Below, piece after piece: positions 1-64,000 of a stretch of DNA of 64,000 nucleotides. The notes beneath the pieces are model-generated. The model saw nothing but the letters and a program-made list of their open reading frames with translations. It was not told the origin of the DNA and ran no database searches. This stretch comes from Methanomassiliicoccus sp. GTDB taxonomy: Archaea > Thermoplasmatota > Thermoplasmata > Methanomassiliicoccales > Methanomassiliicoccaceae. A program made the position numbers and the translations under genes. Where the stretch lies: NCBI GenBank assembly GCA_012719175.1, contig JAAYAX010000004.1:434001-498000 (forward strand). Reading direction: 5' to 3'. Positions within the stretch are counted from its first letter, which is position 1, and every line of letters starts with the position of its first letter.

Positions 1-83
1 CTCATGCCGGAGTCGACGGCCATCAGGAAGTCCACCATCGGGTCCTTCTTCAGCCACCCCTCGTCGGCATGATTCGCCTTCAT
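1..83 (-). CDS. Unidentified protein, N-terminal fragment
   Basis: An open frame on the minus strand begins with ATG at 83 and runs off the left edge, giving 27 residues that start MKANHADEGWLKKDPMV. The frame is open throughout and begins about 40 nt downstream of the stop of the PUA gene on the same strand, which fits an operon. The fragment is too short to assign a family. The rest of the gene lies outside the window. Confidence 0.5.
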   Translation of the reverse strand, partial: MKANHADEGWLKKDPMVDFLMAVDSGM

Positions 84-123
84 ATCACCATATCGCAGGG
101 GCGGGTATTAATCCAAGGGGTCA

Positions 124-621
124 TCACTGGTCCTCATCGACCTTCCATAGCTTATCAGCGACATGGTGTATGCTTTTAATGACCTTGCCCGGGGAACGCG
201 TCCTCATCTCCTCTCCGGATATGAGCGCCTCGCCGATCGCCAGCGGACGGCCGTTCTTTACGTCCTTGATCCATACTATGTCCCCTGGGACGATGGCGGG
301 ATCTGCGTCGACGATACCCGGCCCCATGACGTCCGCGCCCTTGGTGACGAAGGGGACCGCTCCCATGTCCACGACCACGTAGGCCTTGGGAGCGGGATGC
401 TTCAAAAGCCCTCTTACCGTCAAGAATACCTTTCCTTGGTAGATCATCCCTTGGACTTGGTTGTCGATGAACAGGACATCGAACTCGGTGCTTTCCGCCC
501 TATCTACCGCCTCCCCGGGGACGAACACGTCAACACCTAGGCGGGAGCGGAGCTCCTCGTCTAAGACCTTTATCTCCTTCTCCCGAAGACGATGGCGTTT
601 CCTGATCCTGATATCGCTCAT
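124..621 (-). CDS. PUA-domain RNA-binding protein (MCT-1/Tma20-like)
   Basis: This 165-residue protein has a basic N-terminus (MSDIRIRKRHRLREKEI), a central region of about 70 residues and a C-terminal PUA fold around residues 75-155. The PUA part carries the typical segment VDMGAVPFVTKGADVMGPGI followed by GDIVWI. PUA domains bind structured RNA. The length and layout match the archaeal family related to eukaryotic MCT-1/Tma20, which acts in translation; that functional link is inference. It lies between an unidentified gene fragment and a small zinc-ribbon gene, all on the minus strand. The start at 621 gives the natural basic N-terminus. Confidence 0.85.
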   Translation of the reverse strand: MSDIRIRKRHRLREKEIKVLDEELRSRLGVDVFVPGEAVDRAESTEFDVLFIDNQVQGMIYQGKVFLTVRGLLKHPAPKAYVVVDMGAVPFVTKGADVMGPGIVDADPAIVPGDIVWIKDVKNGRPLAIGEALISGEEMRTRSPGKVIKSIHHVADKLWKVDEDQ

Positions 622-665
622 CGGGCGCTCATTCCCCTACCAGGTAATAACCTTTTCAAGCCGCC

Positions 666-947
666 CTACCGCTTCTTCTTGAAAAACTTACCTAACAGGC
701 TATCTTTGCGTTTCTCCTCCCCGGCCGATTCTGGAGAAGAAGTGGCTACAGGCACCGGGTCTACGACCTCCTCGGTCGCAGTGACCACTGCCTCGGCCTC
801 CTGCACATTGATATCCTGGGCGACCTTCTGCAGCTCCTCCACGCCGGAGAAGGAGAACTCCGCCCCGCAGTTGGGGCACTGGGTCGCATCCGAAGGTACC
901 TTGTGATCGCATACCGGACATTCGACCTCTAATTTATCTGATACCAT
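666..947 (-). CDS. Small zinc-ribbon protein
   Basis: The 93-residue product has an N-terminal zinc ribbon, CPVC-x9-CPNC, at about residues 10-26. A low-complexity acidic linker rich in Ala, Val, Glu and Thr follows, and the protein ends in a very basic tail (GKFFKKKR). Such double-Cys-pair ribbons bind one zinc ion; no catalytic domain is visible. It is 44 nt upstream of the PUA gene on the same strand, so the two may be co-transcribed. The function is unknown. Confidence 0.75.
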   Translation of the reverse strand: MVSDKLEVECPVCDHKVPSDATQCPNCGAEFSFSGVEELQKVAQDINVQEAEAVVTATEEVVDPVPVATSSPESAGEEKRKDSLLGKFFKKKR

Positions 948-1091
948 CTCTTAACCCGACGTTCCTATCCTGAGCGCCGATATAAAATTACTGGTCTACC
1001 TTGACGATGTCGATATCATGACCTACTGATCATTCTCAAATCGTGTCCCTAATGTCGCAAAGATGAAAATACCTGAAGGGTACGCACCATC

Positions 1092-1907
1092 ATGCGTTGG
1101 AGCCTTTGGGCGGTCAGATCGGCCATCATCGCGGTCGACCTGATCATCGTAGCCATCATAGTGCTTAGCATCCTCCCCCTGGCCACCGGGGACCTCAGTG
1201 TCAGCATCCCCGATGACCAGGAGAACGAACCCATCATGGAAGGCGACAAGATCACCATGTCCCTGCCCATCGACGTCACCAACTACGGCTACTTCAGCAT
1301 CGACGACCTGACGCTCATGCTTAAATTGAGCAACGGGGACCTGGTGTTAACGGACCAGAGGTCCCAGCCGGTGGACATTCCCACCGGTGGTACCACCCGG
1401 GTGAACCTCGCCCTGAGCATGGACCTGGACTCCATCTCCGATGAGGCCCTGAAGGACATGGTCTTCAATAGCACGGAGCTCCTGATGAAGCTGGGGGTGG
1501 AGGCTGGTTACTCCCTGAGCCTTGTCAAGGCGACGGTCAACATTGAGGAGAGCATGGATTGGGACCCCCTGATAAGCAACTACAACGTGGACACCAACAA
1601 TGTGCAGGTCGTTGCCAACGGCTCCAACTACGACATGTCCGTTCCTTACACCTTCAGTGCTTCCGAGCTTATTCAAGGACGGACCCTGGACATACATTCA
1701 CAGCTGGTCAACAGCACAGGGGTGATGAGTACGGCCGTGAACACCGTGGCGATAGGGCAGAACAATAACGGGCTTATCACACTGGCGATACCCCAAGAGG
1801 CCGCCATATGGTTCATGGAGCATCCCGAAGAGCTCCGCCTGCTGATGGACCTGGACTTCGAGGGCGCCACCATGCACCAAGAGGCCGCGATTGTCTGGGC
1901 GGGTTGA
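1092..1907 (+). CDS. Membrane-anchored extracellular protein of unknown function
   Basis: The 271-residue product begins with a signal-anchor helix at about residues 10-32 (IIAVDLIIVAIIVLSIL). The remaining 240 residues are polar, extracytoplasmic-looking and rich in beta-forming segments, with several N-glycosylation-type sequons (NST, NGS). No enzyme motif is apparent. The pattern of conserved-looking Leu/Asn strands resembles LEA14/adhesion-type beta-sandwiches, but I would not assign a family. The stop codon is separated by only one base from the ATG of the next gene, so the two form an operon and may work together at the membrane. Confidence 0.75.
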   Translation: MRWSLWAVRSAIIAVDLIIVAIIVLSILPLATGDLSVSIPDDQENEPIMEGDKITMSLPIDVTNYGYFSIDDLTLMLKLSNGDLVLTDQRSQPVDIPTGGTTRVNLALSMDLDSISDEALKDMVFNSTELLMKLGVEAGYSLSLVKATVNIEESMDWDPLISNYNVDTNNVQVVANGSNYDMSVPYTFSASELIQGRTLDIHSQLVNSTGVMSTAVNTVAIGQNNNGLITLAIPQEAAIWFMEHPEELRLLMDLDFEGATMHQEAAIVWAG

Positions 1908-1908
1908 T

Positions 1909-2412
1909 ATGAACGAGTTCTCTTTGAATGAAGGCAATGTCGGAAAGGGTATTGCGGCATCCATCATCTCGGCCGTGAAGTACCTGATATTTCCACTGCT
2001 GATATTGATGAGCGCCACCTCCCTTCTGATAAATAATGGAGGGGGAGAGGTGGCGGAGCAGCTTAGACTGGAGGACATCAAGTACGTCCTTCTCATATTG
2101 GGCATCCCCATAACCATCCTCAGCTTCTTCCGTGGGTTCTACCCCAAGGGCTCGATCTCCCGCTTCACCTTCGGGGCCATCATCACCGTCCTGATCTGCC
2201 TCTGGATATGGATGGTGACCATGGGGGGCAACCTCATCCTGGAGTTCGAGCAGTTCGGGGTGACCCTCAACTTCACCGGGCTGGTACTGCTGTTCATACT
2301 GGCCGCGGCCTTGAAAGGCGTGTACTACTTCGTGGAGATGCTCTCTTACCGTCGCGAATGGCTAGGCTCCAAGAACGTCGCTCCGGTGCTCGGGTCTCAG
2401 ATCGTCCCCTGA
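1909..2412 (+). CDS. Integral membrane protein, about four helices
   Basis: The product is 167 residues from ATG 1909, chosen because it sits directly after the upstream stop (TGATATG). A TTG at 1891 would extend it into the previous gene. Hydrophobic helices lie at roughly residues 20-40, 60-80, 88-108 and 118-142, and the C-terminus is short and cytoplasmic. There are no recognisable catalytic residues. Translational coupling with the anchored protein upstream suggests a two-component membrane complex of unknown role. Confidence 0.7.
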   Translation: MNEFSLNEGNVGKGIAASIISAVKYLIFPLLILMSATSLLINNGGGEVAEQLRLEDIKYVLLILGIPITILSFFRGFYPKGSISRFTFGAIITVLICLWIWMVTMGGNLILEFEQFGVTLNFTGLVLLFILAAALKGVYYFVEMLSYRREWLGSKNVAPVLGSQIVP

Positions 2413-2506
2413 GAGTATGATCCTAGGAGGGTCACCGTTTAGGTCATCGTGCAAGGGAACCCATAAATAGCATCCCGGAGCTAATGCCCCAAATCGGGGA
2501 ACCATT

Positions 2507-3232
2507 ATGGGTATCAGCATGGCAATTTGTGAGCTGGACAGCGTGAACTCTCTATGCAAGATCGGAAAGGAGACCGTCGTAAAGGCTCGCTTGGACTCGG
2601 TGCAGGGCTTGGAGGCATTCGCTGATTACGATGAGGTGGTGGCGAGCGAGGACGCCAAGAAGGTCTTCGGCCCGGACTGGGAAGGGTTCCTCAAGAGGAA
2701 CCGCCTGGACGGGGAGAGGGAAAGCTTCCTCCTAGACAAGGTCAAGAAGGAGGAGGACGTGGCGAAGCTGCGTCCTGTCGCCAGGAAAGAGTATTCGGGC
2801 TGGCTCGTTCTATCGAAGATGCCCCAGGCCCAGGCGGGCGAAGCCACCAAGAAGGCCGGACCCGATAATCTCCTGACACAATGGGACACCATCCCTCTGG
2901 ACGAGACCAACGTGATCTGCGGCAAGTGCGTGATGTCCTGGGACAAGGGCCGCGGATGCATCGGCTCCTTCGGCCCGGAGAACTCCCAGCTGCCTGAAAT
3001 CGCCAAGAAGTACGACTGCTCCATCGTCGCCAGAGTGCCAGAGCTGGCCAGGACCCGGGAGAAGCTCTCGGCGCAGGACGCCGCGGAGCTGGTGAGGGAG
3101 TGCAAGGTCCTCAAGGAGAAGCTGGAGGTGGAGGGCAAGGGCCCCGCCCGCAGGTACGGTGGCGTGGTGGAGCGTATGGAGGCCATGGCCAGCCTTTGTG
3201 CGCAGAACGGCATGAGGTTCTATTTCCTGTGA
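2507..3232 (+). CDS. Uncharacterised cysteine-containing protein
   Basis: This 241-residue soluble protein is not one I recognise. Its most notable segment is CGKCVMSWDKGRGCIGSFGP at about residues 138-157, with a Cys pair plus a third Cys 10 residues on and a fourth Cys (YDC) 22 residues later. That spacing could hold a metal or an Fe-S cluster. The N-terminal half is charged and the C-terminal third is mostly helical, rich in Glu, Lys and Arg. A purine-rich stretch (CGGGGAAC) precedes the ATG at 2507; a second in-frame ATG lies at 2519. The PadR regulator gene begins 9 nt downstream, which suggests co-transcription. Confidence 0.7.
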   Translation: MGISMAICELDSVNSLCKIGKETVVKARLDSVQGLEAFADYDEVVASEDAKKVFGPDWEGFLKRNRLDGERESFLLDKVKKEEDVAKLRPVARKEYSGWLVLSKMPQAQAGEATKKAGPDNLLTQWDTIPLDETNVICGKCVMSWDKGRGCIGSFGPENSQLPEIAKKYDCSIVARVPELARTREKLSAQDAAELVRECKVLKEKLEVEGKGPARRYGGVVERMEAMASLCAQNGMRFYFL

Positions 3233-3241
3233 GGGCTGGGA

Positions 3242-3610
3242 TTGGCTAACCTTGGGACGCCATGCAACAAGGGGCTCAAGGAGACCTTCAATCTAACCAC
3301 CTTTCACTCCGGCTTCTTGAAACTGGCCATCCTTAAGCTGGTGTCCGTACGGCCGATGCATGGGTACGCCCTCATGAAGGAGATATACCGTCTGTCGGAC
3401 CGCACCTGGAAGCCCAGCCCCGGCTCGGTCTATCCAGCTCTCGGAGAGCTGCAGTCATTGGGCCTCATCATCCAAGAGGTGGACGGTCGCAAGAGGGTCT
3501 ACCGCCTGACGTCCGCGGGGGAGGATGTTCTCGCCGATGCCGTCCTGCACACCCAGAACGGTATCCGGAGCCTGCAGGGCCTTCTCGACTATCAGCCACT
3601 GGACGAGTGA
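3242..3610 (+). CDS. PadR-family transcriptional regulator
   Basis: The 122-residue product carries a winged helix typical of PadR: FLKLAILKLVSVRPMHGYAL, then SPGSVYPALGELQSLGLI and a wing with GRKRVYRLTSAGE. These span about residues 25-100. PadR proteins are dimeric repressors, often of exporters or stress genes. The chosen start is TTG at 3242, because no ATG lies before the domain. It follows the Cys-containing gene by 9 nt. A drug-type ABC exporter operon begins 850 nt downstream beyond a convergent gene and is a plausible but unproven target. Confidence 0.85.
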   Translation: MANLGTPCNKGLKETFNLTTFHSGFLKLAILKLVSVRPMHGYALMKEIYRLSDRTWKPSPGSVYPALGELQSLGLIIQEVDGRKRVYRLTSAGEDVLADAVLHTQNGIRSLQGLLDYQPLDE

Positions 3611-3613
3611 GGT

Positions 3614-4342
3614 TCACTTCTTCTTTCCGCAGGCCGGGCATTGCCGAGAGCGGGAGATGTCTATCATCTCCCAGCTATTGTACTGTAGATCTCCCACGAG
3701 GAGCTTGGATAACAGGGGTTTGCCTGCGCCGGTTATGAGCTTCACTGCCTCCGCCGCCTGCAGGCTACCGAACACCCCGGCGGTCGCCCCAAGGATTGGG
3801 ATTTGATCTTTCTTAGGGGGCGGATGGGGTACCAGGCATCTCAAGCATGGTGTAAGGCCGGGCTCGATCACCGTGATCTGCCCGTGGAGGCCTTCCACAG
3901 CTGCATGTACGAAGGGTACACCTTTGCTCAGGGAGTGATCGTTAAGGATGTAGCGGGGGGCGAAGCTGTCCAGGCAGTCCAGGACCACGTCGACGCCCTC
4001 AAAGACCTTCCCGATGTTGAGGGAGCTGACCTCCTCCTCCCTCACCTCGACCATAATATCCGGGTTGAACCTCTTCAGCTTCCATGCGGCCGATGCCGGC
4101 TTGGAGCGCTGGCCGATGTCCTCGGTCCAGTGGAGTATCTGGCGGTTGAGGTTGGTGATATCCGGTTTCTGATAGTCGGCGAGGATCAGGTGGCCCACTC
4201 CGGCCGCAGCCAGATAGTAAGCGGCGGGACTGCCCAGCCCCCCCACGCCCATTATCCCCACAGCGCTGTCCGTCAATTGTTCTTGAGCCCTCTCGCCAAA
4301 ACCCGGTAGGGCAATCTGTCTGCTATATCGCTCTCTCGACAT
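3614..4342 (-). CDS. ThiF/MoeB/HesA-type E1-like adenylyltransferase
   Basis: The 242-residue enzyme has the E1-like fold. A nucleotide-binding GVGGLGSPAAYYLAAAGVG loop is at about residues 32-50, followed by D..NLNRQ with the Arg that contacts ATP, the segment DCLDSFAPRYILND, and two Cys pairs (PCLRC near residue 170 and CPAC near the C-terminus) that would hold the structural zinc. Family members adenylate the C-terminus of ubiquitin-like sulfur carriers such as ThiS, MoaD or SAMP. No sulfur-carrier gene is adjacent, so the partner (molybdopterin, thiamine or tRNA thiolation) is undetermined. It converges with the padR gene, 3 nt apart. Confidence 0.9.
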   Translation of the reverse strand: MSRERYSRQIALPGFGERAQEQLTDSAVGIMGVGGLGSPAAYYLAAAGVGHLILADYQKPDITNLNRQILHWTEDIGQRSKPASAAWKLKRFNPDIMVEVREEEVSSLNIGKVFEGVDVVLDCLDSFAPRYILNDHSLSKGVPFVHAAVEGLHGQITVIEPGLTPCLRCLVPHPPPKKDQIPILGATAGVFGSLQAAEAVKLITGAGKPLLSKLLVGDLQYNSWEMIDISRSRQCPACGKKK

Positions 4343-4462
4343 CCTCCACCGCCCTTAGTTACATAAGAAGATTATATATTTAAAAAAATAGTAGATGTCA
4401 ATGGATATCATCCACAGGTCAGCCTTATTATATGTCCGGTTTCTTTCATATCTCGGGAAAAA

Positions 4463-5410
4463 ATGGTCGAGAGCGTCATCACAGTGCAGGGTCTTGTGAA
4501 GCGATATGGCGACCTCACCGCCGTGGACCACATTGATTTTGAGGTCTTCCGGGGGGAGGTCTTCTCCATGCTGGGCCCGAACGGGGCGGGAAAGACCACC
4601 ACCGTTGAGATCATGGAGTGCCTACGGACCAAGACCGATGGGGACGTCACGATCCTGGGAATGGATATCGAGAGGAAGGTCCGGGACATCAAGAAGCGCA
4701 TCGGGGTGCTGCCTCAGGACTTCAACGCCTTCGACCTACTGACCGTCAAGGAGAACATCGAATACTTCGGAGGGATGTTCAAGCACCAGCTACCCGCCGA
4801 TGACCTCATCGAGATAGTTAACCTGGGCGAAAAGAGGGACGTCTACTTCAAGAACCTATCCGGGGGGTTGAAGCAGCGGGTGGGGGTCGCCATCTCCATG
4901 GTGAACGATCCCGATATCATTTTCCTGGACGAGCCCACCACCGGCCTGGACCCTGTAGCCCGGAGGGAGGTATGGGAGGTCATCAAGGACCTCAAGTCCA
5001 ACGGCAAGACCATCATCCTGACCACCCATTACATGGAGGAGGCCGAGGTGCTATCTGACCGGGTGGGCATCATCGACAGGGGCAAGTTCATCACCATGGG
5101 CAGCCCCAACGACATAATCGATCGTTACGGCACTGGTACCACTATGGTCGTTCGGGGCGGGGACGGTTCCGCCCTAGAAAAGCTGCAAGGCCTCTCCAGC
5201 AAGGTGGAGCGCAAAGGTAACGACATCGTGGTGAACGTGGACTCCAAGGATGTGCTCCCAGAGGCGATAATGCGCCTCCATGAGGGCGATGTTCACTACG
5301 AGGAGATAATGTTGAGACGATCGACCCTGGAGGACGTGTTCCTGACCCTCACCGGCAAGAGGCTGGAGAACGGGGAGGAAGTGAAGAAGAAGGGGAGGGG
5401 CAAGAAATGA
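4463..5410 (+). CDS. ABC exporter ATP-binding protein (DrrA-like)
   Basis: The 315-residue ATPase has Walker A GPNGAGKTTT near residue 40, the signature LSGGLKQRVGVA near 135, Walker B IFLDEPTTGLD and a switch His in TTHYMEEAEVLSDR. The C-terminal extension of about 90 residues is typical of DrrA/CcmA-type exporters (drug, lipid or antibiotic efflux). It overlaps the permease gene by 4 nt (ATGA), so the pair forms one transporter of the ABC-2 type. The substrate cannot be told from sequence. Confidence 0.92.
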   Translation: MVESVITVQGLVKRYGDLTAVDHIDFEVFRGEVFSMLGPNGAGKTTTVEIMECLRTKTDGDVTILGMDIERKVRDIKKRIGVLPQDFNAFDLLTVKENIEYFGGMFKHQLPADDLIEIVNLGEKRDVYFKNLSGGLKQRVGVAISMVNDPDIIFLDEPTTGLDPVARREVWEVIKDLKSNGKTIILTTHYMEEAEVLSDRVGIIDRGKFITMGSPNDIIDRYGTGTTMVVRGGDGSALEKLQGLSSKVERKGNDIVVNVDSKDVLPEAIMRLHEGDVHYEEIMLRRSTLEDVFLTLTGKRLENGEEVKKKGRGKK

Positions 5411-6522
5411 GCGGCAGGCTGATGTCCAGCAAGGTGATGATCAACCTCGTCGCCCAGATCAAGATGTTCTTCCGGAGTCCAGGATCGGTGTTCTGGACAG
5501 TGGCGTTCCCTGTCCTTCTGATCCTCCTGTTCGGGGCCATCTTCAGCGGCACCGGCAACACCAAGTACAGCCTCTATGTCCAGGACCTCGACGGCTCGCC
5601 GATCTCCGAGGAGTTCGTGCAGGCGCTCAACAAGACCGGCGTGCTCATAATAAATGAGGTAGACCCGGATATCGATGCGGACCGATACATCAAAGATAAC
5701 TCCATAGCGTCCTTCCTGACGATACCTCAAGGTTTCAGCTCGTCATTCCTACCGGAACCCGAACGGCAGAATTCCACGTTGTTGCTGAGGATCGATAATT
5801 CCAGTTCCTCCGCTGGAACGGTGGCTCAGATCCTGAACTCGGTCTCTCAGAGCATCAACCTGGAGCTGGCAGGAGGGTCCATCGTCGTAAGCACCGCCAT
5901 TATGGGAATATCCAATACTGCGCAATACAACTTCATCGACTTCTTCCTGCCCGGGGTCATAGGCCTCACCGCATTGACATCAACGGTCAACTGGATGGTA
6001 GGCTTGCAGACCCGTTACCGGCAGAACGGCATCTTCAAGAAACTGGCCACCACGCCCATCACCCAGATGGATTGGCTGGTGTCCCTGATCATATGGCAGA
6101 TCGCGACCGTGTTCATGTCGGTGGTCATCATCCTCGCGGTAGGGATCCTGGCGTTCGACGTCCATCTCACATTGGATCCCATATCGATAGGGATCATCAC
6201 TCTGGCCAGCGCTTTATTCTCGGCCTTGGGCCTTATCATCGCCCGGTTCGTTAAGGACGAGGAGACGGCGGGGGCGGCGGCTGGAGCCATCACCTTCCCC
6301 ATGATGTTCCTGTCGGGGAGCTTCTTTCCTCTGGAGTCGATGCCCTCGTACCTGGCAGCGATCGCCAAGGTCATGCCCCTGACCTATGTGAACAACGGGC
6401 TCAGGGATTCTATGATATACGCCAACACCGCCGGCGCCATCAACAACCTGCTGATCGTGGCCATGCTGACGGTGGTGTTCATGGTGGTAGGCGCCGCGAT
6501 ATCCACATGGAAGCAGGAGTGA
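5407..6522 (+). CDS. ABC-2-type permease (DrrB-like)
   Basis: The 371-residue membrane protein has one N-terminal helix (about residues 28-48), a large external domain of about 130 residues and a C-terminal block of five helices (about 175-365). This is the layout of the long ABC-2 permease family. The segment TGMTYVN-like LTYVNNGLRDSM near residue 330 is the usual family signature region. Translational coupling with the ATPase gene upstream shows that they work together. It ends 60 nt before a convergent gene; the gap holds a strong inverted repeat. Confidence 0.9.
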   Translation: MSGRLMSSKVMINLVAQIKMFFRSPGSVFWTVAFPVLLILLFGAIFSGTGNTKYSLYVQDLDGSPISEEFVQALNKTGVLIINEVDPDIDADRYIKDNSIASFLTIPQGFSSSFLPEPERQNSTLLLRIDNSSSSAGTVAQILNSVSQSINLELAGGSIVVSTAIMGISNTAQYNFIDFFLPGVIGLTALTSTVNWMVGLQTRYRQNGIFKKLATTPITQMDWLVSLIIWQIATVFMSVVIILAVGILAFDVHLTLDPISIGIITLASALFSALGLIIARFVKDEETAGAAAGAITFPMMFLSGSFFPLESMPSYLAAIAKVMPLTYVNNGLRDSMIYANTAGAINNLLIVAMLTVVFMVVGAAISTWKQE

Positions 6523-6536
6523 GCAGATTCGCCGAG

Positions 6537-6581
6537 GTCCCTTGAAGGGCTCCCCGAGTTCTTCGAAGAGCCCCGAGGGAC
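6537..6581. terminator. Inverted repeat between convergent ABC permease genes
   Basis: Between the two convergent permease genes, GTCCCT (6537-6542) pairs with AGGGAC (6576-6581), and an inner GGGCTC (6547-6552) pairs with GAGCCC (6568-6573). This makes a long imperfect stem that would serve both strands. There is no U-run, so termination is inferred from position only. Confidence 0.45.
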
Positions 6582-7607
6582 TTACTTCCAGCGCACCAAG
6601 ATGGACTCCCTCTGGAATACCTTGAGACTGAAGTAGATGATGGCGAGGTCCACCAGGAGCACCGCCCCCGACAGCAGCAACATTATTTCAGGTCCGAGCG
6701 TGAACACTCCTGCCAGGGCGACGATGAAGAACACCACCAGGGGAAGGACCACCAAAGATCCCAGCTGCTGGGATGCCCGGACGTCGTTCACCTTAGATGA
6801 TATGATCACGTTCAGGCAGATGCTCATGATGCAGAACAGTGGCGCGATGATGAAGACACCTATGAGCCACACCAGGTCCGGTAGAGGAGCATAGCCCAGG
6901 ATGCCGGAGACCATGAAATCCACTATGATGGTGAAAGGTATGAACGAGAGCCAGGTCGCCAGCATGCAGGGTATGAATATGGCTGCGGCCTTACCCAGAA
7001 GCAGCTCGGAATCGGTCGTGGGGGTGGCCAGGAGAGGCTCCAGGCTCCGGTTGAGCTTCTCGCCCACGAAGGAGTAGGAGGCCATGACCGTAGGCAGCAC
7101 CACCGGGATCATGATGAAGAAGATGAGCAGGAAGCTGATGAACTGCTTCAGGAACTCGATGTCCTCGTTGACCCCGCTGACATCGACCGACCCGCTGATC
7201 GTGGAACCTGATGTCGTCAAACCTTGGAAATTGGAATGGAACAGAGCTGAACCATTAAGTGTGGAGTTGCCGACGAAAGAGTCCCGCACCAGGCAATTGG
7301 TGAGGTTCGAGGCCTCAAATCGGCAGTTGCTCGCCACCACGTCGCGGAGCTCGCAGCGTATGAAGGACGTGTCCTCGTAGGTGCCGTTCACCACTACCTG
7401 GTCCATGATCTGCATGGATATGCCCTCGTTACCAACGTCAAGAGCCTGGGTGGCCGGTGGCATCATCACGAAGGCGCTGAGGTATATCACCGGAAGAACG
7501 GTCGCCAGCAGCAGGGGCATGAGGAGTATGGAGTACATCACATACTTGTTGGTGCGGAACTCGGCAAGGTCCTTCTTTGCCACCACCCACAACTTGTCCA
7601 GCCTCAT
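6582..7607 (-). CDS. ABC-2-type permease with pentapeptide-repeat external loop
   Basis: The 341-residue membrane protein starts with a helix at about residues 26-48, followed by an external domain and then five or six helices between residues 152 and 335. It resembles NatB/ABC-2 permeases that partner the ATPase encoded by the overlapping upstream gene. The external domain is unusual. Residues 82-141 form about 12 consecutive five-residue units with F, L, V or I at the central position (FIRCE, LRDVV, FEASN, LTNCL, LNGSA and so on), the signature of a pentapeptide-repeat right-handed beta-helix. The substrate is unknown. Confidence 0.88.
   Translation of the reverse strand: MRLDKLWVVAKKDLAEFRTNKYVMYSILLMPLLLATVLPVIYLSAFVMMPPATQALDVGNEGISMQIMDQVVVNGTYEDTSFIRCELRDVVASNCRFEASNLTNCLVRDSFVGNSTLNGSALFHSNFQGLTTSGSTISGSVDVSGVNEDIEFLKQFISFLLIFFIMIPVVLPTVMASYSFVGEKLNRSLEPLLATPTTDSELLLGKAAAIFIPCMLATWLSFIPFTIIVDFMVSGILGYAPLPDLVWLIGVFIIAPLFCIMSICLNVIISSKVNDVRASQQLGSLVVLPLVVFFIVALAGVFTLGPEIMLLLSGAVLLVDLAIIYFSLKVFQRESILVRWK
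7185..7364 (-). repeat. Pentapeptide-repeat block inside the permease
   Basis: This stretch encodes residues 82-141 of the ABC-2 permease. Read in fives, an aliphatic or aromatic residue falls at almost every first position (F, L, A, F, L, V, V, L, L, F, T, I). That periodicity predicts about three turns of a quadrilateral beta-helix facing the cell exterior. Confidence 0.75.
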
Positions 7608-8527
7608 TTTCCACCTCCCAGGAGCCTAAGGTACACGTCCTCGAGGCTGCGCTTGAGCTCGTTTACCGACTGCACCTGACCGCCCTGATGGACCAGCTCC
7701 CTCACGATGTCAGGGTTCACGGAGGCGGGATCGGTGACATCTATCATTAGATGGTCCCCCTCCTGAACGACATTGGTCACTCCGCTCAAGCTCCGTAAGC
7801 CGCTGATCATGTAGGGGCTGATGTTGTGCAACTGCACCACGGTGGTTCGCCCCCAGAACTGCCGGGACAGCTCCGATGGCGATCCTTTCGCCAGTAGGCG
7901 GGTCCTCATCACTCCCACGGTATCGCACAAGCGTTCCGCATCATCGAGGTTGTGGGTGTTCAGGAATATGGTCCTGCCCTCCTTCTTCAGCTCCAGGAGG
8001 AAGTTGCGAACGGTGAGGGCGGCCTCGGGGTCCAGACCGGACGTGGGTTCGTCCAGGAACAGCAGCTCAGGTTCATGGACCAGGGCCCTGGCTATGGCGA
8101 TCTTCTGCTTCATGCCCTTGGAGAACTTCCCCACGATATCATCGCGGCGGTCCCATATCTCCAGCATCTCCAATAGCTCCCTTATCCGGACCTTCCGGCG
8201 GTCGATGGGCACACCATAGAGAGCGGCAAAGAAATCCAGGTTCTTGTAGGCGGAGAGGGCCTCGTATAGACCAGGGATCTCCGGTAGCAGCCCGACCTGG
8301 GACCGTATCTGCAGTGCCTCCGAAGGTTTGGACGCATCGAGGCCATTGACCAGAACGGTCCCGCTGGTAGGGGATATGAGGGTGGTGATCATCCTTATGG
8401 TGGTGGTCTTCCCGGCGCCATTGGGGCCGATGAAGCCGAAGACCTTGCCATCCTCGATCGTGAGATTTAGTGAGTCCACCGCCACATTGCCGTTGAACCG
8501 TCGGGTGAGGTCCTGCAGCTCGATCAT
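7604..8527 (-). CDS. ABC exporter ATP-binding protein (NatA-like)
   Basis: The product is 307 residues from ATG 8527, chosen because GGAGG lies 8 nt upstream and the Walker region begins soon after (MIELQDLTRRF). It has Walker A GPNGAGKTTTIRMI, signature FSKGMKQKIAIA, Walker B LFLDEPTSGLD and a switch His in NTHNLDDAERL, plus a C-terminal domain of about 90 residues. It overlaps the pentapeptide-loop permease by 4 nt. An upstream frame of 34 codons ends in the same ATGA overlap. Confidence 0.92.
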   Translation of the reverse strand: MIELQDLTRRFNGNVAVDSLNLTIEDGKVFGFIGPNGAGKTTTIRMITTLISPTSGTVLVNGLDASKPSEALQIRSQVGLLPEIPGLYEALSAYKNLDFFAALYGVPIDRRKVRIRELLEMLEIWDRRDDIVGKFSKGMKQKIAIARALVHEPELLFLDEPTSGLDPEAALTVRNFLLELKKEGRTIFLNTHNLDDAERLCDTVGVMRTRLLAKGSPSELSRQFWGRTTVVQLHNISPYMISGLRSLSGVTNVVQEGDHLMIDVTDPASVNPDIVRELVHQGGQVQSVNELKRSLEDVYLRLLGGGK

Positions 8528-8628
8528 AAAACATCCTCCATCTCGTACCCGGCCTGCTGCTGGAACGGCATCTTCATCATCCTGGTGCATTTGGTGCAGG
8601 GACCTTCTAGCAAGTCCGCCTCATTCAT
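8524..8628 (-). CDS. Possible 34-residue CxxC peptide
   Basis: A short frame starting MNEADLLEGPCTKCTRMM ends with TGA that overlaps the ATG of the ABC ATPase gene (ATGA), the same coupling seen between the ATPase and permease genes. It has one Cys pair (CTKC) and no other recognisable feature. An in-frame ATG at 8709 would make it 61 residues. The ribosome-binding signal before 8628 is weak, so it may not be translated. Confidence 0.35.
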   Translation of the reverse strand: MNEADLLEGPCTKCTRMMKMPFQQQAGYEMEDVL

Positions 8629-8853
8629 CAAACTCGTCCGGATCGCACCTGCTTCGTGGAGCAGTTCACGGCCTCCCCACATCCATCGATCCTGCCCCTG
8701 GTCCCGCATGCCCGGTTAGATGGAAGAAAGGGATAGAAAAGGATTGTCCTGAGATATCGACAGTTCGAGAAGTGGGCGGGGGCAAGGTAGCGTGTAGGAA
8801 GGATAGGCCTGGTGCTGCGGACCGATCGGCGAGCGGCATCTATCCCTAATTGG

Positions 8854-9510
8854 TCAATGGACGGACCTTCCCTCAGCACCCCCCGTGTTCAAAGCATCGC
8901 TGATTTCCCTCTCGCTCCCCTCGCGGACCTGGTTGACGGTGAGCGACAGGATCACCATGTCCCCCACGGCCCTTATCGACCCGGTCGTGACGTTCACCAG
9001 TGGGGGGGCCGCCTTGTCGCTGCCCTTTTCCCACAGGCCCTTTGCCTCCCTGGAAAGCTTGACCTGTATGAAAGGGATGCGCCACCCATCGCTGGTGTCG
9101 ATCAATATGTTGTCGACATGTCCCAGAAGGACAGCGTCGTCACACATCACCCTCATCCCTATGAACGCACCGGCGGGCATCATCCTCTCATCCTCGGGCA
9201 TCACCTGTTCCTTCAGTGCCGCCAGGGGTTGCTTCATCATCACCGCGTCCGAGACCCGTCCGAGATTAACAGTGTTGATCAGGACCTTGTCCAGCATGAA
9301 GAACCTCGTCTGGCGACCGATCAGCTTCTCGGTGCCGCGCCGCAGCCCCACCCTGATGGCCCTCACATACCATTCCGATACGTCTATGGACACGCCCTCC
9401 ACCGTGCCAATGGCCCTGGCGTCCGAGCTGATAAGCTCCAACCCTACCAGCTCCTCGAGGCCCTGCATCGAGAGAGGTATACTGCCTTTTCCATAAAAAT
9501 CCTCGGTCAT
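8854..9510 (-). CDS. Tandem PRC-barrel protein
   Basis: From ATG 9510 (AGGTGG lies 5 nt upstream) the product is 218 residues. It has two PRC-barrel-like modules: residues about 18-85 begin LVGLELISSDARAIGTVEGV, and residues about 115-200 begin FIGMRVMCDDAVLLGHVDNI. PRC barrels occur in RNA-processing, photosynthetic and archaeal cell-division proteins; archaeal CdpB-type proteins are PRC-barrel proteins of smaller size. A second PRC-barrel gene lies at 18055. The role here is not known. Confidence 0.75.
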   Translation of the reverse strand: MTEDFYGKGSIPLSMQGLEELVGLELISSDARAIGTVEGVSIDVSEWYVRAIRVGLRRGTEKLIGRQTRFFMLDKVLINTVNLGRVSDAVMMKQPLAALKEQVMPEDERMMPAGAFIGMRVMCDDAVLLGHVDNILIDTSDGWRIPFIQVKLSREAKGLWEKGSDKAAPPLVNVTTGSIRAVGDMVILSLTVNQVREGSEREISDALNTGGAEGRSVH

Positions 9511-9556
9511 CGAGCCACCTCGTCCCAGAGAGCATGGAGGCTGCCGCTGTCCGCGA

Positions 9557-11137
9557 TCAACGGCAGACCGTCCGGCTCTGTTCACGCATGAACTGAGGAA
9601 GGTAGTGGATCGAACCTGTCCCCTTGCCAGTGGACCCTGATACCTTCCACCCGGCGAAGGCCTGCCCTCCCACCATGGCCCCGGTGGACCCGCCCCGTTC
9701 CCTGTTCACGTAGACCACGCCGAACTCGATCCCCTCAAGGAACTCGGATATCTCCGTTTGGTCCCGGGAGAACAGTCCTGCGGTCAACCCGAACTCGGTG
9801 GAGTTTGACTTCAGCACAGCCTCTGATAGGGAAGAGCAGGGCTGGGCGCACAGCAAGGGTGCGAACAACTCCTTTTGCATCAGTTCATGGGCATCAGGCA
9901 GGCCGGTGACTATGGTCGGCCGGGCATAGTACCCATGGGTCAGCGCTCCAGTCCTGTCGCGGCTTCCCCCCGTCAGGACCTTGCCGTCCCGCGAGGCTTT
10001 CCTCGTCCAACGTAGATAGTTGTCCATCGACGTCTTCGTTATGAGCGGGCCGATCGATGTTTCCCTCTCGAAGGGAGACCCAACCGTTAGGTTTTCCGCC
10101 ATCTCCACCATCATCAGCATGAACTCGTCGAAGACCGCCTCGTGGACGTATAGCCGAGAACAAGCCGAGCATTTCTGGCCCGAGAAACCGAAGGCAGAGG
10201 AGGTCACACCCTGAGCTGCCTTCTCCAGGTCTGCGGAGAGGGAGACGATGATCGGGTTCTTGCTTCCCAGCTCCGCTATGACCGGCCTCGGCCTGCCCAG
10301 CGGGGCCGACCTCATGATCTCCTGCCCCACCTGAATAGACCCGGTGAAAGCCACGCCGTCTATGGTCGGATGGTTGGCCAGAGGATCCCCCACCTCGGTG
10401 CCGTAGCCGGACACCAGGTTCAGCACCCCGTCGGGGAGACCGGCCTGGTCCAGGACATCGTAGAGCAGGTGCACGGGCAGGGGCGCGGAGGAGGATGGTT
10501 TCAACACCGCGGTGTTCCCAGTGAGAAGGGCGGCCACGGTCATCCCCGTGGTGATGGCCAGGGGGAAGTTGAAGGGACATATGACAGCCCACACGCCGTA
10601 CGGCCTCAGCAGCACCCTGACCTCCTCTTCGGGATACGGGGGGTCCCCCATCCTTTCGAAACCATTGTTCCGCCGCATCTCCGAGCAGTAATAATTGATG
10701 AAATCGATGGCCTCGTCCACGTCCGCCACGGCCTCATAGCGGTTCTTCCCGTTATCCAGGGAGATGGCCGCCGCGAGCTCGTACTTCCTCCTCCTCATGA
10801 TGTCAGCGGCCTCCGTGAAGAATCGCATCCGCTCCGCCCAGTCCATCTTCGACCACATGGGAAAGGCGTTACGGGAGGCCCTCACGGCATCGTTGACATC
10901 ACCGGAGTGCCCTCTCTGGAAGACCCCCACGAGGAGGCGCTCGTCCCCGGGGCTGACGTCCCGAAAGCGATGGGCGGAAAGTCTCTCCTTGCCATCGATG
11001 TGGTCCGGATGATTTAACGGAGACTCCTTGACCTCGTCCAATAGTCTCTCCACCTCCCTCTCATAGGATGTGTGGAAACATTCGCCGTTGCCCTGAGACT
11101 CCAGACGATGGAGGGTGTTCTCGTTCTTGTAGGTCAT
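9557..11137 (-). CDS. NAD(P)-dependent aldehyde dehydrogenase (P5C dehydrogenase-like)
   Basis: The 526-residue enzyme has the ALDH fold. It shows PFNFPLAI around residue 190, the NAD-binding segment FTGSIQVGQEI, the general base Glu in AELGSKNP (about residue 290) and the catalytic Cys in FSGQKCSACSR (about residue 325). The length and the FSGQKCSACSR motif are closest to 1-pyrroline-5-carboxylate dehydrogenase (RocA/PruA). The usual ELGGKN is ELGSKN here. No proline dehydrogenase gene is adjacent, so the physiological aldehyde is open. Confidence 0.88.
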   Translation of the reverse strand: MTYKNENTLHRLESQGNGECFHTSYEREVERLLDEVKESPLNHPDHIDGKERLSAHRFRDVSPGDERLLVGVFQRGHSGDVNDAVRASRNAFPMWSKMDWAERMRFFTEAADIMRRRKYELAAAISLDNGKNRYEAVADVDEAIDFINYYCSEMRRNNGFERMGDPPYPEEEVRVLLRPYGVWAVICPFNFPLAITTGMTVAALLTGNTAVLKPSSSAPLPVHLLYDVLDQAGLPDGVLNLVSGYGTEVGDPLANHPTIDGVAFTGSIQVGQEIMRSAPLGRPRPVIAELGSKNPIIVSLSADLEKAAQGVTSSAFGFSGQKCSACSRLYVHEAVFDEFMLMMVEMAENLTVGSPFERETSIGPLITKTSMDNYLRWTRKASRDGKVLTGGSRDRTGALTHGYYARPTIVTGLPDAHELMQKELFAPLLCAQPCSSLSEAVLKSNSTEFGLTAGLFSRDQTEISEFLEGIEFGVVYVNRERGGSTGAMVGGQAFAGWKVSGSTGKGTGSIHYLPQFMREQSRTVCR

Positions 11138-11232
11138 ACACCTCGTTCTTAACAGGGTCGCTCAGTATCTATAAAGGTTGTTGGCATCGATAGGTATATG
11201 ATTTGAGGCCATCGTTCGCGGGATTGGATCCG

Positions 11233-12264
11233 ATGAACATGCCAGCATCTGATGGGAGTGGGGATCTGTGGACCAGGGCTTTCGCGGAGGCCAAGTTCCC
11301 CGTGTTTGTTCTCAGCAGCGTCCACCAGGTCGTCAGGGCTAACCGCGAAGGGGAGGCCTGGGTGTCCCGTAATGGGGGCCTACTCCCGCAAACTGAACGC
11401 AAGGGTGACGGTAGCCAGAAGCTGTATGAGGTTCCTCCCGATGGCAAGACCCCCGCGGCAGTGATGCTGGACCTGAGCGACGGCAGCACCCTGGTGTGCC
11501 TCGCCACTGAGGGCTCGTGCGGGGTGAAGGACTACGTTCGCCTGTACCAGGTCGCTGCTGCCCAGGAGGAGGTCATCCGTTCCAGGGACGACCGACTTGA
11601 GGTATACCATGAACTCTTCACCCACGATGCGCCCAACTACCTCACCGCCATCTACGGTTACCTTCAGATGATGCAGGGCCAGGACCTCCCCCGGGAGAAG
11701 ATACAGAAGTATGTGGACACCTCCATCCGCCAGGTGGAGACCCTGAATCATTTGATCGACAATACCCGTAACATTCGGCAGATGGAGACCGCCCCCCGGA
11801 GCATGGTCATTCCCATGGACCTGGGGACCGCCATCGGCAAGGCCATCACCGCGGTCCAGACCTCGGCAAAGGCCAAACCCGTGGAGATAAGGAACGATGT
11901 TCCGATGGGAGTTCATAAGGTGATGGTGGAGGAGCAGTTCACGGAGACCTTCCGGATCATCCTGAACAACGGTGTCGCCTACTCCGAGCGGCCGGTCATC
12001 TCCATCTCGGTCCAGGACGGAGGTCAGTATTGGAATGTCCGTTTCATGGACAATGGACGGGGCATACCGGACGATAAGAAGGAGTTCCTGTTCCTGCGAT
12101 TCCACTGCCTCAACAAGGAGAAGAAGATCAGGGGAAGCGGCATAAGCCTATCTCTGGCCAAGATTCTCACGGATAGGCAGGGAGGCAGGATCTGGGTGGA
12201 GGACGCTGTACCCGGAGACCACACGAAGGGCAGCGTGTTCGTGGTGGCACTGCCCAAGGCCTAG
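11233..12264 (+). CDS. Orphan sensor histidine kinase
   Basis: From ATG 11233 the product is 343 residues; a TTG at 11203 would add 10. There is no membrane helix. The first 110 residues form a PAS-like sensor region. A phosphoacceptor helix has HELFTHDAPNYLTAIYGYLQ (about residues 133-152), with the HD..N arrangement common in archaeal kinases. The C-terminal ATPase domain has an N-box (ILNNGVAYS), G1 DNGRGIP, an F-box region and G2 RGSGISLSLAK. It probably signals from the cytosol. No response-regulator gene is nearby, and its 3' end overlaps the convergent flippase gene by 4 nt. Confidence 0.85.
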   Translation: MNMPASDGSGDLWTRAFAEAKFPVFVLSSVHQVVRANREGEAWVSRNGGLLPQTERKGDGSQKLYEVPPDGKTPAAVMLDLSDGSTLVCLATEGSCGVKDYVRLYQVAAAQEEVIRSRDDRLEVYHELFTHDAPNYLTAIYGYLQMMQGQDLPREKIQKYVDTSIRQVETLNHLIDNTRNIRQMETAPRSMVIPMDLGTAIGKAITAVQTSAKAKPVEIRNDVPMGVHKVMVEEQFTETFRIILNNGVAYSERPVISISVQDGGQYWNVRFMDNGRGIPDDKKEFLFLRFHCLNKEKKIRGSGISLSLAKILTDRQGGRIWVEDAVPGDHTKGSVFVVALPKA

Positions 12265-13568
12265 CTGGAAGAGCCGTTCTTCTTCATCGGCCGCCACTCC
12301 CTCTCCACGATTATCAGGTAGATGGCGCTCAGCACCACGATGAACATTCCCGTGGCCACCATCACCAGGACCAGGATCATGGGGGTGAAGGTGATGCCGC
12401 TCGCAACCACTGCGAATATCATTGCCATCAGGACGATGACCGACATCCCCAAAATGGTCACGTAGGCATGGCCATCGGTGGCTAGACCGTAAAGCATGAA
12501 CAGGTTGGCGAGCCCCAGCAGGAGGTATGCGATACCCAGCCCCTGCAGCAGCGGAGCGATGAGTTCCCTGTACGGGTTGGCAGGTATGAGGATGCTGAGG
12601 ATGAAGTCAGGCAGTAGGAAATACACGGCCACCACCAGTCCGGAGAGGGCCAGGGTCATGAAGAAGGCCGTGGTCAGGATTCGGGAGGTCTCGCCCTTCA
12701 CCGCGTGCGCCCGGGAGATCTTGGGGAACATCACCGTGGAGACCGCTCCCGGCAGGAAGAGGATTATCTTTGCCAGGGAGGACGCGGCAGCGTAGTAGCT
12801 GGCCTGGTCCTTGGGCAGAAGGCTGGTGGCGAAGATGACGTCCACCATAGTTAGGATGGTGAAGCACAGCTGGGCGACGGTGGCGGGGACCGTGTACCAC
12901 CAGATCTCCCCGCTGTCCGTCGGCGTACCCTTGCGCAGGAGGTACTTCCTGACCATGAACAAGGATAGCCCGCTTGCGAAGGCCAGCCCGATGAGCACCC
13001 CGCCGATGCCCCCCGCCACACCGTAGCCCAGAATGACCAGGCCCACGCCCATCGTGAGCTTCAGGACGAAGTTACCTACGGTCAGAGTGCCGAAGGCCAC
13101 GAAGCGTTGGAAGGCCTGCAGGGGGCCCTGCCCTACAGGCGACAGCATGGCGAAGAGGACCGCAATGCCCAGAAGGAGTACCCCCAAGTTCGAGGAGATC
13201 TTCAACGTGGATGCGACCTCAGGGATGCTCAGTACCAGCACTATGACTATGGCGAGCGCAACACCCGCCGATGTTGTCAATATGAATATCCTCTTCATCA
13301 GCCAGGAGATCACCTCCGGTTTTTCCAATGCGTTGTACTTGGAGACATAACGAATTAGCACGTTCTGGACGGCCGACGCAGGGACGGTGACGATGTAGAG
13401 GATGGCCAGCAGTGTGTTCAGCTCTGCCAGGTCATCGGGGATCAGGTTCGCCATCATAACCTGGTAGATGAAGTTGCATCCACCTCCGGCAACGGTGGCG
13501 ATGAGCATGATGAACGCCGCACCGGCCATCCCTCCAGCGCCAAGAAAGCGAGCTGATCTTTCGAACAT
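12261..13568 (-). CDS. Polysaccharide-type flippase (Wzx/MATE superfamily)
   Basis: The 435-residue protein is almost wholly hydrophobic, with about 12 helices arranged as two repeats and a conserved-looking PFAT-like start (GAAFIMLIATVAGGG). It resembles oligosaccharide flippases of the PST/MVF family, which move lipid-linked sugars across the membrane. It stands alone here, 33 kb from the polysaccharide locus, so the lipid-linked substrate cannot be inferred from neighbours. Confidence 0.82.
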   Translation of the reverse strand: MFERSARFLGAGGMAGAAFIMLIATVAGGGCNFIYQVMMANLIPDDLAELNTLLAILYIVTVPASAVQNVLIRYVSKYNALEKPEVISWLMKRIFILTTSAGVALAIVIVLVLSIPEVASTLKISSNLGVLLLGIAVLFAMLSPVGQGPLQAFQRFVAFGTLTVGNFVLKLTMGVGLVILGYGVAGGIGGVLIGLAFASGLSLFMVRKYLLRKGTPTDSGEIWWYTVPATVAQLCFTILTMVDVIFATSLLPKDQASYYAAASSLAKIILFLPGAVSTVMFPKISRAHAVKGETSRILTTAFFMTLALSGLVVAVYFLLPDFILSILIPANPYRELIAPLLQGLGIAYLLLGLANLFMLYGLATDGHAYVTILGMSVIVLMAMIFAVVASGITFTPMILVLVMVATGMFIVVLSAIYLIIVEREWRPMKKNGSSS

Positions 13569-13683
13569 CGGTCACGAAGGCCATGACGACCTCTATCTTA
13601 ATGGTTACCTTGGGCCGTAGTTACGTGCCTCGGTAGTTCCATAGTACGTGGACAGGCGAAGATGCAGTGAATTGCTCCATTAA

Positions 13684-13717
13684 GAAAGGTTCAGATCTTG
13701 ATCTGCTTCAACCCTTT
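13684..13717. repeat. Stem-loop in intergenic region
   Basis: CAGATC (13692-13697) and GATCTG (13700-13705) form a tight inverted repeat inside a looser AAAGGTT/AACCCTTT pair. It lies between the flippase and stress-protein genes. No promoter or gene association is clear. Confidence 0.35.
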
Positions 13718-13847
13718 GTGATAGACATCCGGGTAATAGCTAATGACTTTACGGTCGCGAGCAGCGCAGAGGTCGGACGGTCCTAGGGGACCGTTAATGA
13801 TGGACCGATGTCTTCTTACTCGGGGAAGCAGCATGGTGCTTCGCTTC

Positions 13848-14687
13848 TCAATCGCAGGGAATTACCAGCAGAGGTATGGTGGACCTGCGCACCACGGTCT
13901 CGGAATTGCCTCCCAGGGTTATCTCTCGAAGTATGCTCTTGCGGTGGGCACCGAGAATGATGACGGAGGCATCAAGCTCCCTGGATGCCTCGAGGATGTT
14001 GTACGGGACCGTGCCGAAGTGAACATGGGTGGACACCCGGCCTCCCCGACCCTCCAGCTTGCTCCTCATCTCGTCCAGGTCCAGCATCACCTTGTTCAGT
14101 ACCTTCTGGAAACGCTTCCCATCCTGGATGTTGGAGCGACCGCCCTCCACGACGTGGAAGAGGACCGCCTCCCTGAGGCCATGGCTGGAAAGCTCTGGAA
14201 GCATCTTCATACACATATCTGTGCAAGAGGAGAAATCGATCGGGACCAGCGCTTTCTGGAATATGAGCGGCGGTCCTGCATTTCCCTGTCCACTCACCAT
14301 GCTGGGGAACTTGTTTATCAGCACCGGCCGAGTTGTGGAGCGGAGGATCCCGAACGATGTGGACCCGATGAGAAGCTCCTGCGTTCTCCCCTTTCCGCTG
14401 GATGCCATGGCGATGAGGGATGCATCCTCGGATTCGGCGATTTTCACGACCTGCTCCACGGGGTCACCCGCCCTCACCACTTCCCGGACCTCGCACCCTT
14501 CCTGGCGAATGTTCTCCATTACGCGATCCAGGGTCTTCCTCTGATCTGACGTCAGGGATGTACCCTCGGAGGCAACGTGGCACAGGACAACCTCCTTGAG
14601 ACCAAAGCCCCTCAGCTCTTTCGCGCATTCAAGCATCCTGAGGGAGGGCTCGGAGAAATCAAGAGGAAAGACGATCCGCGCGAACAT
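13848..14687 (-). CDS. Tandem universal stress protein (UspA family)
   Basis: From ATG 14687 the product is 279 residues; an upstream in-frame start at 14846 would add 53 poor-quality residues. Two Usp domains follow one another. The first begins MFARIVFPLDFSEPSLRML and ends GSTSFGILRSTTRPVLI. The second begins FQKALVPIDFSSCTDMCMKM and ends GNSETVVRRSTIPLLVI. Each carries a glycine-rich loop like that used for ATP binding. Such two-domain proteins are cytosolic stress factors; the trigger here is unknown. Confidence 0.88.
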   Translation of the reverse strand: MFARIVFPLDFSEPSLRMLECAKELRGFGLKEVVLCHVASEGTSLTSDQRKTLDRVMENIRQEGCEVREVVRAGDPVEQVVKIAESEDASLIAMASSGKGRTQELLIGSTSFGILRSTTRPVLINKFPSMVSGQGNAGPPLIFQKALVPIDFSSCTDMCMKMLPELSSHGLREAVLFHVVEGGRSNIQDGKRFQKVLNKVMLDLDEMRSKLEGRGGRVSTHVHFGTVPYNILEASRELDASVIILGAHRKSILREITLGGNSETVVRRSTIPLLVIPCD

Positions 14688-14915
14688 GGCCAAGGATAGT
14701 AAAGACCTTTGTAGCCCAAAATATTTTTCCAAGAAAACCCGGTCCTGACGGGCGTGGGCGGGGGCGAAAGGCAGTGTTGATATCCTCGACGGGTGGTTCC
14801 TCCTTTCCGAGGGTCGGTAACACCTTGGGTCCGATAGGCGATACAAGAACAGTGTTCAGGCAATGCGAAAGGCTATGTGCGGGAAGGAGTTCTTCCCGCT
14901 CTGGGAAGTGAATAG

Positions 14916-15818
14916 ATGAGGGTCACCACGCTCAGCATTGAGGAGAGGAGCGCACGCTCGGCACTGATGCTGTCCCTGGTGGCTAGCCTCCTGTACGGCT
15001 CACAATATGTGGTCATAAAGAACGGCATGGGCGGGGTCAATCCCCTCCTGTTCGGCGCCGCCACCATGGGGATCGGTGGCATCCTGGCCCTGCTCCTGGT
15101 CCACAGAAGGAAGCGGCTGGACCTGTCCATATTCAAACGTTGGGAGGTATGGGCGGGTACTCTCTTCGCTACCGCTATGATAGCCTGCCAATACATAGGG
15201 CTCACCCTCTCTACGGCCTCCATTGGTGGCTTGATAGTGGGAAGCAACGTGATCTTCGTGGCCCCCTTATCCGCCATCATCTTTCGTGAGGTCATCGGAA
15301 GGAAGCAAGCGTTGGGAGTGGCGGTGGGCTTGCTGGGGCTCATCACCATCACCACCGGCTGGGACCTCAGCTCTCTGGGGTCCAGCGTCTTTTGGGGATA
15401 TCTGCTCCTGCTCATCGCATCCTTCTCCATCGCTGCCAACTATCCGATTACCAAGTTCGCCGTCAAGGTGATGGGGAACGATGAATGGGTCATGTCCTTC
15501 CACCTCCTGAGCGCTTTCTTCCTCCTCATCCTCAGCTTCTTCATCGGCGGCACGGGGGAGGTCGGGTCCCTGTCCATCCCCGCAGTGCTGTTCGTGGGTT
15601 TGTTCTGCACTTCGGTGCCGACATTGCTGTGGGCCATAGGCCTGGGGTCGTTGTCCATGACCACCTCGGCCACTGTACTGCTATCAGAATCTGCCTTCGC
15701 CGTTCTCCTCGGGGTCGTGCTGCTCAGCGAGCCCTTGGACAGCATGACGGTTCTGGGAGCGGCCCTGGTGTTCCTTGCGATATTCACGGTGTCAAGAACA
15801 GTAACTCATAAGAGGTAG
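14916..15818 (+). CDS. EamA/DMT-family transporter
   Basis: The 300-residue protein has ten predicted helices in two EamA halves (about residues 15-145 and 165-295), the pattern of drug/metabolite transporters of the 10-TM type. Typical features are the Gly-rich helix LVASLLYGSQYVVIKNG and the closing helix LGAALVFLAIFTVSR. It is transcribed alone. The substrate could be an amino acid, nucleotide sugar or metabolite. Confidence 0.88.
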   Translation: MRVTTLSIEERSARSALMLSLVASLLYGSQYVVIKNGMGGVNPLLFGAATMGIGGILALLLVHRRKRLDLSIFKRWEVWAGTLFATAMIACQYIGLTLSTASIGGLIVGSNVIFVAPLSAIIFREVIGRKQALGVAVGLLGLITITTGWDLSSLGSSVFWGYLLLLIASFSIAANYPITKFAVKVMGNDEWVMSFHLLSAFFLLILSFFIGGTGEVGSLSIPAVLFVGLFCTSVPTLLWAIGLGSLSMTTSATVLLSESAFAVLLGVVLLSEPLDSMTVLGAALVFLAIFTVSRTVTHKR

Positions 15819-15853
15819 GGAAAGGGTTTCGGACGTCGGGCGTCAAGAAGAGC

Positions 15854-15916
15854 TTACTTCTTCTTCTCTACCTTGGCGTCCTTCTTCTTGTCAGTTGTGC
15901 ACTTTCCACAGCCCAT
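15854..15916 (-). CDS. 20-residue Cys/Lys microprotein
   Basis: This minus-strand mini-gene encodes MGCGKCTTDKKKDAKVEKKK followed by TAA. It has a perfect Shine-Dalgarno GGAGG 7 nt before the ATG and a TATAAA box about 33 nt upstream (15949-15954), which is much better expression context than a chance frame would have. It has one CGKC pair at residues 3-6, and eight of 20 residues are Lys. The CxxC could bind a metal and the tail could bind nucleic acid or an acidic partner; both are inference. It is divergent from the downstream winged-helix regulator gene. Confidence 0.6.
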   Translation of the reverse strand: MGCGKCTTDKKKDAKVEKKK

Positions 15917-16323
15917 TTTGAAGCCTCCGCCAGAAAACATGCTGGCTGTTTATATCGTTATCGCCACAAACAACAACATATCGAATTGAAACCGTTCTCT
16001 GGCGGCGTCTTTCCCCATGTAAGGTGGAGAACGACCGTTCACGGAAGGGAAGAGACCATCCGCTCCCTTTGTACGAGCCTAGCTCCCGCTTGAGAGCTGT
16101 TCATTATTTTTATTTTGATAATTAAATACAAATTTATCACTTTATGAAAGGTCAAGGTGGTGAGAATATCCGATCGTATTCCGAATCCCGATATCGAGAG
16201 CAGAGGTCCTTTCTTTTTCGATAATGACCCACTGGCCAGTGATAGAATCACCAATTCAAAAGTGATAATCTATAGAGATATTTTATATATATCACTAGAC
16301 GGTTAAACCATCAGGTGAATTAG
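15917..16323. other. AT-rich intergenic region with repeated AGTGATA boxes
   Basis: About 400 nt without a convincing gene. It holds the promoter of the microprotein on the minus strand and, toward the right, four copies of a 7-mer: TATCACT at 16135 and 16290, and AGTGATA at 16238 and 16261. The last pair flanks a TATA-like run just before the winged-helix regulator gene. Confidence 0.6.
16261..16296 (+). promoter_or_regulatory. Inverted AGTGATA/TATCACT boxes around a TATA element
   Basis: AGTGATA (16261-16267) and TATCACT (16290-16296) are a perfect 7-bp inverted repeat. The spacer contains the AT run that is the likely TATA box, 27-45 nt before the TTG start at 16324. The arrangement suggests an operator, possibly for autoregulation. 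Confidence 0.5.
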
Positions 16324-16692
16324 TTGCACGCTTTGGAGACATCAAGGCTCTTGACGGAAGAATATTCGGCGAAGATCCTGCTAGCCACCATGGGTAAGGC
16401 GAAGAGCGCGTTCGAGCTTTCTGAGAAGCTTGGTATTCCCATTGCTGCATGCTATCGTAAGATCAATCTGCTCGAGTCTGCCGGTCTCATCTACTGCGAC
16501 GAGAGAAAGCTCACTCAGGCAGGAAAGAGGATAAACCTTTACAAAGCGCGCGTGAAGAACGCCCAGATCACCTTCGAGAAGAACAAGATCAAAGCAAAGA
16601 TAGAGATGATCGACGGCACCACAGAGGATTACAACTACAACATCGATATGACCGTCTTCATAAAAGAGGGTCAGAACATCATCGATCTGTAA
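16324..16692 (+). CDS. Winged-helix transcriptional regulator (paralogue A)
   Basis: The 122-residue protein has an ArsR-like winged helix at about residues 8-70. It comprises YSAKILLATMGKAKSAFELS, a recognition helix with IPIAACYRKINLLESAGLI, and a short wing. A basic beta-rich tail follows (QITFEKNKIKAKIEMID) and ends NIIDL. The start is TTG at 16324, as no ATG fits. The product is similar along its length to the one at 44812-45258 (ACYRKINLLESAGLI against TCYKLVEKMASLGLL, then similar tails). The ligand and targets are unknown. It converges with the epimerase gene. Confidence 0.78.
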   Translation: MHALETSRLLTEEYSAKILLATMGKAKSAFELSEKLGIPIAACYRKINLLESAGLIYCDERKLTQAGKRINLYKARVKNAQITFEKNKIKAKIEMIDGTTEDYNYNIDMTVFIKEGQNIIDL

Positions 16693-16696
16693 ACCC

Positions 16697-17590
16697 TTAG
16701 GTCCGAAAGAACGCCTTGAGTCCTTCCTCCAGGGAGATGCGTGTGCTGAAGCCCACCATCTCCTTGGCCCGTTGCACTTTGGCGACGGAGTTCTTGATAT
16801 CCGCTGTGCGAGGGGCTATGTGCTCGACCCGGACCTCTCCAGGACATACCTTTTTTATAACCTCTGCCAGGTCCATGATGCTTGTTGCCTGACCAGAACC
16901 GCCGTTCAAGACCATGCCGCTGTTATCGGACTCCATGGACAGCCGCACCAGACGGGCAACGTCGGCGGCATGGAGGAAGTCCCTGGTCTGGGACCCGTCC
17001 CCCTCGATCCTCAGAGGTAGACCAGCGATCGCGTTCTGGGTGAATTTGGTGATCACGCCGGAGTATGGGCTCTTGGGGTCTGCCCGCGGAGAGTAGAAGT
17101 TGAACGGGCGGATGATCACCCACCTCAAACCATATGACGAGCCGAAAGCCTGCACGAAATGCTCCGCCGATAGCTTGCTGGAGCCGTAGACGGAGAGGGG
17201 CGCCACAGGGTGGTCCTCATCTACAGGAATGTAATGGGGGTTGCCGTACACAGCGGCGCTGGATATGAACACGAACTTGGACACGCCAGCATCTTTGGCA
17301 GCCTTCAGCGTCCGAACGGTTCCCAGAACGTTCGTCTCTACGTCGAAAGCAGGGTCCTCCGTGGAGCGCTGGACAGAGACCTGGGCCGCAGTATGGATCA
17401 CCGCGTCCGCGCCCTTGCATGCCCTCAGCATTTCTTCCGGGTCCCTGATGTCAGCGATGGTGACCTTCCCCAGCGCGCTGGTGAACTCGGGCTGGCGGAT
17501 ATCGACCCCCCACGCCTCATGTCTAGATGCCATTTCCTCGAAAAGATATGAGCTCAGCTGTCCTGAAGCGCCTGTGATCAGTACGTTCAC
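16697..17590 (-). CDS. NAD-dependent epimerase/dehydratase (UDP-glucose 4-epimerase-like)
   Basis: The 297-residue enzyme is an extended short-chain dehydrogenase. It has the NAD motif GASGQLSSYL at residues 7-16, the catalytic Ser region FISSAAVYG, the active-site Tyr and Lys in YGSSKLSAE, and a sugar-binding C-terminal domain with DFLHAADVAR. UDP-glucose/UDP-galactose 4-epimerases and related sugar-modifying enzymes share these features. It is isolated from the polysaccharide locus at 46-64 kb, so its exact sugar is open. Confidence 0.85.
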   Translation of the reverse strand: MNVLITGASGQLSSYLFEEMASRHEAWGVDIRQPEFTSALGKVTIADIRDPEEMLRACKGADAVIHTAAQVSVQRSTEDPAFDVETNVLGTVRTLKAAKDAGVSKFVFISSAAVYGNPHYIPVDEDHPVAPLSVYGSSKLSAEHFVQAFGSSYGLRWVIIRPFNFYSPRADPKSPYSGVITKFTQNAIAGLPLRIEGDGSQTRDFLHAADVARLVRLSMESDNSGMVLNGGSGQATSIMDLAEVIKKVCPGEVRVEHIAPRTADIKNSVAKVQRAKEMVGFSTRISLEEGLKAFFRT

Positions 17591-17719
17591 GGGCCTGCTC
17601 TAATAATTTCCAAACTATATTTCTTTGGCGATGACATCCATCTTTTGGAAAGGACCGATGCGCACCTTCCATAAATAAGCTTGAAGAGCCCCATGATGTT
17701 TCGTCCATAGGGTCCACTC

Positions 17720-17932
17720 ATGTTTATTCTAGGCACGGGTCTGTCGTGGCTCGCTCTCCTGCTGCTGTTGATGGCGGGGTTGGGCATATTGATCTTTATC
17801 ATCAAGAGCGTTCGGTTCTTCCTTGTTCCAGCCATCGCGGCCCTGGTAATATACTTGATAACGTCCGATACTACCCTGACCGGGATAGCGTTCATCATTG
17901 TGACGTTCCTGATGCTGTTCATCCGGAGATGA
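17720..17932 (+). CDS. Small two-helix membrane protein
   Basis: The 70-residue product consists almost entirely of two or three hydrophobic segments (about residues 8-28, 30-50 and 52-68) and ends in a short basic tail. The family is not recognised. It has its own ATG at 17720 and lies between the divergent epimerase gene and a PRC-barrel gene. Confidence 0.55.
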   Translation: MFILGTGLSWLALLLLLMAGLGILIFIIKSVRFFLVPAIAALVIYLITSDTTLTGIAFIIVTFLMLFIRR

Positions 17933-18054
17933 TCTCTCCCTTTTTACCGATCCATATTTCCAGTGTTGTCAGATGACAGGATTTTGTCTAGACGAAAAAG
18001 TTCATAATGCTTAAATGGTCCTTTTCATTGATTATATGGAACGGTGATACGAAA

Positions 18055-18360
18055 ATGATTGCTCCCGAGAACGAGAGGATAATGGAGATGGGCTGTATCA
18101 AGTCCAGGGTCGTGATAACCACTGATGGCCGGAAGATCGGAACGCTGAGCGGCGCCTGGGTAGACCTTAAGAACTGGAACGTGACGGCCCTTGTCGTAGA
18201 CCTCGATAAGAACGTGTTGGAAGAGCTCAACGTGAAGAAACCGATAATCGGCAGCGCCAAGATATCGTTGCCTACCTCCTCGATCATGAACATGGCGGAT
18301 GTGGCCCAACTGAACATCGACATGACAACATTGGGCAGGATGGTTCAGACCAACCCCTGA
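18055..18360 (+). CDS. PRC-barrel protein
   Basis: From ATG 18055 the product is 101 residues; an upstream ATG at 18007 would add 16 hydrophobic residues but has no good ribosome-binding site. The barrel runs from about residue 14 to 95 (SRVVITTDGRKIGTLSGAWV, then VTALVVDLDKNVLEEL and ISLPTSSIMNMADVAQLN). Single PRC-barrel proteins of this size include the archaeal cell-division factors of the CdpB group; that assignment is only a possibility here. It is transcribed alone. Confidence 0.72.
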   Translation: MIAPENERIMEMGCIKSRVVITTDGRKIGTLSGAWVDLKNWNVTALVVDLDKNVLEELNVKKPIIGSAKISLPTSSIMNMADVAQLNIDMTTLGRMVQTNP

Positions 18361-18877
18361 AAAGGTAATATCTCGGGGGCAGTCCGACATCATATGCTGA
18401 AAGAAGAATGGTCCTCGGTCTATTCCGATGAAACAAGGTCGGACGTCCCTCTCCAAACCGTTCGTTTTCAGGCCTGGGTGAACCCATATTCGCCCATCCC
18501 TATCATCTCCAGTATACACAGTCATCCGGTCAGTAATGGAATAACACGCTGACTGCTCAAGATCGCTGAATATTTTCGATGGCGGCGAGGGTCAGGTAAT
18601 GATGGACAACGAGGAGATGGAGCAGTATTCTAGCGACCAGGGGTGTTGAGGCCCCTCCGAAGATCATCGGGGAGGGCACTGATATATTCGTTTGGTAATG
18701 GCTGGCTTTGTCGAACGCTCCTCCTGGATGGCGGCATCCATGCATGCTCCCTAGAGGCACGAGATGGTGCCACTGGGTGACATTACGCATGATGTCTACA
18801 TCATCACGAGCCGGGAGCGGAAGAGTACCGTGGACGAGGCCTATGCCGCCTTCGTCCGGGGATGCTGTTCCAGCCTA
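18361..18877. other. Gap without a recognisable gene
   Basis: About 520 nt between the convergent PRC-barrel and corrinoid adenosyltransferase genes. I see only short unconvincing frames and one stem (CCCTCC at 18653 pairing with GGAGGG at 18671) with no U-run. Confidence 0.5.
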
Positions 18878-19423
18878 TCAACGCTCGATGCCGTCCCTCG
18901 CCGGAACGCCCTTGGTGAAGGGGTGTTTTATGCACTTCATCTCTGTAACCAGGTCCGCGATCTCCAGCAGCTGGGGGGGAGCATAACGGCCGGTCAGGAC
19001 CAGCTCCACACACGGGGGGCGGTTCTTGATGACCTTAACAACGTCATCTACGTTGACGAGGTCGAACTTAATGGAAACGTTCACCTCGTCCATGATGACC
19101 ATGTCATACTTGCCAGAGTGCATCAGCTCCTCGGCCTTACGAAGTGCGGCCTCGGCGGCCTCCTTATCCTCTGGCAACGGCTTCTCCGCGTTGACAAGGC
19201 AGTCCCTGCCCATAGGCAGCAGGGTGAAGTTGGGCAAGGATTTTGAGATCTCGTACTCGCCATAATACTGGGGGCACTTCATGAACTGTATCATGGCAAC
19301 GTTAAGGTCGTTGCCCATGGCCCGCAATGCCAGGCCCAAGGCCGCGGTGGTCTTGCCCTTACCATTGCCGGTATAGACATGAACAAGCCCCAGATTCTGC
19401 CGAATATCTTCCTTAACTGTCAT
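18878..19423 (-). CDS. cobA: Cob(I)yrinic acid a,c-diamide adenosyltransferase
   Basis: From ATG 19423 the product is 181 residues; a TTG two codons upstream is also possible. It has the P-loop GNGKGKTTAALGLALRA at about residues 18-34, then VAMIQFMKCPQYYGE, the acidic VIMDEVNVSI segment and VLTGRYAPPQLLEIADLVTE near the end. This is the CobA/BtuR/CobO family, which transfers adenosyl from ATP to reduced corrinoids to make the Co-C bond of coenzyme B12. It is not in the cbi cluster 10 kb away, but a 19-bp palindrome before it is the same as those before the cbi genes. Confidence 0.93.
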   Translation of the reverse strand: MTVKEDIRQNLGLVHVYTGNGKGKTTAALGLALRAMGNDLNVAMIQFMKCPQYYGEYEISKSLPNFTLLPMGRDCLVNAEKPLPEDKEAAEAALRKAEELMHSGKYDMVIMDEVNVSIKFDLVNVDDVVKVIKNRPPCVELVLTGRYAPPQLLEIADLVTEMKCIKHPFTKGVPARDGIER

Positions 19424-19435
19424 GATCAACGAACT

Positions 19436-19454
19436 CTTGGATTATCCATCCAAC
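19436..19454 (-). promoter_or_regulatory. GTTGGA-N7-TCCAAC palindrome before cobA
   Basis: On the minus strand the site reads GTTGGATGGATAATCCAAG, 12 nt before the cobA ATG. It matches the sites before cbiT and before the ABC binding-protein gene in length, spacer and most bases. A CTTTTA-like box lies just upstream, so the site would overlap the transcription start region. Confidence 0.7.
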
Positions 19455-19497
19455 TCAACGGCTAAAAGCTTACCGGTCGAAAGAAGTTCATATTCAC

Positions 19498-20562
19498 TCA
19501 CCATCCGTACCTGAGGCTCAGGAGGAGGGCATTGTAGAGTTGCCTGTACTTGCCCCTGGTGAGGTATGCCCCCAGCCATGACAGGGGGTTGCCGTCGACG
19601 CCCCTGGAAGCCTTCTGATAATCATCATCAGTCATCTTTCCGAGGCTGACGTATGCATCCATGAACCTCGCCGGGGACAAAGGCGTCCTGTCCCACCAGT
19701 TCTGGTAGGCCTGAGGCTTCCCGGAAGCGATGGCCTCGGCGGCCCGGCGTCCGGAGATCATGGATGTCCTGATCCCTCCCCAAGTAATGGGATTGGCCAT
19801 GGCTGCGGCGTCCCCGACGAGGTACACGCCCCCCCGCTCCACGCATCTCACCCCTCCGATGGGGATGTTCCTTCGATGGCGCTCCACGACCTCACCTTCC
19901 ACTGCGTCGGAGCCGCGGGGGAACCCCACACAGCACAGGTCTCCTGCGGGAAATTCCCAGCGGTAGCCCCCATGGTATCTCTCCTCCTGGATGAAGGTGA
20001 GCGTGTCCTTGCGCACCTGCTTGCGAACAAGGCATTGCTCCATCCTGAGCGTCACCGGAGGCTCCTCGCCGAAGAGCGATCTTCTGACCAGCGATCGTGA
20101 GCCATCGGCCGCGACAAGTTTGCGGGCTCGGATGGTCCTGCCATCAGTAAGGTAGAGCAAGGTTCCGTCACCGTCGCGAGCGACCGAGCCCAGCGCTGCC
20201 GTCTCCATCTCCCCGCCCAGGGAGCGGAAGCGGTCCGTTATCCCTTTCAAGAAGCCGGGGCGGTCCAGAACATATCCATGGCTTTTAAACTCAACATAGT
20301 TGCCCTCGGACCATTCGTCCCTCAGGTGCTTTATCCGGTGCAGAACGTTCTGGGGTTTCAGGGGTGCAAGGTCTCGGAACGCCGCCCTGGATATCGCCTG
20401 GCCACACATGCGGTGATACTTGGAGTACTTCTCGCCGGTGAGACGGTCCAGAAGGAGAACGTCCCTCTCAGGGTCTATCATCTTCAGGAAGAACGCGGCC
20501 GCTGCACCTGCGGGACCTGCCCCCACAACTACCGCTTCCCTATCCTCCATTCTCTGCGTCAT
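19498..20562 (-). CDS. Geranylgeranyl reductase-family flavoprotein
   Basis: The 354-residue protein has an N-terminal FAD dinucleotide-binding motif (VVVGAGPAGAAAAFFLK), the strand VLLLDRL, a middle region with LVAADGSRSLVRR and the second FAD motif VYLVGDAAAMANPITWGGI. These are diagnostic of the geranylgeranyl reductase family, which in archaea saturates the isoprenoid chains of membrane lipids or quinones. The length is close to the family norm. Adjacent genes are cobA and an iron-sulfur flavoprotein, both on the same strand. The exact substrate is undetermined. Confidence 0.85.
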   Translation of the reverse strand: MTQRMEDREAVVVGAGPAGAAAAFFLKMIDPERDVLLLDRLTGEKYSKYHRMCGQAISRAAFRDLAPLKPQNVLHRIKHLRDEWSEGNYVEFKSHGYVLDRPGFLKGITDRFRSLGGEMETAALGSVARDGDGTLLYLTDGRTIRARKLVAADGSRSLVRRSLFGEEPPVTLRMEQCLVRKQVRKDTLTFIQEERYHGGYRWEFPAGDLCCVGFPRGSDAVEGEVVERHRRNIPIGGVRCVERGGVYLVGDAAAMANPITWGGIRTSMISGRRAAEAIASGKPQAYQNWWDRTPLSPARFMDAYVSLGKMTDDDYQKASRGVDGNPLSWLGAYLTRGKYRQLYNALLLSLRYGW

Positions 20563-20695
20563 GCCAATTTTCCTCTAACGGCTCAATGTTGGCGGCGAAA
20601 TATCCAGATCTCAAGGCTTCGATTCCATGCAGGGGAGAGAGGCGAACCTTTACGCGCCCCTAACATGCTGCTGGACATCCATCGGCCGAGGATAC

Positions 20696-21274
20696 CTAGG
20701 GCGCCCTGATCTTCTTGATCAGCCACGCCATGTTCCGCCCCAGGTCCTGCATCGTCCGCAGACCTTCCTCGTCCTGCTCGATGTCGCCGGGTTTCAATGC
20801 GTTGATCACGTTCCAGTATGAAGAGCCGACCACGATCATCTCCCCTATCAGAAAGAAATCGTTGATCGACTGGAAAGTGGCTAAAGCCCCCGCGCGACGG
20901 TTGACGGTGACCGCTGCACCCACCTTTCTTCGGAAGAGGTTGCCATTAGCACGGTTCACGAACCCTACCCGGTCGACGAAGGCCTTGGTCTGCGCGGTCA
21001 TGGAGCCGAAGTACACCGGGGAACCGATGATGATGCCGTCCGCCTCGATCATCATCTGGATCCATTCGTTGACCTTATCGTCCTTGCGCTTGCATTTCCT
21101 GTCCTTCTTCTGCGCGCACACGTTGCATGCCTGGCAGGGGGCGAGGTCCTCGCAGCCCATCTGCACCAGCTCGGTGTCGATGCCCTCCTTGGCGATCTCC
21201 TGTAGGACCACCTCCAGAGCACGGTGGGTGTTCCCGTTCTTGCGTGGACTACCGTTGAACGCGATGACCTTCAT
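20696..21274 (-). CDS. Iron-sulfur flavoprotein (NADPH-dependent FMN reductase fold)
   Basis: From ATG 21274 the product is 192 residues. It has the FMN-binding loop FNGSPRKNGNTHRA at residues 5-18, a Cys cluster C-x6-C-x2-C-x2-C in the segment CEDLAPCQACNVC (about residues 44-56), and the second FMN loop IIIGSPVYFGSMTAQTKAF. This matches the methanogen iron-sulfur flavoprotein family, whose members carry FMN and a compact 4Fe-4S cluster and take part in electron transfer or oxygen defence. It is divergent from the trp operon across a short AT-rich gap. Confidence 0.88.
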   Translation of the reverse strand: MKVIAFNGSPRKNGNTHRALEVVLQEIAKEGIDTELVQMGCEDLAPCQACNVCAQKKDRKCKRKDDKVNEWIQMMIEADGIIIGSPVYFGSMTAQTKAFVDRVGFVNRANGNLFRRKVGAAVTVNRRAGALATFQSINDFFLIGEMIVVGSSYWNVINALKPGDIEQDEEGLRTMQDLGRNMAWLIKKIRAP

Positions 21275-21296
21275 GATTAACGGAAAAGGAACCGGG

Positions 21297-21350
21297 GTTA
21301 TATGAATAATCATGTTATATGATGTATATTTCTATACAACTATGGTTAAA
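21297..21350 (+). promoter_or_regulatory. trp promoter with inverted and direct repeats
   Basis: Upstream of trpE a perfect inverted repeat TGTATA-TTTC-TATACA (21323-21338) sits directly before a TATA-like TTAAATA (21344-21350). That box lies 25-31 nt before the trpE ATG, implying a short or absent leader. Two direct copies of GTTATATGA (21297 and 21314) precede it. The position fits an operator. TrpY of Methanothermobacter binds TGTACA boxes, a related but not identical sequence. Confidence 0.55.
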
Positions 21351-21374
21351 TATGCGTAATAATGTACCCTAAAT

Positions 21375-22736
21375 ATGCAACAGACGAAGATCACTCTTAA
21401 AAGGCTCGACCTCACCCTCCCTCCTTTCGAAGTATATCGGCGCCTACGCCCGGAGTTCGATACCTCCTTCATGTTGGAATCCGCGGTGGGAAGCAGCAGG
21501 ACGGTCGCCTACTCCTTTCTGGGGTTCGGCCCCGGGGAGGTGCTCACCTGCAATGAAGGAAAGGTCGAAGGCGGCATAGGCCTCGACCACCTACGGGATG
21601 ACCCTGGAGGCTACCTGCGGAGTTTTACCGCGGGGTTCGGTCATCCTTGCGACCGATTCCCTTTCGTGGGAGGTCTGGTAGGTTACTTCTCCTACGAGTT
21701 CGCCGGCCGGGCCGAGCCGTCCTCAGTCAGATACTTTCCATCGGAGTTCCCGGAGTTCGAACTGGGATTGTACCGGGAATGCCTCGTATACGATCATTCC
21801 AGCTTTCAGGTCTACCTCCTCTCTGTCGGTGAGCCGGGACCACTGGAGGAGATCGTGGGGTCCATGCCCGACCGCACGGACCATCGTCAGCTGACCGTCG
21901 ATGGTCTGGTTTCGGAGCAGGGGCGGGAGGACTTTGAGGAGGGGGTTCGTACCATAAAGGGCCGCATTACTAACGGGGAGACCTTCCAGACGGTTTTGTC
22001 ACGCAGGCTCTCCTGCCGCTACCGCGGCGACCTACTGAACCTGTACCGGTCCCTTCGCACCCTCAACCCCTCTCCCTACATGTTCTTCCTGGATTTTGGG
22101 GAGAGGATAATACTGGGGAGCAGCCCGGAGACCCTTCTCACGGTCAGGGGACGGGAGGCCACGACCTACCCCATCGCTGGGACCAGGCCGCTCGGCCAGA
22201 ATGCCACCGACCGAAAGCGGTACCGCGAGGACCTATTGCAGGATGATAAGGAAAGGGCCGAGCACGCCATGCTCGTGGACCTTGCCCGTAACGACCTCTC
22301 CCGAGTGTGCACAGGTGGATCTGTATCTGTCCCGGAGTACATGCGGGTCGAGGAGTTCTCACACGTCCAGCATATAGTATCCAAGGTCCAGGGGACTCTC
22401 CGAGAAGGGTGCTCGGCAGTGGAGGCCTTGCAGGCAGTGTTCCCGGCGGGAACGGTGTCAGGTGCTCCCAAGCCACGTGCCATGGAGATCATTGGAGAAG
22501 TGGAAAGAGACAGCCGCGGCCCCTATGCGGGGGGCGTGGGCTACGTTTCCTTCAACGGGAACCTGGACTCCGCCATAACCATCCGCTCGGCCTTCGCCTC
22601 CGGCGGCAAGCTATACTTCCAATCGGGCGCAGGCATTGTGGCCGACTCCGATCCCACCCGGGAGTTCGATGAGACGGAGCACAAGCTGTCAGCGATGAAA
22701 GTGGCCCTGCGGCACGCCTCCGAGGTGATGGTATGA
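21375..22736 (+). CDS. trpE: Anthranilate synthase component I
   Basis: The 453-residue protein makes anthranilate from chorismate with ammonia supplied by TrpG. It has the chorismate-binding C-terminal domain with GSSPETLL, PIAGTRPLG, DLARNDLSRVC and the signature FPAGTVSGAPKPRAMEII (about residues 355-372). The N-terminal regulatory half is shorter than in bacteria, as is common in archaea. It is the first gene of trpEGDCFBA and overlaps trpG by 4 nt. Confidence 0.95.
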   Translation: MQQTKITLKRLDLTLPPFEVYRRLRPEFDTSFMLESAVGSSRTVAYSFLGFGPGEVLTCNEGKVEGGIGLDHLRDDPGGYLRSFTAGFGHPCDRFPFVGGLVGYFSYEFAGRAEPSSVRYFPSEFPEFELGLYRECLVYDHSSFQVYLLSVGEPGPLEEIVGSMPDRTDHRQLTVDGLVSEQGREDFEEGVRTIKGRITNGETFQTVLSRRLSCRYRGDLLNLYRSLRTLNPSPYMFFLDFGERIILGSSPETLLTVRGREATTYPIAGTRPLGQNATDRKRYREDLLQDDKERAEHAMLVDLARNDLSRVCTGGSVSVPEYMRVEEFSHVQHIVSKVQGTLREGCSAVEALQAVFPAGTVSGAPKPRAMEIIGEVERDSRGPYAGGVGYVSFNGNLDSAITIRSAFASGGKLYFQSGAGIVADSDPTREFDETEHKLSAMKVALRHASEVMV

Positions 22737-23314
22737 AGCTTATCATAATCGATAACTACGATTCCTTCGTGTACAACCTGCACCAGGGCTTCGAGGACCT
22801 AGGCGCGGAGTGCGTGGTCGCACGCAACGATGCCCTGTCCCTGAAGGACATCGAAAAGCTGGACCCTGACGGCATCGTGATTTCCCCGGGACCGGGGAGG
22901 CCGTCGGAGCGGCGGGACTTCGGCATCTGCGGTGACGTCCTCACTACCATCTCCCAGGAGGTACCAACGCTGGGGGTGTGCCTCGGACATCAGGGCATCG
23001 CCCACTTCTATGGGGGCAAGGTGATCGGCGCCGACCGCCTCGTCCATGGGAAGACATCGCTGGTGGATCACGATGACGGCGGACTGTACGACGGCCTGCC
23101 CAACCCCTTTACCGCGGGGAGGTACCACTCCTTCGTGGTGTCCCCGGACCTGCCACATGAATTAAAGGTCACCGCGACCACCCCCGAGGGCACGATAATG
23201 GGCATACGCCATCGACGCTATCCGATAGAGGGCGTACAGTTCCACCCTGAGTCCATACTCACGCCTCAGGGATCGAGGATAATGTCCAATTTCCTGCGGG
23301 GGGTGAGGTCGTAA
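22733..23314 (+). CDS. trpG: Anthranilate synthase component II (glutamine amidotransferase)
   Basis: The 193-residue class-I amidotransferase has the oxyanion segment ISPGPGRPS near residue 50, the nucleophile Cys in GVCLGHQGI near residue 81, and the His-Glu pair in GVQFHPESIL near residue 175. It supplies ammonia to TrpE. It overlaps trpE by 4 nt. Its stop codon lies in the sequence GTAATC, directly after GGTGAGG, at the point where a start for the next gene would be expected. Confidence 0.95.
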   Translation: MKLIIIDNYDSFVYNLHQGFEDLGAECVVARNDALSLKDIEKLDPDGIVISPGPGRPSERRDFGICGDVLTTISQEVPTLGVCLGHQGIAHFYGGKVIGADRLVHGKTSLVDHDDGGLYDGLPNPFTAGRYHSFVVSPDLPHELKVTATTPEGTIMGIRHRRYPIEGVQFHPESILTPQGSRIMSNFLRGVRS

Positions 23315-23376
23315 TCGCTGCCTCCCCTGAGCTTCTGGCCCATCAGCTCATAACAGGAACTTTCGAAGGACCGGAG

Positions 23377-24282
23377 ATGGTGTCCTCCCTCACCGAGATG
23401 GCCCGGAGAGGGGAGACCCCGCAAGAGGTGAGTGCCCTCGCCTCGGCCTTCCGAGATGCCTCTGTTCCCGTCAACACGGTGCACCCTGTGGTCCTGGACA
23501 TGTGCGGCACCGGCGGCGCGAGGTTTCGGACCTTCAACGTGTCCTCCATAGCCTCCTTCATCGTATCATCTCTGGGCGTTCCGGTGGCAAAGCATGGCAA
23601 CCGCTCCAACCGCGGTTGCGGCAGCGCTGACCTTTTCGAGGCCCTGGGAACCAGGCTCATGCTCACACCGGAGGAGGCCGGGGCCTCCCTGGACTCTATG
23701 TGCTTCGCCTTCCTGTACGCTCCCGGGTTCCACCCTGCCATGAGGTATGCGGTACCCATCAGAAGGGAGATCTCGACCCGTACGGTGTTCAACATGCTGG
23801 GACCCCTGCTCAACCCGGTGAGGTCCCGACACCGGCAGCTGCTGGGCGTTTACTCCCCCCAGTTGCTGGAACTCCTGCCCAAGGTAGTTAGGGACATCGG
23901 TACGGAGAGGGCCTTATTGGTCCACGGCCGTCCGGGCATGGACGAGGTATCGGTGGTCGGGCCCACCTCGGCCGTCCTGGTCACCAGTGATGGGGAGGAG
24001 AGGTTCCTCATCGACCCTCGCGAGCTGGGTCTCTATCATCCGGACCCCTCGGACATATGCGAACTGGACCCCATCATGTCCGCTGCCGCGGCCCGGGACA
24101 TACTAGGCGGTACGGTCGGGGCCCGCCGGGACATGGTGGTGCTCAATGCCGCCTGCGGCCTGTTGGCGTATGGGGCCGTGGACGATCTGGACCGGGGCAT
24201 AAGGAAGTGCGAGGCCGCTATCGATACGGGAAAGGCGCTAGCAAAGCTTAACCAATACGTGAGCCGCTTCCGTTCTCTTTAG
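23377..24282 (+). CDS. trpD: Anthranilate phosphoribosyltransferase
   Basis: From ATG 23377 the product is 301 residues. It has the PRPP/anthranilate motifs MCGTGGARFRTFNVSS and KHGNRSNRGCGSAD, and HGRPGMDEVSVVGPT further on. Family members are normally about 330-345 residues, with an N-terminal helical domain. The frame stays open upstream and encodes a plausible helix (PELLAHQLITGTFEGPEMV), but it holds no ATG, GTG or TTG between the trpG stop and 23377. The true start may be the AUC at 23314, which is preceded by GGTGAGG and overlaps the trpG stop codon. Confidence 0.9.
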   Translation: MVSSLTEMARRGETPQEVSALASAFRDASVPVNTVHPVVLDMCGTGGARFRTFNVSSIASFIVSSLGVPVAKHGNRSNRGCGSADLFEALGTRLMLTPEEAGASLDSMCFAFLYAPGFHPAMRYAVPIRREISTRTVFNMLGPLLNPVRSRHRQLLGVYSPQLLELLPKVVRDIGTERALLVHGRPGMDEVSVVGPTSAVLVTSDGEERFLIDPRELGLYHPDPSDICELDPIMSAAAARDILGGTVGARRDMVVLNAACGLLAYGAVDDLDRGIRKCEAAIDTGKALAKLNQYVSRFRSL

Positions 24283-24295
24283 CGGTGCTGATAAC

Positions 24296-25066
24296 ATGCA
24301 GGACAAGCTGTCTGAGCTGATCATGAACGCTGAGGCTTTGGTGTCCAGCGGCTATTACGGGCAAGGGGCCAGGCATTACGAAGGAGCTAGCTTATCAAGG
24401 TCTCTGACCACCCATGCTACATTCCCCGTGATTGCCGAGATCAAGCTGGCCTCTCCTTCCATGGGGCGCTTGAGCACCTATGGGCCCCGGAAGCTCATCG
24501 ATGATTACGTTAGGGGCGGGGCCGCAGCGCTGTCGGTGCTGACCGAGCCCCGCTTCTTCCACGGTTCCCTTAAGAACCTAGAGCTGGGAAGGCAGAGCGG
24601 ATTGCCCATGCTCATGAAGGACGTTGTCATAAACGAGGATCAGGTCCGGGCAGCCTCGCTGCACGGGGCCGGCGCGGTGCTCCTTATCCAAGAGGTCTTC
24701 GACCATGCCATCTCGCCTGGACGCCGTGATGACCTGATTGATTGTGCGCACAACTGGGGCCTGGAGGTGGTGCTAGAGGCCACGTCCGAGGAGGGATTGA
24801 ACAAGGCCAGGGACAGCGAGGCTGACCTCCTGGGCATTAACCAGAGGGACCTGAGGACCCTGAAAGTGGACCTCACCAAGGCCATGGCCTTCCTCCCCCT
24901 GCTCTCGGAGGAGGACCGTCCCATCATTGTGATGAGCGGGATCGGAAGCCGAGCGGTCATCGAGGGCATCCGCGATCACGGCGGGGATGCCGTGCTGGTG
25001 GGAGGACATCTATCCTCCGCAAAAGATGCTGAGGAGACCCTGCGGGCCCTGGAGGTCCCGCGATGA
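24296..25066 (+). CDS. trpC: Indole-3-glycerol-phosphate synthase
   Basis: The 256-residue TIM barrel closes the indole ring in the fourth step of the pathway. It has the catalytic Lys in VIAEIKLASPSMG (about residues 44-56), the general acid Lys in MLMKDVVI, the Glu in VVLEATSEEGL, the Asn in LLGINQRDLRTL, and the phosphate loop in VMSGIGSRAVIEG. It lies 13 nt after trpD and overlaps trpF by 4 nt. Confidence 0.95.
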   Translation: MQDKLSELIMNAEALVSSGYYGQGARHYEGASLSRSLTTHATFPVIAEIKLASPSMGRLSTYGPRKLIDDYVRGGAAALSVLTEPRFFHGSLKNLELGRQSGLPMLMKDVVINEDQVRAASLHGAGAVLLIQEVFDHAISPGRRDDLIDCAHNWGLEVVLEATSEEGLNKARDSEADLLGINQRDLRTLKVDLTKAMAFLPLLSEEDRPIIVMSGIGSRAVIEGIRDHGGDAVLVGGHLSSAKDAEETLRALEVPR

Positions 25067-25683
25067 CCCAGGTCAAGATCTGCGGCCTGATGGGCGAGGC
25101 CGATGTGAACGCATCATCAAGGGCGGACTACCAGGGGTTCGTCGTAGCCACGGGGACCCGCAGGTCCCTGAGCATAGAGGCTGCTAGGCATCTTGTTACC
25201 CTCGCCGAACGCCCCAGCGTGGCCGTTACCACCTCAGTGGACGCACAGATCGTAACAAACATGGTCGGGAAGGTCCGCCCGGACGCAGTGCAGCTGAACG
25301 GGGATGTGGACGAGGACACCCTGCGCAAGGTCCGCAGGAGAGTGGACTGCGAGGTGTGGGTGGCCGTCCACGTGGGACCAGGGATGGGGGAGCGGAAGTT
25401 ACGGTTCGTCGGTGAAGCGGACTGCGTGGTCCTGGACACCGCCTCTCCTCAGGGAGGGGGGGCGGGGATCCTCCATGACCATGCTGTCAGCGCCCGTCTG
25501 TGCCGGGAGGTCCGGCCGACCCGCTGTGCTCTGGCGGGAGGCCTCACCCCGGAGAACGTGGCCGGGGCCATAGCCGTGGTGCACCCGGACATCGTGGACG
25601 TCTCCTCCGGCGTGGAGACCAATGGCTCCAAGGATGCTTCGAAGATCGACAGATTGATTGATACGGTGAGAAAATGCCAATGA
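25063..25683 (+). CDS. trpF: Phosphoribosylanthranilate isomerase
   Basis: The 206-residue TIM barrel catalyses the Amadori rearrangement before TrpC. The catalytic Cys lies in VKICGLMG at residues 4-11, and the catalytic Asp in [15 protein letters not shown] around residue 125. The phosphate-binding [10 protein letters not shown] and [11 protein letters not shown] segments are intact. It overlaps trpC by 4 nt and trpB by 10 nt. Confidence 0.94.
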
Positions 25684-26861
25684 AGGACAGGACCCGCTTC
25701 GGGCAGTACGGCGGTAGATACGTTCCGGAGATCCTCATGCCCGCGCTGGAGGAACTGGAAAGGGAATATGACCGCGTGAAGGGCGACAGCGCTTTCCAGG
25801 CCGAGCTGCGCGAGTACATGGCACATTATGGGGGACGACCCACGCCCCTGTACTTAGCTCGCAGGCTCACGGAAAGATGCGGGGGTGCCAAGATCTACCT
25901 CAAGCGGGAGGACCTGTGCCACGGGGGGGCCCATAAGTTCAACAACGTCATGGGCCAGGCGCTCCTGTGCAAGCGCATGGGCAAGGAGCGCGTCATCGCC
26001 GAGACGGGCGCAGGTCAACATGGTACCGCCACGGCCATGGCCGCGGCGGTGCTGGGGCTGAAAGCCGAGATCTACATGGGAACGGAGGACATCGCCCGTC
26101 AGCGTATGAACGTCTTCCGGATGAAGCTAATGGGGGCCAAGGTACATCCGGTGGACTCCGGCTCCCGCACCCTCAAGGACGCTTTGAACGAGGCTTTCCG
26201 TGACTGGGCGGCCACCGTGGAGAGTACCTACTACCTCATGGGCACGGCGGCGGGTCCGCATCCCTACCCTGCGATGGTAAGGGACTTCCAGAGCGTCATC
26301 GGTAGGGAGATCAGAAGGCAGATCTTGAGCCAGGAGGGAAGACTTCCGGACCTCCTGGTCGCATGTGTGGGCGGCGGCTCCAACGCCATAGGTACCTTCC
26401 ACCCCTTCCTTAACGACCCTGGCGTGGGGTTCCTGGGCGCGGAGGCAGCAGGTGAAGGTTTAGCCACAGGGAAGCATGCGGCATCCATCAGTGGCGGGAA
26501 GGTGGGGGTCCTGCATGGTTGCAAATCCTACCTCCTGCAGGACGAGAACGGAATGATATCGCAGACTCACTCCGTGGCCGCAGGATTGGACTATCCAGGG
26601 GTGGGACCGGAGCACTCCCTTCTTAACGACATCCACAGGGCACAGTACACCGGCATCACGGACCAGCAGGCCCTGCTCGCATTCCGGACGTTGAGCGAGG
26701 TAGAGGGGATCATACCGGCCCTGGAGTCATCGCACGCGGTGGCCGCTGGCATGGAGCGTGCTGCCGAGATGTCCAAGGACCAGGTCATCGTCATCACCGT
26801 GTCCGGCCGGGGGGACAAGGACCTGGAGACCGTTATCGATCTGATGGGGGTGGACGATTGA
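25674..26861 (+). CDS. trpB: Tryptophan synthase beta chain
   Basis: The 395-residue PLP enzyme condenses indole with serine. The Schiff-base Lys is in [12 protein letters not shown] (about residue 87), the catalytic Glu in AETGAGQHG, and the phosphate loop is GGGSNAIG. The length is that of the TrpB1 type, which pairs with TrpA. It follows trpF with a 10-nt overlap and overlaps trpA by 4 nt. Confidence 0.96.
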
Positions 26862-27634
26862 GCAGGATAACAGAAGCACTATGCAAGGGGCGGGGCCTCA
26901 TATGCTACCTGACGGCGGGATTTCCGTCGGAGGAGCTGTTCATCGAGCACGCGATGGCCATCGTGGAGGGGGGCGCGGACGTTTTGGAGATCGGTGTCCC
27001 CTTCACCGACCCCGTAGCCGACGGCAAGGTCATCCAGGTGACATCGCAGAAGGCGCTGGATATCGGCATCACGCCGATGAGGGTGTTCGAGCTCACGAGG
27101 AGGCTGCGAACATTGACAGATGTGCCGCTGGTACTGATGGGATACTACAACCCCATCTTCCAGCTGGGGGAGGGACCTTACGCGCATCTTGCCAAAGAAG
27201 CGGGTGCTGATGGCCTCATAGTTCCTGACCTTCCCCTAGAGGAATCCAATGGACTTAGACAGTCCTGCGCCTTAAATGGTATGGACCTCATCCAGCTGGT
27301 CGGCCCCACGACATCGGAGGAGCGCATGTCCAAGATCGTCCGGGCATGCATGGGTTTTCTTTACGTGGTAAGCGCCCTGGGGACCACCGGCGCGCGTTCG
27401 TCACTGTCCAACGACGTCGAGGCGTTGGTGAAGCGCGCCAAGAGGGCCGCGGGTCCGCTTCCTATCGGAGTCGGGTTCGGCATATCTCAGAGAGAGCATA
27501 CGGAGCGGTTATACGCGCAGGGAGCGGACGCCGCCATTGTAGGCAGCGCTTTATTGAAGAACATCATCGACGGGGCCGCCCCCGAGGATACTCGCAAATT
27601 CGTTGCTGGCCTCAGGGACGGCAGGACATCATAG
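26858..27634 (+). CDS. trpA: Tryptophan synthase alpha chain
   Basis: The 258-residue TIM barrel splits indole-3-glycerol phosphate to indole. The catalytic Glu is in [19 protein letters not shown] near residue 46, with the catalytic Asp 11 residues later. The usual PxADGPVIQ reads PVADGKVIQ here. The C-terminal phosphate loop [11 protein letters not shown] is present. The start TTG at 26858 overlaps the trpB stop (TTGA). It is the last gene of the operon. Confidence 0.95.
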
Positions 27635-28006
27635 TCGAGTGGGTCGCTCTTACGAGCGCATGGCAGTAAGGTCATAATGGCAAGTGGCAAATGTAATATA
27701 CCGTAGAACTCAAGAAATCTCAAAATGGTCCTATATAAGGCCTATCGATACACACAGGATAGACCTTCACTCTATGTTGCTTTTCACTTCTGCTCCCATT
27801 ATTCTAGAAAAATTTCATCTAATGGACTCTCAAAATTAGTGATAGCCGATAAGGTACAAACATGATGGCGATTCATCCCCACGTCGGGAGGGTGTTAGAC
27901 CAAACGACGTGCTTCCATAGATCCCATCTCGGCCATGGATAACTACTTTATACTTCATTTTGATACTGATATTACGAAATAGAAATTAGTATTACGGTGA
28001 TAATAA
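27635..28006. other. Intergenic region before the paired membrane proteins
   Basis: About 370 nt, AT-rich, with no plausible gene. It contains a TATA-like CTTTATA near 27947 and, nearer the next gene, two copies of a (A/G)TATTACG element. AAATTAGTGATA at 27833 is a related sequence. Confidence 0.5.
27968..27996 (+). promoter_or_regulatory. Direct ATATTACG/GTATTACG repeats before 28007
   Basis: GATATTACG (27968-27976) and GTATTACG (27989-27996) lie about two helical turns apart, between the TATA-like box and the ATG at 28007. The right copy is part of a 14-mer, AAATTAGTATTACG, repeated exactly at 28872-28885 in the gap before cbiT. The position suggests an operator. Confidence 0.45.
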
Positions 28007-28309
28007 ATGTGGCTGATAACAACTTTACTTGCAGCTCTGGCGGTGACCGCAGTGTGGTTCATCGCCCCAAAAAAGTACCAGCTCAATCTGCTCGCTCTCA
28101 TGTTGTGGGGGCTGAGCGTGATGATCCTGGTCGATCACATTATGGGCTATGCCGGAAGCGGTCCGTTCTTAGAGATGGAGACGGACGGACTAATTGAGAA
28201 CGGGATCGTTCTCGGTATCGTAATGCTAATCCCGATATTCTTCATCTGGGAGGTAGCTGTGATAATGTCCAAGATCAAGAGCAAGGCAGTAAAACCAAGT
28301 ATGAGGTGA
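28007..28309 (+). CDS. Small membrane protein of a homologous pair (first)
   Basis: The 100-residue protein has three hydrophobic helices at about residues 1-18, 28-50 and 65-88. Its core, LNLLALMLWGLSVMILVDHIMGYAG, matches the next protein's LHIMWLNVLLWGGVVALAIEHIAHEE, with Asp/Glu-His at the same point in helix two, and both then have a short external loop. The membrane-embedded His beside an acid could bind a metal. The gene sits between the trp operon and the cobalamin cluster and probably forms an operon with the next gene (4-nt gap). I do not recognise the family. Confidence 0.7.
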   Translation: MWLITTLLAALAVTAVWFIAPKKYQLNLLALMLWGLSVMILVDHIMGYAGSGPFLEMETDGLIENGIVLGIVMLIPIFFIWEVAVIMSKIKSKAVKPSMR

Positions 28310-28313
28310 AAAA

Positions 28314-28652
28314 ATGGCATGCTTTCTAGTACCGATGTCAGTGGCCGTAGTGACGACTGTGTTCAGAAAAAAGATCCCGGAAAAACTCCACATCATGTGG
28401 TTGAACGTGTTGCTGTGGGGAGGGGTGGTCGCTCTAGCTATAGAACATATAGCCCACGAAGAGGTAGTTCCATACTTCCCGTTCCTTTCGGCGATGAGCG
28501 ACCCCGCAGATACCGCCACCATGTTGGGGGAGATGGCGACGATAGGGACAGCGATGCTCCTGGCATGCGTGGCTGTATGGGCGGTAATGGTCTACGTCTA
28601 TAACCGATACGCGGGTACAGAGGAGAAGGAAGAGACTGTCGTGACAGCATAA
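28314..28652 (+). CDS. Small membrane protein of a homologous pair (second)
   Basis: The 112-residue protein has three helices (about residues 3-18, 27-48 and 74-95) and a charged tail (TEEKEETVV). The conserved-looking motif is IEHIAHEEVVPYFPF at residues 45-59, with two His and three Glu close together at the end of helix two. It begins 4 nt after its homologue and is followed by a strong U-rich terminator, so the two form a complete two-gene operon. A heteromeric membrane complex, perhaps for metal passage near the B12 genes, is my inference. Confidence 0.7.
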   Translation: MACFLVPMSVAVVTTVFRKKIPEKLHIMWLNVLLWGGVVALAIEHIAHEEVVPYFPFLSAMSDPADTATMLGEMATIGTAMLLACVAVWAVMVYVYNRYAGTEEKEETVVTA

Positions 28653-28659
28653 GTCACTC

Positions 28660-28705
28660 AATGATGGCATGTAATGAGTCCGATATGCCATCATTGCATT
28701 TTTTT
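28660..28705 (+). terminator. Intrinsic-type terminator after the paired membrane proteins
   Basis: AATGATGGCAT (28660-28670) and ATGCCATCATT (28685-28695) form a perfect 11-bp stem, followed by GCA and a run of T. It lies 8 nt after the stop codon of the second membrane protein. Confidence 0.8.
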
Positions 28706-29157
28706 CATTATACTTGGGTCATTCTATAAAAATGCCCAGGGGACCAAAGATCGAGCTCGATATTATTTATTAAATAAATACAAGGGATCAAACCAGTAAC
28801 CTCAACATACGTTGTCGTCCAATGAAAATAATTCAGAACCTTATTAAAAAAACGATCGGATCAAGGAATACAAATTAGTATTACGAAATTATATATCGTA
28901 GCACGTTTTATCAGAATATGGAGACGGGAATCCCTTGTTCTACCGCCAAAGTTATCCTCCAACCCCGTTTCCCTCCAACTTTTTTACAATAATTGAGTTT
29001 TGTATTCTGTTTGAAAAAGAAAATAACTCCCTGGAAAAGTAACATGCAGATATGGGAAATATGGTAAGCCAGATGAGATATTTCTACTGACCCTAACATA
29101 ACCGAAAAAAAATAGGTTATGAGGTAGTGTTACGTTTATTATGTTTCTTATGTTATA

Positions 29158-29176
29158 ATTGGACCATAGCTCCAAC
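29158..29176 (+). promoter_or_regulatory. GTTGGA-N7-TCCAAC palindrome, distal copy before cbiT
   Basis: The site reads ATTGGACCATAGCTCCAAC, with one change from the ideal half-site at the outermost base. It lies 34 bp upstream of a second copy and just before a TATA-like TTAAATAC (29181). Confidence 0.65.
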
Positions 29177-29191
29177 ACGATTAAATACTAA

Positions 29192-29210
29192 GTTGGATGA
29201 TTCCTCCAAC
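29192..29210 (+). promoter_or_regulatory. GTTGGA-N7-TCCAAC palindrome, proximal copy before cbiT
   Basis: The site reads GTTGGATGATTCCTCCAAC and ends 9 nt before the cbiT ATG, a few bases after the TATA-like box. It would overlap the transcription start, as expected for a repressor site. Confidence 0.75.
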
Positions 29211-29219
29211 TCTGATAAC

Positions 29220-29744
29220 ATGAAAGTGAGCGGAGGACCGACACAGGACGAGGTGATGGCCATTTCCTTGTTCAAACTGGCTTTGAGGGAAGGAGATATC
29301 ATGGCAGATGTGGGTTGCGGCACCGGTAAGGTATCCATCGAGGCCTCGAGAGCCTGTGCTCGGGTCTACGCTATCGACGTCAGGGACGAGGCGATAGCGG
29401 CCACCGCTCATAATGTGGCAGAGAACAACGCCCATAAGGTACAGGTGTTGAAAGGGAGCGCGAAAGAGGTGCTCCCGGAATTGGGAAGATTGAACGGGGC
29501 CTTTGTGGGAGGATCGCAGGAGCTGGAAGAGGTCCTACGCATTCTCACAGGCCAGGTTACAGGCAGGATTGTAGTGAACGCGGTTCTACTTCGGACACTC
29601 CAACGAGCGGTGTCCACGATGCAGGAGCTTGGCATCTTCGAGGAGGTCGTTCAGGTCTCTGTCTCTCGGTCATACTCTCTAGCTGATTCCTTCCTTTTCC
29701 GTCCCATCGACCCCGTGTACATAATTGTTGGTAGGTGCAAGTGA
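29220..29744 (+). CDS. cbiT: Cobalt-precorrin C15-methyltransferase/decarboxylase subunit
   Basis: From ATG 29220 the product is 174 residues. The earlier ATG at 29127 would place the tandem palindromes inside the gene and adds an unlikely Cys-rich leader. The protein has the SAM-binding motif MADVGCGTGKVSIEASRA at about residues 28-45, then VYAIDVRDEAIAA and a product-type GAFVGGSQELEEV. CbiT methylates C15 and decarboxylates the C12 acetate chain in the anaerobic B12 route. It is the first gene of cbiTLFGHCDEA, and its TGA overlaps the cbiL ATG. Confidence 0.93.
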   Translation: MKVSGGPTQDEVMAISLFKLALREGDIMADVGCGTGKVSIEASRACARVYAIDVRDEAIAATAHNVAENNAHKVQVLKGSAKEVLPELGRLNGAFVGGSQELEEVLRILTGQVTGRIVVNAVLLRTLQRAVSTMQELGIFEEVVQVSVSRSYSLADSFLFRPIDPVYIIVGRCK

Positions 29745-30352
29745 TGTTGATAGCGTTAGGCATTGGACCAGGTGAGAGCGATCTGATCACCGTGCGGGGA
29801 GCCAAGCTCTTGGCCGAGGCAGATAAGGTGTTCGTTCCGGGCAGAATAGCCAGGGACATCGTCGCCCCATTCGCGGACGCCGAGATGTTGGATTTCCCCA
29901 TGACCGATGATTATGAGAAGGTACGCGCCGCCATGGAGCGTAATTGTGCTGCCATCGCTCCCGCGGCACGAAGCGGAACGGCTGTCCTGGGCATCCTGGG
30001 AGATCCAGGCTTCTACTCCACCTTCGGTAGGCTGTGCGATGTCATGAGGCATAATTATCCTGACATCGAGTTCAAGGTGGAGCCTGGTATAAGCTCCATA
30101 ACGGCCTTCGCCTCCCGCCTGAACCTTTCAGTGAACTCTGGCTTGTTGGTGACCGATGGGTCGGAACAGCGATGCCTGGTACATTTGAAGGTTCGCGCTC
30201 CCCGGGATATGATGAACGATCTCCGCTCTCAGGGCTATAACGAGTTCCACCTGGTGGAACGGATGCACATGAATGGCGAGAGAGTGTATCGCGAGGACGA
30301 TATGCCGGAGACCTGTGACTACATGAGCGTTTTGTTCGCTCGGAGGGCTTAG
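29744..30352 (+). CDS. cbiL: Cobalt-precorrin-2 C20-methyltransferase
   Basis: From ATG 29744, which overlaps the cbiT stop (TGATG), the product is 202 residues. It is a tetrapyrrole methylase with the N-terminal loop IGPGESDLITVRGAKLL, the second SAM motif VLGILGDPGFYSTFGRL and VEPGISSITAFASRL. These are closest to CbiL/CobI. It adds the C20 methyl group to cobalt-factor II. A GTG three codons upstream is an alternative start. Confidence 0.9.
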   Translation: MLIALGIGPGESDLITVRGAKLLAEADKVFVPGRIARDIVAPFADAEMLDFPMTDDYEKVRAAMERNCAAIAPAARSGTAVLGILGDPGFYSTFGRLCDVMRHNYPDIEFKVEPGISSITAFASRLNLSVNSGLLVTDGSEQRCLVHLKVRAPRDMMNDLRSQGYNEFHLVERMHMNGERVYREDDMPETCDYMSVLFARRA

Positions 30353-30353
30353 G

Positions 30354-31073
30354 ATGTACACGCCTGTGGTCTGGTTCGTGGGAGCGGGTCCGGGGGACCC
30401 TGATCTGATCACCATGAAGGGGAACGACCTCCTCGTCGGTGCGGACGTGCTGATCTATGCCGGTTCCTTGGTGAACCCTGCCCTGGTGGAGCGCTCTCGC
30501 GCAGGGGTGAAGATGGACAGCTGGGGAATGTCCGTGGAGGAGATGGTCCCCATCATGACCGACGCTGCCAAAGCCGGCAAGCGTGTGGTGAGATTGCACA
30601 GTGGCGATCCCGCCCTCTACGGCTCCATAGTGGAGCAGATCGCCGAGCTGGAGAAGCATGGAGTGGAAGTGCACATCGTTCCCGGTGTGAGCTCCCTGTT
30701 CGCTGCCTCCGCGGCCTTGAAGACGCAATACACTCTGAAAGGGGTCTCGGAATCGCTGATAATCACCAGGCCCGCAGGCGAGACCCTGGAGGAGGACGAC
30801 ATCTCCAAGCTGTCAGAGATGGGGTCCTCCCTGGTCATATTTCTGGGCACGGACAAGCTGGGAGAGATCGTGGGGAAGCTACGGTGCCCGGGAGACACCC
30901 CTGCGGCGGTCATCTATCATGCCTCCTGGCCCGATCAAAAGATCGTGAAGGGGTGCGTGACCGATATCGTCCACAAGGCAGAGGAGGCAGGGATCCATAA
31001 GACGGCCCTAATCCTCATCGGGGGGATCGTGGAGCCCATGGAGCGGTACCATCGGTCGGTGCTATACTCATGA
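30354..31073 (+). CDS. cbiF: Cobalt-precorrin-4 C11-methyltransferase
   Basis: The 239-residue tetrapyrrole methylase has VGAGPGDPDLITMKGNDLL, the segment VLIYAGSLVNPALV typical of CbiF/CobM, VRLHSGDPALYGSIVEQ and VPGVSSLFAASAALKTQYT. It methylates C11. It follows cbiL by 1 nt and overlaps cbiG by 4 nt. Confidence 0.95.
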   Translation: MYTPVVWFVGAGPGDPDLITMKGNDLLVGADVLIYAGSLVNPALVERSRAGVKMDSWGMSVEEMVPIMTDAAKAGKRVVRLHSGDPALYGSIVEQIAELEKHGVEVHIVPGVSSLFAASAALKTQYTLKGVSESLIITRPAGETLEEDDISKLSEMGSSLVIFLGTDKLGEIVGKLRCPGDTPAAVIYHASWPDQKIVKGCVTDIVHKAEEAGIHKTALILIGGIVEPMERYHRSVLYS

Positions 31074-31936
31074 GGTGCGTGATCATCCATATCGACCGCT
31101 CACCGCAGGCCAAGCAGCTCGCGGAATGGCTGAGCGCCGATATGATAGAGTACTCGGACGATGCCTTCGAACGTGCCTTCCATGAGTATCAGGCTGTCGT
31201 CGCGGTGATGGCCAGCGGCATCGTGGTGAGGAAGCTGTCATCATATATCCGTGACAAATGGGTGGACCCCGCGGTGGTCGTGGTCACTCCCGACCTAAGG
31301 TTTTGCGTCCCTATCCTTGGGGGCCACCATGGAGGGAACGATATCGCCAGGAAACTGGCATCCCATGGCCTGACGCCAGTTATCTCCACAGCCACTGACG
31401 CCCTGGGAAAGGACTCAGTGGAGGATATTGCGGTCCGCTCAGGCTTGGAGGTCGTGAACAAGGCTTCTACAGTCGCGGTCAACACCGCCTTCATACATGG
31501 CGAAGTTCCAGTATATCGTATCGAAGGTCCGGCGGTGGTGCTGATAACGCCCGGCGTTTCCATCCTGTCGCGGCCGGGAGAGTTCGTCGTGGGAATCGGA
31601 TGCAACCGAGGGACCGCAGCCAGGGAGGTGGTAGGTGCGGTACATGATGCCCTTAAAACACTCAGCATTCCAGAGAAGGAGGTGCTGGTCTATGCGTCCA
31701 CCCTGAAGAAGGCGGACGAGGAGGGCATTACCGCCGCAGTCCGCGAGCTCGGGGGCAGCCTATACTTCCTCGATGATGACACCATCAACTGTCAGCCTGT
31801 GGCCTCGAGGTCAAAGGCTGAGCTGATAGGTCTTATCGGGGTGGCCGAGCCGGCGGCCTTGGCCCTGTCAAAGCATAAAGAACTAGTGATGAGGAGGAGA
31901 GCTTATGGAAATGTCACCATCGCGATCGCAAGATGA
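31070..31936 (+). CDS. cbiG: Cobalt-precorrin-5A hydrolase
   Basis: The 288-residue protein opens the delta-lactone of cobalt-precorrin-5A, releasing acetaldehyde. It has the N-terminal region with VAVMASGIVVRKL, DLRFCVPILGGHHGGND and the C-terminal CbiG domain VVGIGCNRGTAAREVVGAV. Its 3' end overlaps the cbiH start by 32 nt. Confidence 0.94.
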   Translation: MRCVIIHIDRSPQAKQLAEWLSADMIEYSDDAFERAFHEYQAVVAVMASGIVVRKLSSYIRDKWVDPAVVVVTPDLRFCVPILGGHHGGNDIARKLASHGLTPVISTATDALGKDSVEDIAVRSGLEVVNKASTVAVNTAFIHGEVPVYRIEGPAVVLITPGVSILSRPGEFVVGIGCNRGTAAREVVGAVHDALKTLSIPEKEVLVYASTLKKADEEGITAAVRELGGSLYFLDDDTINCQPVASRSKAELIGLIGVAEPAALALSKHKELVMRRRAYGNVTIAIAR

Positions 31937-32705
31937 GGTCGCCGGAACACTGTATGTTGTTAGCACCGGGCCAGGGGACCTGGAGAACCTGACCCCGCTC
32001 GCTCAACGAGCGATAAGGGAGTCGGATGTGGTCATCGGCAACCGAATGTACCTGGACCAGATGGAGCCGTTGCTGGAGGGTAAGATCGTCATCCACTCCT
32101 CCATGGGGAAGGAGGTCGAGCGCGCCCGTGAAGCCGTGAGGCTCGCAAAAGCATCCAAGGTGGCCATGGTCAGCGGCGGAGATGCCGGGGTCTACGGCAT
32201 GGCCAGCATCGTCCTGGAGCTGGTCCAGCATGAGGCGCCCAGCCTAGATGTAAAGGTCATACCGGGGGTGACCGCGGCAACGGCAGCGGCCTCGATACTA
32301 GGCTCACCATTATCAAGCGATTTCCTGGTCATCTCTCTGAGCGACCTGCTGACACCGTGGGAGGTCATCGAGAAGCGTCTGGACCTGGGATTCCAGATGG
32401 GGATACCTATGGCCGTGTACAACCCCCGCAGCCACACCCGCCCGGGGAACCTGAAGAAGGCGCTGGAGATCGGGCTGCGGCATGCCAAGCCGAACACGCC
32501 CGTAGGCATCGTCAGGAACGCATACAGGGGCGAGGGAGAGAGCTTCCTGGTCACAGACCTGGGAACGCTCTTCGCGGACGATAACGTGGTGGACATGCAC
32601 TCCATGGTCATCATCGGAGGAGAGAGCACCCAATTGTTCAAGGAGGGAGAGAATGTCAGAGGGATCATCACACCGAGAGGGTACCACCGCAAGTACGTAT
32701 ATTGA
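31905..32705 (+). CDS. cbiH: Cobalt-precorrin-3B C17-methyltransferase
   Basis: From ATG 31905 the product is 266 residues. It is a tetrapyrrole methylase with TLYVVSTGPGDLENLTPLA, VVIGNRMYLDQM, the second motif VAMVSGGDAGVYGMASI and VIPGVTAATAAASILG, and YNPRSHTRPGNLKKAL further on, all typical of CbiH/CobJ. It performs the ring contraction with C17 methylation. It overlaps cbiG at its start and cbiC at its end. Confidence 0.94.
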   Translation: MEMSPSRSQDEVAGTLYVVSTGPGDLENLTPLAQRAIRESDVVIGNRMYLDQMEPLLEGKIVIHSSMGKEVERAREAVRLAKASKVAMVSGGDAGVYGMASIVLELVQHEAPSLDVKVIPGVTAATAAASILGSPLSSDFLVISLSDLLTPWEVIEKRLDLGFQMGIPMAVYNPRSHTRPGNLKKALEIGLRHAKPNTPVGIVRNAYRGEGESFLVTDLGTLFADDNVVDMHSMVIIGGESTQLFKEGENVRGIITPRGYHRKYVY

Positions 32706-33315
32706 CCTGGGCGCCGACACCGTCGAGGGGTACAGCATATCCAACCGAAGCCGGCAGCTCGCCCGCAAGACCATCGGCAACGAGACGCCGGAGGACCGGA
32801 TCAGGCAGCGCTGCTCCATAGCCGTGGGGGACTTCTCCATGGCCGACCTGATGCACTTCCGTCTGGACCCTATCGGTGCTGGGCTGGCCGCACTGCGGGC
32901 GAAGGCGACGGTATACGCTGACATCCGCATGGTCCAGATCGGTATCCAGAAGAAGGGTCACGATTGCCGGGTGGATTGTCTCCTGGACCATGCCTCCGAG
33001 CGTACTGGTCCCAAGGACATCACCAGGACCAGCGCGGGCATGCTGGCCCTGGGGGAGAGGCTGAACGGCTCCATCGTGGTCATCGGGAACGCCCCGTCCT
33101 GCCTCCTGTCCTTATGTGAGATGTACAAGCAGGGGATAACCCCTGCCTTGGTGGTGGGCTGCCCGGTGGGCTTCGTGAACGCTGCGGAGTCCAAGGAGGA
33201 GCTGCGGAAATTGGACATCAGCTCCATATCTACAGTGGGCACCAGGGGCGGGACGCCGGTGGCGGTGGCGGCGATGAACGAGATAATAACGATGTTCGCC
33301 GAGAAGAGTTGTTGA
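32653..33315 (+). CDS. cbiC: Cobalt-precorrin-8 methylmutase
   Basis: The 220-residue enzyme moves a methyl group from C11 to C12. It carries the family motifs RQRCSIAVGDFSMADLMHF, YADIRMVQIGI, TRTSAGMLAL, VIGNAPSCLLSL and VVGCPVGFVNAAESKE, with the catalytic His replaced or placed elsewhere compared with CobH. The ATG at 32653 has a strong GGAGG upstream and overlaps cbiH by 53 nt. cbiD begins 1 nt after it. Confidence 0.93.
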   Translation: MSEGSSHREGTTASTYIDLGADTVEGYSISNRSRQLARKTIGNETPEDRIRQRCSIAVGDFSMADLMHFRLDPIGAGLAALRAKATVYADIRMVQIGIQKKGHDCRVDCLLDHASERTGPKDITRTSAGMLALGERLNGSIVVIGNAPSCLLSLCEMYKQGITPALVVGCPVGFVNAAESKEELRKLDISSISTVGTRGGTPVAVAAMNEIITMFAEKSC

Positions 33316-33316
33316 G

Positions 33317-34324
33317 ATGATCGACCCCGTGACCAAGTTCAGGTATCCCGAGGCCTGGGCATCACTGTGCGAGAACGAGGAGGAAAGGGCACTGGTAGAG
33401 AGCGGCCGCGCCGTTCTAACCTCCAGCGGCCGTATATTGAGAAGAGGCTTCACCACGGGAACGACGGCTGCAGCAGCCTGCATGGCGGCCATAAGGTCCC
33501 TCGGAGCAAAGGATGTGGGGAGCGTCGATGTCAGGTTGGCCTGTGGGCTGACGTTCCCGGTGGAGGTCACGGGCCGGGATGGCACGGCTAGCTGCTTCAA
33601 GTACTCGGGGGACTACCCCAGCGATGCCACCGCGGGCATAGAGTTCAAAGCCAAGTTCATCGAGTTCTGCGATGAGGCCGTTCTTGAGGCGGGCATGGGC
33701 ATCGGAAGGTGGGACCGGGACACGCCGAGGTTCTCTAAGGGCTCCCCGGCCATCAGCGCCACGGCCATGGATTGCATCCTGGAGGCCATATCAATAGCGT
33801 GCCTATCCCATGGCAGGAAGGGAGCGCGGGTAAGCCTCCACGCCCTGAACGGCGAAAGCATCGCGCGCAACACTCTCAACGGGAGGATCGGGGTCCTGGG
33901 AGGCATATCGGTCCTCGGTTCCACGGGACTAGTGGAGCCTTGGGACGATCACCTCGGCCAGGACTCGGTGGACCGTGCACGGAGGGCCGAGCGGGCCGTA
34001 ATAACCACCGGCAGGATCGGCCTTCGGTACGCTCGCCTGCAGTATCCGGACCAGGAGGTCATTCTTGTAGGCGCGAAGATGAAACAGGTCCTTGACTCTC
34101 GGAACGAGGGTCTTACGCTGTTCGGCCTGCCCGCCCTCATAATCAAGTTCATCGAGCCATCGGTTCTGGTCGGGTCCGGGTTCAGGACCGTGGAGGAGCT
34201 GGTGACATCGGAGAACGGGACGGGCGTGGTGCGCTCCTCGATAGAGCAGTTCAAGTCCATGTATCCCGGGCACAGCATAGCCCTCATCGACCGCACGGGT
34301 AGAGTGCTGGGGGCCTCGGCATGA
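33317..34324 (+). CDS. cbiD: Cobalt-precorrin-5B C1-methyltransferase
   Basis: The 335-residue protein has the N-terminal RRGFTTGTTAAAACMAAI, followed by KYSGDYPSDATAGIEF and, near the middle, GTPRFSKG-like DTPRFSKGSPAI. These identify CbiD, which methylates C1 in the anaerobic pathway. It overlaps cbiE by 4 nt. Confidence 0.93.
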   Translation: MIDPVTKFRYPEAWASLCENEEERALVESGRAVLTSSGRILRRGFTTGTTAAAACMAAIRSLGAKDVGSVDVRLACGLTFPVEVTGRDGTASCFKYSGDYPSDATAGIEFKAKFIEFCDEAVLEAGMGIGRWDRDTPRFSKGSPAISATAMDCILEAISIACLSHGRKGARVSLHALNGESIARNTLNGRIGVLGGISVLGSTGLVEPWDDHLGQDSVDRARRAERAVITTGRIGLRYARLQYPDQEVILVGAKMKQVLDSRNEGLTLFGLPALIIKFIEPSVLVGSGFRTVEELVTSENGTGVVRSSIEQFKSMYPGHSIALIDRTGRVLGASA

Positions 34325-34911
34325 TCGTCGTGGGCGTGGGATGTGGCCCGGGCATGCTCACCATGAATGCCATGGACCGGTTGAAGAAGGCGAAGAACGT
34401 CTATGGGTCGGACCGAGCTCTGGCGATGGTCCGTCAGTACCTTCCCGCGGAATGCAGAACGGTCACCTTGAAGGACTACTCGCGTCTGAACGAGCTTCCC
34501 GAGGACTCCATCGTCCTCTCCACGGGTGACCCCATGCTGGCCGGCCTAGGTCATCTGGGTGAGGAGGTCGTACCCGGCATATCGTCCATGCAGTGCGCGT
34601 TCTCCCGACTTCGCCTTCCTTTAACGAAGGCGGTCGTCGTGGACGCTCACGGGAAGGATGAGGATGTGGCCCGAAGGGAGATGGTGGAGGAGGTGGAGCG
34701 GGGGAGGATCCCCTTCGTCCTGACCGAGCCGGGCTTCGATATCATCGCGCTGTGCCACGTGATGCAGGAGAAGGGCCTGAAATGCAAGGTCATCGCCTGC
34801 GAGAACCTAGGCTACGCGGACGAGATAATATCCTTCGGCGATACCACGCGCCCTCCCATGATCACTTCCAGGCTATTCTCCCTCATTTTGGTCGGGGAGG
34901 GTTGCCGGTGA
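34321..34911 (+). CDS. cbiE: Cobalt-precorrin-7 C5-methyltransferase
   Basis: The 196-residue tetrapyrrole methylase is short but complete: IVVGVGCGPGMLTMNAMDRL at the start, VYGSDRALAMVRQYL, IVLSTGDPMLAGLGHL and VVPGISSMQCAFSRL. It is the CbiE half of the CobL-type activity; CbiT, the other half, is the first gene of the operon. Its TGA overlaps the GTG start of cbiA. Confidence 0.93.
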   Translation: MIVVGVGCGPGMLTMNAMDRLKKAKNVYGSDRALAMVRQYLPAECRTVTLKDYSRLNELPEDSIVLSTGDPMLAGLGHLGEEVVPGISSMQCAFSRLRLPLTKAVVVDAHGKDEDVARREMVEEVERGRIPFVLTEPGFDIIALCHVMQEKGLKCKVIACENLGYADEIISFGDTTRPPMITSRLFSLILVGEGCR

Positions 34912-36263
34912 ACCGACCCCGTCTAATGGTCTCCGGGGAGAGGAGCGGGGTGGGAAAGTCGACGATAACGGTGGGTATAATCGCCGCCCTCAATGAGAGA
35001 GGTCTTGATGTCCAGCCGTTCAAGACGGGGCCGGACTTCCTCGACCCCATGCATCACAACGAGGTGACCGAGCGGAGGTCCAGGAACCTGGACACCTGGA
35101 TGTTCCCGGGATGGGTACCGTACTCGTTCCAATCGGCCTCAGCCGGGGCCGATGTGAGCCTGGTGGAGGGGGTCATGGGACTGTTCGACGGTTTTGACGG
35201 GAGGAGCGAGGAGGGGAGCTCGGCGCATCTGTCGAAGGTCCTCCATTGTCCGGTGATCCTGGTCGTCGATGCTTCCGCCACCTCCCGTAGCGCGGGCGCG
35301 CTCGTCAAGGGGTTCAAGACGTTCGATGAGGAGACCTCAGTAATGGGTGTGATATTCAATCGTGTCGGCGGACGGAGACACCTGGATATGGTGGAGGATT
35401 CCATACAGGGTCTCGGCCTGGTCAGTCTCGGAGGCATACCTAAGAACAAGGATATCGCCCTGGAGAGCAGGCACTTGGGATTGGTCCCGGCCAAGGAAAT
35501 GGACAACACCGCTAGGTACGAAGGCATTAGGTCCCTCGTCGAGGATAATCTCGACCTTGACCTGATGCTGGAGATCGCCTCCAACGCCCCGAGCTGGGAT
35601 GAGGTCCGTGAGAGCCCCCTCGACGCGATGGGGCAGTTCCGCTTGGGACTTGCCAGGGACGATTCCTTCAACTTCTACTACCAGGACAACCTCGACATCA
35701 TGCGATCTCTGGGAGCGGACATCGTGGAGTTCTCTCCCACGGCGGGGGACCTGCCGGCCGCTGACGGGTATTACTTTGGAGGCGGATATCCCGAGCTCCA
35801 CCTCGATGAGCTGGCCGCGAATAACTCCATGAAGGAAGCCTTGGCAGAGAAGGTGCAAGAGGACGTTCCAGTCTATGCTGAATGCGGGGGGATGATGTAC
35901 CTGTGCAAGAGCGTGAAGGGACAGGACGGACTGAGCAGGGACATGACGGGGGTCTTCGACGCCACCGTGGAAATGACCCCCCGCCTCCAGGCATTAGGAT
36001 ATGTGGAGGCTACCTGCGTGAACGACTGCGTCCTGTCCCCGGCGGGAGGGACCGTCAGGGGGCACGTCTTCCACTACTCCCGTGTGGCGTCCCACAGTGG
36101 GGAAAGGTTCTCCTATAGGCTCTCAAAGGACAAGGGCATCGACGGAGCAGCGGACGGTTTCACCAAGAACAACGCCCTGGCATCGTACCTGCACCTCCAC
36201 TTCGGGAGCGAATTGCGGTTCGCGGAGGAGTTCGCGGCCTCATGCCTTGGGCAGAAGTGGTGA
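34908..36263 (+). CDS. cbiA: Cobyrinate a,c-diamide synthase
   Basis: From GTG 34908 the product is 451 residues. The start overlaps the cbiE stop (GTGA) and follows GGGGAGG. It has an N-terminal P-loop synthetase (MVSGERSGVGKSTITVG, then KTGPDFLDPMHH and VEGVMGLFDGFDG) and a C-terminal class-I amidotransferase-like domain with the nucleophile Cys in PVYAECGGMMYLC. It amidates the a and c side chains with glutamine. It is the last biosynthetic gene of the cluster; cbiJ, cbiB, cbiP and a cobaltochelatase are not here. Confidence 0.95.
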   Translation: MNRPRLMVSGERSGVGKSTITVGIIAALNERGLDVQPFKTGPDFLDPMHHNEVTERRSRNLDTWMFPGWVPYSFQSASAGADVSLVEGVMGLFDGFDGRSEEGSSAHLSKVLHCPVILVVDASATSRSAGALVKGFKTFDEETSVMGVIFNRVGGRRHLDMVEDSIQGLGLVSLGGIPKNKDIALESRHLGLVPAKEMDNTARYEGIRSLVEDNLDLDLMLEIASNAPSWDEVRESPLDAMGQFRLGLARDDSFNFYYQDNLDIMRSLGADIVEFSPTAGDLPAADGYYFGGGYPELHLDELAANNSMKEALAEKVQEDVPVYAECGGMMYLCKSVKGQDGLSRDMTGVFDATVEMTPRLQALGYVEATCVNDCVLSPAGGTVRGHVFHYSRVASHSGERFSYRLSKDKGIDGAADGFTKNNALASYLHLHFGSELRFAEEFAASCLGQKW

Positions 36264-36455
36264 GCCTGGATGCAGGGGCTCCGCATGCAGTTGAGAAAAA
36301 GTAGATACGGGGCTCAGATGGCAGAAGGCTCGGGGGCAGCGGTCTTACTGGATGGGTGATGTTAACTGACGCCTAACAGAAAGAGCGCGACCTCCATTCT
36401 GAGAGGGTGGCTTCAGGTACCGGGAGAAGGCGGGAAGGAGGAAGCGGATGGGGTG

Positions 36456-37550
36456 ATGGGCACATTCAACGCGTCCAAGCGTAGGAAGGTGCTGTTCATC
36501 GCTGTTCTGGCAGCCTTGCTGGTGCTGGTCTCGGTGATCGCTCTGGGCGTCGGAGCCGTGGACATCCCCATCATAGACACCTTGAAGGTCCTGGTCAATC
36601 AGGTCTTCCCTGGCCTGATGGATGGTCCCGCGGAGAGCTACTATTCTACCATAATAGTTCAGAACCGTGAGCCCCGGGTCCTCCTGGCGATCCTGACCGG
36701 AGCGAGCCTGGCCATGTCCGGGGTGGTGATGCAGGGCCTGCTCAGGAACCCCCTGGTGAGCCCGTTCACGCTGGGCCTGTCCTCGGCAGCCTCCTTCGGG
36801 GCGGCAATAGCCCTGGTCATCGGGCCCCTGGTACTGGGTGCGGCATACTACGGAAGCTATGACTTCTTCGGAGAGACCATAACCACCAAGAACCTGCTCA
36901 TCATCCTACTGGCCTTCATCTTCGGGATGGCGAGCATAGGCCTGGTCCTGTTGATCGGGAGAACCCAGCATCTGGCGCAATCGGTGCTGGTGCTCTCGGG
37001 GATCGTGGTCAACTACCTGTTCTCGGCCGGCATCTCCTTCATGAAGTACATCTCCGAGGACAACACCCTGCGCGAGGTCACCCTGTGGCTCATGGGGGGC
37101 ATGTGGGGGGCGTCCTGGAGCTCGGTCATCATCCTCATCCCCTTGGTCCTGGTGTGCTTCATACTGATGGAGCGGACCACCGTGGACATGAACACTCTGT
37201 CCGGAGGGGATGATGTCGCCAAGAACCTGGGGGTCAATGTGCACAAACTGCGGATATATGGTCTCGCGCTCTCCGCTCTGGTGACATCAGCCTGCCTGGC
37301 CTTCACCGGGGTCATAGGCTTCGTGGGCTTGATGGCCCCTCATATCTGCAGGATGTTCATTGGGAACGACCATCGTTACCTGCTCCCCGCCTCTGCCCTG
37401 ATGGGCGCGCTTATCCTGTTGCTGTCGGACACGGTGGCAAGGATCATAATGAGGCCGACGGAGCTGCCCGTGGGGATAATCATGTACCTCATCGGAGGGA
37501 TTTTCTTCATCTGGCTGGTGACGAGGAAGAGTGGGAGGTACCTAACATGA
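36456..37550 (+). CDS. FecCD/BtuC-type ABC importer permease
   Basis: From ATG 36456 (GTG 36453 is an alternative) the product is 364 residues with ten helices. Family segments include NREPRVLLAILTGASLAMSG, GLLRNPLVSPFTLGLSSAAS, LWLMGGMWGASW and GFVGLMAPHICRMFIGNDHR. The FecCD family imports iron-siderophores, haem or cobalamin. Its position directly after nine cobalamin genes, 192 nt from cbiA, points to corrinoid or cobalt-complex uptake. It overlaps the ATPase gene by 4 nt. Confidence 0.9.
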   Translation: MGTFNASKRRKVLFIAVLAALLVLVSVIALGVGAVDIPIIDTLKVLVNQVFPGLMDGPAESYYSTIIVQNREPRVLLAILTGASLAMSGVVMQGLLRNPLVSPFTLGLSSAASFGAAIALVIGPLVLGAAYYGSYDFFGETITTKNLLIILLAFIFGMASIGLVLLIGRTQHLAQSVLVLSGIVVNYLFSAGISFMKYISEDNTLREVTLWLMGGMWGASWSSVIILIPLVLVCFILMERTTVDMNTLSGGDDVAKNLGVNVHKLRIYGLALSALVTSACLAFTGVIGFVGLMAPHICRMFIGNDHRYLLPASALMGALILLLSDTVARIIMRPTELPVGIIMYLIGGIFFIWLVTRKSGRYLT

Positions 37551-38338
37551 GGATAGCGGCAGAGAACATTTCCCAGAGGTACGGAAGCCTCGAGGTGCTA
37601 AAGGATGTTGATTTTGTAGCGGACTCGGGTGAGGTGATAGCGCTCCTAGGCCCCAACGGGTCTGGAAAGTCCACTTTAATAAGGACGCTTTGCAACCTCC
37701 TTCCACCCGCGTCCGGACGAGTGACCGTGGATGGCGTGGACATATCTGTCCTGGACCCCACCGAACGGGCCAAGATGATCGGTTATGTACCCCAGAACGT
37801 GCAGTATTCGCCGTTCACCACCGTGCTCGACACCGTCCTGGTGGGCAGGCGTCCATACATGCAGTGGTCATACACCCGGGAGGACCTGGAGATTGCCGCC
37901 AAGGCCCTGGAGACGATGCATACCATGGACCTGAGGGACAGGTACATCAATGAGCTTTCTGGGGGTCAGAGACAGAGAGTGTTCATCGCGCGCAGCCTGA
38001 CCCAGGCGCCGAGGTTCTTCCTTTTCGACGAACCCACGAGCTCGTTGGACCTGCGTTACCAGTTGATGACCATGAGGATCATGCGCAATGTGGTCCACAA
38101 GGAAGGCTGCGGTATGATCGTCGCCATGCACGATCTCAACCTCGCCCTCCGTTATGCTGACAAGGTTATGCTCCTGAAGGACAGGGGACTCTATGCGTTC
38201 GGGAGGCCGGAGGATGTCCTGACCACTGAAACCATCCAGGACATCTACGGTGTGGATTCTTACATCGTCAAGAACGATCGGGGCCTGTTCATCCTTTCCT
38301 ACGATCCATCGGACGAGATGCCGATTAGCATACCATAG
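37547..38338 (+). CDS. FecE/BtuD-type ABC importer ATPase
   Basis: The 263-residue ATPase has Walker A GPNGSGKSTLIRTL, the segment VGYVPQN-like IGYVPQNVQYSPFTTVLDTV, signature LSGGQRQRVFIARSL, Walker B FLFDEPTSSLD and the switch His in AMHDLNLALRYAD. This is the metal-chelate/cobalamin ATPase subfamily. It partners the permease upstream and the binding protein downstream. Confidence 0.92.
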   Translation: MRIAAENISQRYGSLEVLKDVDFVADSGEVIALLGPNGSGKSTLIRTLCNLLPPASGRVTVDGVDISVLDPTERAKMIGYVPQNVQYSPFTTVLDTVLVGRRPYMQWSYTREDLEIAAKALETMHTMDLRDRYINELSGGQRQRVFIARSLTQAPRFFLFDEPTSSLDLRYQLMTMRIMRNVVHKEGCGMIVAMHDLNLALRYADKVMLLKDRGLYAFGRPEDVLTTETIQDIYGVDSYIVKNDRGLFILSYDPSDEMPISIP

Positions 38339-38414
38339 TGATCACACAGAAAACTATCGGAAAATGCGGATAATCATCATAAATAATGGATATTAGAAAT
38401 AATATTATTTTTCA

Positions 38415-38423
38415 ATTAGCCAG
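38415..38423 (+). promoter_or_regulatory. TTAGCCAG element before the binding-protein gene
   Basis: ATTAGCCAG is followed by ATAATC in the AT-rich gap before the substrate-binding-protein gene. Similar elements occur before cbiT (29066) and in a cluster before the HdrA-like gene (40905-41041). Confidence 0.3.
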
Positions 38424-38487
38424 ATAATCAATATTTCCCCGTATCATGCAGGCATAGTTTTAAATCATATAGCTCGATAACAATCGA

Positions 38488-38506
38488 GTTGGATGGTACA
38501 TCCAAC
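38488..38506 (+). promoter_or_regulatory. GTTGGA-N7-TCCAAC palindrome before the binding-protein gene
   Basis: The site reads GTTGGATGGTACATCCAAC: perfect 8-bp arms with a 3-base centre. It ends 13 nt before the ATG at 38520, and a TATA-like TTTTAAAT lies about 25 nt before it. It is the most symmetrical of the four copies in this window. Confidence 0.78.
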
Positions 38507-38519
38507 TGGTGATAGGCAT

Positions 38520-39608
38520 ATGAAAAAAGGCATACTAGCGGCAGTAGCTGTCATCGTTGTCATTGCAGCGTCAGTGGGGGGATACGCCCTGCTGTCTGGC
38601 TCCAATGTCGGTGACGACCCGAGTTCCCAGTCCAAAGTGTATCCAAGCTCCGTAACGATCACCCAGAACGATGGAGAGAAGATTACGGTGGCGACCCCAG
38701 TGGAGAAGGTCGCCGTCGTCAACGTGAACGCTGCGGAGTTCATGCAGGTGCTGAACGTCACTGATCGCGTGGTCGGGATCAGCGAGTCCATCGCCGAGGA
38801 TGATGATTTCGGATACATCTACGAGGGTGTGGAAGTAGTCGGAACGTACAGTGAGCCCAGCGGTGAGAAGATCCTGGAGCTGGGGGCTAATGTGGTGATC
38901 GGTCAATGCACCAGCATGAGCATCAAGGATACGGCTGCCCTCGAGGACCTGGGGATCACCGTCGTTCTACTGGACTGCTACGGCCTTGACCAGATAACGT
39001 CAGACCTGGCGCAGCTGGCGAGCCTCTTCGGATTCGAGGCGCAGGAGAGGGCGGTGCAATACGCAGAGATGTTCAACGAGACCGTGGGCATGGTCACCGC
39101 TGCCAATGCCAGCATGGGCGAGGACGTCACTTGCTACATGGAGCTGAGCAATGGAAAGGCCTACACATCGAAGGCAGAGATGTCATCCCTGATCGACCTC
39201 GCGGGCGGGTACAACATAGTAAAAGTTCTGGTAGCGGACCCTACATCCTCTACCCAGCTGATCAGCAACGAGGCCATCATCGCCTATGACAACGGACTAG
39301 GTCCCGATTTCATCCTGGTCCGGGTAGGAGGCATAAATGATAATGCCACGGCTGAGCTGGAGTATCAGTCCATGGTAGGTCGGGCAGGGTGGAGCACTCT
39401 GAATGCCACACAGAGTGACAATATATTTATCATCACTCAGTCGGGAATCCTGTCGGGTCCTCGTGTCTATATAGGGATCGTGTATCTGACAGAAACGTTC
39501 CATCCAGGCGTGTTGTCTGTATCCGCGGATGAACTGCTGGCGGAATATAACCAAGCGTTCGGATATGACATCACTCCGATGATGGACTACCGCCATACTG
39601 CCACCTGA
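38520..39608 (+). CDS. ABC importer substrate-binding protein (Fe/B12 class)
   Basis: From ATG 38520 the product is 362 residues; the in-frame ATG at 38493 lies inside the palindrome and was rejected. It begins with a basic-hydrophobic anchor (MKKGILAAVAVIVVIAASVG) with no lipobox Cys, so it is probably held by an N-terminal helix. The rest is a two-lobed periplasmic-binding domain with VEKVAVVNVNAAEFMQVL, VVGTYSEPSGEKILELGANV and VVLLDCYG. It serves the permease and ATPase just upstream but has its own promoter and operator. A hairpin terminator follows. Confidence 0.88.
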   Translation: MKKGILAAVAVIVVIAASVGGYALLSGSNVGDDPSSQSKVYPSSVTITQNDGEKITVATPVEKVAVVNVNAAEFMQVLNVTDRVVGISESIAEDDDFGYIYEGVEVVGTYSEPSGEKILELGANVVIGQCTSMSIKDTAALEDLGITVVLLDCYGLDQITSDLAQLASLFGFEAQERAVQYAEMFNETVGMVTAANASMGEDVTCYMELSNGKAYTSKAEMSSLIDLAGGYNIVKVLVADPTSSTQLISNEAIIAYDNGLGPDFILVRVGGINDNATAELEYQSMVGRAGWSTLNATQSDNIFIITQSGILSGPRVYIGIVYLTETFHPGVLSVSADELLAEYNQAFGYDITPMMDYRHTAT

Positions 39609-39635
39609 GAGGCTGGAAGTTAGAGCTGATCGCTC

Positions 39636-39664
39636 AGATGGGGGGTCCCCCATCTAATTTTTTT
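39636..39664 (+). terminator. Intrinsic-type terminator after the binding-protein gene
   Basis: AGATGGGGG and CCCCCATCT (39636-39655) form a perfect stem with a two-base centre, followed by AA and seven T. It lies 27 nt after the stop codon. Confidence 0.8.
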
Positions 39665-39808
39665 CAATTTGTTCCGAACAAGACACCCAGAACGGACGTC
39701 ATAGAGAACCAGGTGGAAGGTTGCTGACCTTTCTGCGTTGGTCCCAAAGATATGCCGGTGATGGGGCGATCGTAGGCCCCAAGGCCGGCCTCGAAGTAAA
39801 AAACCCGG

Positions 39809-40813
39809 TCAGCCATCTTCCCTTCGGGTCAGGTGCTCATGGACGTCCAGCGCTGCCGCCCTCGCGTCCCTGATCGCCTCTTCCATCATCATCGGCCGCT
39901 TGACCGATCCCGCCAGGAAAACCCTGTTGCGAGGCGTTGCATTCTTTTCCGGAAAGCCGGTCGGACCCGCCTTTATATGCAGATCATCGAACATGATGGA
40001 ATTGCTTGAGCACGGCCTCAGACCGGTCGCCAGAACGACCAGATCGGCAGGTATCTCATACAGTTCCCGAAGCAAGGTGTTCTCACCGCACACCAGGAGC
40101 TTTCCCTCCTGTTCCATCACCAGAGACGGCTGTCCCCTGATGAACCTGACCCCTCTGCAGCGCGCCTCTCTGTAGAGAGCCTCTTGCTCCGGTCCCGCGG
40201 TCCGCAAATCGATGTACAGAACCGTAACTTCCCTCGAAGGGTCCTCGTTCTTCAAGAGCAGGGCGTTCTTGACGGAGCTGGTGCAGCAGTATGTGCTGCA
40301 ATGGGGAACGCCCCTCCTCTCGGTTCGGGAACCCACGCACTGAATGAAAACCACGGAACGCGCCTCAACCACGATGGGGCTCTTGCCTTTGGACAGCATC
40401 TCCTCCAGCTCTGAGGTTGTTAGAACGCCGCTCTTGAGCCCATGCCCGTACTCCGGTATCAGCGAGGGAGGTACCTCCTCCAACCCGGTGGCCAGCACCA
40501 TGGCGTCAGCCCTTATCGCGGTGCCGTCGGAGAGCTCGGCAAGCCCTTGAGAACCATCGAATCTCCAGCTTTCGAGCGTTAGGGACGTTTTCACGTGAAT
40601 GTGGGGACCTTCCTTGATCTGGTCGATCATAGAGGCGAGGAGGTCCATCCCTGAGCCGATACCGGGGAAGGGATGGTGCAGAACGCAGACCTTGCCACCC
40701 AGCATCGGTGCCCTCTCCACTATGGTGACGTCGTATCCGAGCAACGACAGGGCATTGGAGACGCTCATGCCCGCGATCCCTCCGCCAACAACGAGGATGT
40801 GACCTTCGCTCAT
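39809..40813 (-). CDS. Minimal HdrA-like FAD oxidoreductase
   Basis: From ATG 40813 the product is 334 residues. It has the FAD motif LVVGGGIAGMSVSNALSLLG, the HdrA-type Cys region VFIQCVGSRTERRGVPHCST followed by YCCTSSVKNALLLK, then VLYIDLRTAGPEQEALYREA and RGVRFIRGQPS, and a final FAD segment VFLAGSVKRPMMMEEAI. These are signatures of HdrA, the flavin subunit of heterodisulfide reductase. The protein is about half the usual length, and the N-terminal and C-terminal ferredoxin modules are missing. The electron partner is unknown. It is transcribed alone, away from any hdrBC. Confidence 0.82.
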   Translation of the reverse strand: MSEGHILVVGGGIAGMSVSNALSLLGYDVTIVERAPMLGGKVCVLHHPFPGIGSGMDLLASMIDQIKEGPHIHVKTSLTLESWRFDGSQGLAELSDGTAIRADAMVLATGLEEVPPSLIPEYGHGLKSGVLTTSELEEMLSKGKSPIVVEARSVVFIQCVGSRTERRGVPHCSTYCCTSSVKNALLLKNEDPSREVTVLYIDLRTAGPEQEALYREARCRGVRFIRGQPSLVMEQEGKLLVCGENTLLRELYEIPADLVVLATGLRPCSSNSIMFDDLHIKAGPTGFPEKNATPRNRVFLAGSVKRPMMMEEAIRDARAAALDVHEHLTRREDG

Positions 40814-41320
40814 TAAGCCAGGAAACACCGGGCGATTTCATCAAGGTATCGGAGGGGGGTCATTTCCTTGGAAGTCGAGCTAATCTTCGATTCCGATATT
40901 ACCAGATTGCCAGATCACACCACAAAAAAAGCCGGGAAATTAGCCAGTATGACGACAAAGCTGTTTTTAAAGAATGTGGTCCATTTTAATTTAGCCAGCA
41001 TATATTCTAATAGGAATAGATTACCGATCTGGCTGAAATGTCCAGCTGTTCAGGGATAAGGCTGAAAAGTAAGTGAAGGGATGGGATATGATTCGTGTTT
41101 ACGTTCAAGAAAAATGGTTTAAATTAGTGTTATCAACAAAGGTATTTGTCCTATGAGCACTATATAGTTTGGTCAAGTTACAATGGAGTGCAGAACCAGA
41201 CAATATGTCCACACGATCTTTGAGGTTCGGTAAGAACCCCATCGTTCTTTGACATAGGTTCGGTCGTTCACCCCTCATAGAAAAGTCGGGTGAAGTGCTT
41301 CGTAACTTTCCAGTGGAGGG
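40814..41320. other. Intergenic region with clustered GCCAG elements
   Basis: About 500 nt. The part before the HdrA-like gene contains GATTGCCAGATC (40904), AATTAGCCAGTAT (40938), TTTAGCCAGCAT (40990) and, inverted, ATCTGGCTGAAAT (41029). AAATTAGTGTTATC at 41121 resembles the 14-mer before 28007. A 63-codon frame at 40868-41059 overlaps these elements and is not convincing. Confidence 0.45.
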
Positions 41321-41506
41321 ATGATGAAAAAAACAGCGCCTGCACGAAGCCTGTCTCTATTAGGATTGATCGGTCTGCTTATCGCAGCTCCCATGATATT
41401 GTTCGGCGTAGTGTTAGGCCATTTAAATAAACGTGAGAATAAGGTACGTTCTATCGAATACGTCCTAATCCCGCCCGCTGATTCCAATACCGGATCGCCA
41501 GAATAA
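41321..41506 (+). CDS. Possible small single-helix membrane protein
   Basis: A 61-codon frame starts MMKKTAPARSLSLLGLIGLL, has one hydrophobic helix at about residues 12-33 and ends in a polar tail. GGAGGG lies close before the first ATG. It stands alone in an otherwise empty region, flanked by two copies of CCCCTCATAGAA (41270 and 41610). The family is not recognised, and it may be spurious. Confidence 0.4.
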   Translation: MMKKTAPARSLSLLGLIGLLIAAPMILFGVVLGHLNKRENKVRSIEYVLIPPADSNTGSPE

Positions 41507-41651
41507 GTCCAGAACTGCAAGAAGTCAGTAACCGGTAACAGTGATATCACCGACATATACGAACGGCTCGATCGGTGCTCCCGCTGCTGGTTTACGTCCA
41601 AGGACCCCCCCCCCTCATAGAACTTGTTCCGGCTAAGGTCCCCAGATTTTG

Positions 41652-42404
41652 TTAGTTCCTTTCCTGAGAGGATGCGATGGACCGGTCGGAGACCACTTCG
41701 CGATGGATCAATAGTATTCCACCAACAAGAGCACTGGAGCCCGTTAGAAGTCCGGACTCCAGGTCCATCAGGTCCATAGGCATAGCTAGGAAGGTACCGG
41801 CGATGGTCATCGCTCCTCCCAGAGCTAGGAGGACATACAGCGGGCGGCGCAGCGTGGCGACGCTGGACAGGAACTTTTCGCTCAGCCCATTGGTCGAATT
41901 TCCGAACACCTCCAGCGTGATCATGATTATGGAGAGCCCGGCCAACCACTCCAGGGGTGCGGTGATCTCAGTTATGAAGGCGTTACCGAAATAGTCTGGA
42001 TAGGAGTGAGGCAGGAAATCGCCCAGTGCCGGCCAGAACAGCGTATTGGGAATGTTCCACATGCCGTCCAGCAACAGGTGGGTCAGTATGCCACCGCCTA
42101 GCACAAGAAGCAGGGGCGAGGACCGTGACCTCCAGTATAGGATGCCGGCAACCATTACTATGCCCAAGAACAGGAGCGTATGGGCATAGATTCGCCCTGA
42201 GTCCAGCGTGCCTCGGAGCAGGATGTGGCCCAGGGGCTTATCGATAAGGTCGGGCAGTATCGCACCGATCGCCGCCACCGGGATGGCAGACCGAAGACCG
42301 TAGCGATGGTACACCAGTAGCCCGAGGATGCACCCTATGAGCAGATGTCCGATCAAGAGCACGAAACGCCAATACCGGATTCCGTTCAAATAGATGACCG
42401 TCAT
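41652..42404 (-). CDS. DUF457/YdjM-type membrane-bound metal-dependent hydrolase
   Basis: From ATG 42404 the product is 250 residues; upstream in-frame starts add a poor leader. It has about six helices, with embedded motifs VLLIGHLLIGCILG, PDLIDKPLGHILL, RIYAHTLLFLG and LTHLLLDGMWN. The His and Asp residues in these motifs are the likely metal ligands of the YdjM/DUF457 family. The biological substrate is unknown. It is divergent from sufC. Confidence 0.72.
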   Translation of the reverse strand: MTVIYLNGIRYWRFVLLIGHLLIGCILGLLVYHRYGLRSAIPVAAIGAILPDLIDKPLGHILLRGTLDSGRIYAHTLLFLGIVMVAGILYWRSRSSPLLLVLGGGILTHLLLDGMWNIPNTLFWPALGDFLPHSYPDYFGNAFITEITAPLEWLAGLSIIMITLEVFGNSTNGLSEKFLSSVATLRRPLYVLLALGGAMTIAGTFLAMPMDLMDLESGLLTGSSALVGGILLIHREVVSDRSIASSQERN

Positions 42405-42562
42405 CGCCGGTGGGGAACGATAATGACCTCCTGCATGAACATGGGTCCGGAACCAGCACGGAGTAATATCATACGGTTCACCGCCGCTCGAACGTTCGTC
42501 CGTGGCGGTCATCCCTATGAAAATATTATTAACGCCCGGTTGAATGTTAGAGCGGGAGGACC

Positions 42563-43312
42563 ATGCTCGAGATCAAGAACCTCACGGTGCAAGTGGGCGA
42601 GAGGAGGGTGCTCAATGACGTTTCCATGTCTGTGCCATCCGGCGCCACCTGTGTGCTCTTCGGGCCTAACGGCTCCGGCAAGTCAACGCTGCTGTCCACC
42701 ATCATGGGTCTGGGCAGCTACAAGGTGGTGGATGGCCAGATCATACTTGATGGCACAGATATCACGTACATGCCGATACATGAGCGCGCAAAGCTAGGTA
42801 TAGGACTAATGTCCCAGCGACCCCCCAACCTGGTCGGGGTGCAGCTGCGGACGATGCTGAAGGTGACAGGTCAGGGCAGGGTGGACCCGGCGAAGCTCGC
42901 CGGTACATTGGACATGGAGCGCTTCCTGGAGCGGGACGTCAATGTCGGTTTCTCAGGAGGCGAGATCAAGCGCTCGGAGCTGCTCCAGCTTGCTGCCCAG
43001 AACCCCTGCATCTACCTGCTGGACGAGCCTGAGTCCGGCGTGGACCTGCAGAGCATCGAGAGGGTGGGAACGATGATCCATGAGCTTATCACCGGCGGCA
43101 TCGCCTGCGCCGGCAAGAGGGAGAAGGAGGGCAAGAGCGCCCTGATCATCACCCATACGGGCCAGATACTGGATTACGTCGAGGCGGACCGTGGCTACGT
43201 GATGTGCGACGGGACCATGTACTGTTCTGGGAATCCCAGGGAACTGCTGAGGGAGATCCGAACGAAGGGGTACGAGGAGTGCATACAATGTCGGCTAGTG
43301 AGAATGAACTGA
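42563..43312 (+). CDS. sufC: Fe-S cluster assembly ATPase SufC
   Basis: The 249-residue ABC-type ATPase has Walker A FGPNGSGKSTLLSTI, signature GFSGGEIKRSELLQ and Walker B IYLLDEPESGVDLQ, with the SufC-specific SGGE.KR.E form. It drives the SufBC scaffold that builds Fe-S clusters. It overlaps sufB by 25 nt. Two-gene SufCB sets are the usual archaeal arrangement. Confidence 0.94.
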   Translation: MLEIKNLTVQVGERRVLNDVSMSVPSGATCVLFGPNGSGKSTLLSTIMGLGSYKVVDGQIILDGTDITYMPIHERAKLGIGLMSQRPPNLVGVQLRTMLKVTGQGRVDPAKLAGTLDMERFLERDVNVGFSGGEIKRSELLQLAAQNPCIYLLDEPESGVDLQSIERVGTMIHELITGGIACAGKREKEGKSALIITHTGQILDYVEADRGYVMCDGTMYCSGNPRELLREIRTKGYEECIQCRLVRMN

Positions 43313-44514
43313 GAAAGCGCGCTGAATCTGCCCTGGAGAAGCAGGCCAAGCTAGGTGAGGACTTCGACCTAAGCAAGTTCGAGGAGGGAGCCCGGGACAT
43401 ACCCTTATCATCGAGCCTGGACGAGCTTTCCGATGACGTGCAGGAGACGATGATACGCTGTGGCGTGGTCCCATCGGAGGCTGGAAGGGTAGGTAGCATG
43501 GTGGTCCTGGACAACTCGGTGGTGGCCTCTACCCAGACCGGGAAGGGCTTCGAGATGATGGACACCAGAGATGCCCTAAAGAAGTACAACTGGCTCAAGG
43601 ACTATTCATGGAAGGCGGTGGATGTAGATGCTGACAAGTACACGGCCACCGCATATCTCAGCGACTCTCCAGGATACTTCATACGCGCCATGGCCGGCCA
43701 CAAGATGAAGATGCCCATTCAGACCTGCCTCATGGTCGGCCACGATCGGACGGCTCAGACGATACACAACATCATCATCGTCGAAGAGGGAGCTTCCCTG
43801 GAGATCGTGACCGGCTGCACCACCAAATCCGGTGTGGAGAGGGCCATCCACTTGGGGATCTCGGAGATCTACGTGAAGAAGGGCGGCAGCCTCACTTTCA
43901 CCATGATCCACAACTGGGCGGAGCAGGTAGGGGTCCGCCCCCGGACGGGCATCATCGTGGAGGAGGACGGATCTTTCGTAAACAACTATGTCACCCTCAA
44001 GAAGGTCCGCAGCGTGCAGACGTACCCCACCGCCCGGCTGGTAGGCAGGGGAGCGGTGGGGCACTTCAACACCGTGGCGGTAGCCCCTCCTGGCTCAGTA
44101 CTGGACCTAGGCTCGAGGGTGGTGCTGAGCGCTCCTGATACCAAGGCGGAGATCATCTCCCGGTCCATAACAACGGGCGGCGAAGTTATCAACCGCGGCC
44201 GTCTCGTAGGCGAGGCCCCTAACATCAAGGCGCACCTGGAGTGCCGGGGCCTGATCCTCGGCAACAAGGGAGTAAATGTAGCCATCCCCGAGCTGGAGGC
44301 CCGGGTCCCGGACGTGGAGATGACCCATGAGGCTTCCCTGGGAAAGATCGCCAGGGACCAGGTGGAGTACATCATGTCCCGCGGCCTGAGCGAGGACGAG
44401 GCGGTGGGCATGATCGTCAGAGGCTTCCTGGAAGTAGGCATCAGGAACATACCAGAGGGGCTGAAGGCGGAGATAGACGATACCATCGCTCAGAGCGACC
44501 TCGCCCCCGGATGA
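43288..44514 (+). CDS. sufB: Fe-S cluster assembly scaffold SufB/SufD
   Basis: From ATG 43288 the product is 408 residues. A long beta-helix core follows a helical N-terminus, with HNIIIVEEGASLEIVTGCTT, HLGISEIYVKKGGSLTFTMI and, near the end, HEASLGKIARDQVEYIMSRG followed by GLSEDEAVGMIVRGF. Archaeal SufB is shorter than bacterial SufB and merges the SufB and SufD roles. It is translated with sufC. Many Fe-S enzymes in this organism would depend on it. Confidence 0.92.
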   Translation: MSASENELRKRAESALEKQAKLGEDFDLSKFEEGARDIPLSSSLDELSDDVQETMIRCGVVPSEAGRVGSMVVLDNSVVASTQTGKGFEMMDTRDALKKYNWLKDYSWKAVDVDADKYTATAYLSDSPGYFIRAMAGHKMKMPIQTCLMVGHDRTAQTIHNIIIVEEGASLEIVTGCTTKSGVERAIHLGISEIYVKKGGSLTFTMIHNWAEQVGVRPRTGIIVEEDGSFVNNYVTLKKVRSVQTYPTARLVGRGAVGHFNTVAVAPPGSVLDLGSRVVLSAPDTKAEIISRSITTGGEVINRGRLVGEAPNIKAHLECRGLILGNKGVNVAIPELEARVPDVEMTHEASLGKIARDQVEYIMSRGLSEDEAVGMIVRGFLEVGIRNIPEGLKAEIDDTIAQSDLAPG

Positions 44515-44529
44515 GCATGAACCCTGAGT

Positions 44530-44580
44530 AAAAAGGGGCCTTAGGACCTCAAATCCTTTTTCTTTTTAATAATTTTTCCA
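44530..44580 (+). terminator. U-rich terminator region after sufB
   Basis: AAAAAGG (44530-44536) can pair with CCTTTTT (44555-44561), which is followed by CTTTTT and ATTTTT runs. It lies 16 nt after the sufB stop. Confidence 0.5.
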
Positions 44581-44583
44581 CTT

Positions 44584-44629
44584 TGTGATACTACTTTCTC
44601 ATTTGTGGATACCATTCGAACATATCACT
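44584..44629 (+). promoter_or_regulatory. GTGATA/TATCACT boxes upstream of paralogue B
   Basis: TGTGATA (44584-44590) and TATCACT (44623-44629) form an inverted pair in the gap before the second winged-helix gene. They match the boxes before the first paralogue at 16261-16296, though they lie farther (about 180 nt) from the start codon. Confidence 0.35.
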
Positions 44630-44811
44630 GCGTCTATGTAACATTCTCTCAACAACATTTCTATATTTTGAGTACGCTTAAGGGACGGAAAGGGGGTACG
44701 ACACCGCCTTATCTGGCCGTGTTACATTAGAACATTGGGTTCAACGGACCCGTAAAAAGTTTAATAAAGGACATTATCTTCCTGAAATTGTAGAACGGAG
44801 GCACCTTAAAT

Positions 44812-45258
44812 ATGAGGATCTCAACTGATCAAGAAGAGCTTTGCATCCTAGAAGCCATAAGGACCGCAAACGCTCACCGTGAGGAGCTCGCAGAGGCACT
44901 GGTAGACAATTCTGTGCTGATAATCATGGCCGCTACCGCTAGGCGCGACCTTACCGTGCGCGAGGTCTCCAACGTCACCGATATTCCTTTGGCAACGTGT
45001 TACAAGCTGGTAGAGAAGATGGCCTCCTTGGGTTTGTTGGCCGAGACCGGAAAGGTCCGCACCTCCACCCGCGGCAAGGCTTCCATGTACAGCTCCTCCA
45101 TGAAGACGTTCTCTGTCGATGTCTCCAACGGGTACATCGAGATAAACATCGTATGGAAGAACGGGCAGACCATGAACGTGGTGAGGGAAGTCTGCTCCCC
45201 CGTCATCACCGGGGATATGGTCGGCAACGTAGACGCGCTCGGCCTGGCCACTAAGTAA
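44812..45258 (+). CDS. Winged-helix transcriptional regulator (paralogue B)
   Basis: The 148-residue protein has a longer N-terminus than paralogue A at 16324. A winged helix follows (LIIMAATARRDLTVREVSNV, then IPLATCYKLVEKMASLGLLA) and a beta-rich tail (DVSNGYIEINIVWKNGQTMN). GGAGG precedes the ATG by 10 nt. The family appears to be a methanogen-type ArsR-like group with a C-terminal ligand-sensing tail. The target may be its own promoter or the suf operon upstream; neither is shown. Confidence 0.78.
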   Translation: MRISTDQEELCILEAIRTANAHREELAEALVDNSVLIIMAATARRDLTVREVSNVTDIPLATCYKLVEKMASLGLLAETGKVRTSTRGKASMYSSSMKTFSVDVSNGYIEINIVWKNGQTMNVVREVCSPVITGDMVGNVDALGLATK

Positions 45259-45369
45259 TATCTCTCTTCTGAGCAAAGTAATGATTTGAATGGAATAAAC
45301 CAAGACAGGGGCTGGCAGAATGCCAGACCTCCTTCAACATTTTTTTACGATGGGTCCACTCTAATGCGC

Positions 45370-45792
45370 TTATCTTTGGCCGCTCATCTCGATGACCTCG
45401 TACTCGTTCCCATCGCTGTCGGTGAATCTCGCGATAAGTCGACCGTATTGATCGCGCATTGGCTTCAGCGTGAAGTCCACGCCCTCGTCCACCATGTCCT
45501 TGTGGAAGTCATATATCGAATCAGTGGCGAACACCACACCAGTACGGATGCCGGGCTGCTCCTGGTCCTCTTCCTTGGACCGGTAGAGGACGATGGTGGC
45601 ACCATCCTCCAGTAACAGCTCAGCGTGGTCTCCAGAGATATCCTTTTTCTTGAGGGTAAAGTGAAGCACCCCGGTGTAGTCCTCTACGGCCGCGTCCAGG
45701 TCGGTCACCGGTACCCATACCTGTTGCACCCTCCTCAGTCTACCACGTTCGCTCTCCGGGGCCTCTCCTCCCATGGGGTCGCCGATAGGCAT
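45370..45792 (-). CDS. VOC-family (glyoxalase/dioxygenase superfamily) protein
   Basis: The 140-residue protein has the two beta-alpha-beta-beta-beta halves of the VOC fold: VQQVWVPVTDLDAAVEDYTG at about residues 22-41, and GVVFATDSIYDFHKDMVDEG at about residues 86-105, ending with FTDSDGNEYEVIE. The usual metal-ligand His of the first strand is absent (VWVP), and only the C-terminal Glu is clear. Its activity is uncertain. It is convergent with paralogue B. Confidence 0.78.
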   Translation of the reverse strand: MPIGDPMGGEAPESERGRLRRVQQVWVPVTDLDAAVEDYTGVLHFTLKKKDISGDHAELLLEDGATIVLYRSKEEDQEQPGIRTGVVFATDSIYDFHKDMVDEGVDFTLKPMRDQYGRLIARFTDSDGNEYEVIEMSGQR

Positions 45793-46268
45793 GAATGCTT
45801 ATGTTTCTGAATGGTCATATTTTTTTCATAACATCACTGCAAACATTCTGATGATGGACTTTAACATCATAGCGATAGAGAATGATGGAACCCATACGAA
45901 ATCCGCCTTCAGTTTCCTCTCCAGAGTGAAGGTGTTGATATTAAACGTGTGAGCATACTGACCTGAGGTTGAGGCGATTGAGGAGAATGGCGGTCTAAAT
46001 GAACTCCTGGCAATGTTATATTTCCATCTTGGTCTCCTCAATGTCTAGGAATGTACCATGAAAGAGGTCAATCTGGGATTCTGGGAAGTTTCTGCCTACA
46101 GCCAGTATGGCTTGCGGAAGGACATTGAGGTATGATGCACTGTGGCTCTGTACCGTTTATCGAGCGAAGCACTCACATCCGAAATAAGCTCATATCTGGC
46201 AGATGCCATTCGCTGACCCAACCATTTATAGGGGAAATTCCTTCTCTGGATGAGCTCAAGGTTTTCAG
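45793..46268. other. Intergenic region before the polysaccharide locus
   Basis: About 475 nt without a credible gene. A TATA-like ATTTATA (46224-46230), about 38 nt before the ATG of the exporter permease, is the probable promoter of the Wzm-Wzt operon. Confidence 0.5.
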
Positions 46269-47105
46269 ATGGCTGGCGAGAAGGTCCGATACATCCGCCC
46301 CAAGGCATCCAGGCTGGAGCTGGGCCTCAAGGAGGTGCTCGGCTACGCAGAGCTGCTGTACTTCCTCACTTGGAAACAGATAAAGACCAAGTACAAGCAG
46401 ACGGCCATTGGCGTGGGATGGGCCGTTCTTCAGCCGCTAATAACCACCATCATCTTCGCGCTCATACTATACAACCCTGATGTGGCCGGGCTCAGGACCC
46501 CGAGTGGTATTGAACCGATTCCCTTCCTTTTTGCTGGGCTGATGCTGTGGACCTTCTTCTCCACCACCCTGAACGGGGCTTCTATGAGCCTGGTGAGCAA
46601 CTCTGCCATGATAACTAAGATCTACTTCCCACGGATGTTGCTGCCGCTGAGCCTGGTGATCGCTGGGCTACTAGACTATGGTGTCGCGTGGGTGCTGTTC
46701 ATCATCATCGTGGCGCTTACCAATGCCTCTGTATCAGTGTGGATGTTCCTGGCCATCATCCCCCTGGTGCTCACCTTCCTGCTATCATCTGGCGTGTCCC
46801 TGTTCATGTCGGCGATGTCGGCGAAGTACCGGGACGTGCAGTACATCGTCCCCTTCTTCATCCAGATCCTCCTGTTCGCCTCGCCGGTCCTCTACTCCAC
46901 CAACTTGATACAGAACGAGAGCCTGAAGTGGATCCTGTACTTCAACCCCCTGGCAGGCATCATGTCAGCACAGCGTGCGTTCATCTTCGGCACAGATCTG
47001 GACCTGGTGATGCTGGGGGCGGCTACCGTCTTGACCCTGATCGTGTTCTTCGCCAGTCTCCTGTACTTTAAGGCGTATGAGAGGCGCCTGGCGGATGTGA
47101 TCTGA
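46269..47105 (+). CDS. Polysaccharide ABC exporter permease (Wzm-type)
   Basis: The 278-residue protein has an N-terminal cytosolic stretch followed by six helices. It carries family segments ELLYFLTWKQIKTKYKQTAI, VGWAVLQPLITTIIFALIL and YRDVQYIVPFFIQILLFASP. This is the Wzm/TagG family, which exports completed lipid-linked polysaccharides. Its TGA overlaps the ATG of the wzt-like gene. The two genes open a locus for sugar synthesis. Confidence 0.93.
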   Translation: MAGEKVRYIRPKASRLELGLKEVLGYAELLYFLTWKQIKTKYKQTAIGVGWAVLQPLITTIIFALILYNPDVAGLRTPSGIEPIPFLFAGLMLWTFFSTTLNGASMSLVSNSAMITKIYFPRMLLPLSLVIAGLLDYGVAWVLFIIIVALTNASVSVWMFLAIIPLVLTFLLSSGVSLFMSAMSAKYRDVQYIVPFFIQILLFASPVLYSTNLIQNESLKWILYFNPLAGIMSAQRAFIFGTDLDLVMLGAATVLTLIVFFASLLYFKAYERRLADVI

Positions 47106-48349
47106 TGGAACCTGCGATCGAAATCAGGCATCTGTCCAAAGAGTATGTCATCGCGTCCAGCAAGGGATATTACCAGGCAGGTGGACGGCTGGGAGAGAAG
47201 CTTGCATCCGTAGTCCGCCATCCGCTCAGGACCGCCCAGCATATACGGCAACCCAAGGAGACGTTCTACGCCCTTCACGACATCAACTACACCATGCAGA
47301 AAGGGGAGAGCGTGGGCATCATAGGCCGCAATGGGGCGGGTAAGAGCACTCTCCTGAAGATACTCTCTCAGATCACTTGTCCGACCGAGGGCGAGGTCGT
47401 TCTACGAGGCACTGTGGGAAGCCTCCTGGAGGTGGGCACGGGCTTCCACCCCGATCTTACTGGTAGGGAGAACATCTACCTTAACGGCGCCATCCTCGGA
47501 ATGCACAAGAAGCAGATCGAGGCCCGCTTCGACGACATCGTGAGGTTCGCGGAGGTGGAAAAGTTTCTGGACACACCCATCAAGCGCTTCTCCTCGGGCA
47601 TGTACCTGCGCCTGGCCTTTGCAGTGGCTGCGCACCTGGAGCCGGACGTGCTCATAGCCGATGAGGTCCTGGCCGTGGGCGACCAGCAGTTCCAGGCCAA
47701 GTGCCTGGGGAAGATGAGGGAGGTGTCCCAGGAGGGCCGCACCGTTATCTTCGTATCGCATAACATGCACGCCGTGAAGACCCTATGTCAGAACGCCATC
47801 CTGCTGCAGGGTGGGAAGATGTTAACGAGCGGACCGTCGGAGGAGGTCATCGGCGAGTACGCCAGTTCCCTGGAGGGGCATAATGGCAACTTCCCTGTAA
47901 CGGCCAAGGACATCACAGTATGGGATATGGACGTACGTCAGGGGGGCGCTGGTAAGATGCTTATCGACGGAGCGCGACCGTTCGACATCCACGTACGATT
48001 CCAGCTCCATGAACGGATGCAGCACCTGCGCATGGGGATCTTCGTAAACAACTCCCTGGGCGACGAGCTCATCCGTACCCTCTTCTCCGATTGGGACGCC
48101 TCCCTGGAGGACTTGGGGCCGGGCACCTACCAGGCCACGATGACGTTCCCCGGGAAGCTGCTGGTGCCGGGCAACTACACCCTGGTCCTCAGCGCGCACC
48201 GCCAGGGAGGGTTTGACATGCTTGCTGGCCACCGGGTGGAGGCCGGGATCAATGTGTCCGCTCCTCACGACTTCAACTCCGGAGGGGCAGGGGACCCCCT
48301 GCAGGCGCAGGTCATCCTGGACCGACGCTGGGACGTGCGCAGGGAGTAA
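47105..48349 (+). CDS. Polysaccharide ABC exporter ATPase with C-terminal sugar-recognition domain (Wzt-type)
   Basis: The 414-residue protein has Walker A GRNGAGKSTLLKIL at about residue 76, signature FSSGMYLRLAFAVA and Walker B VLIADEVLAVGD. After residue 245 a beta-sandwich domain of about 160 residues follows. That extension is the hallmark of Wzt proteins that check a modified non-reducing end of the O-antigen before export. It suggests the exported glycan carries a defined terminal sugar or cap. Confidence 0.93.
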   Translation: MEPAIEIRHLSKEYVIASSKGYYQAGGRLGEKLASVVRHPLRTAQHIRQPKETFYALHDINYTMQKGESVGIIGRNGAGKSTLLKILSQITCPTEGEVVLRGTVGSLLEVGTGFHPDLTGRENIYLNGAILGMHKKQIEARFDDIVRFAEVEKFLDTPIKRFSSGMYLRLAFAVAAHLEPDVLIADEVLAVGDQQFQAKCLGKMREVSQEGRTVIFVSHNMHAVKTLCQNAILLQGGKMLTSGPSEEVIGEYASSLEGHNGNFPVTAKDITVWDMDVRQGGAGKMLIDGARPFDIHVRFQLHERMQHLRMGIFVNNSLGDELIRTLFSDWDASLEDLGPGTYQATMTFPGKLLVPGNYTLVLSAHRQGGFDMLAGHRVEAGINVSAPHDFNSGGAGDPLQAQVILDRRWDVRRE

Positions 48350-48370
48350 GCCTTAGAGTGCACCGGAAGC

Positions 48371-49471
48371 ATGCTGGACAGAGAACGATTATATGGGTCC
48401 AGCATATTGATAGTGGGTAATATATTGACCAAGTCCGCGCTCATCACCGGTATAACCGGCCAGGACGGATCCTACCTCGCAGAGTACCTCCTCTCGAAGG
48501 GCTACGAGGTGCACGGCATCATCAGGCGGGCGAGCACCTTCAACACCGCCCGCATTGATCATATCTTCCGAGATCCCCATGAGAAGGGAGCGAGGTTGTT
48601 CCTTCACTATGGAGACCTCACGGAATCTGAGACCCTATCTAACATCATCTACAACGTCAAGCCCAATGAAATATACAACTTAGGCGCCCAGAGCCATGTC
48701 AGAGTCTCCTTCGATATCCCAGAGTATACAACAAATGTGGTGGGCATAGGCGTGACCCGGTTGTTAGAGGCCGTGCGGGGCTCCTGCAATAATATTCGCA
48801 TATACCAGGCTTCGAGCTCGGAGATGTTCGGGTCGGCTGACCCGCCTCAGAGCGAGAGCACGCCGTTCCAGCCTCGAAGCCCATATGCCTGTGCTAAGGC
48901 CTATGCGTACTGGCTCTCTAGAAACTACCGTGAGGGTTATGGGATCTTCGTCTGCAATGGCCTCTTGTTCAACCATGAGTCTCCCCGCCGGGGTGAGACC
49001 TTCGTCACACGAAAGGTCACCCGAGGTATCGCGGCCATCCTAGCCAAAAAACAGGATTACTTGTACATGGGCAACATGGAAGCACGACGCGATTGGGGAT
49101 ACTCACCGGAATATGTGGAGGTCATGTGGAAGATGCTCCAGTTGGACCATCCAAGCGATTATGTGGTGGGAACGGGGCAATCACACTCAGTGGAAGATTT
49201 CGTGAACACGGCCTTCGAGTACGCAGGCCTCGATCCAAAGAAGCATGTTAGAACTGATCCTCGCTACTTCAGGCCAACTGAGGTTGAGGACCTTATCGCC
49301 GACACAAGCCGTGCCCAGAAGGTACTGGACTGGAAGTATAGGATCGGTTTCGATGATCTGGTGAAGATCATGGTGGACGCGGACATGCGCTCCGCCGGCC
49401 TCACCCCTGTGGGAGAGGGGGACAGGATATTGGAGAGGAAATACCCTGATAGATGGTGGATAGGCGATTGA
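48371..49471 (+). CDS. gmd: GDP-mannose 4,6-dehydratase
   Basis: The product is 366 residues from ATG 48371. The NAD motif, [19 protein letters not shown], begins only at residue 22, so a start at GTG 48413 or TTG 48425 would fit the usual family N-terminus better. Catalytic residues are in [11 protein letters not shown] and [12 protein letters not shown]. It converts GDP-mannose to GDP-4-keto-6-deoxymannose, the precursor of fucose, colitose, rhamnose and perosamine. The next two genes continue the pathway. Confidence 0.93.
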
Positions 49472-49474
49472 GCG

Positions 49475-50689
49475 ATGGTAAAAAAAAGCAGGTTGAAGGT
49501 TCGCGTCGGTGACTTGGTCATCGGTCCCGAGGAAAGGGAGGCCATAATGGGCGTTCTAGATTCGGGTAAGATCTCCGAGGGGAAATGCACGCGGTCGTTC
49601 GAGCTAGAATGGGCTAACTACATCGGGACAAGGGAGGCGGTGGCGACGAACTCCGGCACTTCGGCCCTCATCGCTGGGTTGACGGCATTACATTATGTTC
49701 CCGAGGGCATCGCCCCTTGCTCGAAGATCATAACCACGCCCCTTACATACGCCGCGACGTCCAACGCCGTGGTCCTGACAGGACACGAGCCTGTCTTCGT
49801 GGACGTTGACGCCGATACCTTCGGCATTACGACCGAGGCTATCAAGGAGAAGCTAGAGAGCAGCGACGACCCGACCGAGTTCTCCACGCTGCTCCCTGTC
49901 CACCTCATGGGCTACCCCTGTGACCTGAACGGTATGGTGAGGATCGCGCGGGAGAACGACCTAGTGCTCTTCGAAGATTCCGCGCAGGCACACGGAAGTG
50001 TGTACGATGACCGTCGCACCGGCTCCATCGGCCGCTTGGCAGCCTTCTCTTTCTACATAGCCCACAACATCCAGGTGGGAGAGCTGGGTGCGGTGACCTC
50101 TAGCGACGAAGCACTGATCAAGAGGATAAGGCAGGTCAAGGCCAACGGCCGGATGTGCGACTGTCCAAAGTGTGTGCGCGATGAGAAGGGTTGTGTGAAG
50201 AGAACCTCTCTGGATGACCCTGACGCCCGGTTCACCCATGAAATCATAGGTTATAACTTCAAGACCATGGAGTTCCAGACCGCCCTGGCCAACGTGCAGC
50301 TAAGACAGATCGATAACATAATCAGGAAGCGGCAGGAGAACGTCAGGTACCTAAATGATGGTCTCTCTGCACTGTCCGGGAACATTAAACTGCCTTTCTT
50401 TAGCAATAAGGTAAGCTATCTGGGATATCCTGTGGTCATCGAGGATAGCCGGTTCGTCAGGAACCGTGTCCTCAAGCAGCTGGAGGATCGGGGGGTGGAG
50501 ACCAGGCCCCTGTTCGGCTGCATACCTATGCAACAACCGTCCTACTCTTCGTTCAAGCATCGCTATGAGGGGCGTCTTCCTAACGCCGAGCATTTGGGAG
50601 CCCATGCGTTCTACATCGGCTGCCATCAGTACCTGACCGAGGACGACCTCGAAATGATCATCCGGACCTTCAGGGAGGTCTTCGCGTGA
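49475..50689 (+). CDS. DegT-fold 3-dehydrase (ColD/E1-type) with Cys insertion
   Basis: The 404-residue protein has the sugar-aminotransferase fold (TTPLTYAATSNAVVLTGHEP, FEDSAQAHGS). In the Schiff-base position FSFYxxKN reads FSFYIAHNIQVGE, with His197 in place of Lys. That is the mark of ColD and of the CDP-ascarylose enzyme E1, which remove the C3 hydroxyl of a 4-keto-6-deoxy sugar instead of transaminating. A Cys-rich insert, RMCDCPKCVRDEKGC (Cys 228, 230, 233 and 240), recalls the 2Fe-2S segment of E1, but the first E1 Cys (NCDALGS) is Ala here (DSAQAHGS). With gmd before and a GDP-fucose-synthase-like gene after it, GDP-4-keto-6-deoxymannose is the likely substrate. Confidence 0.85.
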   Translation: MVKKSRLKVRVGDLVIGPEEREAIMGVLDSGKISEGKCTRSFELEWANYIGTREAVATNSGTSALIAGLTALHYVPEGIAPCSKIITTPLTYAATSNAVVLTGHEPVFVDVDADTFGITTEAIKEKLESSDDPTEFSTLLPVHLMGYPCDLNGMVRIARENDLVLFEDSAQAHGSVYDDRRTGSIGRLAAFSFYIAHNIQVGELGAVTSSDEALIKRIRQVKANGRMCDCPKCVRDEKGCVKRTSLDDPDARFTHEIIGYNFKTMEFQTALANVQLRQIDNIIRKRQENVRYLNDGLSALSGNIKLPFFSNKVSYLGYPVVIEDSRFVRNRVLKQLEDRGVETRPLFGCIPMQQPSYSSFKHRYEGRLPNAEHLGAHAFYIGCHQYLTEDDLEMIIRTFREVFA

Positions 50690-51627
50690 GCGACTATTGG
50701 CGGAAAAAGAAGGTACTGGTCACAGGAGGTTACGGTTTCCTCGGCTCCCATGTGGTCGCTGCGATCCTGGCACGGGGTGTGGAACTAAAAGATGTTAGGA
50801 CATATGGCTCCAGCGAGCTGGACCTTAGAGACATGGGAAATTGTCGCACCGCGGTAAAGGGCATAGACATCGTCCTACATGTAGCTGGAAGAGGAGGGGG
50901 CATCGGATACAATCAACGGAATCCCGGATCCCTGTTCTTCGACAACATCACTATGAACACGCACCTCATGGAGGTGGCCCGACAAGAGGGCGTAGAGAAG
51001 TTCGTAGGAATAGGGACAGTATGCTCGTACCCCAAGTACACTCCTGTGCCGTTCAGGGAGAGCGATCTTTGGGAGGGATACCCGGAGGAGACGAACGCAT
51101 CCTACGGGCTCTCTAAAAAGATGATGATCGTACAGTCGGAAGCCTATCGTAGGCAGTATGGGTTCAATAGCATCAACCCCCTGCTTGTTAACCTTTACGG
51201 GCCGCGGGACAAGTTCGACCTTAAGGATTCACATGTTATCCCTGCCCTGATACGAAAATTCGTGGATGCTCGTAGGCGCGGGGAGAGGGAGATCATCGCC
51301 TGGGGCAGTGGGAAGGCTTCCCGTGAGTTCCTTCACGTCCGAGATGCGGCAGAGGGTATTCTTTTAGCGGCAGAGAAGTACGACCGGTCCGAGCCCGTCA
51401 ACATCGGGAGCGGTTGCGAGGTCACCATCAAGGAGCTCACCGAGCTCATCGCCGAGCTATCAGGATTCCAGGGAGAGATCCTGTGGGATACATCGAAACC
51501 TGATGGTCAGCCCCGTAGGTGCCTTGATACTTCCCGAGCCCTCCAGGAGTTTGGCTACAGAGCGAAAATACCTCTGAAAGAGGGGGTGCAGGAGACGATT
51601 GAGTGGTACATGGCCAATAATAAATGA
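50686..51627 (+). CDS. GDP-fucose/colitose synthase-like epimerase-reductase
   Basis: The 313-residue short-chain dehydrogenase has VLVTGGYGFLGSHVV at residues 10-24, GTVCSYPKYTPVPF and NASYGLSKKMM with the catalytic Ser, Tyr and Lys, and the WcaG-type VNLYGPRDKFDLKDSHVIPA. Family members epimerise C3/C5 or C5 and then reduce C4. After a 3-dehydrase the expected product would be GDP-L-colitose or a relative, rather than fucose. The start overlaps the previous stop (GTGA). Confidence 0.9.
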   Translation: MSDYWRKKKVLVTGGYGFLGSHVVAAILARGVELKDVRTYGSSELDLRDMGNCRTAVKGIDIVLHVAGRGGGIGYNQRNPGSLFFDNITMNTHLMEVARQEGVEKFVGIGTVCSYPKYTPVPFRESDLWEGYPEETNASYGLSKKMMIVQSEAYRRQYGFNSINPLLVNLYGPRDKFDLKDSHVIPALIRKFVDARRRGEREIIAWGSGKASREFLHVRDAAEGILLAAEKYDRSEPVNIGSGCEVTIKELTELIAELSGFQGEILWDTSKPDGQPRRCLDTSRALQEFGYRAKIPLKEGVQETIEWYMANNK

Positions 51628-51714
51628 TGTTCTAACACTGGTCTTTCATTACGCGGAATTCGAGGATCGTACCGTATTGGATGCTCGTTCGTATCGCGGC
51701 CTTTTCACCTCTAG

Positions 51715-52530
51715 CTAAGGGTCAGTCTTCGCAGTGGGATCGATACTATGGAGATTGCGTTTTCTTCTCCTGCCCCTGTGAAGCAGATAGTAAAAAGGAC
51801 TGTAGACGAGCCCGGCCCGCTCAATGAAACCCTCATAGATCACTTTGAGGGGGGGCTCCCCCTTCATGATGCGGTTCAACCTCCACCCATCTGATTTGAA
51901 GATATTTGGGATGAGCTGCTTGTGCCTGAGGTATAGAGGAAAGACCGTTAGGGAATAGTGGACCTTGTTGCGTATCCATTTGCTGGGATAGTCCCTGGAG
52001 ATATCCATGCCGATTGTCTCAGTCCTGTACAGGCCTGCGGCGAACGCGTCCACGCCCCTCCCCCGCTTCATACTCCGCAATGTGATGTCCAGATCGTCAC
52101 CGCCTGTGATGTTAATATCATAGCCTTTTAGAACGTCTAGGAAGAAACGGCGGCGGAAAATCCATGTATAGTGCTCTGTGGGCCTTTCCCCCCAGCCACC
52201 ATATAGAAAATCATTCTCTGATGCTAGCACCGAGAACTTATCCATGTCGAACTGATGGATGATCACATCATCATCGCAGATAGCTATCCACTCGCTGCTG
52301 CTAACAAAAGCCCCATAGTTCCTGGCCTCCAATCGGTCCATGTCCGCCTGGACCAGCTTTACATTGTATTCTGTGCAAAGTTCCTCTATCTCTCTCTTCT
52401 CCTTGATCGAGGAATCGACCACTATGACCTCGTTGAACCCTTGGTCTGTAGAGTGAATGAGGGTCTTGGAGAGGTACCCATACTTGTCCATTGTGGGGAT
52501 GACCAATGATAAGGTGGTTTTTTTGCTCAT
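51715..52530 (-). CDS. Family 2-type glycosyltransferase
   Basis: The 271-residue GT-A enzyme has LVIPTMDKYGYLSKTL near the start, VIVVDSSIKEKREIE, and the DxD-type segment EWIAICDDDVIIHQFDMD near residue 105, then GGDDLDITLRSMKRG as the acceptor/base region. The C-terminal 60 residues are basic with a short hydrophobic stretch. It is in the opposite direction to gmd and its followers and belongs to the same locus. Confidence 0.87.
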   Translation of the reverse strand: MSKKTTLSLVIPTMDKYGYLSKTLIHSTDQGFNEVIVVDSSIKEKREIEELCTEYNVKLVQADMDRLEARNYGAFVSSSEWIAICDDDVIIHQFDMDKFSVLASENDFLYGGWGERPTEHYTWIFRRRFFLDVLKGYDINITGGDDLDITLRSMKRGRGVDAFAAGLYRTETIGMDISRDYPSKWIRNKVHYSLTVFPLYLRHKQLIPNIFKSDGWRLNRIMKGEPPLKVIYEGFIERAGLVYSPFYYLLHRGRRRKRNLHSIDPTAKTDP

Positions 52531-52893
52531 GGCGATGACCCCTTGGATGAGCTAGCAATTGCTCCATCGGCTTTCATACTTGTGCTCTGGATGTCATGCT
52601 GATATCCCTAAGTCTCTGCCCGATGTTGCGCAATGGGTAATTCATCCTTATGCGCCGGTCTGCACGTAGGAGGAGGAGACGCTGGCACGCCGACGACGGA
52701 AAGCTGATGACGAACCCTAGATCAGTTAGGATCATCTGCTTTTACAACTGCACGCGGTCCCGTGTATCATCGTCCTATGAGGATATGGGTGAAATAAGAA
52801 GGTGACCATAACGGCCGGTCACAATCCGGCCTAGTGTTTCAGCTCCAAACAATACATATAATAGTGTCCCTTCCTGCCTGCTATCAAATAACT
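52531..52893. other. Gap between divergent glycosyltransferase genes
   Basis: About 360 nt. I see no gene and no clear repeat. It must hold the promoters for both flanking genes. Confidence 0.4.
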
Positions 52894-54048
52894 ATGACTG
52901 GCCTTGTCCAAAACATCCCCTCGAAACTGCGGGCGTGCAGAAGGGAATGGAATCTGTTTAATCCCCTTAGTGATGACATCATAAAGAAGAACTATCTGTC
53001 CAAGGAGGAACAAATCGCCCGCATAAACGCATCTTTGATGAAGAGGAATAAACCGTTCCTAACAAAAGATAGGCCCAACGTGTTCATCGCCGTCCGCCAC
53101 GTGAATTGGGAAAAAGGTGGTCTGGTGGAACCTTGGAAGGATATAGCTTCCATCACCCATTACGACTGGTCACTAGATGGTTACGACCAAAATGCACCCT
53201 TCTGGCAAAAGGAAAAAAAGAAGGAGTTCAACGACAAACTATTGGCGATGGTGAGGAAAAGACATCAGGAAAAGAGGATCGATATCTTTTTCTCCTACTT
53301 ATCGGGCCGATGGGTCTATCCAGAGACAATAGAAAAGATCGGCGACCTAGGGATCATCACCGCCAATATCAGTTTTGACGATAAGATGCTGTATTGGGGC
53401 TATCGGGAGGGAGGTGGGCTATCGGGGAACGCCGAGATAGCCAATCGTTACGACGTCTGCATAACCAGCCAGGATCGGGAGGACGTGGGTAAGTACGTAC
53501 ACTCGGGCGCTAATCCTCTCTTTCTCCCAGCTGCGGGAAACCCCAACATATTCAGCTATCTGGATTTGGACCGCACGATTGGTGTTTCTTTCATCGGCCA
53601 GTGCTATGGGGTGCGGCCCAAGTACATCAGTTATCTGAGGAAGAAGGGCATTGACGTGCGGACCTATGGCCTGGGATGGCCATCGGGTTCCATCACCTTG
53701 AAAGAGATGAACGATGTCTATAATCGGTCCTTGATAAATCTTGGATTCAGCTTCATCAATAGTAACGATAAGATCAGGGGTCTGAAGGGGAGGGATTACG
53801 AGATTCCTCTAGCAGGGAACCTTTACCTAACGTCCTATCATCCCAGCCTGGAGGAGGTCTACAAGATCGGTACTGAGATCGACTGCTATCAGGACAGGGA
53901 AGATCTCTTGGAGAAGGTGAGGTTCTATCTAAATCACCCCGACAAGGCGATGAAGATTGGGTATATGGGCAGAAAAAGGTGCTTACAGGACCATATTTGG
54001 ACCAACCGCTTTGCTGAGCTTCTCACGGTACTGCGGGGTCCAGCCTGA
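52894..54048 (+). CDS. CgeB-like glycosyltransferase
   Basis: From ATG 52894 the product is 384 residues; the ATG at 52834 would add 20 hydrophobic residues. It has a GT-B layout: an N-terminal domain with FIAVRHVNWEKGGLVEPWKD, and a C-terminal donor-binding domain with VSFIGQCYGVRPKYISYLRK, VRTYGLGW and GLKGRDYEIPLAGNLYLTSY. That last block matches the CgeB/Glyco_trans_1_2 family. Acceptor and donor are unknown. It is flanked by GT2 and GT4 genes. Confidence 0.82.
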   Translation: MTGLVQNIPSKLRACRREWNLFNPLSDDIIKKNYLSKEEQIARINASLMKRNKPFLTKDRPNVFIAVRHVNWEKGGLVEPWKDIASITHYDWSLDGYDQNAPFWQKEKKKEFNDKLLAMVRKRHQEKRIDIFFSYLSGRWVYPETIEKIGDLGIITANISFDDKMLYWGYREGGGLSGNAEIANRYDVCITSQDREDVGKYVHSGANPLFLPAAGNPNIFSYLDLDRTIGVSFIGQCYGVRPKYISYLRKKGIDVRTYGLGWPSGSITLKEMNDVYNRSLINLGFSFINSNDKIRGLKGRDYEIPLAGNLYLTSYHPSLEEVYKIGTEIDCYQDREDLLEKVRFYLNHPDKAMKIGYMGRKRCLQDHIWTNRFAELLTVLRGPA

Positions 54049-54092
54049 ACGATTCAAGGAAAGGCCGGATGGTAAGATCCAGATAGGGAAGG

Positions 54093-55319
54093 TCAGTCAC
54101 TTACGACCGCTAACTTGTATTGATATAGGACCTTCTGGGCATGGACCAGATGAGAATGGTTCTTCCTCACGTACTCCAATCCGCTGAGGGCTACACTCTC
54201 TCCTGCGTCCCTGCTATCGAATATGTAAATCGCACGATCTGCGATAGCATCAGGATCTTCCGCCGGTACCTTGAAACCATTGACCCCGTCAGTGATTGTT
54301 TCCTTCAAGCCCCCGATGTTGGAGACGATGACCGGTCTCCCACAAGCCATTCCTTCGAGCATGGAAAGCGAAGTGGCTTCCTCCACCCCGAAAGATGGTA
54401 TCGAGGGTATCAACACGATGTCCGAGCACTGGTAGTATGAGGGGATGGCCTTATGCGCCACCGAGCCTAACAATAAGACGTGGCCCTCTAGGCCAGTGTC
54501 GACGATGACCTTTTGAAGATGGCCCTTCTGAGGCCCATCCCCTGCGATCAGCAGAATGGCCTCAGGATGCTTCTTTGTTACGGGAACCATCGCCCTGATA
54601 GCAAATTCCACGCCGTTCTTCGGCACCAATCTTCTAGGGCAAAACAACAGCTTGGCCTCTTCCGAGATATTCAGGGACCTCCGGAGGGTTTTCCTGCCCG
54701 GCCCTTGTATGGGGTGGAAAGTGAGGGTATCAACGGCATTAGGAAGGACCTCCATCCGGTCCTTGTCGATGCCTGCATACAGTCCTATATAGTCTCTAAT
54801 CCGGGTATCGACGCAAATGATCCTCCTTGCCAGAGCATATGAGGACAACTCCTCCTGGAGCTGTTTTTCCACGAGCGGTGATGCCGGATCCAATCCCTCG
54901 GCACTGACCATCTCCCTCACATAGTAGCCATGGGCAGTAAGGACCATGGGGATTTGGATTTTTCTTCGCTCCATCTCCGTGGCGACCACCTGGAGGGAGA
55001 GCGTGTCCTGGGGATTGAGGACTTGGCAATCTAGGTCGCTCTCGCGAACTCTGCGTCTCAGCAGCTCTAACTTTTCCCGGCCCCACGATTCGACCCTTCT
55101 CTCTTTCGAGGACTGCATCTTCCTATACAAGGCTCCGGGGTACCTCGTGATCAGCCTAAAACCCATGGTCTCATGGGGGTAGATAGTTCCCACCTTCACG
55201 CCTAAGCTCTCCAGGCCAGAGGCAAGGAGCCTGATGTGGGTATGCTTACCGCCCACTCCCCCACCCTTGAAAGGGTCATCGTTGCTGGGGATAATTACCT
55301 TCTCGACGGAAGCGTTCAT
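54093..55319 (-). CDS. Family 4-type glycosyltransferase
   Basis: The 408-residue GT-B enzyme has FKGGGVGGKHTHIRLLASGL at the N-terminal acceptor side. The donor domain has LLFCPRRLVPKNGVEFAIRA, LLIAGDGPQKGHLQKVI and the E-x7-E motif in GVEEATSLSMLEGMACGRPV. These mark GT4 retaining transferases that use NDP-sugars. Upstream sequences reach toward the ATP-grasp gene on the same strand. Confidence 0.92.
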   Translation of the reverse strand: MNASVEKVIIPSNDDPFKGGGVGGKHTHIRLLASGLESLGVKVGTIYPHETMGFRLITRYPGALYRKMQSSKERRVESWGREKLELLRRRVRESDLDCQVLNPQDTLSLQVVATEMERRKIQIPMVLTAHGYYVREMVSAEGLDPASPLVEKQLQEELSSYALARRIICVDTRIRDYIGLYAGIDKDRMEVLPNAVDTLTFHPIQGPGRKTLRRSLNISEEAKLLFCPRRLVPKNGVEFAIRAMVPVTKKHPEAILLIAGDGPQKGHLQKVIVDTGLEGHVLLLGSVAHKAIPSYYQCSDIVLIPSIPSFGVEEATSLSMLEGMACGRPVIVSNIGGLKETITDGVNGFKVPAEDPDAIADRAIYIFDSRDAGESVALSGLEYVRKNHSHLVHAQKVLYQYKLAVVSD

Positions 55320-55537
55320 CTCAGGTCCTTTTGGATGATAAATAAGTATGATATTTCATCGTTCTGCCACCGCTTCCTTCATTCCAGAACCCCACATGAG
55401 CTTCCACTCCCTCGGCCGAGACCTACGTCACGGCTTTTTACAGCTACTCCATCTCCCCCACGCAGTCATAATCGCACGTTGGTGCTTAGGGGAGGCGTTC
55501 ATGATCCGCCGATCCATTAGGGCAATCCGAGCATTGG

Positions 55538-56848
55538 TCAATCGTTACCGCTCTGGGAGCTGGGGCTCTCGGGGCACTTGGCGTCCACTCTCTGGAAGGG
55601 GCGCTGTACCATCCTCCGCACGGCGGCCAGGGCGCGCTTCACCAGGGCCCGGAAGGCCTCATCGAGCAGTAGAACGCTCACCAGCCAGTCGTTGCGGTGG
55701 AACTCCCGGCATACAAAGCGGTCGGCCTTCATGTCCCCCACCCACTCCCGCAGCGAACGCTTTGGCGTATCGGCCCCCATGCGGCTGTACACGATGCAGT
55801 TGAGGAGATCGAACACGATCCGGGCGAACCTCACCTTCCCCTGGAAGGGAACGATAGAGGCGGGGTCCAACGTCCCTGCGAGGTCCTGGTACGCGATGAG
55901 CGGGAAGTTCATCCCGCACGGCAGGCCCATACCGCACCAGGCCCACAGGTGAGGGTTGACCTCGATGAGGACGAACTCATCGTTCCGGGCATCCTTCTTG
56001 AACTCGAACTCCACCACTCCCACGTAGCCCAGCTCGCGGACCATCCTCTCCGCCATGTCCTTTATGGAAGCCGGGGCGGTCACGTTCTCGCCCAGGTTGG
56101 TGTCCCCGTGGTTGGTCATGCAGCCCCGGACCTTATGACCGGCCAAGGATGCGAGGACCTGGTGGGACCTATCGATGTACATACCGATGTTGTAGATGCG
56201 GTCGGAACCGCCGCGCACGTACTCCTGGAAGAACATATGCTCCATGAGGCGGCTCTCTTTCTTCAGGAACCTCTCCAGCTCCCACCTGTCCGCTATGATG
56301 GTGTTGCGGAGCCTGATCATGTCGGCGTGAAGGTGTTGGGGATCGCCATTGCCTGACCACCGATGCAGCCGGGGCTTGACGACCACTGGATACTCTTCCG
56401 GGGGCAGGCGCAGCACCTCCTCCTGCGTCCATGTCCTGGGGGTCTTGATCCCCCTTTCCCGGGCCCACTGAGAGAACCGGTCCTTGTGCAGCATCAGCTC
56501 CACTGCCTCCCATTCGGCGGTACAGGGAATGGAGACCTCCCGAAGGCGGCTAGCATGCCTGGCCACGGCCATGGACCACTGGTCGGTGACCGGTAGCACC
56601 ACCGGGAGGTCACCCTCCTTCTGGCAGAGATCATAGAGGAAATCTATGGCCCTGTCCTCCATGGTAGATGGATCGGGACACTGCGCGTAGGTAGCGTAGC
56701 GCGAGTAGGTGGCGATGGCCCGGTGATGGTTCAGGACCACGCACCGCACGCCCTCTCCTCCCAGGTCCTGGACGACGCTAAGGTTGTTACCCAGGACGAT
56801 CACTTTCCTCTTGGCCTCAGGAGAGTTCTCAGCGCTCAAATGCCCCAC
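55538..56848 (-). CDS. ATP-grasp ligase of carbamoyl-phosphate-synthase type
   Basis: The 436-residue protein has an N-terminal Rossmann-like domain (KVIVLGNNLSVVQDLGGEGV), a central ATP-grasp with EEYPVVVKPRLHRWSGNGDP and QEYVRGGSDRIYNIGMYIDR, and the metal-binding end VGVVEFEFKKDARNDEFVLI followed by EVNPHLWAW. Predicted ATP-grasp enzymes of this kind occur in polysaccharide loci and join a carboxylate to an amine. Here it could add an amino acid or amide to a sugar, perhaps to the uronic acid made by the dehydrogenase encoded next door. That link is inference. Confidence 0.8.
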   Translation of the reverse strand: MGHLSAENSPEAKRKVIVLGNNLSVVQDLGGEGVRCVVLNHHRAIATYSRYATYAQCPDPSTMEDRAIDFLYDLCQKEGDLPVVLPVTDQWSMAVARHASRLREVSIPCTAEWEAVELMLHKDRFSQWARERGIKTPRTWTQEEVLRLPPEEYPVVVKPRLHRWSGNGDPQHLHADMIRLRNTIIADRWELERFLKKESRLMEHMFFQEYVRGGSDRIYNIGMYIDRSHQVLASLAGHKVRGCMTNHGDTNLGENVTAPASIKDMAERMVRELGYVGVVEFEFKKDARNDEFVLIEVNPHLWAWCGMGLPCGMNFPLIAYQDLAGTLDPASIVPFQGKVRFARIVFDLLNCIVYSRMGADTPKRSLREWVGDMKADRFVCREFHRNDWLVSVLLLDEAFRALVKRALAAVRRMVQRPFQRVDAKCPESPSSQSGND

Positions 56849-56929
56849 CCCACGCTACGTTATTAAATCTTTAAGCCCGTTAATTGGTTCGAGGTATTAA
56901 CTGGTATCGGCCTCGTCATCGAATTATGT

Positions 56930-56983
56930 GGTACGGCACTGGTATATCTTTTCCACTTAAATGTACCGAGGAATTTGTACCGA
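56930..56983. repeat. GTACCGA repeats in the divergent promoter region
   Basis: TGTACCGA occurs twice as a direct repeat (56962-56969 and 56976-56983), with a partial inverted copy GGTACGG at 56931. The elements lie between the divergent ATP-grasp and sugar dehydrogenase genes. Confidence 0.35.
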
Positions 56984-57110
56984 TAGATAATTAAGCATTG
57001 CCAGTTTCTACCATGGCCAAGAAGGGGAAAGATATTGAAGCTGGATATTCTCTCCTACGCATTATATATGGTCAGTAAATTCTCCATGTGCATTTACAAG
57101 AGGAGTTCAT

Positions 57111-58445
57111 ATGTCGTTCACTGAAGATATCATCAGCAAGATCGAGGACAATTCTCTGGTGGTGGGGGTCGTGGGCCTCGGCTATGTAGGCCTCCCCTTG
57201 GCCACGGCGTTCGCCAAGCGTTTCAAGGTCATCGGCTTCGACACCTGGGTGGAAAGGGTGGAGATGCTCCGCCATGGTATCTCGTACATCGATGATGTGA
57301 AGGAGGTGGGGAACGGTAAGTTCAATCCCACCACCGACGTCGGAAAGCTTGCGGAGTGTGATGTCATCATAATCGCGGTTCCCACTCCCCTTCATGAGAA
57401 CAAGCGCCCTGACCTCAAGCCGGTGAAGAGCGCCTCCGAGTCAGTAGGGAGGATCCTGAGGAAGGGTCAGTTGGTAGTGCTGGAATCGACCACCTACCCC
57501 GGTACCACAGAGGAGATAATGCTGCCCACCCTGGAGGAGTTTTCCGGGCTCAAGGTCCTCGAGGACTTCGGGGTCGCCTACTCTCCGGAGAGGATAGATC
57601 CTGGTAACAAGACCTACTCCGTGACCACCACCCCCAAGATCGTCGGCGGTCTAACCCCGGAATGGACGGAGGTCACCGCCAAGGTGTACGGAGCGGTGAT
57701 CACTAACATATTCAAGGTCTCTGACTGTAAGACGGCGGAGATGGTCAAGATCTACGAGAACGTCTTCCGCAACGTCAATATCGCCCTCGTCAACGAGATG
57801 GCCCTCATCAGCGAGCGCATGGGGATAGATATGTGGGAGGTCATCGAGGCGGCCAAGACCAAGCCCTACGGCTTCATGGCCTTCTACCCCGGACCCGGTG
57901 TCGGAGGGCATTGCATACCCTTGGACCCTTACTACCTGGCATATCGATCCCGCCAGTTCGACTACATACCTCAGTTCATCGAGACCTCTGGCGAGGTCAA
58001 CGACTACATGCCGGTACACGTGGTGAACCTTGCCAAGAAGGGATTGGAGAAGGTGGGGAAGCGGATCCACGAGGCCAACATCGCGGTCCTGGGCATAGCA
58101 TACAAAGAGAACGTCACCGATACCAGGGAATCTCCCGCGGTCCCCATCATCGAGGAGCTTATCGATCGCGGGTCCATCGTGAAGGTCTATGATCCCCTGG
58201 CAAAGTCCATCAGGATCGAGGGCGCCATACTGGAGTCCAAGGGGTCCATCGAAGAGGTCCTTCAATGGGCTGATTGTGCCATACTGCTGACGGCGCACGC
58301 CAAGCTCCGCGAGCAGCTGCGCGCGGTTATGCCGACGATGGAACGCACGGACTTCGTGTTCGTGGACACCCGCAACGTGATCAGGGAAAAGGTCGACGGC
58401 TACCGAGGCATCATGGTGAAGCTGGGCTCTACCAAGGAGAGATGA
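57111..58445 (+). CDS. UDP-sugar 6-dehydrogenase (UDP-GalNAc/ManNAc dehydrogenase type)
   Basis: The 444-residue enzyme has VGVVGLGYVGLPLATAFAKR near residue 20, VVLESTTYPGTTEE, the catalytic Lys/Asn region KIYENVFRNVNIALVNEMAL and the nucleophile Cys in GPGVGGHCIPLDPYYLAY. This is the WbpO/TviB/WecC group, which makes UDP-hexosaminuronic acids in two NAD-dependent steps. GAGG lies before the ATG. It feeds an acidic sugar into the surface glycan. Confidence 0.93.
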   Translation: MSFTEDIISKIEDNSLVVGVVGLGYVGLPLATAFAKRFKVIGFDTWVERVEMLRHGISYIDDVKEVGNGKFNPTTDVGKLAECDVIIIAVPTPLHENKRPDLKPVKSASESVGRILRKGQLVVLESTTYPGTTEEIMLPTLEEFSGLKVLEDFGVAYSPERIDPGNKTYSVTTTPKIVGGLTPEWTEVTAKVYGAVITNIFKVSDCKTAEMVKIYENVFRNVNIALVNEMALISERMGIDMWEVIEAAKTKPYGFMAFYPGPGVGGHCIPLDPYYLAYRSRQFDYIPQFIETSGEVNDYMPVHVVNLAKKGLEKVGKRIHEANIAVLGIAYKENVTDTRESPAVPIIEELIDRGSIVKVYDPLAKSIRIEGAILESKGSIEEVLQWADCAILLTAHAKLREQLRAVMPTMERTDFVFVDTRNVIREKVDGYRGIMVKLGSTKER

Positions 58446-58487
58446 ACTAACTAGACATCTCCCCCTTTCTATCAATTTTCCTTCCAA

Positions 58488-59585
58488 CTACCTTCTGACA
58501 ATCTGGAACTCTTCCAGGTACTGCTGTGAGATCTTCTTCCAATCGAAGTTCTCCACGGCGTACCGCCGGGCATTGGACGCTTGACGAACCATACCATCGT
58601 CTATGAGCGCACGGACCCGGGACGCGTCCTGGACGGGGTCTCGACAGGAGATGTGCAGGCCGCACTGGGCCGTTCTCACGATGGACGTCCCGGGTATGTC
58701 CGACACGATGCACGGCAGGCCTGAGGACATCGCTTCCAGCAAGGACAGGGAGAGACCTTCGTAGATGGAGGTGCTGAGGAAGAGGTCGGCGCTCCCGTAA
58801 AGCTCAGGCAGCTGGTCATATGGTACCGGGCCGAGGAAATGAACGTTCTTGATCCCGCTCTCATCGGAATATCTCTTACACTGATCGAGCATGTCCCCTC
58901 CCCCGGCCATCACCAGATGCGCAGGTGTCCCCGACATCTCCAGAGCCTTCACCAATCTCAGCTGGTAAATCGGGTTCTTGATGGATGTGACCCGCCCCAC
59001 GGAAAGTATGAATGCGGCGCCATCAGGTATGCCCAAACGCTCCCTGACCGCGCCCTTGTCGGCCAGGGGAGAGAACTTCTCGGTGTCGGTCCCGTTCAAT
59101 ATGAAGGATGGCTCACTGACTTCAATGCCTTTCAGCTCTTCCATTATGCCAGTGTTCTCGGTGGTGAAGCGCGCACCTTCACCTGAAAGCCCCTTGTAGC
59201 ACCGGTGCTCATGCCAGGCGAACCACCTGTAATACGCGTAGGGGTAGGGGAACCGGCTTACAGCGGCGCGTCCAGTTGCAGTGGAGTGCAGAGTGACCAC
59301 GGCGTTACCGGCGCCTATCCCCGGCACCAGGGGGTTATGCAGCCACACGGCGTCGTAGGTGTTGTTCTCGGCGAGCCATCGACGGACCCCTTTCCAGTAG
59401 CTCGTGAGACCGAACCTCCCATGGCCCCCGGCGGGTATGATCACGTCGGGACCTGTGGGGGAGCAGACTTGTACATCATGCTCCTGCCCCAGCAAGGTAG
59501 CGACATTATGGGCGACGATGGCGATCCCGGACCCCTGGGGGTAGTACTCCGTTGCGCAGACCAGTATCTTCAGGGAATTCACCAT
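58488..59585 (-). CDS. Family 4-type glycosyltransferase
   Basis: The 365-residue GT-B enzyme starts LKILVCATEYYPQGSGIAIV. It has FILSVGRVTSIKNPIYQLRL, LVMAGGGDMLDQCKRY and the E-x7-E motif in YEGLSLSLLEAMSSGLPCIV. It overlaps the next glycosyltransferase gene (59579-60724) by 7 nt, so the two are translated together and probably act in sequence. Confidence 0.92.
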   Translation of the reverse strand: MVNSLKILVCATEYYPQGSGIAIVAHNVATLLGQEHDVQVCSPTGPDVIIPAGGHGRFGLTSYWKGVRRWLAENNTYDAVWLHNPLVPGIGAGNAVVTLHSTATGRAAVSRFPYPYAYYRWFAWHEHRCYKGLSGEGARFTTENTGIMEELKGIEVSEPSFILNGTDTEKFSPLADKGAVRERLGIPDGAAFILSVGRVTSIKNPIYQLRLVKALEMSGTPAHLVMAGGGDMLDQCKRYSDESGIKNVHFLGPVPYDQLPELYGSADLFLSTSIYEGLSLSLLEAMSSGLPCIVSDIPGTSIVRTAQCGLHISCRDPVQDASRVRALIDDGMVRQASNARRYAVENFDWKKISQQYLEEFQIVRR

Positions 59586-60724
59586 GGCCGTTTTCTCTCC
59601 TCGATAACGGTCTTGTATAGTTCAATGGTTTCCCTCATCGCCGAGTCCCAGGAGTAGCTGGTCCTTATGAGCTCGCTACCGCTGGCGCCCATCCTTCTCC
59701 TCATGCTCTCATCGGAGGCGAGGGCTAAGATGGCCTCGGCGAATCCTTTGGCCGAGTACACGGGGACGAGCATGCCGTGCCCTCCCACGATGGGTCGGAG
59801 CTGGGGCAGGTCTGTGCAGATGACCGGGAGGCCGCAGGCCATGGACTCCAGGATGGTCCGGGGGACCCCCTCGTAGTGGCTGGTGAGAACGAAGATGCTG
59901 GAATCGCGGTAGATGTTGGGCATCTCGTTGTTGGGCACATAGGTGTTGATGGTGACCTTGTCCTTGATGTTCAGCCGGGCGATCTGGGCCTCGATCTGAT
60001 CCTTCTGGGGGCCGTCACCCACCAGCAGGAGATGGAGCTTAGGTTCCTCCTTCAGAGCGAGTGCGAAGGCGTCGATGAGCGTGTCCACTCCCTTCCCGGG
60101 AACGAACCTGCCTGACCACACCAACCTTACAACGTCGCTGGACTCGCGGGGCTGGGGGGAGAACAGCTCTATGTCCACCCCGTTGTGTATTATGGCTATG
60201 CGGCCTTCAGCTATGCCGAGCTTCATAACCGCCTCCGCATCCTCCTTGGTGTAGCAGATTATCCTTTCAGCGGATTCCAGCGTCCACTTGGCGATCGTCG
60301 GCATATAGATGTCCTGGACCCACTTCGGCATATTCGTAGATATCATGCCATGGTTGGTGATCACAAGAGGACTATCCCCGATGCGGCGGGCGAAGGCTCC
60401 CATGTTGGTCGAGAAGAACAGGTGGGAATGCGCGTGCAAAATGTCGTAATCCTTCTGCTGCTTCAATATGGCATTCAGCATGGAGGGGGCGATGGCATTG
60501 CCCTTGGGTTTCATGATGCTATTGAACTCCTGGACCTCATAGCTTCGCTTGAACCCGTTGGTCTTGGAACCCCTGATGGAGATGACCTTGACCTCATTAC
60601 CATGCTCGCTCTGCCACTTGGAGATCTCATGAGCATGAAGGCCTAGGCCCCCCACCACATGAGGGTAGAGGTCGCTCACTACGCGCAATATTCTAATGTG
60701 CCATCCCCCGTTTACGGTCAGCAA
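59579..60724 (-). CDS. Family 4-type glycosyltransferase
   Basis: The 381-residue frame has RILRVVSDLYPHVVGGLGLH near the start, LVWSGRFVPGKGVDTLIDAF, LLLVGDGPQKDQIEAQI and the E-x7-E motif in YEGVPRTILESMACGLPVIC. The start is uncertain. TTG at 60724 gives an odd MLTVNGGWH leader with no ribosome-binding site. GGGGGA lies 6 nt before an ATT at 60697, which would give the natural family start (M)RILRVVSD. TTG at 60688 is a third choice. Confidence 0.9.
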   Translation of the reverse strand: MLTVNGGWHIRILRVVSDLYPHVVGGLGLHAHEISKWQSEHGNEVKVISIRGSKTNGFKRSYEVQEFNSIMKPKGNAIAPSMLNAILKQQKDYDILHAHSHLFFSTNMGAFARRIGDSPLVITNHGMISTNMPKWVQDIYMPTIAKWTLESAERIICYTKEDAEAVMKLGIAEGRIAIIHNGVDIELFSPQPRESSDVVRLVWSGRFVPGKGVDTLIDAFALALKEEPKLHLLLVGDGPQKDQIEAQIARLNIKDKVTINTYVPNNEMPNIYRDSSIFVLTSHYEGVPRTILESMACGLPVICTDLPQLRPIVGGHGMLVPVYSAKGFAEAILALASDESMRRRMGASGSELIRTSYSWDSAMRETIELYKTVIEERKRPW

Positions 60725-60845
60725 TTAATCATTAATTAAATTATCCACTTACTACCTGGGTAATTTAACGATGGTCGACATATTTATATTTTTTGCAATA
60801 AAATAATATCTAAAAAGATTTTATTAATTCCCCATTTTATTCGAT

Positions 60846-60878
60846 GAAAGAAAAAAACAGGAAAGAGGCCCGAGGGCC
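60846..60878 (-). terminator. Terminator after the beta-helix gene
   Basis: On the minus strand GGCCC-TC-GGGCC (60867-60878) forms a short GC-rich stem, followed 11 nt on by a run of seven T (60851-60857). It lies about 30 nt after the stop codon at 60910. Confidence 0.6.
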
Positions 60879-60909
60879 GTTGAAAGGTTTCTGTTCATAC
60901 GGTCCGTGA

Positions 60910-62310
60910 TCAGCTGTTGTTGCTGACAGTGTTTCCGGAGGTTATCTTGTACTCCGTGTAGCACCCAGTGACGACATTGTTGGTCACGGTCGAGCTAATG
61001 GTCTTGGCACCGAACATTATCCCATACGCGCAGTTCACCACCTTGTTACTGGAGATGGTGTTCCCGGAACTGGTGTGGGTGGAGTCGGATGTTATCCATA
61101 TCCCCCTGCCCTTCTTGGCACCGGAACCGTCCTCGACGTAGTTGCCGGTCACCTTCATCTTGTTGCTGTTCCAGGTGTATATACCATGGCCTCCCTTGGT
61201 GATGATCTTGTTGTCGGAGATCGTCCAGCTAGAGCATCCGCTCGTGTAGACGCCACTGCTCTTGGCACCGGTGAAGGTGCAGCCCTTGATCACGGTCCCC
61301 GTTGTCCCGGTAGAGACCAGGTTGGTGTCATCATCGTCGACCTGCACATTGATGAACTGGTTGTTGTTGGAGTTGGCGTATCCGCCCTTGTTCCAGACGG
61401 TTATGCCGGTCGTCCTCCCGGACCAGCTGGTCAATGCCTTGATGACGGTGTTGCTCACCACGTTGTTGTTCCCCGGTTCCCAGTTAACTCCGACCATGGA
61501 GCAACCGGTTATGGTGCAGCCATCGATCTTGTTGTAGGTGCTGCTGACCCCTGCGACCTGGCTTCCAGAGCATATGCCGTTCCCATACTGATTACCGTAA
61601 CCTATGTTAGCAATTCTGCAGTTCGTCACGGTATTGTATGAGGAAGCCTGGAACTCGATACCATGGCTCTTGGGGAAGTGGTGGATATAGATGTTGGACA
61701 ATGTACAATAGGTACATCTTACCAGCTCGATGCCACCGTAGATTCCGCTGGTGTAAGTGGCACCTTTGCCATCCACCTCGAAGTTCGAGAGCGTGATCTT
61801 GCTCAGAGCGGAGAAGTCACGCTTTGCGACCTGTACCATGGTGTCGGTGCCCAGGTTCTTTGCCGCCACCAGCTTGGTGGAGGTACCTGCACCGACCAGG
61901 TTCTTGTTTATCCAGATCTTACCGGTCAAGGAGAAGGTGCCGGCAGCTAGTGAGACTGTTCCCCCGGTGGGGGTTTTATCATTGGCCCACTGGATACATG
62001 CAGTGGCCGTTCCCGAGTATACTTTTTTACCCGAGGCATCTAGTACGTAAGTAGGCGTGACCTTGTAAGTATATGCCGGAAGTTCAGTAGAGGATTCATC
62101 ATAGGGATCGATGGTCACTTCAGAAGAATCGTTCGACAGAATCACAGAGCTGTCGGAGAGCGTCCCTACGACATCCTTGCTACCCTTCGCCCCTATATAG
62201 ACAAGAGTCGAAGCGGCAAGGAAAACACCGATAACCAAAATAGCAACGAATTGCTTCGTTCTATTTCTATAATTAAGATATTTTTTTATTTTATTGTATT
62301 CCTTTACCAA
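60910..62310 (-). CDS. Anchored right-handed beta-helix surface protein
   Basis: From TTG 62310 (GAGGTGG lies 5 nt upstream) the product is 466 residues; GTG at 62319 adds three more. An N-terminal helix (FVAILVIGVFLAASTLVYIG) anchors it outside the cell. After a pectate-lyase-3-like entry (AGTFSLTGKIWINKNLVGAG), about ten coils rich in Asn and Gly follow (NTVTNCRI, NKIDGCTITGC, NNVVSNTVI, GTVIKGCTFTGA, NKMKVTGNYV). Such parallel beta-helix proteins bind or cleave polysaccharides. It sits beside the glycan genes and may act on their product. Confidence 0.85.
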   Translation of the reverse strand: MVKEYNKIKKYLNYRNRTKQFVAILVIGVFLAASTLVYIGAKGSKDVVGTLSDSSVILSNDSSEVTIDPYDESSTELPAYTYKVTPTYVLDASGKKVYSGTATACIQWANDKTPTGGTVSLAAGTFSLTGKIWINKNLVGAGTSTKLVAAKNLGTDTMVQVAKRDFSALSKITLSNFEVDGKGATYTSGIYGGIELVRCTYCTLSNIYIHHFPKSHGIEFQASSYNTVTNCRIANIGYGNQYGNGICSGSQVAGVSSTYNKIDGCTITGCSMVGVNWEPGNNNVVSNTVIKALTSWSGRTTGITVWNKGGYANSNNNQFINVQVDDDDTNLVSTGTTGTVIKGCTFTGAKSSGVYTSGCSSWTISDNKIITKGGHGIYTWNSNKMKVTGNYVEDGSGAKKGRGIWITSDSTHTSSGNTISSNKVVNCAYGIMFGAKTISSTVTNNVVTGCYTEYKITSGNTVSNNS

Positions 62311-62319
62311 TATTACCAC

Positions 62320-63176
62320 CTCATTTCTTTAATCACCTTCTCACTTGGAAGACAAGCCTTCTCGTTTTTGCCTCACTCATGCAAATCGCCTTACTGGCTT
62401 AGCAGCAATGTATCCGGCGAGATGCAGCCTGCTCCTTCGAGTGATGCCATTACTTAATCATTGATAAAGGTTTCAGTTCTAGTATTATTATTAAAAGCAT
62501 TTACAGAACTTTTTATTAATATAGTAAAAATTCTATAAATAAAATATTTCATAATAAATATCCTTTATAAATCGTCAATGGACGTATAGGTGGTCAGAAA
62601 TTTGCATTAGTCTGAATATTGTGCACCTTTTTCCCCTTTTTTCATCAGGTCGATATCACGAATAATGGTTGCGAATCGCGTAAATCATCAATTGATTTGG
62701 CTGAAAATCGATTTTATTTTTCCATAATTCAAGCCTTAAGTACTGTTATGATACGACAAACCCCAGGTTTAACCGGGGTTAACATGTTTTACGATGTTGT
62801 TTTACGATTGACGTTTCCCAAAATCAATAAGAATTGATTATTTTCTAGGGCGAGAACAGTAAATTAGATTCATTCCTGCGCTCCCGTTGCCGTTAGGGAC
62901 TAATGCCGATCTTGCGGGTCCCTTTAGTATCATACTAACGGCTAACTCCGTTGGTTTTTTACGGGGAACATCCAACTCGGATTTTGAAAACGTACACCGA
63001 ACCCTATTAACGCTCCTTCACAGGACATTATTAGAGGCTTGATAATCGATTCGTTCAAACCTCATTCGTTTGTACATTCTTTCTGACTAATCACAATCAA
63101 ATAAACAGTTGAGTGAGATCGCACAGTGTTTTCATCACAAGAATCCGACGGGTCGGGGTGAAGTAGCCTCCGGACC
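62320..63176. other. Long AT-rich gap with inverted repeats
   Basis: About 860 nt between two minus-strand genes, with no convincing coding frame on either strand. It contains a stem AACCCC/GGGGTT (62759-62780) and a structured stretch at 62889-62960 described separately. The part nearest 62320 must hold the beta-helix gene promoter. Confidence 0.5.
62889..62960 (+). ncRNA. Candidate structured RNA with alternative stems
   Basis: GCCGTTAG (62889-62896) pairs perfectly with CTAACGGC (62935-62942) and encloses AGGGAC/GTCCCT (62895-62900 with 62918-62923). AACGG (62937-62941) can instead pair with CCGTT (62948-62952), which is followed by GG and six T, like a terminator. TTAGTATCATACTAA (62924-62938) is itself a palindrome. 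The stems are mutually exclusive, as in an attenuator, but no plus-strand gene follows. Confidence 0.3.
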
Positions 63177-64000
63177 TCATATCTCGATTGTTACTTCCTG
63201 TTGAAGCTGCTTGCCGGTAGGCATCCACGCCTTCCTTTCACTGCAGTACTGCAGTATCTTCTCGTACAACCTCAGAGTGTCCCCCTGCATGTTGGTATTG
63301 TGCCAAAGAATGCCCATCGTCCCTCTCTGGGCCTCCACCACATCGATCAGCTCCTTCACGAGGTCCCAGGCCCCCCGTACATCGAGCCTCATGTAGTTCT
63401 GGAAGAGGGAGGCGTCCATAATGACCAAGGGGATCTCCCGAATATCGATGGTGCTGCCGGTCCCGAGATCATATGGGAAGAAGGGGTGGCACATGCCTCC
63501 CCTGAAACCAGCACAATCAGCATAACCTAGGGTGGTATCGTACTTGAACCCGGCCTGCTGCAGCAGATTCCAAGTCAGCGGAACCTTGAACCTAAGAAAA
63601 TGGTTCCTGTATCCCACAACCTCTTTTCCCAGGGCCTCTTCGAGCAGAACCTTCTCCTTTTTCATCCGTTCTAGGTCGGCATGCGCGGCCTGACTTCCAT
63701 GAAGGCCCACCTCCCAACCTGAGCCATCTATGAACTTGAGGTCGTCCTTTATATCCTTGATATCGTAGGACCGGTCAGGTCCACCCTCCACCGCGATGAA
63801 GTAGAAGCTGGAACGTGCTCCATATCTTTCCTCCAAGGCCATGATCTCTCTGCTATCGAGGAACGGGCGGACCACCCTTGGTCTACTCAGTTTATCGATA
63901 GTTCCTCGGAAATCTCCGACCATGAACGAACGTATCGAATCCAGTTCCTTTCGAAAGTAGTTATTTGGGCAGAGAACGTCCACATCGTGGGAAAGGCAGA
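63177..64000 (-). CDS. Polysaccharide deacetylase-family protein, N-terminus cut by window end
   Basis: The frame stays open to the right edge. It reads LSHDVDVLCPNNYFRKEL from there, so the GTG at 63983 is internal and SHDVD is the metal-binding motif 1 of the NodB-like deacetylases. Later segments are GWEVGLHGSQAAHADLERMK (motif 2, His), VVGYRNHFLRFKVPLTWNLL (motif 3) and GILWHNTNM near the end with the motif-5 His. At least 274 residues are visible. The family removes acetyl groups from amino-sugar polymers. It closes the glycan locus seen here. Confidence 0.88.
   Translation of the reverse strand, partial: CLSHDVDVLCPNNYFRKELDSIRSFMVGDFRGTIDKLSRPRVVRPFLDSREIMALEERYGARSSFYFIAVEGGPDRSYDIKDIKDDLKFIDGSGWEVGLHGSQAAHADLERMKKEKVLLEEALGKEVVGYRNHFLRFKVPLTWNLLQQAGFKYDTTLGYADCAGFRGGMCHPFFPYDLGTGSTIDIREIPLVIMDASLFQNYMRLDVRGAWDLVKELIDVVEAQRGTMGILWHNTNMQGDTLRLYEKILQYCSERKAWMPTGKQLQQEVTIEI

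Follow-up and report, generated by a model that had tools for sequence, protein, structure and literature searches.

What is the short palindrome that stands directly before the corrinoid adenosyltransferase gene cobA of Methanomassiliicoccus sp., and does it connect this gene with the other corrinoid genes of the genome? Methane formation in these organisms relies on corrinoid methyltransferases, and to our knowledge the adjustment of cobalamin synthesis in archaea without B12 riboswitches is largely an open matter. Direct reading of the window (the whole stretch of 64,000 nt that was analysed) gives, on its minus strand, GTTGGATGGATAATCCAAG at 19454-19436, followed by the 12 nt AGTTCGTTGATC and the ATG at 19423-19421, as claimed for the 19-mer in the preliminary description. 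The palindrome has the form TTGGAT-N5-ATCCAA, and its 17-nt core (19453-19437) lies on the cobA strand at 13 nt from the ATG (19423). The order into cobA on this strand is AAGCTTTTAGCCGTTGAG-TTGGATGGATAATCCAA-GAGTTCGTTGATC-ATG, with the following features:

18878-19423, minus strand: cobA, corrinoid adenosyltransferase of 181 aa (PF02572, E 4e-64)
19437-19453, minus strand: operator-like palindrome TTGGATGGATAATCCAA of cobA, recognised by its sequence, its copies in the genome, and its conservation in the genus
19462-19471, minus strand: TATA-like stretch AAGCTTTTAG, 8 nt upstream of the cobA site, putative function

The product is a CobA/BtuR protein according to the PF02572 scan, for which the scanned stretch began one codon after the ATG. 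The preceding gene on the same strand (19498-20562) leaves a short gap of 74 nt before the ATG of cobA, and the site sits in this gap. Other members of the genus have an A/T-rich stretch at the same offset from the cobA site, and cobA probably has a separate promoter with its own TATA-like stretch.

The window contains sister sites at the cbi cluster and at a BtuF-like gene. Both exist as previously described, at 9 and 13 nt from the ATG when counted as 19-mers:

29159-29175, plus strand: second, weaker site TTGGACCATAGCTCCAA, 34 nt upstream of the 29193 site
29193-29209, plus strand: operator-like site TTGGATGATTCCTCCAA of the cbi cluster, one mismatch, 10 nt to the cbiT ATG at 29220
29220-29744, plus strand: cbiT, first gene of the cbi cluster (TIGR02469 over its cut-off)
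38489-38505, plus strand: operator-like site TTGGATGGTACATCCAA of the BtuF-like gene, 14 nt to the ATG at 38520
38520-39608, plus strand: BtuF-like substrate-binding protein (Peripla_BP_2)

The sites at 29159 and 29193 have the same spacing as the paired sites at cbiT in related genomes.

The pattern TTGGAT-N5-ATCCAA is present in 10 exact copies in the 2.42-Mb genome, where the reversed-pattern control has 0 copies. Base composition predicts 0.08 copies per genome and about 2e-6 in the cobA intergenic gap. The closest relatives retrieved with the CobA protein are Methanomassiliicoccus sp., which places the genome in the order Methanomassiliicoccales. Within this order the motif occurs in 128 of the 147 genomes with a total of 622 copies (reversed control, 2), and 19 of the 147 have no exact site. 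Genomes of the same class or phylum outside the order mostly have none or one copy, which is about background. One exact site each (L141:3001 and L142:3001) was seen in two genomes that belong to the class but not to the order. Both sites lie 26-29 nt before similar large proteins, of which that in L141 has PQQ-type beta-propeller and PKD domains, and they hint at a regulator that may predate the order. The many additional unlinked copies with unrelated flanks bear out the earlier argument that the shared site does not come from duplication. No prior description of the motif was found in the searchable papers, and an earlier prediction may exist in the subscription literature or in regulon databases, which lie outside this scope.

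When exact copies and those with one mismatch are taken together, most copies in the genome stand before genes of corrinoid or tetrapyrrole metabolism, namely cobA, cbiT, two btuF genes, cobT, cbiM, and siroheme/hemA. In addition to those of the window, they include:

C6:14527: site upstream of cobT
C7:120557: site upstream of cbiM, one mismatch
C4:46878: site upstream of the siroheme synthase/hemA operon, which is divergent from a short CbiX-like gene
C4:56023: site with cbiQ about 430 nt further on

Other sites in the genome stand before an acetate-transporter-like gene, before a zinc alcohol dehydrogenase gene with a TrpD-like gene behind it, and before genes that adjoin a corrinoid methyltransferase cluster. 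About 130 exact sites and their neighbours were also read in 20 genomes of the order besides the source genome, and genes for corrinoids, cobalt or tetrapyrroles are their most frequent neighbours. The targets comprise CobN, ChlI, CbiX/CbiK, CbiD, CobB/CbiA, CbiZ, CobT, CbiT, BtuF, CbiM, FecCD with its ATPase, and a B12-binding corrinoid protein, and hemA/siroheme synthase is among the targets across the source and the 20 other genomes. Some sites precede genes with no evident corrinoid role, such as acetate transporter, alcohol dehydrogenase, surface protein, and unknown genes. A sequence-specific palindrome is thus repeated at unlinked promoters of one pathway, as is expected of an operator. 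These many further unlinked copies lend weight to the proposal of a dispersed cis-regulatory element that connects cobA, although unlinked, with the cbi genes and those of B12 uptake. The motif is likely an order-wide operator of a corrinoid/cobalt regulon.

Several further gene families accompany the sites. In gut-type genomes (e.g., G030, G072, and G094), sites stand before NifH/NifD-like fusion genes, and others before CobN, ChlI, and FecCD/ATPase genes (L101:6804-9820, L221, L223, L237, L243, L247, L219, L238, and L241); these loci look like new chemistry of tetrapyrroles or corrinoids that the same operator would control. The zinc alcohol dehydrogenase has a site in two families of the order (L018:6608-8859, L128, L132, L196, L206, L214, and L229), and is followed in L018 and relatives by a TrpD-like phosphoribosyltransferase; this pair possibly belongs to a cobamide lower-ligand pathway. 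A divergent radical SAM/amidohydrolase pair with one or two sites between its genes is found in several genomes (L122, L127, and L235, and also L198). Finally, a secreted family of ~440 aa with a dockerin-like start often lies directly behind a site beside FecCD genes (L090, L098, L101, L113, L118, L119, L218, L222, and L246). The one member scanned gave no Pfam match, and the family is a candidate extracellular corrinoid-binding protein.

At cobA itself, perfect arms are found in the same place in all six cobA genes of the genus. When the columns of four divergent genus members were compared, with the close sister genome left out, 12 of 12 arm columns were invariant compared to 0 of 5 in the spacer, 5 of 40 in the upstream flank, and 2 of 13 in the downstream flank. 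Outside the genus, none of 23 cobA genes, one with an incomplete upstream region, has the element at its promoter, and the best match has at least 3 mismatches. Genomes such as G010, with seven exact sites elsewhere, nevertheless have none at cobA. The preliminary description had named, as the observation that would count against it, cobA genes lacking the site in genomes with sites elsewhere. This is the situation in 23 of 23 cobA genes read outside the genus and in 0 of 6 within it; the cobA connection stands for the genus and does not extend to the genes read beyond it. The cobA site is real and under selection within the genus, as a lineage-specific part of the regulon. Since the site is present in 6/6 cobA genes of the genus and in 0/23 outside it, the simplest reading is that cobA joined an older regulon, i.e., that the site was gained in the ancestor of the genus and added adenosylation to the regulated functions. 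It is possible that the cobA site is absent elsewhere through loss rather than gained in the genus. With its genus-only site, cobA provides a case of recruitment to a regulon.

Taken as a whole, the palindrome is probably the DNA operator of a dispersed corrinoid/cobalt regulon, bound by a putative repressor that would most likely respond to corrinoids. In the proposed mechanism, a homodimeric DNA-binding protein would bind TTGGAT-N5-ATCCAA, whose half-sites are 11 bp apart, or about one helical turn. It would occupy the stretch that separates the TATA box from the transcription start, or else cover the start. Because a protein bound at that position would block polymerase recruitment or escape, it is expected to be a repressor. 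The response would most likely be to corrinoid sufficiency, by which synthesis, adenosylation, and uptake may be shut off together. The data show the motif and its enrichment, which genes it precedes, where it is placed, and that it is conserved at cobA within the genus. From these we infer protein binding, repression, and effector, with repression suggested by the placement of the sites and corrinoid sensing by the list of targets.

The alternative that survives best keeps the same operator but takes the sensed signal to be a metal (cobalt, or nickel/iron) in place of a corrinoid, and it is a possible, although clearly less probable, reading. The products of cbiM, cbiX, cobN, and cbiQ handle cobalt, metal-sensing repressors are common, and a FUR-family gene shares a site with cobB in some relatives. 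On the other hand, BtuF uptake, CobA adenosylation, CobT, and CbiZ concern finished or late corrinoids and not metal, and the metal-type regulators that were considered fit poorly. The FUR gene is divergent from cobB with the shared site between them in G010 and G012, and lies near cbiM in G022. These FUR loci are L126:3038-3460, L135, and L232, and FUR has been lost from the source genome. FUR is excluded as the regulator because it is absent from the source genome and from G020, G001, and G030, all of which bear sites (search control positive in 13/14); in the relatives it perhaps adds a second, metal-type layer of control. Each of the 12 site-bearing genomes that were tested has a full-length DtxR, as do 5 of 10 that lack exact sites. 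In most loci read, the DtxR gene is immediately followed by a gene whose sequence was judged by eye to be FeoB-like, and no site of up to 1 mismatch was found upstream of the dtxR/feoB-like genes in the loci read. For these two reasons DtxR is better explained as an iron regulator, and is an unlikely regulator of the palindrome. MarR_2 is uninformative as a candidate, being present in every genome tested. In the stretches around the sites of the source genome, reading of the neighbouring proteins revealed neither a DNA-binding protein encoded immediately behind a site nor an autoregulated regulator gene next to one. A winged-helix gene at 16324-16692 of the window and an HTH protein in L085 were not placed as targets.

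The corrinoid-responsive repressor also has to be weighed against an activator, for which the position of the sites is relevant. The preliminary description argued for a fixed distance to the start codon. This does not hold in general; the argument rests on three similar cases, as distances in the source genome run from 6 to 114 nt. Instead, the constraint is relative to the promoter core. For 69 sites, aligned in the direction of the respective target gene, the starts of six-letter A/T runs are strongly enriched at 22-32 nt before the site, with 19 of the 69 at -31 compared to typically 3-4 at other positions. A smaller peak lies at -12 to -7, and cobA and cbiT belong to this second class. 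The A/T-run peaks give two arrangements of site and promoter core, a constrained placement of the kind expected for an operator. The usual archaeal TATA-to-start spacing is about 25-30 nt. From the peaks and this spacing, the site would cover the interval from TATA to start in one arrangement, and the start with the bases transcribed first in the other. Polymerase would be blocked in both cases, as expected for a repressor operator, and neither case suits an activator. The binding sites of archaeal activators are usually found upstream of the TATA box. The sites described here follow the TATA-like box and overlap or adjoin the predicted start, and an activator is accordingly improbable.

The extended consensus of the sites is (A)(G/A)TTGGAT-G-WWW-C-ATCCAA(T/C)(T). 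Paired sites show spacing clusters of 26-39 and 66-72 nt, or about three and seven helical turns, whereas the reversed control gives 0-2 pairs. Pairs occur in the window (29159/29193) and at L018 (8787/8859), L023 (8175/8245), L127, L229, and L230. Spacing by about three or seven turns suggests cooperative binding on the same face or looping.

An inverted repeat close to a start codon could also act in RNA, as a hairpin of an attenuator, terminator or riboswitch, and several results make this very improbable. Changes in the arms comprise 0 compensating (pair-keeping) and 24 single pair-breaking changes among loci gathered by exact matches, a selection which inflates the count of exact sites and favours neither type of change. 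Because pair-breaking changes are tolerated and none compensates, the letters of the arms and not their pairing are conserved, and the element therefore acts as DNA. The cobA leader folds no better than shuffled sequences (z +0.42), the palindrome is unused in the predicted fold, and no terminator-like element or T run was found at the cobA site. Moreover, the transcription start is expected within or after the site. No Rfam family matched within the window, and the cobalamin riboswitch RF00174 was found in 0 of 61 genomes of the order (search control positive in 8 of 14 control genomes). A B12 riboswitch regulon, which would need a leader RNA, is rejected on these last two results. A chance palindrome or functionless repeat, in spite of the short length of the element and its absence at cobA orthologues outside the genus, is the least credible reading of all, in view of the >100-fold enrichment, controls at zero, coherent target genes, and arms kept against diverged flanks at cobA.

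An order-wide operator makes its regulator findable, and predicts a regulon that includes unannotated, likely cobamide-related genes. More speculatively, a factor of a family not known for corrinoid sensing might bind cobalamin directly and control the corrinoid economy of Methanomassiliicoccales in place of a riboswitch, with further members (the zinc alcohol dehydrogenase and TrpD-like genes, the radical SAM/amidohydrolase pair, and NifH/NifD-like genes with CobN) acting in new corrinoid/tetrapyrrole chemistry.

Compared to known systems, the regulon has the same kinds of targets as the bacterial cobalamin riboswitch regulon RF00174, namely B12 synthesis, adenosylation, B12/cobalt uptake, and chelatase genes. 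In contrast to the leader RNA of the latter, the element here is a DNA palindrome at the promoter; apparently, a DNA switch and a putative protein do the job of the bacterial RNA riboswitches. FUR-family regulators are likewise dimers with palindromic operators, but the sites described here are present in genomes that have no FUR-family gene. Archaeal DtxR-type iron repressors are metal-responsive dimers that also use palindromic operators, whereas no TTGGAT site is near the dtxR/FeoB-like genes. In Halobacterium salinarum, the sugar-responsive activator TrmB acts on cob/cbi genes, and the authors infer the existence of a further regulator of these genes (PMC3794607). By literature comparison, the two cases share a palindromic site and the control of archaeal cobalamin genes by a protein, putative here (PMC3794607); unlike that of TrmB, the site described here overlaps the promoter core and its targets are corrinoid-specific.
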